From Desulfobacteraceae bacterium (GTDB taxonomy: Bacteria; Desulfobacterota; DSM-4660; Desulfatiglandales; Desulfatiglandaceae), in NCBI GenBank assembly GCA_030613055.1, contig JAUWMR010000040.1, positions 1 through 37,414 of the forward strand: DNA of 37,414 nt, written 5' to 3'. Under the pieces are notes generated by a model. The model saw only the letters and a list, made by a program, of their open reading frames with translations, made no database searches and had not been told where the DNA came from. Positions 1 to 37,414 of this stretch are shown here, one piece after another (the first letter of the stretch is position 1; every line of letters begins with the position of its first letter). The translations under genes and the position numbers were made by a program.

Positions 1-54
1 CTTAACCAACAACTCGTCATAGAGCAGCAGAATTTGTGAAGGGATTTTCAGCAT
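1..54 (-). CDS. 5' end of possible tyrosine recombinase (integron-integrase-like), cut by window edge
   Basis: Reading leftward from an ATG at 54-52, 18 codons stay open to the window edge and begin MLKIPSQILLLYDEL. In my memory this opening is typical of short-arm N-termini of integron-type tyrosine recombinases of deltaproteobacteria and gammaproteobacteria, but only 18 residues are visible, so no catalytic residue can be checked. The gene is divergent from the small genes on the plus strand and lies about 135 bases from a GTTAGGC core site, which is the layout of intI-attI. The ribosome binding site is weak. It could equally be an unrelated gene. Confidence 0.35.
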   Translation of the reverse strand, partial: MLKIPSQILLLYDELLVK

Positions 55-188
55 ATCAGTTTATCCGGTTTTCTGGATATCTCCTCTTTTAGCATGTTAT
101 CCAGTTAGAAAACTGTAAAATCTGGCCCATTTTTTGTAAAGTAAAAAATTATAGATAGGGTTTTATCCAGAAACTGTATACTAACTTG

Positions 189-195
189 TTAGGCA
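189..195 (+). other. Candidate integron recombination core site (GTTRRRY)
   Basis: GTTAGGC fits the GTTRRRY consensus of attI/attC crossover sites exactly, is preceded by a short inverted partner (CTAACTTGTTAG at 183-194), and lies between the possible recombinase start at 54 and a small plus-strand gene that starts 10 bases after it. That is the expected place for attI next to a first cassette. A seven-base match is weak by itself, and I could not find a convincing attC site downstream. Confidence 0.3.
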
Positions 196-204
196 CCAAA
201 CGAT

Positions 205-522
205 ATGAAGAAACACGAAAAGCTATTTGAATTAGCACAAAATTTAGCAAAGAAAACATATGGGTTTCTTGACACAAAAGGACCGGGAATTGGGAACCAT
301 GCTACAAATCAATTTATTTCACAGCTTAGGCAATTTCCAAAGAAGAATTCGGAAATGATTACAGCGAACAGAATATATGTGGTGACAATTCATTATCTGT
401 AGATTTTTATTTTCCTGAAGACGGTGTAATTGTGGAAATCGCACTAGGGCTAAAGAATCCAAATACAGAATATGAAAAAGATATTTTAAAAGCCCTAATG
501 GCCAAAGATATTGCAGTGGAGA
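205..522 (+). pseudogene. Small conserved hypothetical gene, frameshifted and cut by a mini-element
   Basis: The first frame gives about 45 residues (MKKHEKLFELAQ..., with FLDTKGPGIGNHATNQF). The reading then continues convincingly in another frame from about position 350 (FGNDYSEQNICGDNSL, then VDFYFPEDGVIVEIALGL, up to ALMAKDIAV), so one frameshift lies at about 330-352 in an A-rich stretch. The second frame runs straight into the terminal repeat of the mini-element that starts at 523, so the 3' end is also lost or displaced. No function is recognised; I recall this kind of short stand-alone protein as a cassette-type gene. A short open stretch after the element (about 911-965) could be the displaced 3' end, but I cannot show it. 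Confidence 0.6.
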
Positions 523-910
523 TGGGGTCGGGCCACGTTAACTATTTAGAACCATTAAAGAAAGACCGTAAAAACACCCTCATTTAGGCCCTATATCGAG
601 CTTTTCAGGGGCAAAAAGAGCATTATTCACAATAAACAATGGCGAGAGCGAAAAGACATTATATCCCGGGGCAGATATGGCACACCCCGGTTAAATGGGC
701 TTCACATTTAACGGGGTAAATAACCCACCGATGGGAGCATTGGCCTTAGGGAGAAAATCCACCGAAGCAGGAGAATTATATCAACTTAGAGAGCCTGTTG
801 TTCCTTACGGTGCCCATTTTGGGGTCAAAAAGGGCGATATAGGGCCTTAAACCACCTATTTTTTGAACGTTAACCTATAGATATCAAGAACTTGGCGCGG
901 CCCGACCCCA
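523..910 (+). mobile_element. Non-autonomous mini-element derived from a REP-type Y1 transposase element
   Basis: It is bounded by 15 bp inverted ends (TGGGGTCGGGCCACG at 523-537 and its complement, one mismatch, at 896-910). The left 160 bases nearly match the left end of the complete element at 1301-2238, including the first codons of its transposase; the right 160 bases match its last 150 or so bases with about 15% divergence. The transposase middle is missing. A separate palindrome sits at the deletion junction (685-715). It is inserted in the broken gene that starts at 205 and presumably depends on a transposase acting in trans. Confidence 0.8.
685..715. repeat. Dispersed palindrome, CCCCGTTAAAT stem, copy 1
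   Basis: CCCCGGTTAAATG (685-697) pairs with CATTTAACGGGG (704-715). The complementary strand has the same stem, CCCCGTTAAAT...ATTTAACCGGGG, as the palindrome at 6558-6588, but a different loop. It is nested in the mini-element, exactly where that element lacks the transposase middle. Confidence 0.7.
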
Positions 911-965
911 TTTGATGTTAAAGAATTGTCAATTGGGATAACTTTCATAATTACGAGGGTGCCTA

Positions 966-1244
966 ATGAATGACCAGAAACATCAAGAAACTGATAGCTA
1001 TGATAGCATTGGTGCTGCGATCAAGGCACATGCGGGGATTATTACTTTCTTAACACTCATCTTGCTCATGAAAATAGGAATTCTTCCTAAGCACATCATG
1101 CTCCTTCTTATTGGTGCTCTAGCTGGTGTTTGGGGAATATTTGAATTGATGGGTTCCAAATATACCGTATTGGCGACAATCGGTTGGATTATCGCGGCGC
1201 TATGGATGATATTCGGAGATAGGGGGATATTGTCAGGGTATTAA
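966..1244 (+). CDS. Small predicted membrane protein
   Basis: A 92-residue protein with a polar N-terminus (residues 1-20) followed by three closely spaced hydrophobic segments at about 23-40, 44-60 and 67-84. There are no catalytic motifs or cysteine pairs. The start is preceded by GAGGGTG with short spacing. It lies between two copies of the Y1-type element and after a broken small gene, in a region with accessory character. No family is recognised. The even distribution of hydrophobic segments and the initiation signal make it a plausible real gene. Confidence 0.5.
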   Translation: MNDQKHQETDSYDSIGAAIKAHAGIITFLTLILLMKIGILPKHIMLLLIGALAGVWGIFELMGSKYTVLATIGWIIAALWMIFGDRGILSGY

Positions 1245-1300
1245 TGGATTATAGATATAATATGGCCGAAAAATTCTTTTAAGAACTCTTTAAAATGAGA

Positions 1301-2238
1301 TGGGGTCGGGCCACGCTAACTATTTAGAACTATTAAAGAAAGACCGTAAAAACACCCTCATTTAGGCCCTATATCGAGCTTTTCAGGGGCAAAAAGAGCA
1401 TTATTGCCAATAATCAATGGCGAGAGCGAAAAGACATTATATCCCGGGGCAGATATGGCATATAACTCACCGTTGCCATAAAAGAGAGTTTTTGCTGAAG
1501 TTTGCAAAGGATCGGCGAAGATGGCTTCAGTGGCTTTTTGAAGCGAAGAAACGTTATGGTTTGCCAATATTGAATTATGCTGTCACCTCGAACCATATTC
1601 ATCTTCTTTTGGTTGGTGATGATGATCGTGATGTGATTCCAAATTCGATTAAACTGATTGCTGGGCGAACTGGGCAAGAATATAATCAAAGGAAGAATCG
1701 GAAGGGAGCATTTTGGGAGGATCGCTATCACGCAACGGCGGTCGAAAGCGGTGAGCATCTATTTCAGTGTCTTGTATATATTGATCTCAATATGGTGCGT
1801 GCAGGTATAGTTGAACATCCTTCCGAATGGCCTTTTTGTGGTTACAACGAAATACAGAAACCAAGAAGTAAAAACATTCTTATAGATTATGAAAGGCTCA
1901 GAAAACTACTTGGTTTTGACTCCTATGATAGGGTGATAACTTATCACAAGGGTTGGGTAGAGGATTACTTGGGAAATGGGAAAAATATCAGAGATGAAAA
2001 ATGGACAAGGAGTATTGCTGTTGGTAGTAGGAGCTTTGTTGATAGAGTAAAATCCATACTGGGAGCACTGGCCTTAGGAAGAAAAAGTATCGAAGCAGGA
2101 GAAGCCTATCAACTTCGAGAGCCCTCTATTCCTTATGGTACCCATTTTGGGGTCAAAAAGGGCGATATAGGGCCTGAAAACACCTATTTTTGGAACGTAA
2201 AGCTATAATATTCAATAAGTTATCGTGGCCCGACCCCA
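1301..2238 (+). mobile_element. Complete REP-associated Y1 (HUH) transposase element
   Basis: A 938 bp unit runs from TGGGGTCGGGCCACG (1301-1315) to the perfect complement CGTGGCCCGACCCCA (2224-2238) and contains one transposase gene that fills it. The ends are repeated, with one mismatch, on the mini-element at 523-910, which identifies them as the element termini. Both copies are preceded by GAGA. No target duplication is apparent, as expected for HUH single-strand transposition. Confidence 0.8.
1417..2208 (+). CDS. REP-associated tyrosine transposase (Y1, IS200-like HUH family)
   Basis: A 263-residue protein of the Y1_Tnp / RAYT family, which cuts single-stranded DNA at REP palindromes using one catalytic tyrosine and a metal-binding HUH pair. 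The HUH pair is visible as NHIHLL (H60, H62). Candidate catalytic tyrosines are Y104 in the GAFWEDRYHA block, or less likely Y89. The N-terminus (ARAKRHYIPGQIWHIT) is the usual RAYT opening. The length fits the longer RAYT group, which has an extra C-terminal region (about 165-263). The whole coding frame is open, so the enzyme may be active. Part of its sequence persists at both ends of the mini-element at 523-910. Confidence 0.88.
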   Translation: MARAKRHYIPGQIWHITHRCHKREFLLKFAKDRRRWLQWLFEAKKRYGLPILNYAVTSNHIHLLLVGDDDRDVIPNSIKLIAGRTGQEYNQRKNRKGAFWEDRYHATAVESGEHLFQCLVYIDLNMVRAGIVEHPSEWPFCGYNEIQKPRSKNILIDYERLRKLLGFDSYDRVITYHKGWVEDYLGNGKNIRDEKWTRSIAVGSRSFVDRVKSILGALALGRKSIEAGEAYQLREPSIPYGTHFGVKKGDIGPENTYFWNVKL

Positions 2239-2308
2239 GAATTTGCTATTATATCTCGGCATTATATATTAAAAGAATATCCACTGTAACTCATTAAGGA
2301 GAATAAAG

Positions 2309-3208
2309 ATGAAGTATTTTATTTTTGTTTTAACTCTTTTCCTGCTGTCTCCAGCATGGGGAGGCTCTTCAATTACAATAGGAAAATCAAAAGAGGGCGT
2401 TCCTCAAAATTTAAATCTTGAAAAGTTAGGTGTTTTATTCAAATATCATTCAGATTGGTCACTGGGAGAGCAAAATGAAAAATGTAATATTGTATACAAA
2501 TTAAATTATGCGCAGATTAATATTAACAATTTTAAACTTCCCCAGGGAGGCCTTTCTCTTGAAGAATTTGTAAGACAGGTACAAAGTCAAATGAATCCAC
2601 CCTATAACCTGAAGAAAGACAATGGCATTAAGAGGGTTCATGGAAAAGAATTTTGGGTGCATGATTTATATAAGAAAGGGGTTAAAAAGGCAAACTTTAA
2701 AGCTTTTTTTATGATAACCGAAAAAAACTATGGTCTTTGGATTTTAACAACTTACGGAGGCCGACGAAGTTACGAAGAAGTCCTTGATGTTGTGGGTTCT
2801 GTACAAAAAACAGTCCAAAAAGTTTCTTTATATAAGCAACCGCTGAAAGACCGGAAATACACTGTGTTTGGAGAATACAAGGTAGAAGGAAGTTTTAAGG
2901 GAAAGGTTTTTCTTTCGGATCTTTCTTCAAGAAGTGATTACCCAATATATCTTGCTTTTTATCCTGTAAGAAGAGCGAAAAGGGAAAAACCAAGAAATTC
3001 CATAAAAAATTTTATTATATGTGGCAAACCTGTTTTTATAGCAACAGACAACCGTGGTAAATACAGGACTGATCTTTATGAAGGTTACTGGTGGGTTGAT
3101 GCTTATAAAAGAAGTGGTACTATATGGAAGCTTCTTAAAGGAGGAGATGTTTTTAAAAGTTCTCGCGCAAAAAAAATGCATAATCTAAAAATAGATAATA
3201 AATCCTGA
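2309..3208 (+). CDS. Exported protein of unknown function, PsbP/DUF1795-like N-terminal fold suspected
   Basis: A 299-residue protein with a clear signal peptide (MKYFIFVLTLFLLSPAWG, cleavage near residue 18-19) and a good ribosome binding site (AAGGAGAA). Residues 35-165 have the rhythm of PsbP/DUF1795-like domains: an opening LFKYHSDWS, a central acidic and aromatic part, and a closing YEEVLDVVGSVQK. Residues 190-299 contain a beta-rich part with YRTDLYEGYWWVDAYK, resembling a carboxypeptidase-regulatory-like repeat. Both assignments are by pattern only. It is followed 63 bases later by another exported protein, with which it may form an envelope operon. Confidence 0.55.
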   Translation: MKYFIFVLTLFLLSPAWGGSSITIGKSKEGVPQNLNLEKLGVLFKYHSDWSLGEQNEKCNIVYKLNYAQININNFKLPQGGLSLEEFVRQVQSQMNPPYNLKKDNGIKRVHGKEFWVHDLYKKGVKKANFKAFFMITEKNYGLWILTTYGGRRSYEEVLDVVGSVQKTVQKVSLYKQPLKDRKYTVFGEYKVEGSFKGKVFLSDLSSRSDYPIYLAFYPVRRAKREKPRNSIKNFIICGKPVFIATDNRGKYRTDLYEGYWWVDAYKRSGTIWKLLKGGDVFKSSRAKKMHNLKIDNKS

Positions 3209-3271
3209 GTACCAAATGATTTTTCAAATATCTTTTACTATTTTTTAATAATCCCAAAAGGAGATTTTATT

Positions 3272-4186
3272 ATGAAAACAAAATTATTCCTAACGGTAGT
3301 AATGCTTATTGTAGTTACAAGTGGAAATCTTTTTGCAGAAAAGAAAACAGACATTGTACCTACTTATGCCGATAGCAAACCTTCTTATGATGATGTATTA
3401 GGTTATAATGAATTTTATGTTTGCGTTGGCAAAACCGCTGATGATAAGGCGGACATTAAAAAAATTGAAGGGTATGTTCGTCATAGATTTTGTTATGCTC
3501 CCAAAGGACGTTCCCAATTGGAAATAATAAAGAATTATGAAGAAGCAATACTTAAAAAGGATGGTAGTGTATTTCCAATATCGAATAAAAAAGAATGCAT
3601 AAAGGCTTTTATGAAAAAGGGGCATCCTGGCCATGGTATGCAGAATTATGAATATATGCAATTACCCAACTATGCAGGTAAATATTTTTCCGGGATTATA
3701 CCTACTGACACAGTAGATTTTTATATATGTGTCGTTACAGGAAATGTAGACAGTAAAGTAGTATATTCTTTGGTGACTATCGAAACAAAACCAATGGACA
3801 AGGGAATGATATCGCTTGAGAATTTAGATGCCGGTTTGGTAACCAAAGGTCATATTGCGATTTACGACATCTATTTTGAAACCGGCAAATCTGAAATTAA
3901 GGGTGAATCTTACGATGCTTTAAAAACGATAGCTGAATACTTAAAAGCACATTCTGATAAGAAATATCTGGTTGTTGGCCATACCGATAATGTTGGTGAT
4001 TTTGATGCAAATATTAAACTCTCACATGAAAGAGCAAACGCGGTGGCTCGTGGATTAATTGTAGATCATAGTGTTAATAAAGAACAGTTGAAGTCTCACG
4101 GGGTTGGTCCTGCTTCGCCTGTAGCCAGTAATTCAACAGACAATGGAAAAGAAAAAAACAGACGTGTTGAAATAGTGGAACAATAA
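3272..4186 (+). CDS. OmpA-family C-terminal domain envelope protein
   Basis: A 304-residue protein with a signal peptide (residues 1-22, ending LFA). The C-terminal part (about 196-302) is an OmpA/MotB peptidoglycan-binding domain: IYFETGKSEIKGES, VVGHTDNVGD, LSHERANAVA and NRRVEIVEQ are the standard blocks, including the Asp and Arg that contact diaminopimelate. The N-terminal 170 residues are not recognised; two or three cysteines there could form disulfides. It should sit in the periplasm or outer membrane and hold on to peptidoglycan. The start has AAAAGGAG at good spacing. It belongs with the exported protein just upstream. Confidence 0.8.
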   Translation: MKTKLFLTVVMLIVVTSGNLFAEKKTDIVPTYADSKPSYDDVLGYNEFYVCVGKTADDKADIKKIEGYVRHRFCYAPKGRSQLEIIKNYEEAILKKDGSVFPISNKKECIKAFMKKGHPGHGMQNYEYMQLPNYAGKYFSGIIPTDTVDFYICVVTGNVDSKVVYSLVTIETKPMDKGMISLENLDAGLVTKGHIAIYDIYFETGKSEIKGESYDALKTIAEYLKAHSDKKYLVVGHTDNVGDFDANIKLSHERANAVARGLIVDHSVNKEQLKSHGVGPASPVASNSTDNGKEKNRRVEIVEQ

Positions 4187-4216
4187 TATACTAAAACCGG
4201 CAAAGGATCAAAAAGG

Positions 4217-4349
4217 GGTCAAGTCTCCGTTTGACTGTTGTATGGAATGCTGTTGAAACATGGGACCTGTTTTTAACATAAATGAGGTTAAAATTGTCTT
4301 TATGGTATTCTTAGATAAGAGCCGATAACAGTCAAACGGAGACTTGACC
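4217..4349. repeat. REP-pair element with 23 bp perfect inverted ends
   Basis: GGTCAAGTCTCCGTTTGACT(GTT) at 4217-4239 and its exact complement at 4327-4349 bound an 87-base AT-rich spacer. Each arm is itself a short palindrome (GTCAA...TTGAC), the structure of paired REP sequences mobilised by Y1 transposases. The ends differ from those of the element at 1301-2238, so a different transposase is implied. Its right end lies only 11 bases before the remnant of an ATPase gene, which suggests that it or a linked rearrangement truncated that gene. Confidence 0.75.
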
Positions 4350-4360
4350 GCCTGATTTGA

Positions 4361-4555
4361 ACAATTGGAAATGCAGTTTCATATATAGACAAAATTACTG
4401 AAGAATCAATTCCTACACTTCCAATTGGAACTTGTGTATTCAGCGGAATTGCTACACCAATGCCTTTGAAACTAAAAATCGAGAAGCTACCAGACGAGCA
4501 AAAACCAGATAGTCATACTTTGCAATTTGAAAAAATATCGGAGGTCACCCAATGA
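4361..4555 (+). pseudogene. 3' remnant of HerA-type (DUF87) ATPase gene
   Basis: In the frame that ends with TGA at 4553-4555, 64 codons read TIGNAVSYID..., FSGIATPMPLKLKIEKLP, then TLQFEKISEVTQ. This resembles the C-terminal tail of HerA/DUF87-type hexameric ATPases found in defence islands. An in-frame stop (4358-4360) and the REP pair precede it, so the Walker motifs and most of the gene are missing. The stop overlaps the start of the RhuM-like gene (ATGA), the coupling expected within a former operon. The family call rests on a short tail and is moderate at best. Confidence 0.5.
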
Positions 4556-4815
4556 CCCCATCTACAAACCAATCCGGAATCGTCCTCTACACCACAACAG
4601 ACGGCAAAGTTAAAATCGATACTATTTTCCAAAACGAAACCATCTGGCTGACCCAGAAGAAAATGGCTGAACTTTTCGATGTAAAGCGCCCGGCCATCAC
4701 AAAACACTTGAAAAACATCTTTGAAAGCGGTGAATTAGACGAAAAAGTGGTTGGTTCCATTTTGGAACATACCACTCAACATGGGGCAATAGAAGGTAAA
4801 ACACAGACTAATCCT
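4552..4815 (+). pseudogene. 5' remnant of RhuM-family gene
   Basis: The product begins with a typical RhuM N-terminus: SGIVLYTTTDGKVKID, then ETIWLTQKKMAELFDV and ITKHLKNIFESGELDE, a helix-turn-helix-like block. Normal RhuM proteins are about 330 residues. Here the similarity ends at about residue 87 (EGKTQT), and the remaining frame runs into the next gene in a different register until 4881. A good GGAGG lies 7 bases before the ATG. RhuM proteins are common in pathogenicity and restriction islands; their role is not settled. Together with the HerA remnant this is a decayed two-gene defence-type module. Confidence 0.65.
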
Positions 4816-4852
4816 GTAAAAAAATTAGGTGTAGTATTGGACAGGAGGGTTC

Positions 4853-6271
4853 ATGACCGGCAAGATTTTAATCGTGGATGATGAAAAAGATATGTTGGCT
4901 CTTTTAAAGAGGATTATCTCAGAGGAGACAGATCACGAACTGGTCACCGAGGCTAATCCTTTCAGGGCCCTTGAATTGTTCAAGGAGTCTCCTTTTGATC
5001 TGGTGATCACTGATCTGAAGATGCCAAGAATGGACGGGATCAAGCTTTTAGGGGATATAAAAAGGATTCGACCGGAGGTTTCCGTTATTATCCTTACTGC
5101 CTATGCAACTATTGAAACTGCTGTGGAGGCGATTCAAAAAGGCGCATACGATTACATAACCAAGCCATTCAGGCGGGAAAGGATTCTGCTCACAATAGAT
5201 AAGGTTATGAAATGGCAGGAGATGGTGAAAGAAAACCTGGCCCTTAGGCAGGCATTGGCAGAGAAGGGCGATGTCTCGCCACTTATCGGTACAACCCAGG
5301 TCATGAAGGAGATATTTGATCGGATTTCACAGGTCGCCCCGACCACGGCCACGGTGCTGATCACCGGTGCCAGTGGAACCGGAAAGGAGTTAGTTGCCCG
5401 GGCCATTCACCAAAACAGCCTGAGGCGTTCAAAAAAGCTCGTTACGGTCAACTGCACCGCGATCCCTGAGCAGGTTATTGAGAGCGAGCTTTTCGGCCAT
5501 GTAAAAGGGGCCTTTACCGGTGCCTGGAGAGACAAAAAGGGACTGGTTGAGGTGGCCCATGAAGGGACCCTCTTTTTAGATGAGATCGGCGACCTTAGCC
5601 AGGGAATGCAAACCAAGCTACTCAGGCTTCTCCAGGAAGGGGAGTATAAAGCGGTGGGGAGTGTAGTAACAAAACATGCGGACCTGCGATTCATAACCGC
5701 TACAAATCATAATTTAAAATCAGAAATCCAGGAAAAGCGATTCAGAGAAGATCTTTACTATCGCATAAACGTTATTCATATTGACCTGCCTCCCCTGAAG
5801 GAGAGGAAGCAGGACATCCCCATTTTAAGCTATAATTTCTTGAAAAAATATGCAGGAATATACCAGAAAAATATTCAGGACATCTCATCCTCGGCCCTGC
5901 AAGGTCTTGTTTCGCAGGAATTTTCCGGAAACGTCAGGGAGCTGGAAAACATCATTGAGCGTGGTGTTATCTTTTGCAAAACTAATACCTTGGAGTTAAA
6001 AGACCTGTTTTTGGACAAAGAACAGGCGGGCTTTTACCCGGATCTTGACCAGGTTGCATCTCATCTATCCTTCAAAGAGGCCAAGGACAGGATGATCAGG
6101 TTGTTTCATGAGCAATACATACGCTCGCTCCTCGCGCAAAGCAAGGGAAACATAAGTAAGGCAGCAGAAATAGCCGGAATTCAAAGGCAATATCTTCATC
6201 GATTGATGAAGGAGGCAGGTATTGATGCTGCGGATTTCAGAAAAAGAGACGATGAAGTCACGGCATGTTGA
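4853..6271 (+). CDS. NtrC-family sigma-54 response regulator
   Basis: A 472-residue protein in three parts. The receiver (about 4-120) has the phosphoacceptor D54 in VITDLKMP and the KPF lysine near 105. The AAA+ sigma-54 activation domain (about 143-370) has Walker A GASGTGKE (172-179), an intact GAFTGA loop (219-224), Walker B GTLFLDEIGD and the R-finger region. The C-terminal Fis-type helix-turn-helix (about 430-460) reads GNISKAAEIAGIQRQYLHRLM. When phosphorylated it should activate -24/-12 promoters. The ATG at 4853 follows AGGAGGG. No kinase gene is adjacent, so its partner is unknown. The end overlaps the convergent CBS gene by 14 bases. Confidence 0.93.
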   Translation: MTGKILIVDDEKDMLALLKRIISEETDHELVTEANPFRALELFKESPFDLVITDLKMPRMDGIKLLGDIKRIRPEVSVIILTAYATIETAVEAIQKGAYDYITKPFRRERILLTIDKVMKWQEMVKENLALRQALAEKGDVSPLIGTTQVMKEIFDRISQVAPTTATVLITGASGTGKELVARAIHQNSLRRSKKLVTVNCTAIPEQVIESELFGHVKGAFTGAWRDKKGLVEVAHEGTLFLDEIGDLSQGMQTKLLRLLQEGEYKAVGSVVTKHADLRFITATNHNLKSEIQEKRFREDLYYRINVIHIDLPPLKERKQDIPILSYNFLKKYAGIYQKNIQDISSSALQGLVSQEFSGNVRELENIIERGVIFCKTNTLELKDLFLDKEQAGFYPDLDQVASHLSFKEAKDRMIRLFHEQYIRSLLAQSKGNISKAAEIAGIQRQYLHRLMKEAGIDAADFRKRDDEVTAC

Positions 6272-6470
6272 GACCCAGCTCTTCTAAGGCATCTTCAAGA
6301 CGAATCATGCCGATAGGTCGCTTGTTGCGGACCACGGCGATATTCTTGAGGTTGTTTTTTACCATCAGTTCAACCGCGTGTATGATTTTGTCACTCATAG
6401 TTACCGAGGGATAAAGCTGCATGCCTTCCCTAAAAGGTAGAAGTATCTCCTCTACTTTCTTCCCCTTCAT
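6258..6470 (-). CDS. Small single-CBS-domain protein
   Basis: A protein of about 70 residues from the ATG at 6470, which follows GGGGTGA; an in-frame TTG at 6494 would add eight residues. It reads VEEILLPFREGMQLYP, then AVELMVKNNLKNIAVV and PIGMIRLEDALEELG, which is one CBS motif; two would normally pair to bind an adenine nucleotide, so it probably acts as a dimer. It converges on and overlaps the sigma-54 regulator by 14 bases. Other CBS proteins in this window are the REC-CBS regulator at 9938 and the CBS-ACT protein at 24554. Confidence 0.65.
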   Translation of the reverse strand: MKGKKVEEILLPFREGMQLYPSVTMSDKIIHAVELMVKNNLKNIAVVRNKRPIGMIRLEDALEELGLNMP

Positions 6471-6557
6471 TAATTCACCCCAATATTGCACCAAAAAACG
6501 TATCTTATCAATATCCTGGGAGAAATCCGCCTCAGGCGGATAAAACCCTTACGCCTG

Positions 6558-6588
6558 CCCCGTTAAATCTTTATCTATTTAACCGGGG
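6558..6588. repeat. Dispersed palindrome, CCCCGTTAAAT stem, copy 2
   Basis: CCCCGTTAAAT (6558-6568) pairs with ATTTAACCGGGG (6577-6588) around an 8-base loop. The stem is the same as at 685-715, while the loop differs. Flanking CTTAC/GTAAG bases extend the pairing imperfectly. It could act as a transcription stop between convergent or divergent units, but the spread of the same stem to a mobile element suggests a repeat family. Confidence 0.7.
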
Positions 6589-6791
6589 TAAGCGTTTTAT
6601 TCTGCCATAACTTATTGAGCAGATACGAAAAAAACATTATATTACACTCCAAAATTGAATTGGGCTGTCATCAAGTATGACAAATCAATCGTTGCAATTG
6701 TTTATTCTGCAATATAAGTGCCATATAAAGAAATGAATCTGTTACGATTTAAATTTAGCTCTGCTTTGTTCAACAACAGCATTTACCAGTA

Positions 6792-6812
6792 AGAAGTGAG
6801 AAGCGAGAAGTG
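6792..6812 (+). repeat. Three tandem seven-base units
   Basis: AGAAGTG, AGAAGCG and AGAAGTG follow one another without gaps. The seven-base period matches the larger arrays at 10805, 24412, 29723 and 30211, although the unit sequence differs. No inverted partner is obvious. Confidence 0.5.
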
Positions 6813-6978
6813 GGTCACTTTTTTGGGTCATACTGTAAACAGACAGGAGACATTTTATCCCATAGTTGTCCACTAAAGGTTCTTAAATCTGAAAATTTTA
6901 TGACTTAGCAAATTTAGTTATTCTGTCATAAGCACCAAAGTAATAGGGGCTTGTGTTTTTTTTCTTTAAAGGCATTTT

Positions 6979-6994
6979 TGGCACATTTCTTGTT
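6979..6994 (+). promoter_or_regulatory. Possible sigma-54 (-24/-12) promoter upstream of the CaCA antiporter
   Basis: TGGCAC, a 5-base spacer, then TTGT. The -24 element is perfect; the -12 element lacks the conserved C of TTGC. It lies about 88 bases before the antiporter start. The window contains two sigma-54 activators that could act on it, but the -12 mismatch keeps this tentative. Confidence 0.35.
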
Positions 6995-7081
6995 AGTGTT
7001 TACAATGCAGGACTTTATAAGACCTGGAAATTCAGGGGGTCTTGAGACTGACCCAAACATTTGATTCAGAAAGGAGAGAAC

Positions 7082-8146
7082 ATGGTACAGGCGATTTTTC
7101 GGTGGATTGGAGATGAAGCACTTTTGCATAACCTTGTGGAGGGATTCCCTACTATCGTTTTGGTGCTTGTGATTGCCGTCTGTATCCTGCTGCTGTCCAA
7201 AGGGGCCGACTGGATGATTGACGGTGCTGTTCAATTAGCCCGCAGGACCGGCCTGCCCAGAATCGTCATCGGCGCGACGATTATCTCATTAGGAACCACA
7301 ACGCCTGAGGCGGTTGTCTCGGTCATGGCTGCGTGGATGGGAAATCCGGGACTGGCCCTGGGAAATGGCGTTGGATCCATCATCGCAGACACGGGCCTGA
7401 TCTTCGGATTGACGTGCCTGCTGACTGCCGTGCCTGTGAATCGTTTTATTCTTAATAGAACCGGCTGGGTGCAGGTGGGGTCGGCGACGCTGCTCGTGAT
7501 TATTGCGGTTGTTGCCCTGGTCACTACGACCGGGGAGCCGATCCTTGGCAGGGGGGTGGGACTTTTCCTGTTAATACTTTTAGCCGGATATATGTACATG
7601 ACCTACCTCTGGGCAAAGCAGGGTGGTGATATGGCCATGGAAGGAGAAGGTGAGGATGATTCCGAAATGATGGGTACGGTGAAATGTTTGCTTATGCTCT
7701 TTGGTGGTCTGTTTTTGGTTGTGCTCGGGGCCAGGATTCTTGTTCCAAGCGCATCGGAGATTGCCCACAGAATCGGTGTGCCGGATGACATAATCGCCTG
7801 CACCATGGTGGCCTTTGGCACCTCCCTGCCGGAACTCATGACGGCCATTGCCTCGGTCAGGAAAGGGCATCCCGAGATCATGGTGGGCAATATCGTGGGA
7901 GCGGATGTCCTAAACTGCCTTTTCGTAATCGGGGCCGCTGCCGCGGCCAGGCCCCTGGCGATTCCAGATAACTTTTTCTATTTCCACTTCCCGACCATGC
8001 TCATCATACTTTATTCCTTCAGGGTCTTTATTTTTATGGGCAAGGAAGGCCGGTTCAAGAGATGGCAGGGGGCCTGGCTTTTGGGTGTATATCTAATCTA
8101 TGTGATCATGCAGTACGCGCTCAATGTTGGCACGGTACAGGGATAA
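7082..8146 (+). CDS. Calcium/sodium antiporter-family protein (CaCA, YrbG-like)
   Basis: A 354-residue inner-membrane protein with about ten hydrophobic segments in two homologous halves. The two alpha repeats that form the ion path are visible: GTTTPEAVVS (about residues 73-82) and GTSLPELMTA (about 250-259), each followed by a GN-x-x-G motif (GNGVGS and GNIVGA). This is the pattern of bacterial K+-independent Na+(H+)/Ca2+ exchangers. The acidic cytoplasmic loop (GEGEDDSE) lies between the halves. I choose ATG 7082 because AAGGAGAG precedes it; an upstream ATG at 7061 would place this signal inside the gene. The TauE-like and Cys-rich membrane genes follow, probably in one operon. Confidence 0.88.
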   Translation: MVQAIFRWIGDEALLHNLVEGFPTIVLVLVIAVCILLLSKGADWMIDGAVQLARRTGLPRIVIGATIISLGTTTPEAVVSVMAAWMGNPGLALGNGVGSIIADTGLIFGLTCLLTAVPVNRFILNRTGWVQVGSATLLVIIAVVALVTTTGEPILGRGVGLFLLILLAGYMYMTYLWAKQGGDMAMEGEGEDDSEMMGTVKCLLMLFGGLFLVVLGARILVPSASEIAHRIGVPDDIIACTMVAFGTSLPELMTAIASVRKGHPEIMVGNIVGADVLNCLFVIGAAAAARPLAIPDNFFYFHFPTMLIILYSFRVFIFMGKEGRFKRWQGAWLLGVYLIYVIMQYALNVGTVQG

Positions 8147-8195
8147 TAAGATAAATGCTTCAAGGCAAACAAGCTTTAGGATAGGGGGTAATAGC

Positions 8196-9230
8196 ATGGA
8201 AGAAAAAGAAAGGAGCATGGGCTGGGAGGTGGCCAGAGAACTCGAGGCGGAAAAGACGTTATTACAGAGGTTCGTTCCGGAGTGGAGGCAAATAAAAGGT
8301 GCCCTTTGGGGAATACTGGCGTTGTTCCTTGTTTTCCTGTTAGGATGCTGGTTAGCCGGAAACCCGTTCGAGGCCACGCAACGAATCCCGTCCGAAGTTG
8401 TCAAGTCGCACGGGTGGGTAGGAACAGATAACTGGGGCATTATCTGGTACGTGGTGGCTCTTGCCATGTTCTTTGAGTTTATGGATGCCTCGGCGGGTAT
8501 GGGGTTCGGAACCGCGCTCACTCCTCTCTTGTTAGTTGTGGGATTTGATCCCAAACAGATCGTGCCCGCCGTAATGATCCAGCAGGGTGTGGCCGGACTC
8601 GTGGGCGCCTTTTTGCACAGGGAGTTTGAAAACGTGGAATGGAAACTCAAGCCCATGTCAGAGACCATCAAATTGTGGCTGATCATTGCCATAGTGGGGT
8701 GTGTGGCCGTGGCCTTTTCCATAACCGCTGTCTATGCCTATTTGAATGTAGCAAAGGTGTGGATTAAGCTCTACGTGGCTGTTTTGCTACTCATGATGGG
8801 GGGTATCTCCCTGTATCAGGGCAGAAAGGAACGGCCCTACAGACCAAACAAGATGTTCTTGTTCGCTGCCTTAGCCGGGTTCAATAAAGGTGTCGGCGGC
8901 GGCGGATACGGTCCCGTGGTGACCATTGGCGGGCTTATCTCGGGCGTTCCGGTCAAGAGCATGTTAGCCGTGACGGCAATATCAGAGGGAACGGTCAGTA
9001 CCTTCGCGATCCTTGTCTGGATGGCCCTTTTGACGTCGGGTGTGACCATTGATTACATCTTGCTTCCATCGCTGATGATTGCCACCATGTTTACCGCGGT
9101 GGCCGCCCCTTATATGATACGGGTCTTTCCTGAAAAACTGTGGAAGATCGTGGTTCCGGCCTATTGCTGTGTGGTAGCAGCAATCTGCTTCTGGAAGATT
9201 ATCCCGGACGTGATAGCGAAGTTGAGTTAG
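8196..9230 (+). CDS. TauE/SafE-family anion exporter
   Basis: A 344-residue membrane protein of the TauE/SafE (DUF81) family, which exports sulfite or organosulfonates and related anions. Features are an N-terminal amphipathic part, one early membrane segment, then the family blocks: SAGMGFGTALTPLLL, QQGVAGLVGAFLHREF and GFNKGVGGGGYGPVVT with the glycine-rich stretch seen in both repeats. I prefer ATG 8196 (purine-rich AGGATAGGGGG upstream); an in-frame ATG at 8124 would overlap the antiporter. In sulfur-metabolising anaerobes a sulfite/sulfoacetate role is reasonable, but the substrate cannot be read from sequence. Confidence 0.85.
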   Translation: MEEKERSMGWEVARELEAEKTLLQRFVPEWRQIKGALWGILALFLVFLLGCWLAGNPFEATQRIPSEVVKSHGWVGTDNWGIIWYVVALAMFFEFMDASAGMGFGTALTPLLLVVGFDPKQIVPAVMIQQGVAGLVGAFLHREFENVEWKLKPMSETIKLWLIIAIVGCVAVAFSITAVYAYLNVAKVWIKLYVAVLLLMMGGISLYQGRKERPYRPNKMFLFAALAGFNKGVGGGGYGPVVTIGGLISGVPVKSMLAVTAISEGTVSTFAILVWMALLTSGVTIDYILLPSLMIATMFTAVAAPYMIRVFPEKLWKIVVPAYCCVVAAICFWKIIPDVIAKLS

Positions 9231-9249
9231 CCTTAATCCTTCCCCGTTA

Positions 9250-9269
9250 CCCCTCCCTGGCGGGAGGGG
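9250..9269. terminator. GC-rich hairpin between exporter and next gene
   Basis: CCCCTCCC, loop TGGC, GGGAGGGG. It is a strong 8 bp stem without a following T-run, so it may attenuate or protect mRNA ends rather than terminate fully. The next gene's ribosome binding site (GGGAGGAAG) starts a few bases later. Confidence 0.45.
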
Positions 9270-9291
9270 GATATGGGAGGAAGTAAAGCCT

Positions 9292-9825
9292 ATGAAGACG
9301 CCAGAATTGCATAACAGGGTTCCCTCAGGAAAAGGGAAGGGCAGTCAGGATTTCCTCAGGCAGCGATTGACTCATTTCGGTCTCACCATGATTGTTATGG
9401 GTATCTGTTTCCCCCTGTATTACCTGGGTCTTTTCGGGACCGTGGAGGGTCCACTTAACCCTGCCCAATTGGGCACTACACTCGCAGGTATAGGCGTTTC
9501 AAAGACCCATATGCTCGTGCTTTTTGTCTTTTTCCTGATCATTGCCGTCACATGGAACTGGATTTATAACTGGGTGAGCCTCCTTACGGGATCTCGCTTG
9601 ACCTGTATAAAAAAACTTGACAATGAAGGTGCCGTCTGTGGTGCTACGGTAACGCGAAAAAAGGTTTTACACAAAAAGACAGGCATAGTGGTTCCCCAGT
9701 ATGAATGCATTAATGGCCACAAACGCCCTGAGGCCCACTTCCATCCCGTTCAAAAGGGGACCTTAAGTCATACCCTATGGGTCATATCACTTCTGTTTTG
9801 CGGCATTATTTTTTTCCTGTCCTGA
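9292..9825 (+). CDS. Small membrane protein with Cys/His cluster, unknown function
   Basis: A 177-residue protein. Hydrophobic segments lie at about 29-49, 71-98 (FFLIIAVTWNWIYNWV) and 158-176. Between the last two is a soluble part with cysteines in the pattern C...C...C-x-x-x-H (LTCIKKL, AVCGATV and YECINGHKRPEAHFH), resembling a small zinc-ribbon or metal site. The start follows GGGAGGAAGTAAAGCCT. I do not recognise a named family. Its position directly after the CaCA and TauE-like genes suggests a shared transport or envelope task. Confidence 0.6.
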   Translation: MKTPELHNRVPSGKGKGSQDFLRQRLTHFGLTMIVMGICFPLYYLGLFGTVEGPLNPAQLGTTLAGIGVSKTHMLVLFVFFLIIAVTWNWIYNWVSLLTGSRLTCIKKLDNEGAVCGATVTRKKVLHKKTGIVVPQYECINGHKRPEAHFHPVQKGTLSHTLWVISLLFCGIIFFLS

Positions 9826-9937
9826 GTAAATTTGAATCTATTCTGATTTCATGGTATCCTGATAACTGTTCACGTACAAAAATTGTAACCCTGAACGTCT
9901 ACTGTTTACTTCCACCGGCCTAAAGGAGAGACTCGTT

Positions 9938-10780
9938 TTGAACGATAAAACCCGTGTGCTGCTTGTAGATGATGAAGAGCAATTTGCGCTTAACATGGCT
10001 AAGATATTGAAGGTCAGAGGATTTGACGTATCCAGTGTCTTTAGTGGATTTGAGGCCGTGGATGCCGTTAAATATGGAGGCGGTTTTGATGTGGTAGTAC
10101 TTGATGTCAAAATGCCCGGTATGGACGGCGTAGCCACTCTTGTGGAGATAAAAAAATGGGCCCCTGATACGGAAGTAATTATGCTTACAGGGCATGCCAC
10201 GATTTCTTCGGGCACACAGGCTATGCGCAAGGGTGCATATGACTACCTGATGAAGCCCTGCGATATCGAGGATCTGGTAGAAAAAATAAATGAGGCCCAT
10301 GAGGCAGAGAGCATCAAACGCCATCCGGTCATGTGGCCCCGGAAGATGGTCAGAGAAATCACCCTGCACTCCTTAAAGAAACTGATACCCGAAGACCCCC
10401 TTAATAAGGCATTGGAGATGATGGCGCGGGAAGCCGGAGAAGAGGCAATAGAAGAGATATATATACTGGACGATCGGGATTGTCTCCGGGGTGTTGTCAC
10501 AAAGCGGGATATTATAAATGAGGCCCAAAAGGCCAATCCTGAAGTATCACTCAACTGGCAAAGCCTTCTGGAAAACCCCCAGTTGCTCCCTCAAAAGGAA
10601 TTAAGCCGGATCATGCGGTCTGATCCTATTTCGATCCGGCCCAATGGGCATCTTACTGATGCGGCACAGCAAATGATTATGAATAATGTCAGGTGCATGC
10701 CTGTTCTCAGAGGGGGGAAGGCGATTGGCATCATCAAGATGCAGGATGTTTTTAATTATGTGGAACAAGAAATAGAATAA
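9938..10780 (+). CDS. Response regulator with CBS-pair output (REC-CBS-CBS)
   Basis: A 280-residue protein starting at TTG 9938, seven bases after AAAGGAGAG. The receiver (about 5-120) has acidic DDE, phosphoacceptor D56 in VVVLDVKMPG, and K in MKPCD. In place of a DNA-binding domain it has two CBS motifs (about 135-205 and 220-277; GVVTKRDI and AIGIIKMQDVF are the motif ends). CBS pairs usually bind AMP, ATP or S-adenosyl compounds. The product therefore seems to join a phosphorylation signal to adenylate sensing. The kinase-like gene at 11014 and the kinase at 15597 are candidate partners. Confidence 0.88.
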   Translation: MNDKTRVLLVDDEEQFALNMAKILKVRGFDVSSVFSGFEAVDAVKYGGGFDVVVLDVKMPGMDGVATLVEIKKWAPDTEVIMLTGHATISSGTQAMRKGAYDYLMKPCDIEDLVEKINEAHEAESIKRHPVMWPRKMVREITLHSLKKLIPEDPLNKALEMMAREAGEEAIEEIYILDDRDCLRGVVTKRDIINEAQKANPEVSLNWQSLLENPQLLPQKELSRIMRSDPISIRPNGHLTDAAQQMIMNNVRCMPVLRGGKAIGIIKMQDVFNYVEQEIE

Positions 10781-10804
10781 TTGTTGTAACTAATCAGGTT
10801 ATTT

Positions 10805-10962
10805 AGGCTGAAGGCTGAATCACAGATAAGGGCTAAGTGCTGAGGACTGAGGACTAAGCCTGCCCGCCGTCCTGCAGTCGGGGGCTAAGCTTTTTTCTTA
10901 GTCCTCAGTCCTTTCACCTCAGTCCTGATACCTTCTACCTTCAGTCTAAACACCTTCAGCCT
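10805..10962. repeat. Inverted heptamer-periodic repeat, no gene inside
   Basis: The left half runs in seven-base steps (AGGCTGA twice, then degenerate units, then TGAGGAC twice and TAAGCCT). The right half carries the complements. A perfect 15 bp pair (10844-10858 with 10897-10911) forms the core, and TTCAGCCT at 10955-10962 pairs with AGGCTGAA near 10812. Between them is a GC-rich centre with an additional short palindrome. Same architecture as the arrays at 29723-30280, but without a coding sequence. Confidence 0.7.
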
Positions 10963-11013
10963 GACTACGTGAGTAGTCACTAATTGTTTATATGATGGGA
11001 GGAGAATAAGGCC

Positions 11014-12684
11014 ATGTTAGATGTCCCGGATAGCTTTAATCAGACTCAGGAAGGGGATTTTCCCTATTTTCGCCGTGTTTGGAACAGGGTCGTGGCAGCG
11101 CTCATGGCGGTCTCTTTCATTCCGCTTATATTGATTGGCGGGGGAATGTATTACTATGCAATGACCGCCCTGAAGGTAAAAGCCTTAGCGACCCTCCGTA
11201 TGGAAGTGAATCACCATAAGGAGACTATTGATCAATTCTTAGCGGAACGTACCATGGACCTTAAGGCCGTGTCTGCAAACCTGGGCCTGAACTCTCTAAT
11301 CCGTCCGGAGATTCTTAAGAGCGTTTTTCTATCTCTGCGCTCTGCCGATGGCAGGCTATGCTTTATGGATCTGGGTATTATTGATGATCAGGGCAGTCAC
11401 TTAGCCTATGTGGGGCCTTTTGATCTGATATCAAAAAACTATAAGGATGCTGAATGGTTCAAGGCCGTTATGGAACGTGACGTTTATATCAGCGATGTGT
11501 TCTTAGGTTTTCGCAATGTGCCCCACTTTGTTATTGCCGTCAAGCAGGTAAGCAACGAGGGGACCTGGATCATACGGGCCACTGTTGATACCGTGTACTT
11601 CGATAACATTGCCTCCAAAACCCCCGGCAAAAGGGGCGGGGATGCGTATCTCGTTAACAGAAACGGTGTTTTTCAGACCATCCCCCGCCTTAGGGGGCAG
11701 CTAATGGAACAGTCAGAGTTTAAGCATCCGGTATTTTTTAAAGGGATCAAATTAGAGGAACAACATGACCAGATCCGTGCCACGGCCTGGCTCGGAAACG
11801 TTCCCTGGCTATGTGTGGTGAAAATTGATCAGGATGATATCTTCGCGGCCCTTAAACGTGTCCGTAATATTGGCATATACGTCTTTGTATTGGGGGCCAT
11901 CCTGATTGTCTTGACCGTCCTTTTTACCACCAATCAACTGGTCTCGAGCCTGGAGACAAAGCGGCGAAGTATCCGGTTTTTGGATAAGCAACTTCGCCAC
12001 ACCAGTTATATGGCGTCATCAATGGAGCTGTCTTATGGTTTTTTCCGGGAGGTTAAGGATACGTTAATCAATATTGATGTAGCTGCTGCATTGATTCATG
12101 ATCTGATCGGTAAAGAGGATTCAGGTGAAATCCAAAAGAGCCTGGATCAGATCAGGTCTGAGGTGTCGCGAAGCCGGAAGTCGATTGACAAATTCGTCAG
12201 GTTTATTAGCCCAGGCGAACCGGTAATCATGGACGTGGATATTAATGAGATATTAGATGATCTGCTCGAATTTTTAGAAAAAGAACTCCATTTTAACAAT
12301 ATTGAAGTGATAAGAGATTACAAGGACAATCTCCCTGTGATCCGTAGTGATAATTCCAAACTGCGCCAGGTTTTTCAAAATATTGTCTTAAATGCCATGT
12401 CCGCTGTAGAAAAAGACGGACAAATAAATTTCACGACCCGCGCTGACCAGAATGGAGTTATAGTCTCAATTAGCGATAACGGGCCGGGTATTCCTGAGGA
12501 AAACATAGAGAAGCTCTTTGATCCACTTTTCACAACCAAACCGGAAGGAACGGGTTTGGGACTTTCTATTTGTCTTAATATCCTGGAAAAATTAGGGGGC
12601 AAAATATCTGTCACAAGTAAGCTTGGCGAGGGGGCTAATTTTGTTATCAATCTTCCTTTTCAATTCAGATCTTCCGGCAAATGA
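11014..12684 (+). CDS. dCache sensor histidine-kinase-like protein lacking the phosphoacceptor His
   Basis: A 556-residue protein with membrane segments at about 27-49 and 284-306 enclosing a dCache-type periplasmic sensor (about 50-280; GIIDDQGSHLAYVGP and FLGFRNVPHF). A HATPase domain follows (about 440-552) with N460, DNGPGIP (488-494), FDPLFTTK and GTGLGLS (512-518). The dimerisation helix aligns with that of the paralogue at 15597, but where that protein has [10 protein letters not shown] this one has GFFREVKDTL, so the phosphorylated histidine is R345 (CGG at 12046-12048). It should bind ATP but not autophosphorylate on the usual site. It may modulate the paralogue, act as phosphatase, or be decaying. 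Start follows GGGAGGAGAA. Confidence 0.88.
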   Translation: MLDVPDSFNQTQEGDFPYFRRVWNRVVAALMAVSFIPLILIGGGMYYYAMTALKVKALATLRMEVNHHKETIDQFLAERTMDLKAVSANLGLNSLIRPEILKSVFLSLRSADGRLCFMDLGIIDDQGSHLAYVGPFDLISKNYKDAEWFKAVMERDVYISDVFLGFRNVPHFVIAVKQVSNEGTWIIRATVDTVYFDNIASKTPGKRGGDAYLVNRNGVFQTIPRLRGQLMEQSEFKHPVFFKGIKLEEQHDQIRATAWLGNVPWLCVVKIDQDDIFAALKRVRNIGIYVFVLGAILIVLTVLFTTNQLVSSLETKRRSIRFLDKQLRHTSYMASSMELSYGFFREVKDTLINIDVAAALIHDLIGKEDSGEIQKSLDQIRSEVSRSRKSIDKFVRFISPGEPVIMDVDINEILDDLLEFLEKELHFNNIEVIRDYKDNLPVIRSDNSKLRQVFQNIVLNAMSAVEKDGQINFTTRADQNGVIVSISDNGPGIPEENIEKLFDPLFTTKPEGTGLGLSICLNILEKLGGKISVTSKLGEGANFVINLPFQFRSSGK

Positions 12685-12773
12685 TTGTCCAAAGCTTTTT
12701 CAGTTCATTATGTTTATTGCATTCCCCCTGACAGAATTGGAACTTTTTTTTCGGAGACCAGGGTTCTTCGTCC

Positions 12774-14129
12774 ATGATTAAAAGGGAAAATATCAAGCAG
12801 GCAATTGATGCCATTTCACAACGTGATCCCGAGATAGGGTATTCACTGAATGAGATGCTTGGAACAGGCCAGATAGATGTTTCCTCAATTAGTGAAGACC
12901 CCTCCCAGGGCGATGATCTCCACTTCTTTTTTAACAAAGAGAAAATCCCTATTAACAAATTCCTTTTTTTTAACGAGGGCACAGTTCCTTTAGAGCAGGG
13001 CCTTGTGATCAAATATGGCGAAATGACAAAAAAGCAGGAACTTCTGAAAGAGGAAGATTCTATTGATTATCTCCAGGCTGCAAAGGTGATTCGAAAGGCG
13101 GGTCTGAAATTCATGGTTATTCATGAGATCGACTACGCTATTAAATGCTTGAGGAGAAATCCGGTAATGCCGGAGACAAACACCGATCTTGAAAATGATA
13201 ACCATAACGGTGAAATAAGAGCGCCATCTGATGAGAGACTTGTTTCCTTATTAGAGGAAATTAAACAAGACACAAAGCCCCTTGAGATACCCGGAAAAGG
13301 AGACGATCCTGCCGTATTATTTCAAGGCGTGATTAATGGTGCCACGCCTGCCTATTTTGTGCGCTTTCCCTTTCGTATGGACAGCCTGATGCAGATAGCT
13401 GACATGAACCTGGAGTTTTTTCATGTGCGATTCCTCTTAAACTGCCTTGCGCGGGGGCTGGAAAAGAACCTGTTTGTGTGTTTAGCAGATGGAAAAATCT
13501 TGGGTCTGGTCTATCTTGCTCTAAAAGAGCATATGTTTATCAGGGGCCTGGAAATAAAATACATCGCCACACTGCGCGGGAAGACTGGTGACCAAACAGG
13601 AGCGTCCGCTAAAGTTCCCAGGGGTGCTGGCGCCTTTCTGGTGGCCGGGGTCTGGTTGCTGTTAAAGGCCGGGCCTGCGAATATCAGGGAGATCATTCTT
13701 GATTCGGAGATAGGGGCAAGGGGGTTTTATGAGGCCGCGGGTTTTCAATCCAGGGGGCTTTCCGAGTATGTATTAAAAGTCCCTAAAGGACGCTTACTGA
13801 AAGCCATTATAATCATGGCAAACAACTTAAAGGACTTGGGTGAAAGTGCTGTTAGCGAGATCAAGGTAATTATCGAAAAACAGATTAAAGGCCTGCGCAA
13901 AAAGCCAAAGAATGAGAAGAAAATTTCAGCGAGAAAATTGACGATTGACTCTGTAAAAGAGTGTCTGAAAGCAGATGCTCATCCGGAGCTTGCAGGGACA
14001 GCAATGGGCATGCTGATGAAATATAATAAAAAGATACCGGAATCAGAAGAACTTATTCAATTTGCATCTGAATACGGTTCTGATGAAACAAAGGCGCATA
14101 TTATATGCAACCGCTACTTGTTGTCATAG
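12774..14129 (+). CDS. GNAT-like acetyltransferase domain protein
   Basis: A 451-residue soluble protein. Residues about 185-345 look like a GNAT N-acetyltransferase: LFVCLADGKILGLVYL (beta strands before the acetyl-CoA site), PRGAGAFLVAGVWLLL (in the place of the pyrophosphate-binding loop and helix), and EIILDSEIGARGFYEAAGF (the usual SENPARRLYEKLGF-like end). The N-terminal 180 residues are unrecognised; the C-terminal part (about 350-451) is basic and helical. The gene overlaps the deacetylase gene by 25 bases, which suggests a paired acetylation/deacetylation function like AcuA with AcuC of Bacillus. It is not an AcuA orthologue by length. The ribosome binding site is weak. Confidence 0.6.
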   Translation: MIKRENIKQAIDAISQRDPEIGYSLNEMLGTGQIDVSSISEDPSQGDDLHFFFNKEKIPINKFLFFNEGTVPLEQGLVIKYGEMTKKQELLKEEDSIDYLQAAKVIRKAGLKFMVIHEIDYAIKCLRRNPVMPETNTDLENDNHNGEIRAPSDERLVSLLEEIKQDTKPLEIPGKGDDPAVLFQGVINGATPAYFVRFPFRMDSLMQIADMNLEFFHVRFLLNCLARGLEKNLFVCLADGKILGLVYLALKEHMFIRGLEIKYIATLRGKTGDQTGASAKVPRGAGAFLVAGVWLLLKAGPANIREIILDSEIGARGFYEAAGFQSRGLSEYVLKVPKGRLLKAIIIMANNLKDLGESAVSEIKVIIEKQIKGLRKKPKNEKKISARKLTIDSVKECLKADAHPELAGTAMGMLMKYNKKIPESEELIQFASEYGSDETKAHIICNRYLLS

Positions 14130-15157
14130 ACGAACGCTTTACGCAACATCTGGATCATGTTCCTCATCTGGAGAACGCCAGACGGGTCAAGGCGATGACG
14201 TCAGTACTTGATAATCCTTCCCTTGACGGCAAGTTATCGGAGGTAGTGCCGAGGCTGGCCTCACTGGAGGAACTCGCCCTGGTGCACACTGCCGATCATA
14301 TTGAACGCATAGCGCAAACTGCCGGCAAATCGCTTACCTCTCTGGATCTGGATACCCAGACCTCTGAGATGTCTTATGATGTGGCACGGCTGTGTGTGGG
14401 TTCGGTTTTCAGCCTTCTTGATGAGATCATGAGCGGAAAGGCCAGGCGGGGCTTTGCCTGCATCCGTCCGCCAGGTCATCATGCCGAACCGGACAGGGCC
14501 ATGGGCTTTTGCCTTTTTAACAATGTGGCATTAGGGGCAAGATACCTGAAGGAACATTATTCGGTCGAAAGGGTAATGATTGTGGATATGGATGTGCACC
14601 ACGGAAATGGAACCCAGATCGCCTTTTATGATATGGACGAGGCCCTGTTTATCTCCCTGCATCAATTCCCGTTTTACCCAGGAACCGGCAATTTTGGCGA
14701 GGTGGGCCGGGGAAAAGGAGAGGGATTCACTATCAATGTTCCATTAGGAAAAGGACATGGGGACCGGGATTTTGCAGGGATTATCCATTTTCTGCTAAAT
14801 CCCTTAGCCCGGTCCTATCACCCGGATATAATACTGGTATCCTGCGGCTTCGACCTTTATATGTATGACCGCTTAGGTGGAATGAATGTCACGCCGGAGG
14901 GATATGCGCTTATGACTTTTTTTTTACTGGATATAGCGGAAAAGGTCTGCGATGGGCGAATCGCATTCATTATGGAAGGGGGCTACAGCCTGAAGGGTAT
15001 CAGAGAATGTGGACTCCGTGTCATTAAAGAGCTTTGCGACGTGCCCACCCTGTCCAGGAAGAAAATAGACAAAATTATAGGGAACTCCGCCAGAAGACTA
15101 CCCGCAATTGAAAAGGTGATAGAGATCCAGAAAGAGTACTGGAAAATACTCCGGTAA
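14105..15157 (+). CDS. Histone-deacetylase-family (AcuC-like) protein deacetylase
   Basis: A 350-residue zinc-dependent deacetylase of the HDAC/acetoin-utilisation family. Visible active-site features: the RPPGHHAE motif (His pair at 125-126), zinc ligands D163 and H165 in DMDVHHGNG, D250 in SCGFDLY, and the transition-state Tyr (Y294) in EGGY. Length is standard. Family members remove acyl groups from lysines, polyamines or small amides; next to a GNAT-like gene and near acs, acetyl-lysine of metabolic enzymes is the likely substrate (inference). It overlaps the GNAT-like gene by 25 bases and is thus translationally coupled. A hairpin follows directly after the stop. Confidence 0.9.
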   Translation: MQPLLVVIDERFTQHLDHVPHLENARRVKAMTSVLDNPSLDGKLSEVVPRLASLEELALVHTADHIERIAQTAGKSLTSLDLDTQTSEMSYDVARLCVGSVFSLLDEIMSGKARRGFACIRPPGHHAEPDRAMGFCLFNNVALGARYLKEHYSVERVMIVDMDVHHGNGTQIAFYDMDEALFISLHQFPFYPGTGNFGEVGRGKGEGFTINVPLGKGHGDRDFAGIIHFLLNPLARSYHPDIILVSCGFDLYMYDRLGGMNVTPEGYALMTFFLLDIAEKVCDGRIAFIMEGGYSLKGIRECGLRVIKELCDVPTLSRKKIDKIIGNSARRLPAIEKVIEIQKEYWKILR

Positions 15158-15178
15158 TAAAATCGCAAAGCGATTTTA
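15158..15178. terminator. Hairpin after the deacetylase gene
   Basis: TAAAATCGC, loop AAA, GCGATTTTA begins right after the stop codon and forms a 9 bp stem ending in U-rich bases on transcription. It is a plausible intrinsic terminator for the GNAT-deacetylase unit. Confidence 0.55.
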
Positions 15179-15427
15179 AAACCATGTCCTCCCACGCATA
15201 GCGGGATCTTCGATGGGCGTGGATTCTTTACTGAACAGACACTGTCATCTGCTCGTTTACACCATCCATATCCACCGCATTATTCAGAATAATAAAATCA
15301 TTTAAAATCAATTAGATAGGTGATTTATGGGGCGCAGTGTTTTATTTGAAATCCGTGGCACATATCTTGAGTAAATAAAAGCAGGAGTTTACATGATCAG
15401 GGTGTTGTAGTGTTTGGCCTAAAAGGT
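15179..15427. other. Non-coding stretch before the mini-inverted-repeat element
   Basis: No coding potential is seen. It contains an imperfect hairpin near 15190-15223 (CCCACGC/GCGTGG) and the -24/-12-like site at 15356-15370. The rest is AT-rich. Confidence 0.5.
15356..15370 (+). promoter_or_regulatory. Possible sigma-54 (-24/-12) promoter upstream of the sensor kinase
   Basis: TGGCAC, spacer ATATC, TTGA. The -24 part is perfect; the -12 part has A in place of C. It lies about 230 bases before the kinase start, with a mini-inverted-repeat element in between. Two sigma-54 activators are coded in this window. Confidence 0.35.
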
Positions 15428-15558
15428 GATGCACTCGTAAAAAGTCAAAATCACGTCACTCCCGCGAAAGCGGGAGTCTATAATTTTTTGAAATCACTGG
15501 ATTCCTGCTTTCGCAGGAATGACAGATAACGTCAAACCTGACTTTTTACGAAGTCATC
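15428..15558. repeat. 131 bp miniature inverted-repeat element
   Basis: The ends GATG(CACT)CGTAAAAAGTCA at 15428-15447 and TGACTTTTTACGAAGTCATC at 15539-15558 are imperfect inverted repeats with a 13 bp perfect core (TCGTAAAAAGTCA). Inside are two hairpins, ACTCCCGCGAAAGCGGGAGT and ATTCCTGCTTTCGCAGGAAT, whose shape and sequence are those of widespread REP sequences. There is no coding sequence. It is inserted between the possible -24/-12 site and the kinase gene at 15597. Confidence 0.8.
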
Positions 15559-15596
15559 AAAAGGTGTTACATTGTCAGTGATAGAAGGATGAAAAA

Positions 15597-17381
15597 ATGG
15601 AAAAGAACGAGGCGATACACAGTAGCGCCCACGAAAGGCATGTTGACGAACTCCAGGAACGCAGGAAACACTACTACTCCAGATTTTTTCGAAGATTCGC
15701 CTTTTTGATAATAACATTCTTTCTTATTCCTCTTCTTTTAATGGGATGGGGGATTAATATTTACTATACAAAATTTGCAAGGGACCGGATGACAAGTTCT
15801 TTTCATGCCCAGGTGGACAACCATCGTAAGATCATAGAGTTATTTTTAAGGCAGCGCAGTTCCAAACTCCAGCTAATTGCTAACACCCACTCCAAGGACT
15901 ATCTTTCAAAGGTATCAAATCTCGCGCGTGTTTTTGAAATGATAAACTTAGAAGACTCATCCATTACTGATCTTGGTGTAATTGATGGGCACGGCAGGCA
16001 CTTGGCATACATAGGCCCTTACGATCTGATGGACAAAAATTATTCCAATGCCTTCTGGTTCAAGGAAGTCATGGAAAAAGGGCTTTATGTAAGTGATATG
16101 TTTATGGGGTTTCGCAAGGTCCCTCATTTTATCATGGCCGTCACCCGCACGGAAAAAGGGGAGAGGTGGATTTTAAGGGCCACCATTGATACCGAAGTTT
16201 TTCGTTCCCTTGTGGAAAACGTCAGGATCGGAAAAACAGGGGAAGTATACCTCTTGAACAGGAAAGGGGTATTTCAGACCAGTCCAAGGTTCAGAGGTAA
16301 GATCATGGAAAAGGTCCCTTTTCCTGTTGAGTCTGTGCATGAAGGCACCAGGATTCGCGTTTTAGAGGGTGACACTGATGATAAAGAACGAAGTATTTCG
16401 CGCAGGATAGTTGCCCAGACGTGGCTTACAGAACCACGCTGGATGCTTGTGGTGACACAGGATTATTCCGAGGCATTCAGCGATGTTAACCATGCCAACC
16501 GTGCAACATTGGCCTTTCTTTTCCTGAGTGCTTTAGCCATCCTGATTGTCACTGTTATTATCACAAAATATATGATTGAGGTCATCAAGAGACGAGACGT
16601 GGAAGCAGACCAGTTGAACAAACAACTCATGCAGGCAGGCAAACTGGCATCTGTAGGAGAGCTTTCTGCGGGCGTGGCCCACGAGATCAACAATCCTTTG
16701 GCTATTATCCTGACCGAAAGGCAGATCCTGCTGGATTTGATGGGACAAACACCGGATCTGGATAAGGATTTCAATGATGCATTGTTAGAGTCCCTGTCTC
16801 AGGTTGACGTGCAGGTACAGCGTTGCAAACGCATAACCCACAACCTGCTCAGGTTTTCCCGCCGCACTACATCGGTCATTGAAACCGTGAACCTTAATGA
16901 ATTCATAGAAGAGGTTATCGAACTCATGGAAAGGGAGGCCAAGACCAGCGGCATCAAGTTCATGCCTGACCTGGAGGAAGGCCTTCCGCCGCTATTGACC
17001 GATCCCTCTCAACTCCAGCAGGTATTCCTGAACATGATCAACAATGCCATAGATGCTCATGAGGGATCGTCCTATGGCAGCATTCATATTAGCACCAGAT
17101 CAGATGATCATACTCAGGGGGTTCAGGTTGTATTTGCGGATACAGGGTCGGGAATCTCAGAGAAAGACCTTGAAAAGATATTTGATCCGTTTTTTACAAC
17201 AAAAGCGGTGGGAAAAGGAACCGGATTAGGGCTTTCTATTTGCTATAGTATCATGAAGCGGCTTGGAGGGGATATCTCGGTCCAGAGTGAACCGGGCAAG
17301 GGAACCATATTTAATTTATTTCTGCCTTACAGCCCACCCCCGGACCTGAAGGAAAGTATAGATGAGGTGTTAGAAGTTTAA
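15597..17381 (+). CDS. dCache sensor histidine kinase
   Basis: A 594-residue kinase. Membrane segments (about 34-56 and 303-325) enclose a dCache sensor closely related to that of the protein at 11014 ([27 protein letters not shown]). The HisKA box is intact, [10 protein letters not shown] with H362, and the HATPase (about 470-585) has an N box, [14 protein letters not shown] and GTGLGLS. It should phosphorylate the single-domain receiver coded 160 bases downstream. The ligand is unknown; small carboxylates are a fair guess for dCache domains near an acetate-activation gene, but this is inference. Start ATG 15597 follows AGAAGGA. Confidence 0.9.
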
Positions 17382-17542
17382 AGTGTTTAAAATGCTTGAA
17401 ATAAAGGACCAAAGCCTTCATATTAATAAATGTAAGAGAGCACGCTTTAAAGAAGGCTTCAGAAATGCTGGTTATCCGCAAGTTTAGTCCATTTTAGGCA
17501 GTTTAATTCACTTTCAGTTTCACGCCGGAAGGAGGAATCAAA

Positions 17543-18010
17543 ATGAAAGGTTCCAGGATTTTATTAGTAGATGATGAAGTTGTTTTTACTACCAATATGT
17601 CGAAGCTTTTGACAAACAGGGGATACTTCGTCACGCCAGTCAATAGCGGAGACAGCGCTATCCGTGAGCTCGAGGAAAATGATTTTGATGTGGTTGTGCT
17701 TGACCTGAAGATGCCGGGTATGGACGGAATTACCACGTTAAAAGAGATCAAAAAACTGGATCTGTTTACGGAGACACTCATCCTGACCGGTCACGGATCA
17801 ATCGATACGGCCATGGAGGCGATCAAATTAGGCGCATATGATTATCTGACCAAGCCGTGTGAGATTGACGAACTGGTGGCCAAGATAGAGGGCGCATGGG
17901 AAAAGAAGGACGATGCGCTAAAAGAGGATATGCAGGAGAAAATTCAGAAGGTAGTCGAGTCTCCCAAATCGGCCTTCAGTTTATTTGGCAAGAAAAAATC
18001 CAAGAAGTGA
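17543..18010 (+). CDS. Single-domain response regulator
   Basis: A 155-residue protein: receiver (about 4-120) with acidic DDE near residue 10, phosphoacceptor Asp in VVVLDLKMPG and KPC lysine, followed by a lysine-rich tail (ends FGKKKSKK) with no output domain. It is similar to the receiver of the REC-CBS protein at 9938 (LKMPGMDG, YDYLTKPCEI against YDYLMKPCDI). Such proteins pass phosphate on or act by protein contact. It follows the kinase at 15597 and precedes acs. Good GGAAGGAGG lies upstream. Confidence 0.88.
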   Translation: MKGSRILLVDDEVVFTTNMSKLLTNRGYFVTPVNSGDSAIRELEENDFDVVVLDLKMPGMDGITTLKEIKKLDLFTETLILTGHGSIDTAMEAIKLGAYDYLTKPCEIDELVAKIEGAWEKKDDALKEDMQEKIQKVVESPKSAFSLFGKKKSKK

Positions 18011-18028
18011 GAAGGTTTTAAGCCTTCT
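18010..18028. terminator. Hairpin after the receiver gene
   Basis: AGAAGG, loop TTTTAAG, CCTTCT starts at the last base of the stop codon. It is a short stem with few following T residues, so a weak terminator at most. Confidence 0.35.
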
Positions 18029-18088
18029 TAACAAGAAGTGAAAAAACGTTTGATTTTATACATAAGAAGGATTAATATCATAAAAAAA

Positions 18089-18106
18089 TGAATGACAGTT
18101 CATTCA
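18089..18106. promoter_or_regulatory. Palindromic operator candidate upstream of acs
   Basis: TGAATGA, spacer CAGT, TCATTCA is a perfect 7+7 dyad about 88 bases before the acs start. Size and form are those of TetR-family operators. No TetR gene is in the window, so the regulator is unknown and the site may be fortuitous. Confidence 0.35.
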
Positions 18107-18193
18107 CAAACTACAGAGAATGTTATATTGGAAGGAGAAGGTAGTCAAGGCTATCCTATAAATGAACTTTTACTGATTAAAAGGAGACACAAA

Positions 18194-20170
18194 ATGGCAG
18201 AAGAAAAAGGTAGTGTTGAATCGGTCTACATGGAGAAAAGGGTCTTTGATCCGCCGGGGGAGTTCGTGGAAAAGGCATATGTAAAGACCATGGAAGAATA
18301 TGAAAAACTCCATAAGCGGTCTATTGAAGACCCCGAAGGTTTCTGGGCCGAGATGGCAGAGGAGCACCTCGACTGGTTTAAGAAATGGGACGGACCCGTG
18401 GAGGAATACGATTTTAAGGACGATATCTATAGTCGCTATTTTGCAGGGGGTAAGCTGAATGTCTCATACAACTGCCTGGACCGTCATCTGAAAACATGGA
18501 GAAAGAACAAGGCGGCCCTTATCTGGCAGGGGGAGCCCTTAGAGGAATCCAGGACTTACACATATCAGGAGCTTCATCGTGAGGTCTGCAAGTTTGCCAA
18601 TGTGCTCAAAAAAACAGGTGTGAAGAAGGGAGACAGGGTTACTATTTATCTGCCCATGATTCCTGAGCTTCCCATTGCCATGTTAGCCTGCGCAAGGATA
18701 GGCGCTATTCACAGCATAGTATTCGGAGGCTTCAGCGCGGAGGCATTAAGGGACAGGATCCAGGACTGTAAATCAGATATGCTGATTACATGCAATTATG
18801 GATATCGCTCCGGCCGGGTGCTCCCGAGCAAGAAAAACGCCGATAAGGCCCTGGATCACTGCCCGGATGTCAAGACATGCATTGTGGTCAACAGGATTGA
18901 CAAAGAGACAGACATGAAAGATGGAAGGGATCACTGGTGGCATGAACTAATGGCGGACGCCTCTCATGAATGTGAGGCGGAGCCGATGGATTCGGAAGAC
19001 CCGCTGTTTATATTGTATACGAGTGGCAGCACTGGAAAGCCGAAAGGGGTACTTCATACAACGGCCGGATACCTGCTCTATACCCTCATAACCCTGAAGT
19101 ACTGTTTTGATTATAAAGACGAAGATGTCTGGTGGTGCACGGCGGACATTGGCTGGGTCACGGGCCACAGCTATATTACATATGGTCCTTTAGCCCTGGG
19201 GGCGACATCTCTCATGTTTGAGGGCGTTCCAAATTACCCTGAGCCTGATCGTTTCTGGGAGATAGTAGAAAAATATGGGGTCAACATCTTTTACACTGCG
19301 CCTACGGCTATTCGTGCGATCATGAAAAGCGGGGATGACTGGCCGGCCAAGAGGGACCTGAGCAGCCTGAGACTCCTCGGAAGTGTGGGTGAGCCAATCA
19401 ATCCCGAGGCATGGATGTGGTACTATAAAATTATCGGGAAGGAAAATTGTCCTATTGTGGATACATGGTGGCAGACGGAAACAGGCGGTTTTTTGATCAC
19501 ACCCATTCCCGGGGCCTTTCCCATGAAGCCGGGATCGGCGTCCCGTCCGTTCTTTGGTGTAGTTCCGGTAATACTCCGGGCAGACGGGACAGAAGCGGAT
19601 GTAAACGAAGGTGGACATCTGTATATCAGCAAGCCCTGGCCTGGTATTATGCGAACGGTTTATGGTGATCCGGATCGATTTAAGGAGACATATTTCATCC
19701 AGACCCCGGGCTTCTTTTTCACGGGCGATGGTGCCAGAAAGGATGAGGACGGATTCTTTTGGCTCATGGGCAGGGTGGACGATGTGATCAATGTCTCAGG
19801 GCACAGGATGGGAACCGCCGAAGTGGAAAGCGCCCTTGTATCCCATGAGGCTGTGGCCGAGTCCGCGGTGGTCGGTTTTCCCCATGACATCAAGGGACAG
19901 GGTATCTACGCATTTGTAACACTGAAAGAGGGGTTTGATCCATCCGATGAGCTCAAAAAGGCGCTTGTTGTCCACGTCAGGACTGAGATCGGTCCAATTG
20001 CCTCTCCTGACAAACTCCATTTTGCCCCGTCCCTTCCCAAGACACGTAGCGGAAAGATCATGCGGAGGATCCTGAGGAAGATCGCCGAAGGCGCTGTTGA
20101 TGAGCTTGGAGATACCTCCACCCTGGCTGAGCCTGAGGTGGTGGAGAATCTCGTGGAAGGAAGACAGTAG
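18194..20170 (+). CDS. acs: Acetyl-CoA synthetase, AMP-forming
   Basis: A 658-residue enzyme making acetyl-CoA from acetate, ATP and CoA through acetyl-AMP. The adenylate-forming core motifs are present: [11 protein letters not shown] (P-loop-like), [10 protein letters not shown] with the Trp that limits the pocket to acetate, [17 protein letters not shown] with the hinge Asp, and the C-terminal [11 protein letters not shown]. The Lys of SGK is K621, the residue that is acetylated to switch off Acs in Salmonella and Bacillus. I choose ATG 18194 because AAGGAGACAC precedes it and the length then fits the family; the frame is open from 18092. An MFS carrier follows, and acetylation/deacetylation genes lie upstream. 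Confidence 0.95.
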
Positions 20171-20246
20171 GAAACACAAAGACCTTTTCATTGAGCCACA
20201 GGGAATACGATGTTAGTGCCTGTTGGCCAATTATTTCCCCCCTTGC

Positions 20247-20291
20247 GGCTTTTTCCCTGGTGTATAGCAATACCGCGCCGGGGAAAAAGCC
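20247..20291. terminator. Hairpin between acs and the MFS gene
   Basis: GGCTTTTTCCC at 20247-20257 pairs with GGGAAAAAGCC at 20281-20291. The stem is long and A/T-rich toward the base. It may end acs transcription in either direction or act as an mRNA stabiliser between the two genes. Confidence 0.5.
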
Positions 20292-20344
20292 CTTTTCTGT
20301 GCCAGCTTTTTTCTAAATAGGGGGACAAGGTAAAGGAGAAAATC

Positions 20345-21694
20345 ATGTCACATTCAGTTGAGAACAAGGGCTGGGTCGTTACGTTTAGCGGAATAGGGAT
20401 CAATCTTGCCCTCGGTATTCTTTATACATGGAGCATCTTCAAGGGCGCCATCAAGCAATCCATCGATACAGGAGGCGAAGGCGCCTTCAATTGGGAATTT
20501 GCCTCGCTAAACGACCCATATGCCGTGTGCTGCATTGTTTTTGCCTTTGCGATGATTTTAGCGGGGAAGTGCCAGGACAGGTTTGGCCCCAGGATAACGG
20601 CTTTCATAGGGGGCATTCTGGTTGGGCTGGGCTTTATCTGGATTTCACAAACCACGGATTATATTAGCTGGGTTCTCGGTTTTGGCGTGCTTGCAGGGGT
20701 TGGGATAGGTTTCGGGTATTCGGCAGCCACACCGCCCGCGCTCAAGTGGTTTCCTGCTGCAAAAACCGGATTGATCGCAGGATTAGTGGTCTCCGGTTTT
20801 GGCCTTGCCTCGGTCTATATTGCGCCACTTTCAAAATATCTGTTGGGGATCTGGGGTCTGCAAAATGCCATGTTGTTTTTTGGGATTGCATTCCTGATTG
20901 TCGTGTGCGGGCTGTCAATGCTGCTTGTAAATCCACCGGCCGGTTATGTGCCCGGAGAGGCAGCTCCCGGGGTCATTGAGAAAGAAAGAGGCATACGTTT
21001 GACCCCTACAATTGCCGGATGGCTTCCGGAGTCCATTTCAAGCATTCAGGCAAAAAAAGAAATTGAAATGAACAACAGGGAAATCAAACCTTCCGAGATA
21101 ATGAAGAAGGCCGATTTCTATCTCCTGTGGTTTATCTATTTTATCGGAGCCGGCGCAGGATTAATGGTGATTGGAAGCGTTGCCGGAATGGCAAAGAGAA
21201 GTATGGGAGAATTTGCCTTTTTAGTGGTTGCAATCCTTGCCATTGGAAATGCCGGGGGACGCATTATTGCAGGGATTATCTCAGACAGGATTGGTCGCAG
21301 TAACACTCTTATTATTATGCTCATTTTTCAGGCAGTCTTGATGTTTGTCGCTATTCCAATTATGGGATCAGGGGCTACAAGTGCCGTTTTCCTTGTCTTG
21401 CTGACCACATTTATTGGTTTTAATTACGGTACAAACCTGTCGCTTTTTCCTTCATATACAAAGGATCTGTGGGGACTGAAAAATTTTGGTATCAATTATG
21501 GTATGGTTTTCACCGCCTGGGGTGTAGGGGGATTTGTAATGGGGCGGCTGTCCCAGATGTTAAAGGCCAGTTCCGGCACGTTTACTTCTTCTTTTATTGC
21601 AGCAGGCGTGATGCTTGTCATCGGTGCCGGCCTTACGCTTATATTGAAAGCCAGCTTGGCTAGGCAAGGACTTACACAGAAGAGGATAACTTAA
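20345..21694 (+). CDS. MFS transporter, OFA (oxalate/formate antiporter-like) family
   Basis: A 449-residue protein with 12 hydrophobic segments in two halves joined by a long hydrophilic loop (about 200-260). The opening NKGWVVTFSGIGINLALGILYTW (cut here into NKGWVVTFSG and INLALGILYTW) and the block GFGYSAATPPALKWFP are typical of the OFA subfamily, and GGRIIAGIISDRIGR is the MFS inter-helix motif. Family members move oxalate, formate or other small monocarboxylates. Next to acs, uptake of acetate or a related acid is a natural inference. The start follows AAAGGAGAA. Confidence 0.85.
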   Translation: MSHSVENKGWVVTFSGIGINLALGILYTWSIFKGAIKQSIDTGGEGAFNWEFASLNDPYAVCCIVFAFAMILAGKCQDRFGPRITAFIGGILVGLGFIWISQTTDYISWVLGFGVLAGVGIGFGYSAATPPALKWFPAAKTGLIAGLVVSGFGLASVYIAPLSKYLLGIWGLQNAMLFFGIAFLIVVCGLSMLLVNPPAGYVPGEAAPGVIEKERGIRLTPTIAGWLPESISSIQAKKEIEMNNREIKPSEIMKKADFYLLWFIYFIGAGAGLMVIGSVAGMAKRSMGEFAFLVVAILAIGNAGGRIIAGIISDRIGRSNTLIIMLIFQAVLMFVAIPIMGSGATSAVFLVLLTTFIGFNYGTNLSLFPSYTKDLWGLKNFGINYGMVFTAWGVGGFVMGRLSQMLKASSGTFTSSFIAAGVMLVIGAGLTLILKASLARQGLTQKRIT

Positions 21695-21776
21695 CCCTCT
21701 TAAGAAACTTCAGCGTTTGCAATCGGCTGAAGTGATATTTCAAAACCTGGTTGTTTAGCTCCTTTTTTCATGTTTT

Positions 21777-21841
21777 GTAGCGCAGGGCTTTAGCCCTGCC
21801 CCTAACCCATGCAATACGGCAGGGCTAAAGCCCTGCGCTAC
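21777..21841. repeat. 24 bp perfect inverted repeat (AGGGCTTTAGCCCT type)
   Basis: The arm at 21777-21800 begins GTAGCGCAGGGCTTTAGCCC and its exact complement is at 21818-21841, with a 17-base loop. Each arm contains the self-complementary AGGGCTTTAGCCCT. This is the look of a common genomic repeat of REP/BOX type; it can also act as a bidirectional terminator after the MFS gene. Confidence 0.75.
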
Positions 21842-21919
21842 GCTTTAAGTTTCTTTTATAAATGACACCGCGGCGGATTTTCGGTGTCAGGAGCTAACGT
21901 TGCAAAAGTCGAGGGTGCC

Positions 21920-22077
21920 GTCCCGCCATGGCGGGACTTTCCTGTCGGGCAAACAACATGGTGATTTGACGGGCCTTGCTCGAAAGCACATGCGGTGAAT
22001 TCCTGCCGTGCCTTTGAAAACGGGACGCAATACTGTGATTTAGGGGTTTTTAATAATATTAACCATGTTGTTTATGC
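21920..22077. repeat. Structured inverted-repeat segment upstream of dodecin
   Basis: GTCCCGCCATGGCGGGAC (21920-21937) is a perfect palindrome. AAACAACATGGT (21951-21962) pairs with ACCATGTTGTTT (22062-22073), with GC(AT) extensions, enclosing about 100 bases that hold further short stems. It may be a mini-inverted-repeat element, or the leader RNA of the dodecin gene. I could not match it to a known RNA family. Confidence 0.45.
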
Positions 22078-22214
22078 AACAGTAGGGTTAAGTATAACCA
22101 GGTATTATAAAAGTTTGAGATAAATTTAAACTTTTAAGCTGTATTGATGGATAGCAACAAGCATCGAGTATGCACGAAGGGCGCCGTGTTCAAATATTTT
22201 AAAGGAGGATGATT

Positions 22215-22424
22215 ATGGCAAATAGCACATACAAGATTATCGAACTGGTAGGGACAAGTGACAAGTCATGGGAAGATGCGGCAAGGTCTGCAGTTGAGAC
22301 GGCAGGAAAGAGCCTCGATCAGTTAAGGATTGCCGAGGTAACAAAACTGGATTTTACTGTTGAAAACGGAAATGTGAAAACCTATAGAGCAAGGGTTAAC
22401 GTGTCATTCAAGGTTATCGTGTAA
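22215..22424 (+). CDS. Dodecin (flavin-binding small protein)
   Basis: A 69-residue protein with the dodecin signature: YKIIELVGTSDKSWEDA, then an amphipathic helix, then the beta hairpin with TYRARVNVSFKVI. Dodecins form hollow dodecamers that store or buffer flavins or CoA. The ATG at 22215 is preferred over one at 22209, because AGGAGG (22203-22208) would touch the earlier one. A long structured leader precedes it, and the Na/Pi-family gene follows 48 bases after the stop. Confidence 0.9.
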   Translation: MANSTYKIIELVGTSDKSWEDAARSAVETAGKSLDQLRIAEVTKLDFTVENGNVKTYRARVNVSFKVIV

Positions 22425-22472
22425 ACAAAAAGTGGTAATGCAAAATGGGGTTCTATAAAATATTATAAAATA

Positions 22473-24149
22473 ATGACGTCGGTTATTTTCCAATCGCTCG
22501 GTGGCTTGGGGTTATTTCTCTTTGGCATGAAAATCATGTCCGAGGGTTTGCAGAAGGTCGCCGGAAAAAAAATGCGCCAGATTCTGGGAATTGTCTCCGA
22601 TAACCGCTTTATTGGTTGTGGTGCCGGGGCACTTGTGACCAGCATCGTTCAGAGTTCCAGCGCCACAACGGTTATGCTGGTCAGCTTCGTGGATGCCGGC
22701 CTTATGACTCTCACACAGGCCACCGGTGTGATCTTAGGCGCTAATATTGGAACCACGGTGACAGCCCAGTTAATAGCCTTTAATATAACAGAATATGCTT
22801 TACCTGCAATCGCAGCGGGTGTCTTACTGAAATTTTTTGTGGGCGGGCGAAAATGGATCTATTTTGGAGACGTGCTTCTGGGTTTTGGTCTGGTGTTTTT
22901 TGGCCTGGCTACCATGAAGGCAGGGTTTGCTCCGTTAAAGCATGATCCGACTTTTGTCACTTTTTTTGTGAAATTCAATGCTGAAGACCTGCCCGGTATC
23001 CTGCTATGCATGGTAGTGGGAAGTGTTCTTACCATGATCCTCCAGAGTTCGAGTGTTACAGTAGGAATCACTATGGCCCTTGCCTGCCAGGGGCTATTGA
23101 ATTTCGAGACCAGTGCGGCCCTGGTTCTGGGGACAGAGATTGGTACTACTATTACAGCACAGATCGCTGCATTGGGGGCGAATATTAATGCACACCGGAC
23201 CGCGACTGCCCATTCTTTTATTAATGTGATTGGCGTATTCATCGTCATCCTTTTTTTTCCGCTATTCATCAAACTGGTTGTGTGGCTTACCTCCTCTTTA
23301 TTAGGTATGGGGACGCCAGATTTTGTTATCGACGGGCAAATGCCCAACATTGCAAGATATATCGCCAATTTTCAAACCATTTTCAACGTGATTACTGCGC
23401 TATTTTTCCTTATGGTCTTACCGTATGTGGTGAAGGCTGCCATCTGGTTTACACCGCACAAAAGGGAGGTCAATGGGCTCGATGAACTTCACCACATTAA
23501 GTACCTGGATTCCAAATATATTGACATCCCTTCCATGGCCCTCGGACAGGCCCGTGCAGAGATTATCAGGATGGGTGAGGCAGTGCAACTGATGTATGAT
23601 GATGTAATCCATTGTCTCAAAGAACGAAAGCTCAAAGAATTATCTAAGTGGAGGAAAAGGGAAGACGCCCTTGATGCTCTACAAAGAGAGATCACCCAGT
23701 TTCTTGTGAGGGTAATGCAGGGTTCCATAAGTGATGAAGAATCCAGAGAGGTGCGCTCTTTAATACGTATGACCAACAACCTGGAAAGAATCGGCGATGC
23801 CACAGAAAATATCGCGGAATTGATCGAAGATCTTATTGAACAGAACCTGTCCCTGTCGGAAGATGCACTGAAGGATTATGAAGAGATATCCGGTGAGGCG
23901 CGGAATTTTTTAAGCCTTGCAGTGGATGGTATGAGGAATGAAGACAAGGAGATCATGCAAAAGGCCCGGGAAATTGAGGAAAGGATTAACTCAATGGATG
24001 AAGAGATGAAAGGGGAGCATCTTATGCGCCTTCAGAGCGGTGTCTGTACGGTTGATCCGGGATTGATATTCGTGAATATTCTCACGGCATTTGAAAAGAT
24101 GGGTGGCTTCTGTTACAACATCTCACAGGCCGTGGCAGGGCTGAAGTAG
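22473..24149 (+). CDS. Na/Pi cotransporter-family protein with PhoU-like C-terminal domain
   Basis: A 558-residue protein. Residues 1-320 hold about eight or nine hydrophobic segments with the two QSSS repeats of the NptA/PNaS family: VQSSSATTVMLVSF and LQSSSVTVGITMAL, and the GANIGTT/GTEIGTT blocks after them. The C-terminal 200 residues are helical and resemble PhoU (SLIRMTNNLERIGDATENIAELIED). This YjbB-like architecture transports phosphate, probably outward in some bacteria. The ribosome binding site is poor, suggesting coupling to the dodecin transcript. Nothing in the sequence links it directly to acetate use. Confidence 0.9.
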   Translation: MTSVIFQSLGGLGLFLFGMKIMSEGLQKVAGKKMRQILGIVSDNRFIGCGAGALVTSIVQSSSATTVMLVSFVDAGLMTLTQATGVILGANIGTTVTAQLIAFNITEYALPAIAAGVLLKFFVGGRKWIYFGDVLLGFGLVFFGLATMKAGFAPLKHDPTFVTFFVKFNAEDLPGILLCMVVGSVLTMILQSSSVTVGITMALACQGLLNFETSAALVLGTEIGTTITAQIAALGANINAHRTATAHSFINVIGVFIVILFFPLFIKLVVWLTSSLLGMGTPDFVIDGQMPNIARYIANFQTIFNVITALFFLMVLPYVVKAAIWFTPHKREVNGLDELHHIKYLDSKYIDIPSMALGQARAEIIRMGEAVQLMYDDVIHCLKERKLKELSKWRKREDALDALQREITQFLVRVMQGSISDEESREVRSLIRMTNNLERIGDATENIAELIEDLIEQNLSLSEDALKDYEEISGEARNFLSLAVDGMRNEDKEIMQKAREIEERINSMDEEMKGEHLMRLQSGVCTVDPGLIFVNILTAFEKMGGFCYNISQAVAGLK

Positions 24150-24553
24150 TGTGTGGCGTTGCCGTTCTCCTGGATGCGTATGTCATCTCTTTTACTATTT
24201 GACGGTGCCGTTTATCTTCTCAGGAGGCTCATTTTTCGATTTCAATTCGCGTGTCGCATTTTTGAAGTTTTTGATTCCCTTGCCTAATCCACTTCCTATC
24301 TCAGGTAACTAACCCCCATATTTAATGTATTTTGGTTTTTAACATGCCACCCCTAATACAACTTGGCATACCCAAATCCCAATTGAGCGCGAAAACTCGA
24401 TTGTGAAGCTTTCAGCACTCAAGTATCAGCAGTCAGTTTAAAATGTATAAATATTTCTCAAAATTCTTAAGCTGAAGGAAGACTGCTGATCGCTCCCTAA
24501 TTGATTCTTATGGAATTAGGGTGAAACATAATCAGAACAATAACCTTGGACGA
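24150..24553. other. Intergenic region between convergent genes with a heptamer-like inverted repeat
   Basis: No gene is seen in 404 bases. Apart from the degenerate repeat at 24412-24491 it is ordinary AT-rich DNA. Confidence 0.5.
24412..24491. repeat. Degenerate heptamer-periodic inverted repeat
   Basis: The left side reads in sevens TCAGCAC, TCAAGTA, TCAGCAG, TCAGTTT (24412-24439); the right side GCTGAAG, GAAGACT, GCTGATC (24471-24491). ATCAGCAGTC (24425-24434) pairs exactly with GACTGCTGAT (24481-24490). It is shorter and less regular than the arrays at 10805 and 30211 but of the same build. Confidence 0.45.
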
Positions 24554-25267
24554 TTACCCCACAACCCAACTCGCGGAAGGTCTTTGATACTCCTGGTAGA
24601 TTTCCTTTGTCTTTTCGATGTGGTCCGCTACATAAAGCATCCTGGCATTTGCTTTAAGATCTTCTTTAAGCTGGTCGAGTCTGTCCCGGTCACAATCGGA
24701 TACCCTTATATAAACATGCCGAAGTCCTTCCTGACCATCACTGGTGCTCATGATACTCACCATGCGGCAACCATACTTCCTGAAGATATCAGCAACTTCC
24801 TTAATAGAACCGGGGCGATCTTCCAATAGAAAGCCGAACTGGATACCTTTTTCACGAACGCCGGTGAAGGAAACCAGCACCCTGAAAATATCGGTCTGCG
24901 TGATGACTCCTACCACCAGCCCTTTATCGTCTACCACGGGAGCACCTGATATTTTGTTGTCCAGCAAAACCGCCGCAGCTTCCTCAATAGTAACATCGAT
25001 GGGAACGGTAATCGGGTTTTTAGTCATGATGTCCTTTACCTTGATTTCGGAGATCAAAAACAGAAGCTCATGAATATCCAGTGTGTTGGCATCTGAAGCC
25101 GAGGCCCTTTTCAGGTCTCTGTCTGTTACAACCCCTACCAGCTTCCCATTTTTCATGACCGGAAGGCCTCTAATATTGTTTTTCTTCAGAAGCTTGGCCG
25201 CATCTTGCATTGAATCGTTTACATCCACACTTATCACGTCTTTGCTCATCCAATTTTTGACTAACAT
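24554..25267 (-). CDS. CBS-CBS-ACT protein, AcuB-like
   Basis: A 237-residue soluble protein: two CBS motifs (about 1-60, starting NWMSKDVISVDVNDS, and 75-130, starting VKDIMTKNPITVP) followed by an ACT domain (about 140-215; FLLEDRPGSIKEVADIFRK). This is the arrangement of AcuB, coded with AcuA and AcuC in Bacillus acetoin/acetate regions and thought to sense adenylates and a small ligand. Start ATG 25267 follows AAGGAGAAATAACC. It is the last gene of the minus-strand run 27879-24554, together with an acyl-CoA synthetase and two receivers. AcuB's mechanism is not established. Confidence 0.82.
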   Translation of the reverse strand: MLVKNWMSKDVISVDVNDSMQDAAKLLKKNNIRGLPVMKNGKLVGVVTDRDLKRASASDANTLDIHELLFLISEIKVKDIMTKNPITVPIDVTIEEAAAVLLDNKISGAPVVDDKGLVVGVITQTDIFRVLVSFTGVREKGIQFGFLLEDRPGSIKEVADIFRKYGCRMVSIMSTSDGQEGLRHVYIRVSDCDRDRLDQLKEDLKANARMLYVADHIEKTKEIYQEYQRPSASWVVG

Positions 25268-25350
25268 GGTTATTTCTCCTTTTTTTTCTAATTTATGAGT
25301 TATTCCAAAAAACTTAATATTGCAGGCCTCTGAATAGGTTGCTTTATTGT

Positions 25351-25800
25351 CTACGTAATAAATGCTCCCGCGTCCTGCCCAACTGTAGAAAGTTCAGCGA
25401 GTTGCGGGGGTTTCTTGTCAAACGCAATTTTGTCGCGGAACTTAACACCGGCTTCAATAGCCATTCTGATTTTTTGCTTCAACTCACTTAAATCCGAACT
25501 CTTAAGCACATAGTAATCGGCAGCGATTGACCTCAGATCATTTTTATAATCGGAATATGCTGTACACAGGATGACCGGAAGGTCGTAATATGTATTCCTG
25601 ATTTGTTGCAAGAGATCCAGACCATTGTACCGGCCCAGTACTACCTCCAGTACAACAAGATCCGGGTTCACATTGTCAATCAGGTCAGGCAGATTCCGGC
25701 AGTCATCGGTAGTGATGACGCTGTAACCCTCGTAAGTTAATTCGTCCTCGTAAAATAGCCTGATCGCGCGATCATCATCCACAATAAGGATAGTGTTCAT
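25351..25800 (-). CDS. Receiver protein with Glu at the phosphoacceptor position
   Basis: A 149-residue single-domain receiver. The acidic pocket (D8-D10), T80 in LCTAY and K100 in YYVLKSSD are conserved, but the phosphorylated Asp is E52: PDLVVLEVVLGRYNGLD against the family's LVLLDxxLPxMxGLE. Asp-to-Glu often mimics the phosphorylated form, so this protein may be locked on or work by binding alone. No output domain follows; the tail (120-149) is short. It lies 14 bases after the stop of the normal receiver at 25815, in the same operon. Confidence 0.85.
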   Translation of the reverse strand: MNTILIVDDDRAIRLFYEDELTYEGYSVITTDDCRNLPDLIDNVNPDLVVLEVVLGRYNGLDLLQQIRNTYYDLPVILCTAYSDYKNDLRSIAADYYVLKSSDLSELKQKIRMAIEAGVKFRDKIAFDKKPPQLAELSTVGQDAGAFIT

Positions 25801-25814
25801 GATATCTCCTGACT

Positions 25815-26255
25815 TCAGGTGCTTTCTCTTTGTACTAAATGGTTGACATCGAAATTTGTTCTGTTGTTTTTTTGATCTTGAAGCAACCGGGACAGGGAAT
25901 TTTCAATGGTCTTGGTTGTGAAAGGTTTATCAATAAAATCGTGAATTCCCATCCTGTTCGCCTTGGAAACGATGTCTTCATCTCTGTAGGCCGTGATAAG
26001 TATCTTCATGGCATTCGGATGAGAGTCTTGAATCCGCTTGAGAAACTCCAGGCCATCCATTCCGGGCAATCTGTAATCCGTGATGATAATGCCATATTCC
26101 TGTTTTTTTAGGGCTTCTATGCCTTCTTCCGCTGTTTCAAGCGCTTGTAAATGGCACCCCTCGCCTTCAAAGTATAATGCCAGGGAATCCCTTATCCACT
26201 CATCATCATCTATGAGTAATATCTTCATGCCTTTAAGTTTGCCAAATAGATCCAT
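25815..26255 (-). CDS. Single-domain response regulator
   Basis: A 146-residue receiver with all key residues: DDDE at 16-19, phosphoacceptor D60 in IIITDYRLPGMDGLEF, T in LITAY and K in DKPFTTK. The C-terminal 20 residues are polar and unrecognised. The ATG at 26255 follows AAAGGG; an internal ATG ten codons later is also possible. It lies 37 bases after the acyl-CoA synthetase stop and 14 bases before the Glu-variant receiver, so the two receivers may act as a pair. The PAS kinase at 30265 is a possible phosphate donor. Confidence 0.87.
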   Translation of the reverse strand: MDLFGKLKGMKILLIDDDEWIRDSLALYFEGEGCHLQALETAEEGIEALKKQEYGIIITDYRLPGMDGLEFLKRIQDSHPNAMKILITAYRDEDIVSKANRMGIHDFIDKPFTTKTIENSLSRLLQDQKNNRTNFDVNHLVQREST

Positions 26256-26292
26256 CTTTGCCCTTTAAGTAATAAAAAATGCAGTTTGATAT

Positions 26293-27879
26293 TCACTCTG
26301 TTTTATGGTTCTTCAGGTACTTTTCCCTCAATACATTCTTCTGTATCTTGCTTGTACCAGTCTTGGGGAGGCTCTCAAGGAACTCAACAGACTTAGGGAC
26401 CTTGAATTTGGCCAGCTTGGTCGCACAATGTCCCAACAAATCCTTAGCAGTAGCCTTCTTATCAGGCTTGAGTACAACCAGTGCTTTCGGAACCTCGCCC
26501 CATTTTAGGTCAGGAACACCTATTACGGCACACTCAAGGACCGCAGGATGGGAGTAGAAAGCCATCTCAATCTCCGCGGAAGCCACGTTTTCACCACCAG
26601 TGATGATCATGTCCTTATCTCGGTCCACTATATTTATATACGTGTCTTTATCGATCGTGGCCAGATCACCCGTATGCAACCATCCATCAATGATTGCTTT
26701 ATTGGTCGCCTCAGGGTCTCTCCAGTATCCCTTCATAATGTTGTTGCCTCGAACGATTATCTCGCCAACTTCAATGCCGTTATTTTTCACATCCTTTCCA
26801 TCCTTATCTACGACTCTCACTTCCACTCCAATCACTTCAATGCCTGTCTTGGCCTTTAGTTTGTATTGTTTGCCCTGCGGCAGCTCTTTAAGATGAGACT
26901 TCAAGGTAGCCATGGTGACAATGGGGGAGGCTTCGGTCATACCATAGACCACGTGGGCATCAACACCAAATTTCTTCGCCGCCGTTTTTATGAAGGATAC
27001 TGGCACAGGAGCCCCGCCGAGAATCAGTTTCTTCCAGGTTGTAAGATTGTATTTTTTGTAGTCCGGAAAGTTGAGAAGAGTATTCAGCATGGCCGGAACC
27101 ATAGCGCCAATAGTGACACCCTCTCGCTCAATAGCCTCAAATACGGACTCGGCACGAAAATGACGCAGCATAACGTGCTTGCCGCCGACCGCAGTAAGGG
27201 CATGTGGGGCTCCCCAGCCATTGACATGAAACAGGGGAACTGTGTGCAACTGTACATCGCTATCTGTAAGGGCCAGAGTTGTCATATAGGTATAGGCATT
27301 GGCACAAAGGTTGCGATGTGTCAGCATAACACCCTTAGGCCTGGCAGTTGTACCGCTGGTATAGAAGATCTCGGCCACATCGTTCTCATCCATCTGTGGT
27401 TCAGGCGGAGGCTCTGGTGATGCTGCTGCAAGCAGGTTGTCATAGCCCGGCCAGTCTATAGCTTCAGGTCTTTCACCGTTAGTAAGCAAGATGAATTTCT
27501 GTACAGTCTCTATATCCTTGAGGATCGGAGTAATACGGTCAGTATACTCGTGGTCAACGCAGACTACTTTTGCCCCACAGTGATTTAGTATGTAGAGTAG
27601 TTCATCTGGAGCCAGTCTGATATTCAGGCATGTCAAGATGGCACCGATTTGCACTACCCCATAATAGGACTCGAGTATTCGGTGGTCATTAGGACCTAAA
27701 AAGGCGACCCTGTCTCCCGGCATAACCCCCATGATCAACAGGGCATTGGAAAGACGGTTAACGCGATCTCCAAACTCTTTGTAGGTAAACCTCTTGTCAC
27801 CATCAACCACGCAGACTTTTGGTCCATAGAGTTTGATTCCTCTTTTCAAATAATGGGTCACTAATCTTGGTACGTACAT
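26293..27879 (-). CDS. AMP-forming acyl-CoA synthetase (medium/long-chain or aromatic type)
   Basis: A 528-residue adenylate-forming ligase of the FadD/AlkK type: YTSGTTARPKGVMLTH (P-loop-like), GWGAPHAL and YGMTEASPIV (core), GWLHTGDLATID, DRDKDMIITGGENV (hinge) and, at the end, LPKTGTSKIQK with the catalytic lysine that GNAT enzymes can acetylate. The acyl substrate is not readable; the family activates fatty acids or other carboxylic acids. I choose ATG 27879, nine bases after GGAGGTG (complement at 27889-27895), rather than 27921. First gene of the minus-strand unit that ends with the AcuB-like gene. Confidence 0.88.
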   Translation of the reverse strand: MYVPRLVTHYLKRGIKLYGPKVCVVDGDKRFTYKEFGDRVNRLSNALLIMGVMPGDRVAFLGPNDHRILESYYGVVQIGAILTCLNIRLAPDELLYILNHCGAKVVCVDHEYTDRITPILKDIETVQKFILLTNGERPEAIDWPGYDNLLAAASPEPPPEPQMDENDVAEIFYTSGTTARPKGVMLTHRNLCANAYTYMTTLALTDSDVQLHTVPLFHVNGWGAPHALTAVGGKHVMLRHFRAESVFEAIEREGVTIGAMVPAMLNTLLNFPDYKKYNLTTWKKLILGGAPVPVSFIKTAAKKFGVDAHVVYGMTEASPIVTMATLKSHLKELPQGKQYKLKAKTGIEVIGVEVRVVDKDGKDVKNNGIEVGEIIVRGNNIMKGYWRDPEATNKAIIDGWLHTGDLATIDKDTYINIVDRDKDMIITGGENVASAEIEMAFYSHPAVLECAVIGVPDLKWGEVPKALVVLKPDKKATAKDLLGHCATKLAKFKVPKSVEFLESLPKTGTSKIQKNVLREKYLKNHKTE

Positions 27880-28314
27880 GGCTAATTTCACCTCCGTCAA
27901 ATGGTTTCTTAAGTGTTCCACAAATTATCTTTAAGAATGACATCCAGTTTGTGGCTTCATGCATTCTCCAAGAACATGACAGGGTTGCTAAATGTAACCG
28001 CTAAATGCTTCCTAATCTATAATGAGATATCAATTACGTTGTTTCCTCTGTTATTTGATTAACAGCAGGAATTGTGCCATAGTGCTGGTGGCTGAATAAA
28101 TGCAGTCAAAACAGGTAGATAGACTTATTACTGATTGTAAATAGGTTTTCTAAAGAGAGAAGTTTAGAAAATTTGCTAAATTTTTTTTCGCAAAAATTAG
28201 AAATGAAAAACGTCAACCTAAATAACACTAATGGTAATGGATCATTACGGGGAACTAAAATTATGGAAGGGGAAATTGTGAAATCAGTCGATTTGGTTTT
28301 TAGTTAGGTGGATT
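27880..28314. other. Intergenic region with a sigma-54-like promoter on the minus strand
   Basis: No gene is seen. It contains the -24/-12-like site at 28065-28079. The region separates the sigma-54 regulator (28315) from the acyl-CoA synthetase operon and is AT-rich. Confidence 0.5.
28065..28079 (-). promoter_or_regulatory. Likely sigma-54 (-24/-12) promoter of the acyl-CoA synthetase operon
   Basis: On the minus strand: TGGCAC, spacer AATTC, CTGC. The invariant GG and GC dinucleotides are kept, with one mismatch (C for T) to TGGCAC-N5-TTGC. It lies about 185 bases before ATG 27879, in the non-coding gap next to a sigma-54 activator gene. That context makes it the best of the three -24/-12 candidates here. 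Confidence 0.55.
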
Positions 28315-29703
28315 CTATTGTATTTGTAGTTTTTTTCTGCGGTAACGGAAGGTATGGTGGTTTATGTTAAGGAGCCTGGCGGCCTTGCTTTCGTTGCCCC
28401 CGGCCATCCTTAAGGCTTCTTCGATATAGAATTTCTCTAAAGATTTTTGCACTGAATCGAGATCTATTCCCTTGGCAGGAAGCGGAGTAAAAGTAGATCT
28501 GCCTTTTTCCTGCTTAAGGGTTTCGGTTTTTTGAAGTCCTTCTATGCCCAAATCCTCAACTTCTAAAACCGGTTCCGTGCCGATGAGTACGGCTCTTTCA
28601 ATGAGATTTTTTAACTCGCGGACATTGCCTGTCCACCTGTACGTCATCAAGGCTTTTTCAGCCTCGGGAGAAATGCCGGTAAGTTTTTTGTCAAATTTCT
28701 TGCTAAACTCGAATAAGAAGTGTTTGACAAGCGGGATAATATCTTCTTTTCGTTCATTCAATGACGGGACATACACCTTAATGACCCCTAACCTGAAATA
28801 GAGATCTTTTCTAAACAGGCCTTCTTTTATCATGCTTTCCAGATCTTTATTCGTGGCGGAGACTACCCTGGTTTGAATTTGTAATTTTTTCGTCCCGCCT
28901 ACCCTGTAAAATTCGCCCTGTTCAAGAAATCGTAAAAGTTTTGCCTGGGCTTCCTGGCTAAGGTCTCCGATCTCGTCAAGAAACAGCGTTCCACCTGCCG
29001 CCTCTTCAAGCATTCCTTTTTTCCCTGACGCATTTGCTCCGCTAAAGGCCCCCTTTTCATACCCGAAGAGTTCGCTTTCGACAAGGTCCTTTGGAATGGC
29101 GGCGCAGTTCAAGGTGATCAAGGGCCCTTTGAAATTCGGGCTCCTGTGATGGATGGCGCCGGCAAGCAATTCCTTGCCCGTGCCTGTCTCGCCAAAAATC
29201 AGTATCGGGGTGTCAGGGCTCTTGGCAACCATGCCAATAAACCCCATCACGTCATGGATGGCATTGCTTTCCCCTATAAAGCAAGGGAGGTTCTCCCTGA
29301 GATACTTTTCCTGAAGGATTTGAACTTCTTTCCTCAGCCTTATAGTTTCGAGGGCGTTATTTATAGATACCTCCAGGCCGTCCATGTGAATGGGTTTTAC
29401 CACATAATCATAGGCACCAAGCTTCATGGCAGAAACCACCGTGTTGACATCTTCATAAGCGGTTATCATGATGATCAGGACATCAGGGTATTGATTCCTG
29501 ATATTTTGCAGAGCTTCGATCCCGTTCATGCCCGGCAAGCCTATGTCAAGTAGAACCAGATCCGGTGGATCGCTTTTCATTGCTTCGATTGCAGCCTCTG
29601 CTGTAGAAAAGGCATCCACACGGTAGTCCGCCTCAAGGGCCATTGTTATCCCTTCCCTTATGGTCTGTTCATCATCAACTATATATATGGAGTAGGTAAT
29701 CAT
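28315..29703 (-). CDS. NtrC-family sigma-54 response regulator
   Basis: A 462-residue protein: receiver (about 4-120; D53 in LVLLDIGLPG, KPI lysine), AAA+ domain (about 142-370; Walker A GETGTGKE, GTLFLDEIGD) and a Fis-type helix-turn-helix at the end (GNESKAARLLNINHHTFRYRRKKL). The sigma-54 contact loop reads GAFSGA instead of GAFTGA, a conservative change. It is coded downstream of the PAS kinase at 30265, its probable partner, but a four-helix-bundle gene and heptamer arrays separate the two. A -24/-12 site lies in the gap on its other side, before the acyl-CoA synthetase operon. Confidence 0.92.
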   Translation of the reverse strand: MITYSIYIVDDEQTIREGITMALEADYRVDAFSTAEAAIEAMKSDPPDLVLLDIGLPGMNGIEALQNIRNQYPDVLIIMITAYEDVNTVVSAMKLGAYDYVVKPIHMDGLEVSINNALETIRLRKEVQILQEKYLRENLPCFIGESNAIHDVMGFIGMVAKSPDTPILIFGETGTGKELLAGAIHHRSPNFKGPLITLNCAAIPKDLVESELFGYEKGAFSGANASGKKGMLEEAAGGTLFLDEIGDLSQEAQAKLLRFLEQGEFYRVGGTKKLQIQTRVVSATNKDLESMIKEGLFRKDLYFRLGVIKVYVPSLNERKEDIIPLVKHFLFEFSKKFDKKLTGISPEAEKALMTYRWTGNVRELKNLIERAVLIGTEPVLEVEDLGIEGLQKTETLKQEKGRSTFTPLPAKGIDLDSVQKSLEKFYIEEALRMAGGNESKAARLLNINHHTFRYRRKKLQIQ

Positions 29704-29722
29704 AATAGTCGCTTCGCTCCCC

Positions 29723-29757
29723 GGTATTGGGTACTGGGTATTGGGTACTGGGTATTG
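29723..29757 (+). repeat. Heptamer array, left of the four-helix-bundle gene
   Basis: Five contiguous seven-base units: GGTATTG, GGTACTG, GGTATTG, GGTACTG, GGTATTG. The same unit (GGGTATT/GGGTACT in another register) occurs on the opposite strand at 30211-30280. The array starts 19 bases before the start codon of the regulator at 29703 and so forms part of its leader. Confidence 0.85.
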
Positions 29758-29769
29758 GTGTATTCTTGC

Positions 29770-30138
29770 TTAACCTACGTCGTGCGCTTTTTTGATCGAA
29801 GTTATGTAAGCATTTAGTTTCTTTGGTAATAGTTCAATGATCTGTTTTATTCCGTTGATTTCATGTGAGATTAGCTTTCGGCGTACGGCTTTTGAAAGCC
29901 AGCTTTTGGTCTCTTCTAAAGACCCCCTGGCATAATAGCAAAAGTTCAGGCGATCTCTAAAATGATATCTGCCGTGTCCTTCTGCCAAGTTTACAGATAT
30001 GGAATCAGCGGCACGAACCAATTGCTTTCCAATAGTATCTTTGGCGAAGTAATCCCATTTGATGCAGATGTCCCATACTTTATCGGCCAATTCCTCAGCC
30101 ATTTGATAAATATCCAAATCTTCAACCTTTAAAACCAT
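29770..30138 (-). CDS. Four-helix-bundle protein (S23 / 23S rRNA intervening-sequence protein family)
   Basis: A 122-residue protein of the four-helix-bundle family first found in intervening sequences of 23S rRNA genes and related to the Avd accessory protein of diversity-generating retroelements. The family blocks are visible: LDIYQMAEELADKVWDI, GKQLVRAADSISVNLAEGHGR, FCYYARGSLEETKSWL and a last helix ending in LNAYI. It has an AAGGAG and starts at 30138. It lies between inverted heptamer arrays (29723-29757 and about 30151-30280), which interrupt a kinase-regulator gene pair. Its molecular role is unknown; RNA binding has been suggested for the family. Confidence 0.85.
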   Translation of the reverse strand: MVLKVEDLDIYQMAEELADKVWDICIKWDYFAKDTIGKQLVRAADSISVNLAEGHGRYHFRDRLNFCYYARGSLEETKSWLSKAVRRKLISHEINGIKQIIELLPKKLNAYITSIKKAHDVG

Positions 30139-30150
30139 CTAACTACTCCT

Positions 30151-30280
30151 TATTGGATATTGGGTAATAGATAATAGGGACCACAACCCAATTCCCAGTC
30201 ACCAGTCCCTAATACCCAATACCTAATACCCAGTACCTAATACCCAATACCTAATACCCAGTACCTAATACCCAATACCC
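30151..30280 (-). repeat. Heptamer array, right of the four-helix-bundle gene
   Basis: Ten contiguous plus-strand units at 30211-30280 (AATACCC, AATACCT, AGTACCT in rotation) are the complement of the GGGTATT/GGGTACT units at 29723-29757. Before them (30151-30210) a degenerate stretch shows units first in one orientation (GGATATT, GGGTAAT, AGATAAT) and then in the other (CCCAGTC, ACCAGTC), making an imperfect hairpin. The array reaches into the 3' end of the kinase gene. Confidence 0.85.
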
Positions 30281-31791
30281 GGATGTTTTTTAATTGGTAT
30301 TTCAATCACGAATTCTGCTCCTCCCCATTTGCTTTTGGATATGCCCAGAGATCCACCGTGATCCGTTATTATCCTGTGACAGAGGCTTAGTCCTATCCCC
30401 GTGCTTTCACTCTTAGTAGTATAAAACGGATCAAATATTTTGTCTATATAAGCCCATGGCACACCAGGACCCGAATCCGAAATCTTTAAGATAATGCTGT
30501 TATCTTCCATGAATGAGGAAACCTCTATTTTCTTTTCTCCATCCATGTTTTTCATGGCCTCAGAGGCATTGGTAATCAGGTTTAAGATCACCTCTTCAAG
30601 CAGGTTGGGATCCGCGTAGAGCGGTTGCAGATCCTCAGATAAGTTTTTTTCAATCTTAATGCCGCTTTTTCGCAATGTGACTGAACAAAGGCCAATGGCA
30701 TCTTCGATAGGTTGATTTATGTCTGTAAAAACCAGCTTGGGCTCACTGGGTTTTGAAAAATCCATGACTCTCCTGATAACAGATTCAATCTTGGTTGAAG
30801 CTGACTGGAGATGTGCGAGAATTCCTTTGACCTTTTCCAGATTTTCCGCGTTATCATAGATCTTTTCCAGGGTGTCCAGGTATATATTGATGCCTGAAAG
30901 AGGGTTTCTTATTTCATGGGCAATGCCGGCAGCTACACGGCCCAGGGAGGTCATCTTATCCTGAATTCTTAAAAGATGTTCCAGTTCCTTTGCCCTGGTA
31001 ATGTCCATCATATTGACCAATATCGCCTTTTCCCCTTGGTATTCAATTGTACTTGCCCGGCAGTGGACCCATTTCATATCGAGTTTGCTATCCTTTTTTC
31101 CAGGGAGATAAAGCCTGAAATCCATATCAAGAGTTAGGATCTCACCAGAAAGCATCTTCTGATAGTTTTGTCTGACCTTCTCAACATCATCCTGCTGGAG
31201 GCCTTCAAAATCCGTGAGTTTAAATGATCGTGGCAACGGCCCAAACAACCTTTCTTGTTCCGGGTTCATATAGATGATTTGATCATTCTGAACGATAAAA
31301 ATGCCGGTGAGTGAATTTTGAACCAGATCCCGGAAGCGCTGTTCACTTTCCCTTATAGCCCTTTCTGCTTGCTTGAGTTCGGTGATATCCAAAAAAGATC
31401 CCACGCTTCGCCTGGTTCCTGGAATCATTGCAACGGTTGCAAACATGTCTTTAACCGTGCCATGTCTATCAATAAATTTATACTCATAATTCCTTGGGGC
31501 GGCATCAGTATCCGTTCTTCGGGTATAGTGATAGTCTTTCATTTTTACAAGTTTATCTTTGTGCGCAACAAAGTCTGTCCAGCTTTTCTTACCCTCTATT
31601 TCCTCTTTGGCGTAGCCGGAGAGATTTTCAAATTCCTTGTTCGCCAGGGATATGGTTGTATCTTCTTCGATAATGATTGTCGCGGTTCCGGTGGTTTCAA
31701 AAAGGGTTCGGTATTTGTCCTCTGATTCTCTGAGGACTTTCTCCACATGCCTGTGATTTTCCGCGGGTTCTTTGCTTTTTGTATTCATCAA
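30265..31791 (-). CDS. Cytoplasmic PAS-domain histidine kinase
   Basis: A 508-residue kinase without membrane segments: PAS 1 (about 23-143, ends GSFLDITELKQAE), PAS 2 (about 149-268, ends MMDITRAKELE), HisKA with H292 in GIAHEIRNPL, and HATPase (about 385-500) with the N box NLITNASEAM, DSGPGVP, FDPFYTTK and GIGLSLC. It should sense an internal signal and phosphorylate the sigma-54 regulator at 28315. The last four codons and the stop (30265-30279, GIGY-stop) are made of the heptamer repeat, so the original C-terminus has been replaced or extended by repeat sequence. Confidence 0.9.
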   Translation of the reverse strand: MMNTKSKEPAENHRHVEKVLRESEDKYRTLFETTGTATIIIEEDTTISLANKEFENLSGYAKEEIEGKKSWTDFVAHKDKLVKMKDYHYTRRTDTDAAPRNYEYKFIDRHGTVKDMFATVAMIPGTRRSVGSFLDITELKQAERAIRESEQRFRDLVQNSLTGIFIVQNDQIIYMNPEQERLFGPLPRSFKLTDFEGLQQDDVEKVRQNYQKMLSGEILTLDMDFRLYLPGKKDSKLDMKWVHCRASTIEYQGEKAILVNMMDITRAKELEHLLRIQDKMTSLGRVAAGIAHEIRNPLSGINIYLDTLEKIYDNAENLEKVKGILAHLQSASTKIESVIRRVMDFSKPSEPKLVFTDINQPIEDAIGLCSVTLRKSGIKIEKNLSEDLQPLYADPNLLEEVILNLITNASEAMKNMDGEKKIEVSSFMEDNSIILKISDSGPGVPWAYIDKIFDPFYTTKSESTGIGLSLCHRIITDHGGSLGISKSKWGGAEFVIEIPIKKHPGIGY

Positions 31792-31892
31792 TTAACGTCC
31801 ATAAAACGGTAGTATGGAATTATTTTGTCTGATTATTCTAAGGCTCAAGATTTGATAACCTCAGATCTGCTATTTTGAAAACATGATACTTG

Positions 31893-32082
31893 CTAAATTC
31901 CGTGTACAGGGAATATTTCGTTTTTGATGTAGTCCACTACCCTCCAGGCTTTATTTAATGCCTTTTCTTTTATATCTCCCTCAGTGTGGTATGGGTGATC
32001 ATAGAGGCTGCCCACTTCCATTTCCGGCCCGAACATCATCCCGCCAACCAGACCTGCAAATTCGTCTGTTGGCTCCACATGG
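31893..32082 (-). pseudogene. Duplicated 3' fragment of the AcuC-like deacetylase gene
   Basis: This 190-base stretch matches 34340-34529, the end of the deacetylase gene, without a gap and at roughly 85% identity by eye. It codes the same tail (EPTDEFAGLVGGMMFGPEM, then a stop at the same place). Similarity stops abruptly after GGCTCCACATGG. It lacks all catalytic motifs, so it is a relic of a duplication that included or flanked the toroid-like gene between the copies. Confidence 0.85.
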
Positions 32083-32199
32083 AGCGAGAAATATAAGTTC
32101 TGGTGTCAGCCGCTTGAAATTCATAAAAAGAAAAGAGTGTTTGTTTTGACCGTTGCCGGAATTAGCTTAGGGTTAAAAGTAGATCCTTTTGCGACTTTT

Positions 32200-34074
32200 T
32201 CACTCATGGGGTTCCTTTTTCCCATGACTGTAATCTGTGGCATTGAATGTGCGGAGGATTTTTAAGGCCCCCATGAGGTTGTGCTGTATGTTATCGCAAC
32301 GAATCTGGTTGTCATAAACCGTAGTCCGTATGCCACCGTAAACGTATTTACATTTGGATTGAGACACGTAAAACATATCAATTTCGTCTACGAACTGCAA
32401 CTGCATAATGCTCCGAAGCCCTCGGATTATTGCGATGCGATAGGCGTTTATTCGTCTCTCATCGCCGGTTGCTCTGGCCAATCTGAAAGCATCAATCAAT
32501 CCTTCAAGGTAGACGCCTGTGGAAGAGGAATGCGGTGGTCCGAAAGGCCGTTTTGGATCATAAAAGCGGCCAATCGCATCCCGATAACAAACATCGCTAT
32601 GCCACTGTTGTATGTTCAGCAGCCAGTCGTTCATCTCGAAGATGAAGTTCTTAAGGTTTTTGTCTCTGGTTTGTTTCCATACTTTGTAGCAGGCCTGGGT
32701 GTGCCATGGAATGAAGGCCGGATTGCGATTGACTATATTGAGATGCCAGTTTTGATAATACTTAAATGACTTCATAAATCGCTTTAGCAGCCGTTCATCT
32801 CTATTGTGTTCATAGAGAATCGCCCACAACAGCAATGTCTCGCCGGGGTAGAAATTCTGGTTATCAGTGCGGCCTTTAGGCTTGAAGAAGGTAGTAAATG
32901 AGCCGTCTTTATTCCATAGAAAATTAATTGTGCGCAGTAGAGCGGCCTCCTGATGGGACCATTTATCGCGGTTGGGATGCATGATCAGCGCCATCGTTGC
33001 CACGGCAAGGGCACCTAACTTGATTTTATTATTCCACGCAATGAGCCCGTATTTTCCATCTTCGCGATAGAAGTGCCGGAGGTTATAATCGATATTTTTC
33101 TCGATGATATTCCATATGGTCGTATTGTTGATTTCAGTAGCGACCTGTTCAAGAGCGACCGTTGCCAACCACTGCCGAATCATGTTGTTTGACGCTGATT
33201 CACGGCCTGTACTTGGGTAATATTTGTATGTCAGACGGCCATCTTTATGAATATTGTTAAATATCCATTCTGAGGCAAGATCTGCCAGCTTCCGTGTGTT
33301 TTCCTGGGTAACATTGCTGATCGGCACAAAATTATTGCCCCGCTCCATCAAGTGGGCTTTACATTTCTCGCCAAGTTTGACTAAAATTTGCTCGCCTTCG
33401 AATATACGATAGCGAACCTTGTTCTTCATCTCTTCCTTAGTAAGGCCATGTTTTATCTTAAAAAGCTTGATTAAACGCTTGTTGGAACGGTTGCTTGCAA
33501 TAGCATATGTTGGAGTAAAGCGTTCAACATTATCATGGTAGGATATTTCAAGCCCATTTACGCCCCGATGAATATTTGATAACAGTTTTGTTCTCTCGAA
33601 TGCCACCTTAGGGTTGATCTTACGGAATGAATGGCAAAATGCGATTTCAATTGTGTCGATTTTGGATGCTTCCTCGTCACTGAGATTCGCCTTCGAACAA
33701 TTGATGGCACGCATAAGGGCCCTGGCAGGCCTTTCATTTATTCCCCACGCGTCTGCCATTCGCCTGCCCTTGCTTCGTAAGGCAGCATAGACCACCCGGG
33801 CTTTTTTTGAAATTCTTGTGGGTAGCTTATGACCCTTGAGTTTTTTATCATTCCATATACTGACAACTTCATTTGCCACAGTCTCTAAATCCTGTCTCCC
33901 AGGCAGATCAGAGGCATTATAAAAAAGGTTGACAGGGTTGTTTTCCTGGTGCCCTTTTAGATCAGCGGTATGGCCGAAAATATAAGAATTCCCGGAAATA
34001 ACGATAGATATTGCGATTAATACGAATGCAACAGATGAAACGAGATATTTGCTTTTTGACGGTTTTTTATACAT
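32200..34074 (-). CDS. Exported or membrane-anchored protein, alpha/alpha-toroid-like C-terminal half
   Basis: A 624-residue protein. A hydrophobic stretch (about 10-30, VSSVAFVLIAISIVIS) acts as signal or anchor, so the rest lies in the periplasm. Residues about 85-250 are basic and helical, unrecognised. Residues about 265-610 show repeated helical hairpins with WNN, FYPGETLLLWAILYEHNRD, QACYKVWKQTRDKN and GVYLEGLIDAFRLARATGD, the rhythm of (alpha/alpha)6 toroids in sugar epimerases, some glycoside hydrolases and terpenoid-cyclase-like proteins. No catalytic residues can be named. It lies between two copies of the deacetylase 3' end and is transcribed in the same direction as them. Confidence 0.5.
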   Translation of the reverse strand: MYKKPSKSKYLVSSVAFVLIAISIVISGNSYIFGHTADLKGHQENNPVNLFYNASDLPGRQDLETVANEVVSIWNDKKLKGHKLPTRISKKARVVYAALRSKGRRMADAWGINERPARALMRAINCSKANLSDEEASKIDTIEIAFCHSFRKINPKVAFERTKLLSNIHRGVNGLEISYHDNVERFTPTYAIASNRSNKRLIKLFKIKHGLTKEEMKNKVRYRIFEGEQILVKLGEKCKAHLMERGNNFVPISNVTQENTRKLADLASEWIFNNIHKDGRLTYKYYPSTGRESASNNMIRQWLATVALEQVATEINNTTIWNIIEKNIDYNLRHFYREDGKYGLIAWNNKIKLGALAVATMALIMHPNRDKWSHQEAALLRTINFLWNKDGSFTTFFKPKGRTDNQNFYPGETLLLWAILYEHNRDERLLKRFMKSFKYYQNWHLNIVNRNPAFIPWHTQACYKVWKQTRDKNLKNFIFEMNDWLLNIQQWHSDVCYRDAIGRFYDPKRPFGPPHSSSTGVYLEGLIDAFRLARATGDERRINAYRIAIIRGLRSIMQLQFVDEIDMFYVSQSKCKYVYGGIRTTVYDNQIRCDNIQHNLMGALKILRTFNATDYSHGKKEPHE

Positions 34075-34339
34075 ATTTAATTTTGAAATAAAATGTATGA
34101 ATTCTATACTTTATCCTGAAGGTAAAGTTGACCCAAACGTTGCAAACCCACACCGGCCAAAATCCTGGTACGGGTAGACTTGCGCCATTGCCCATAATCT
34201 GTGATTGTGTACGCCTTGTTCTCCTAAGAGAGGATACCTATAATTTAGAGATGAAGCTTAAATTGTTAATCAATCTAAGGCCTATCCCCGAGCTTGATGG
34301 AGGAAGGGTAAATAAGAGGTTGGTGTAGGGTTTTGGAAG
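34075..34339. other. Intergenic region, nothing recognised
   Basis: This is 265 bases between the deacetylase stop and the start of the toroid-like gene. I see no repeat, promoter motif or open frame with coding character. Confidence 0.5.
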
Positions 34340-35497
34340 TTAAATCCCATGGAGAGGAAATATCTCTTTCTTTATGTAGTCTACTACCCTTCGGGCTTCA
34401 TTAAAGGCCTTTTCCTTGATCTCTCCCTCTGTGTGATATGGATGGTCGTAGAGGCTGCCCACTTCCATTTCCGGCCCGAACATCATCCCGCCAACGAGGC
34501 CTGCAAATTCGTCTGTTGGCTCCACATGGTTCAGGATGGACCATGCCAGGGTCCAGCATCGCGCGGTCCGGTAAAGATCGTAGCCTCCTCCTCCAAGGCC
34601 GAGGATCTTTGGACAAATGTCCATGATTCCCTTTACCGCCCTCTGGTAACTGTTGTTTGTTAATTTCAGATGGGTAAGTGGGTCCGAGATCAGGGCGTCT
34701 GCCCCGAGTTCTGCCACGATAAGGTCCGGCGAAAAAGCCCTGATAAGAGGAAAGACCGCTTCATCAAGGGCAAAGTCATAAACCTCATCGTCTGTTCCAG
34801 GCTCCAGGGGGACATTGACCGTAAAGCCCCTGCCGTCTTCCAGCCCGATCTCGGTTTCGTAGCCAGACCAGGGGTAAAGTGTCCTGCCGGTTTCGTGAAG
34901 GGAAACAACCATGACATCCGAGTCTTTATAAAATGCCTCCTGGACGCCGTTTCCGTGATGGGCGTCAAAGTCTATGTAGGCAATTTTTAGCCCCGGCGAC
35001 CTGCGAATGGCATGCATAATGGCAACCGCTATGTCGTTAATATAACAGAATCCCTCAGCATGGCCCGGCATGGCATGATGGAACCCGCCCAGGGGATTGA
35101 AGGCAACGAGGGCATCATCTCTAATGAGACGATTCAATGCCTCATGCGTTCCCCCCGCTACCAATAGAGTCCATTCATATATACCGGAAAGGATAGGGTT
35201 GTCCGGGGTTCCCAGGCCCCTCTCAAGCAGTTCGAGAGTCACTTTTCCCTTACTTGCTTCCACTAAGAGATTGAGGAATGCGGGATCGTGGAAAAGTGAA
35301 AGGAAGGTTATGTCTATGGCTTCTGGTTCGAGGGTTGTCATCCACGGATGGTTCATGACGCCGTAACGAGTGCACAGGTCATAGGTCTTCGTGGCCCTCT
35401 CAGGTTTGAATGGATGGTCGGGACCGAAATCAAACCAACCCATCTCGTCTGAATACACAAAGATTGATCCCAAAGTCTGAACGTCGTGTTTTTCCAA
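34340..35497 (-). CDS. acuC: AcuC-like histone-deacetylase-family enzyme
   Basis: About 385 residues from a TTG at 35497 (GAAAGGGAAC before it), the usual AcuC length; TTG 35473 is an alternative. The frame is open to 35680, but that extension has no family character and would run into the divergent gene. The core is clear: FDFGPDHPFKPER near the start, GGFHHAMPGHAEGFC (His pair), DFDAHHGNG (zinc ligands), ELGADALISDPL (third Asp) and GLGGGGYD (catalytic Tyr). AcuC deacetylates and so reactivates acetyl-CoA synthetase in Bacillus. It is a second deacetylase besides the one at 14105. Its last 190 bases exist in duplicate at 31893-32082. Confidence 0.88.
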   Translation of the reverse strand: MEKHDVQTLGSIFVYSDEMGWFDFGPDHPFKPERATKTYDLCTRYGVMNHPWMTTLEPEAIDITFLSLFHDPAFLNLLVEASKGKVTLELLERGLGTPDNPILSGIYEWTLLVAGGTHEALNRLIRDDALVAFNPLGGFHHAMPGHAEGFCYINDIAVAIMHAIRRSPGLKIAYIDFDAHHGNGVQEAFYKDSDVMVVSLHETGRTLYPWSGYETEIGLEDGRGFTVNVPLEPGTDDEVYDFALDEAVFPLIRAFSPDLIVAELGADALISDPLTHLKLTNNSYQRAVKGIMDICPKILGLGGGGYDLYRTARCWTLAWSILNHVEPTDEFAGLVGGMMFGPEMEVGSLYDHPYHTEGEIKEKAFNEARRVVDYIKKEIFPLHGI

Positions 35498-35678
35498 AAG
35501 TTCCCTTTCAATAAATTTCAGATTCTGAATATGGCATATTGCGCACTGTTTGTCTTGAAATCCTAACAGATGAGAGTAAATCGGGTCAACCAAAAAGGAC
35601 GAATCCGATAACTCGACTTTTTTTTGACTTCCCTTTGAAAATGATCTAATTTGAAGCGTAATCAGGAGACCGTTGACC

Positions 35679-36485
35679 ATGTCATGGATTCAGAGAATCA
35701 GCCGTCTTTCCCGTTCTGAAAAGGAAGGTCTTTACAGGATACTTATCCCCCCGTCTGTCTATCATAATTTCGGGATCGATCCCTTGTCCCTGTGTAATGT
35801 GAATGGGGAGAAGGTGGTAAGAATTTTCTCTCCGCAAGGGGACAGGACGTCTCTGGTTGAAATAAAGCTTGCCGGTCAGGATGATCCGCTTTATTCTATT
35901 CAACTTACGGATACTAACGATTTCACCCAGATTGACTGGGATTTTGTCATTGTTAATGATCCCTCCTCTCAAAGGTTCAACACAAATGTAGATCAGGATG
36001 GAACAGACACGCTATTCGGATGGGCCTCAAGAAATTTAGAAGAGGAGGAAAAGGCCGTTGAGGCCGGCCTGTTTCCCGGACAGATCACAAAGGGCCTGGG
36101 ATTGACCCGGGAGGTGATCCATGTGCTTGAATTCTTCTGCAGAATTCTTGACGTCAAAAGCATAAGGCTGGAAGCCCTTTTTTATCACAACGCGATAACA
36201 TATGAGCGGCACGACTTCAGCTATTTTGATGGGTATGCCCAGATGAAAAGGATCCACGAGCTGTTTCAACCGGGGCAAAAGCTCTTTAATAAGCTCGATA
36301 ATAGCACGCCATTTCGAAAACCGGAGTTTGCCCACACTGTCAGGGGGCGTAGCTGGGCCATTCATGACGGCATTCTTACCGAGAGTGATGATAATCTGCT
36401 TGAAGACGGCTGGGAATCACCTGTCATGTACCGGATGGTAGGGAAACCGAGAGGTATGATTACATTCCCTGATCCAATATATTGA
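35679..36485 (+). CDS. Conserved-looking protein of unknown function
   Basis: A 268-residue soluble protein without signal peptide, membrane segments or known motifs. The ATG at 35679 follows AGGAG by ten bases; TTG 35673 is too close. The N-terminal third (about 15-85) is beta-rich (LIPPSVYHNFGID, VRIFSPQGDRTSLVEIKL); the middle has LVNDPSSQRFN-like and GLGLTREVIHVLEFF stretches; the C-terminal part has aromatic clusters (YERHDFSYFDGYAQMKRIH). It diverges from acuC with about 180 bases between the two starts, hinting at shared control. I do not recognise a family. Confidence 0.6.
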   Translation: MSWIQRISRLSRSEKEGLYRILIPPSVYHNFGIDPLSLCNVNGEKVVRIFSPQGDRTSLVEIKLAGQDDPLYSIQLTDTNDFTQIDWDFVIVNDPSSQRFNTNVDQDGTDTLFGWASRNLEEEEKAVEAGLFPGQITKGLGLTREVIHVLEFFCRILDVKSIRLEALFYHNAITYERHDFSYFDGYAQMKRIHELFQPGQKLFNKLDNSTPFRKPEFAHTVRGRSWAIHDGILTESDDNLLEDGWESPVMYRMVGKPRGMITFPDPIY

Positions 36486-36583
36486 GCCCCGTTTCATTCT
36501 TGCCCAAATGGTCGTTATTTTTACGTAAGCCCTTAAGGCTCAGGATTGTACTTGTAACCACCTTAAATATTGGATTCATTAGG

Positions 36584-37414
36584 TTAATAGTTTTCAAAAA
36601 AGCGCTTTTCTGCGTCGGCAGTGCCAATTAAGATCATCTCGTCGTTTTTACCAAGAGGAATTGATGGGTTGGGGTTAATATTTAGTTCGCCCTTTGTGTT
36701 AATGGCGATCACACTGCAGCCTGTTTGTTTCCGGATTTGATTTTCAATAAGAGATTTGCCCACAAGAGATGAGTGCACCGCCGCGCGGAAAATATTCAGC
36801 CCCTCCTGAAACATCAATACCTCATCCGGTTTTAAGAGATTAATTATGGTGTTGGCTCCCATGGAAGCATATGACATAACCAGGTCGGCTCCCGCCTTAT
36901 GCAATTTGGAAATATTTCTGTCCAGGTTTGCCCTGCTGATAATCTGGATGTCGGGTTGCAATCGCCGGCAATAAATGGTGAGATAAATATTCATAGCGTC
37001 ATTATGTGTGGTAATTATGACGGCCGGCGCCTCTCGTATGCCAGCCTTACACAGGGTATTGATGTCGGCAGCGTTCCCATGAACATAGTTTTCATTGTTT
37101 TCAAGGCGCTTTGGATTTTTCTCCACAACCTGATAAGCAACCTGACGTTCTTCCAGGGTCTCTGCTGCGGCACGCCCGACACGGCCTCCACCTAATATCA
37201 GGACAGGAGCATTGGCGGTGTGATAAATGCGATAAACGCAGAAGATCTCATCATATTTTTTGAGCTGTTCAGCAGATCCAGCTAATAAAAGGACGGTTGA
37301 GGAATTGATTCGAGTCTGGGGCTGGGGGATTTCAAATCTGCCTCTCTCCCAGATACCGACGACTGTCAAGCCGGTTTTTTCCCGTAGATTGCTTTCAATA
37401 AGGGTTTTTCCTTC
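36584..37414 (-). CDS. TrkA-like RCK (K+ uptake/channel regulatory) protein, 5' end beyond window
   Basis: The frame stays open to the window edge, so at least 276 residues of the C-terminal part are seen. Order: end of an RCK-C domain (EGKTLIES..., VVGIWERGRF, SSTVLLLAGS), an RCK-N Rossmann domain with the nucleotide loop ILGGGRVGRAAAE, acidic strand ends, GNAADINTLCKAGI and an aspartate-rich NDAMNIYLTIYCR stretch, then a second RCK-C (SLVGKSLIENQIRKQTGC to LIGTAD). This is the pattern of channel-linked RCK tandems or TrkA. It binds NAD(H) or ATP and gates potassium transport. It ends 98 bases from the unknown gene and is transcribed toward it. Confidence 0.85.
   Translation of the reverse strand, partial: EGKTLIESNLREKTGLTVVGIWERGRFEIPQPQTRINSSTVLLLAGSAEQLKKYDEIFCVYRIYHTANAPVLILGGGRVGRAAAETLEERQVAYQVVEKNPKRLENNENYVHGNAADINTLCKAGIREAPAVIITTHNDAMNIYLTIYCRRLQPDIQIISRANLDRNISKLHKAGADLVMSYASMGANTIINLLKPDEVLMFQEGLNIFRAAVHSSLVGKSLIENQIRKQTGCSVIAINTKGELNINPNPSIPLGKNDEMILIGTADAEKRFFENY

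Follow-up and report, generated by a model that had tools for sequence, protein, structure and literature searches.

A four-helix-bundle gene between inverted short-period arrays, a probable small mobile unit at bacterial gene junctions

The window, which is the whole stretch of 37,414 nucleotides that was analysed, makes up one contig, C83, in a draft genome of 4.26 Mb. It carries a small gene of the S23 family, located between the genes of a histidine kinase and a response regulator and enclosed by two arrays of short tandem repeats. The features of this locus are as follows.

28315..29703, minus strand: NtrC-type response regulator, the downstream host gene (Pfam); relatives have its orthologue immediately after the kinase
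29722..30280, minus strand: the entire inserted element of about 559 bp, oriented in sense with the kinase-regulator operon (12 relatives have an empty site here and one has an array alone)
29722..29758, plus strand: left array, downstream of the S23 gene, five heptamer units GGGTATT/GGGTACT (TRF 14-mer, 100% match, score 72)
29770..30138, minus strand: S23 / four-helix-bundle (23S_rRNA_IVP) gene, 122 amino acids (PF05635, E 1e-24; TIGR02436 four helix bundle protein, E 1.3e-24; the profile matches the solved structures 2gsc and 2rld)
30186..30280, minus strand: right array, upstream of the S23 gene, about ten clear and further degenerate heptamers GGGTATT/AGGTACT, inverted to the left array and overlapping the kinase stop codon (TRF score 130; inverted match score 26.5, control 99th percentile 12)
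30265..31791, minus strand: PAS histidine kinase, the upstream host gene (Pfam), in which the alignment with orthologues stops at about residue 503

The S23 gene is the only gene within the element, and the profile matches confirm the family to which an earlier note on this DNA had assigned it. The element lies between protein genes and not in a 23S rRNA gene, and because it is not in rRNA we do not class it as an rRNA intervening sequence. In plus-strand letters the left array (29722-29758) reads GGTATTGGGTACTGGGTATTGGGTACTGGGTATTG, while the clear part of the right array (30208-30279) reads CCTAATACCCAATA and has a degenerate tail that extends back to about 30186. The arrays are inverted, since the left heptamers are on the plus strand and the right heptamers on the minus strand. 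The count given in the earlier note, five and ten exact units of GGGTATT and GGGTACT, stands in part: there are five units on the left and ten clear ones on the right, but not all of them are exact. The units, all of the GGGTAYT type, are GGGTATT, GGGTACT, AGGTATT and AGGTACT, and the right side has degenerate extra units. The last codons of the kinase (PGIGY and the stop) are read from the right array.

Periodicity was scored as the longest self-match at shift p (+1/-1.5). In random 250-bp windows of the same genome, 1% score above 9.5 at p = 7; in the window, one array scores 37 at p = 7 and 49 at p = 14, and the other scores 19 and 22. A comparison of the two flanks in inverted orientation gives 26.5, against a mean of 8.4, a 99th percentile of 12 and a maximum of 14 in 600 random pairs from the same genome, in agreement with the earlier statement that the arrays stand on both sides in opposite orientation. 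Ordinary genes have an inverted flank match of at least 14 in 1.6% of 309 cases (400 kb of genomic background, taken as 20-kb stretches). The stem between the two arms is a predicted duplex of -64 kcal/mol. A long hairpin joining the ends, as proposed earlier, is consistent with this folding and with an intervening sequence of Coxiella (PMC4990558), but a role in the element of the window has not been shown.

Two other parts of the window can be mentioned here. Between the kinase and a histone-deacetylase-family gene, at 32200-34074, there is a minus-strand open reading frame of 624 amino acids that no Pfam or NCBIfam model matched. Furthermore, a Y1_Tnp (IS200-like) transposase gene at 1417-2208 is surrounded, within 700-2320, by GGCCCGACCCCA repeats in both orientations and is RAYT-like. 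Its inverted repeats are unlike those of the S23 element; an action in trans is not excluded.

Without the element, kinase and regulator are neighbours. In 12 relatives only 0-15 nucleotides separate the kinase stop from the regulator start, and in the window the kinase frame runs into the array. Thus the element splits an otherwise adjacent pair, as had been suggested, and empty sites do exist between the orthologous kinase and regulator. In another genus (L167), the same junction carries a GGGTATT array only, TCCGGGTATTGGGT..., with no S23 gene. We attribute this array to common descent, because its word and junction are those of the window; an independent origin would have spoken against the earlier reading.

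Filled and empty alleles of one site are also found on cyanobacterial plasmids, and the difference is precise in the relatives and plasmids compared. Plasmids of Trichormus and Scytonema are filled and those of Nostoc and Tolypothrix are empty, with a flank identity of 97%, an insert of 428 bp and GTAAT on both sides. The filled form reads AAAAAGTAAT, the insert AAATCAG...CTTCTTT and GTAATTAAC, and its empty counterpart AAAAAGTAATTAAC. Nostoc ATCC 53789 has an insert of 417 bp relative to the empty pNsp_c, with TTCTA on both sides; here the filled form reads TTTAGGTTCTA, AATCAGG...CTGGA and TTCTAGTT, and the empty one TTTAGGTTCTAGGTT. Another pair is composed of a filled Calothrix and an empty Tolypothrix plasmid. 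The cyanobacterial inserts are 428, 417 and 416 bp long and are located at stop/start junctions. A putative 5-bp duplication can be seen at two clean junctions (GTAAT, TTCTA), the remaining pairs being too diverged, and the empty plasmid sites carry no array whatsoever. In a type III-B operon, an S23 element is present between cas10 and cmr3 of Picosynechococcus PCC 7003 (L334) and missing in PCC 7002 (L337). A decayed copy in Nostoc C052 (L327) consists of an array and the start of S23, and the junction that follows in that operon is occupied in pNsp_c by a different S23 element (L343). No empty site was found for the Riemerella plasmids, and among the collected genomes there was no close empty relative for the ribonucleotide-reductase insertion of Nostoc.

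The architecture recurs widely. The window genome has 24 PF05635 matches, and most of its S23 genes are enclosed by inverted short-period arrays with a word that differs each time (GTGACGA, GGACTGA, GATTGAA; GTTGGGTTT and CTAAAGTGA with period 9; GGATTCAA with period 8). An inverted match of at least 14 is reached in 60 of the 98 loci that come from the window genome or from relatives, compared with 0.8% of cross-locus pairs. Enclosure by inverted arrays is likewise seen in phylum-wide samples. The 79 named loci, which span Nitrospirota, Planctomycetota, Acidobacteriota, Chloroflexota, Cyanobacteria, Bacteroidota, Bacillota, candidate phyla and others, reach this match in 67% of cases, with 2.2% for cross-locus pairs and 15% for the direct orientation. 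Taken together, the 219 S23 loci represent many phyla, and in about 60-70% of them the flanks carry arrays that match in inverted orientation, against 1-5% of cross-locus controls and the 1.6% of ordinary genes. The sampled loci are the top-scoring matches of each search and not a random sample. About one third of them (e.g. L283, L297, L254) lack clear inverted arrays, by decay or by genuine absence. The host operons are unrelated and include cas, conjugation, ribonucleotide reductase and secretion genes. In the phage records only Avd-like proteins of Pseudoalteromonas phages were found.

Had the flanks of other family members been free of heptamer enrichment, the earlier reading would have failed; the enrichment is strong. 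The description as seven-base arrays holds for the window, and it missed the variation of the word by locus and the existence of periods of 8 and 9. Among 164 loci with strong arrays the period is 7 in 128, 8 in 26, 9 in 8 and 6 in 2, and a strict 7-bp rule is thus rejected. The number of units per arm has a median near 5, which would suit a pentamer and which we do not count as evidence. S23 genes with their arrays adjoin each other in groups of two or more at L204, L209, L146 and L287, as if insertions favoured each other's vicinity.

The array word is inherited with the S23 protein. For pairs of loci with unrelated outer flanks, the word is shared in 94% of cases at an S23 identity of at least 75%, in 64% at 60-75%, in 25% at 50-60% and in about 0.7% below. 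This rules out a locus-specific word that arises as a de novo target duplication. The period also clusters on the S23 tree, with 21 changes against a shuffled mean of 28.9 and none of 200 shuffles as low. Within a locus, the left and right arms have a similarity of 0.74 in inverted and 0.47 in direct orientation. The value of 0.74 is constant at every divergence, while the similarity of arrays between loci drops from 0.78 to 0.47 as divergence grows; the upper identity bins are approximate (one to four high-identity pairs each). As judged from these comparisons, both arms change their word in concert.

Where both neighbours are on the same strand, S23 is sense to them in 141 of 153 cases and opposed in 12 (p = 4e-29). 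This bias could stem from selection for S23 expression and not from the insertion mechanism. Neighbours share one strand in 82% of cases against a background of 79%, which is not a clear enrichment. Related S23 copies at different loci have a median dN/dS of about 0.15. This indicates purifying selection, and the S23 protein therefore matters to the element. Its median net charge is +3, and the two solved S23 structures (PDB entries 2gsc and 2rld) have five chains each.

Arrays without a gene are common, with 38 solo arrays of period 7-9 or 14 in 400 kb of the window genome. Their words fit those of S23 elements better than reversed controls do (p = 9e-6). Recurrent ones (L055-L074) include CTAAAGTGC, GATTGAA, GGACTGA and GTGACGA, and comprise 7-, 8- and 9-mers. 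Two further GGGTATT arrays are located at or just past stop codons at operon junctions (L353 and L354, on contigs C14 and C56). We read solo arrays as the remains left after loss of the gene and the far arm, and it is not excluded that they are seeds instead of relics.

The closest known system is the intervening sequence in the 23S rRNA of Coxiella burnetii, which has 428 nucleotides, an S23p open reading frame, GACAGAT heptamers and a 28-bp terminal stem (PMC4990558). It is excised by RNase III and a horizontal origin is suspected; its S23 protein is probably not expressed (PMC4990558). It shares with the elements described here the S23 frame, terminal inverted repeats that form a stem, heptamers beside the frame and a sporadic distribution (PMC4990558), and its length is close to the 416-428 bp of the cyanobacterial plasmid inserts. 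It differs in location, the window element being between protein genes, and the arrays described here are longer, have a locus-specific word and occur at sites with empty and filled alleles. No 23S rRNA motif was found near the S23 loci scanned for one, so that the link to rRNA rests on the Coxiella work alone.

Heptamer repeat arrays are known in cyanobacteria as STRR. Such arrays have been described singly, with the word TAACTGA (PMC4679880), as the GGGAATC/GGGGAYT heptamers of Xanthomonas and Nostoc, some in convergent pairs and generally without association to mobile elements (PMC4692102), and as heptanucleotide elements of Geobacter (PMC2700814). They resemble the S23 arrays in repeat length and intergenic position and, in Xanthomonas, in their convergent inverted pairs. 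Similar heptamers have been interpreted as regulatory (PMC4679880, PMC2700814), and neither S23 nor four helix is mentioned in the text of these three papers. Avd of diversity-generating retroelements is structurally related to S23, with a homologous four-helix-bundle fold (PMC10053308); unlike in those retroelements, there is no reverse transcriptase at the window locus. REPIN/RAYT and miniature inverted-repeat elements are also short, bounded by inverted repeats and non-autonomous in appearance. However, the S23 element has no internal Y1 or DDE transposase, and it has tandem-array ends with a word that varies by clade. For rRNA intervening sequences, then, the gene and the stem were known before, and in one case also the heptamers. 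A general class of mobile elements, or any description that unites the S23 gene, the arrays and mobility, was not found in the open-access literature; an earlier account elsewhere is possible.

The comparisons establish, as far as sequences can without an experiment, that gene and arrays are mobile as a unit, are inserted in sense at gene junctions, encode a conserved protein and have arms that evolve in concert. The earlier inference of one mobile unit is upheld by the empty sites, by the inheritance of word and protein together at unrelated loci and by recurrence in many phyla. We consider it highly probable that an S23 gene, together with the inverted tandem arrays of a 7-9-bp word at its two sides, is a small mobile unit; no movement was observed. 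Its mechanism can only be inferred. Read-through from the host operon would transcribe the element. Its arrays would pair as a long stem and so define where the element ends, either in RNA, like the stem that RNase III uses in rRNA intervening sequences, or in single-stranded DNA. This step is tentative, and we hold it a little short of even. The small basic S23 protein, with its five chains in crystals, may bind the nucleic acid of its own element by recognising the periodic arrays, and would be needed for copying or joining. Cutting and joining could be done by S23 itself, a host factor or another factor; the enzyme is unidentified, and the analysis turned up neither a recombinase nor a reverse transcriptase that accompanies S23 elements consistently. 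Solo arrays would be products of decay, and copies that inserted into rRNA would account for the 23S rRNA intervening sequences.

Two explanations leave out mobility of the whole. The arrays could be ordinary host repeats, produced by replication slippage at intercistronic sites, in or beside which S23 genes merely land. Such a view has for it the frequency of solo arrays, including the GGGTATT arrays at the orthologous site of L167 and at the two other junctions. Against it, the empty plasmid sites carry no array, the word tracks the S23 protein at unrelated sites, the two arms share one word and are inverted to each other, the words of solo arrays match those of S23 elements as relics would, and the Nostoc C052 copy is a visible relic; we find it very improbable. 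We give almost no credence to a fixed regulatory cassette that would control, for example, translation or mRNA processing of the kinase-regulator operon. The placement between two genes of one operon, the strong predicted hairpin and the regulatory role ascribed to similar heptamers (PMC4679880, PMC2700814) would suit it, but the cassette is missing from 12 orthologous operons and its architecture is found in unrelated ones.

Two others are sub-cases of the mobile-unit reading and concern the enzyme. The element could be a non-autonomous retroelement, dependent on a reverse transcriptase that acts in trans, and S23 would then play the part of Avd. The kinship of the two proteins (PMC10053308), the sense orientation in operons and two RVT_1 genes of the window genome (on contigs C73 and C49, none on C83) are compatible with it. 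However, S23 load shows no significant association with the presence of a reverse transcriptase (Fisher p = 0.19), and eight genomes with at least seven S23 matches have none. These are incomplete drafts; on present evidence the element has no need of a reverse transcriptase acting in trans. As a requirement it was tested and is unsupported, and as an explanation it is unlikely, though it cannot be set aside. Alternatively, an insertion-sequence transposase could move the element in trans as a miniature transposon with S23 as a passenger. About 15 decayed S23-fragment copies with GGATCATCTCC / GGAGAAGAACC ends, some with an apparent 8-bp AT-rich duplication, and a single ISL3 transposase encoded in the window genome point that way. 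Other S23 elements have neither those ends nor any common terminal sequence, their array ends differ by clade, a passenger would not need the purifying selection seen on S23, and the ISL3 gene has no such ends in the sequence examined, all of which leave this explanation improbable.

The mobile-unit reading can be extended. The S23-array elements would be a separate pan-bacterial class without a classical recombinase, in which the S23 pentamer recognises its own arrays and is the mobility factor. Each round of copying would rebuild one arm from the other, so that the word drifts while the arms match, and 23S intervening sequences and many genomic heptamer arrays would be members or relics. We offer this as a conjecture that we doubt more than we believe. 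If the mobile-unit reading holds, genes annotated merely as 'four helix bundle protein' or 'S23 ribosomal protein' are the core of a widespread mobile element, rRNA intervening sequences gain an origin after more than 30 years, and a good part of the heptamer arrays, earlier taken as regulatory or G-quadruplex elements, is explained. The same reading would connect three oddities that were described apart from each other, namely the insertions in rRNA genes, the orphan 'four helix bundle' genes, of which there are thousands, and the heptamer repeats that have had no explanation. Guilt by association calls for caution, as S23 genes in CRISPR, conjugation and immune operons may be mere insertions.

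The miniature copies mentioned above form a family of about 15 in the window genome, with ends GGATCATCTCCAAATTGG and TTGGGAGAAGAACC (also given as GGATCATCTCC / GGAGAAGAACC), 8-mer arrays inside and fragments of S23 in a decayed state. They measure 76-422 bp where both ends could be located (L008, L013, L018, L022, L024, L065, L074 and L345-L352; contigs C3, C4, C18, C23, C34, C38, C45, C53, C68, C76, C84, C85, C88 and C97). The apparent 8-bp AT-rich duplication is seen, for example, at L065 (ATATTTAT). We take the ends to resemble those of ISL3-type miniature elements. The family is possibly a derivative of the S23 element moved by ISL3, and this one branch, with its 8-mer arrays and ISL3-like ends, may have been captured by an insertion-sequence transposase, which leaves the remaining elements unexplained. 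In a complete genome, at L298 and L299 (G267:C1 3064000-3088500), clusters of whole and partial near-identical S23 elements adjoin a CRISPR array, with the repeat GTCGCAATCCCTTCGTAATCAGGTCAATGAAGCAGAG as seen in L298.
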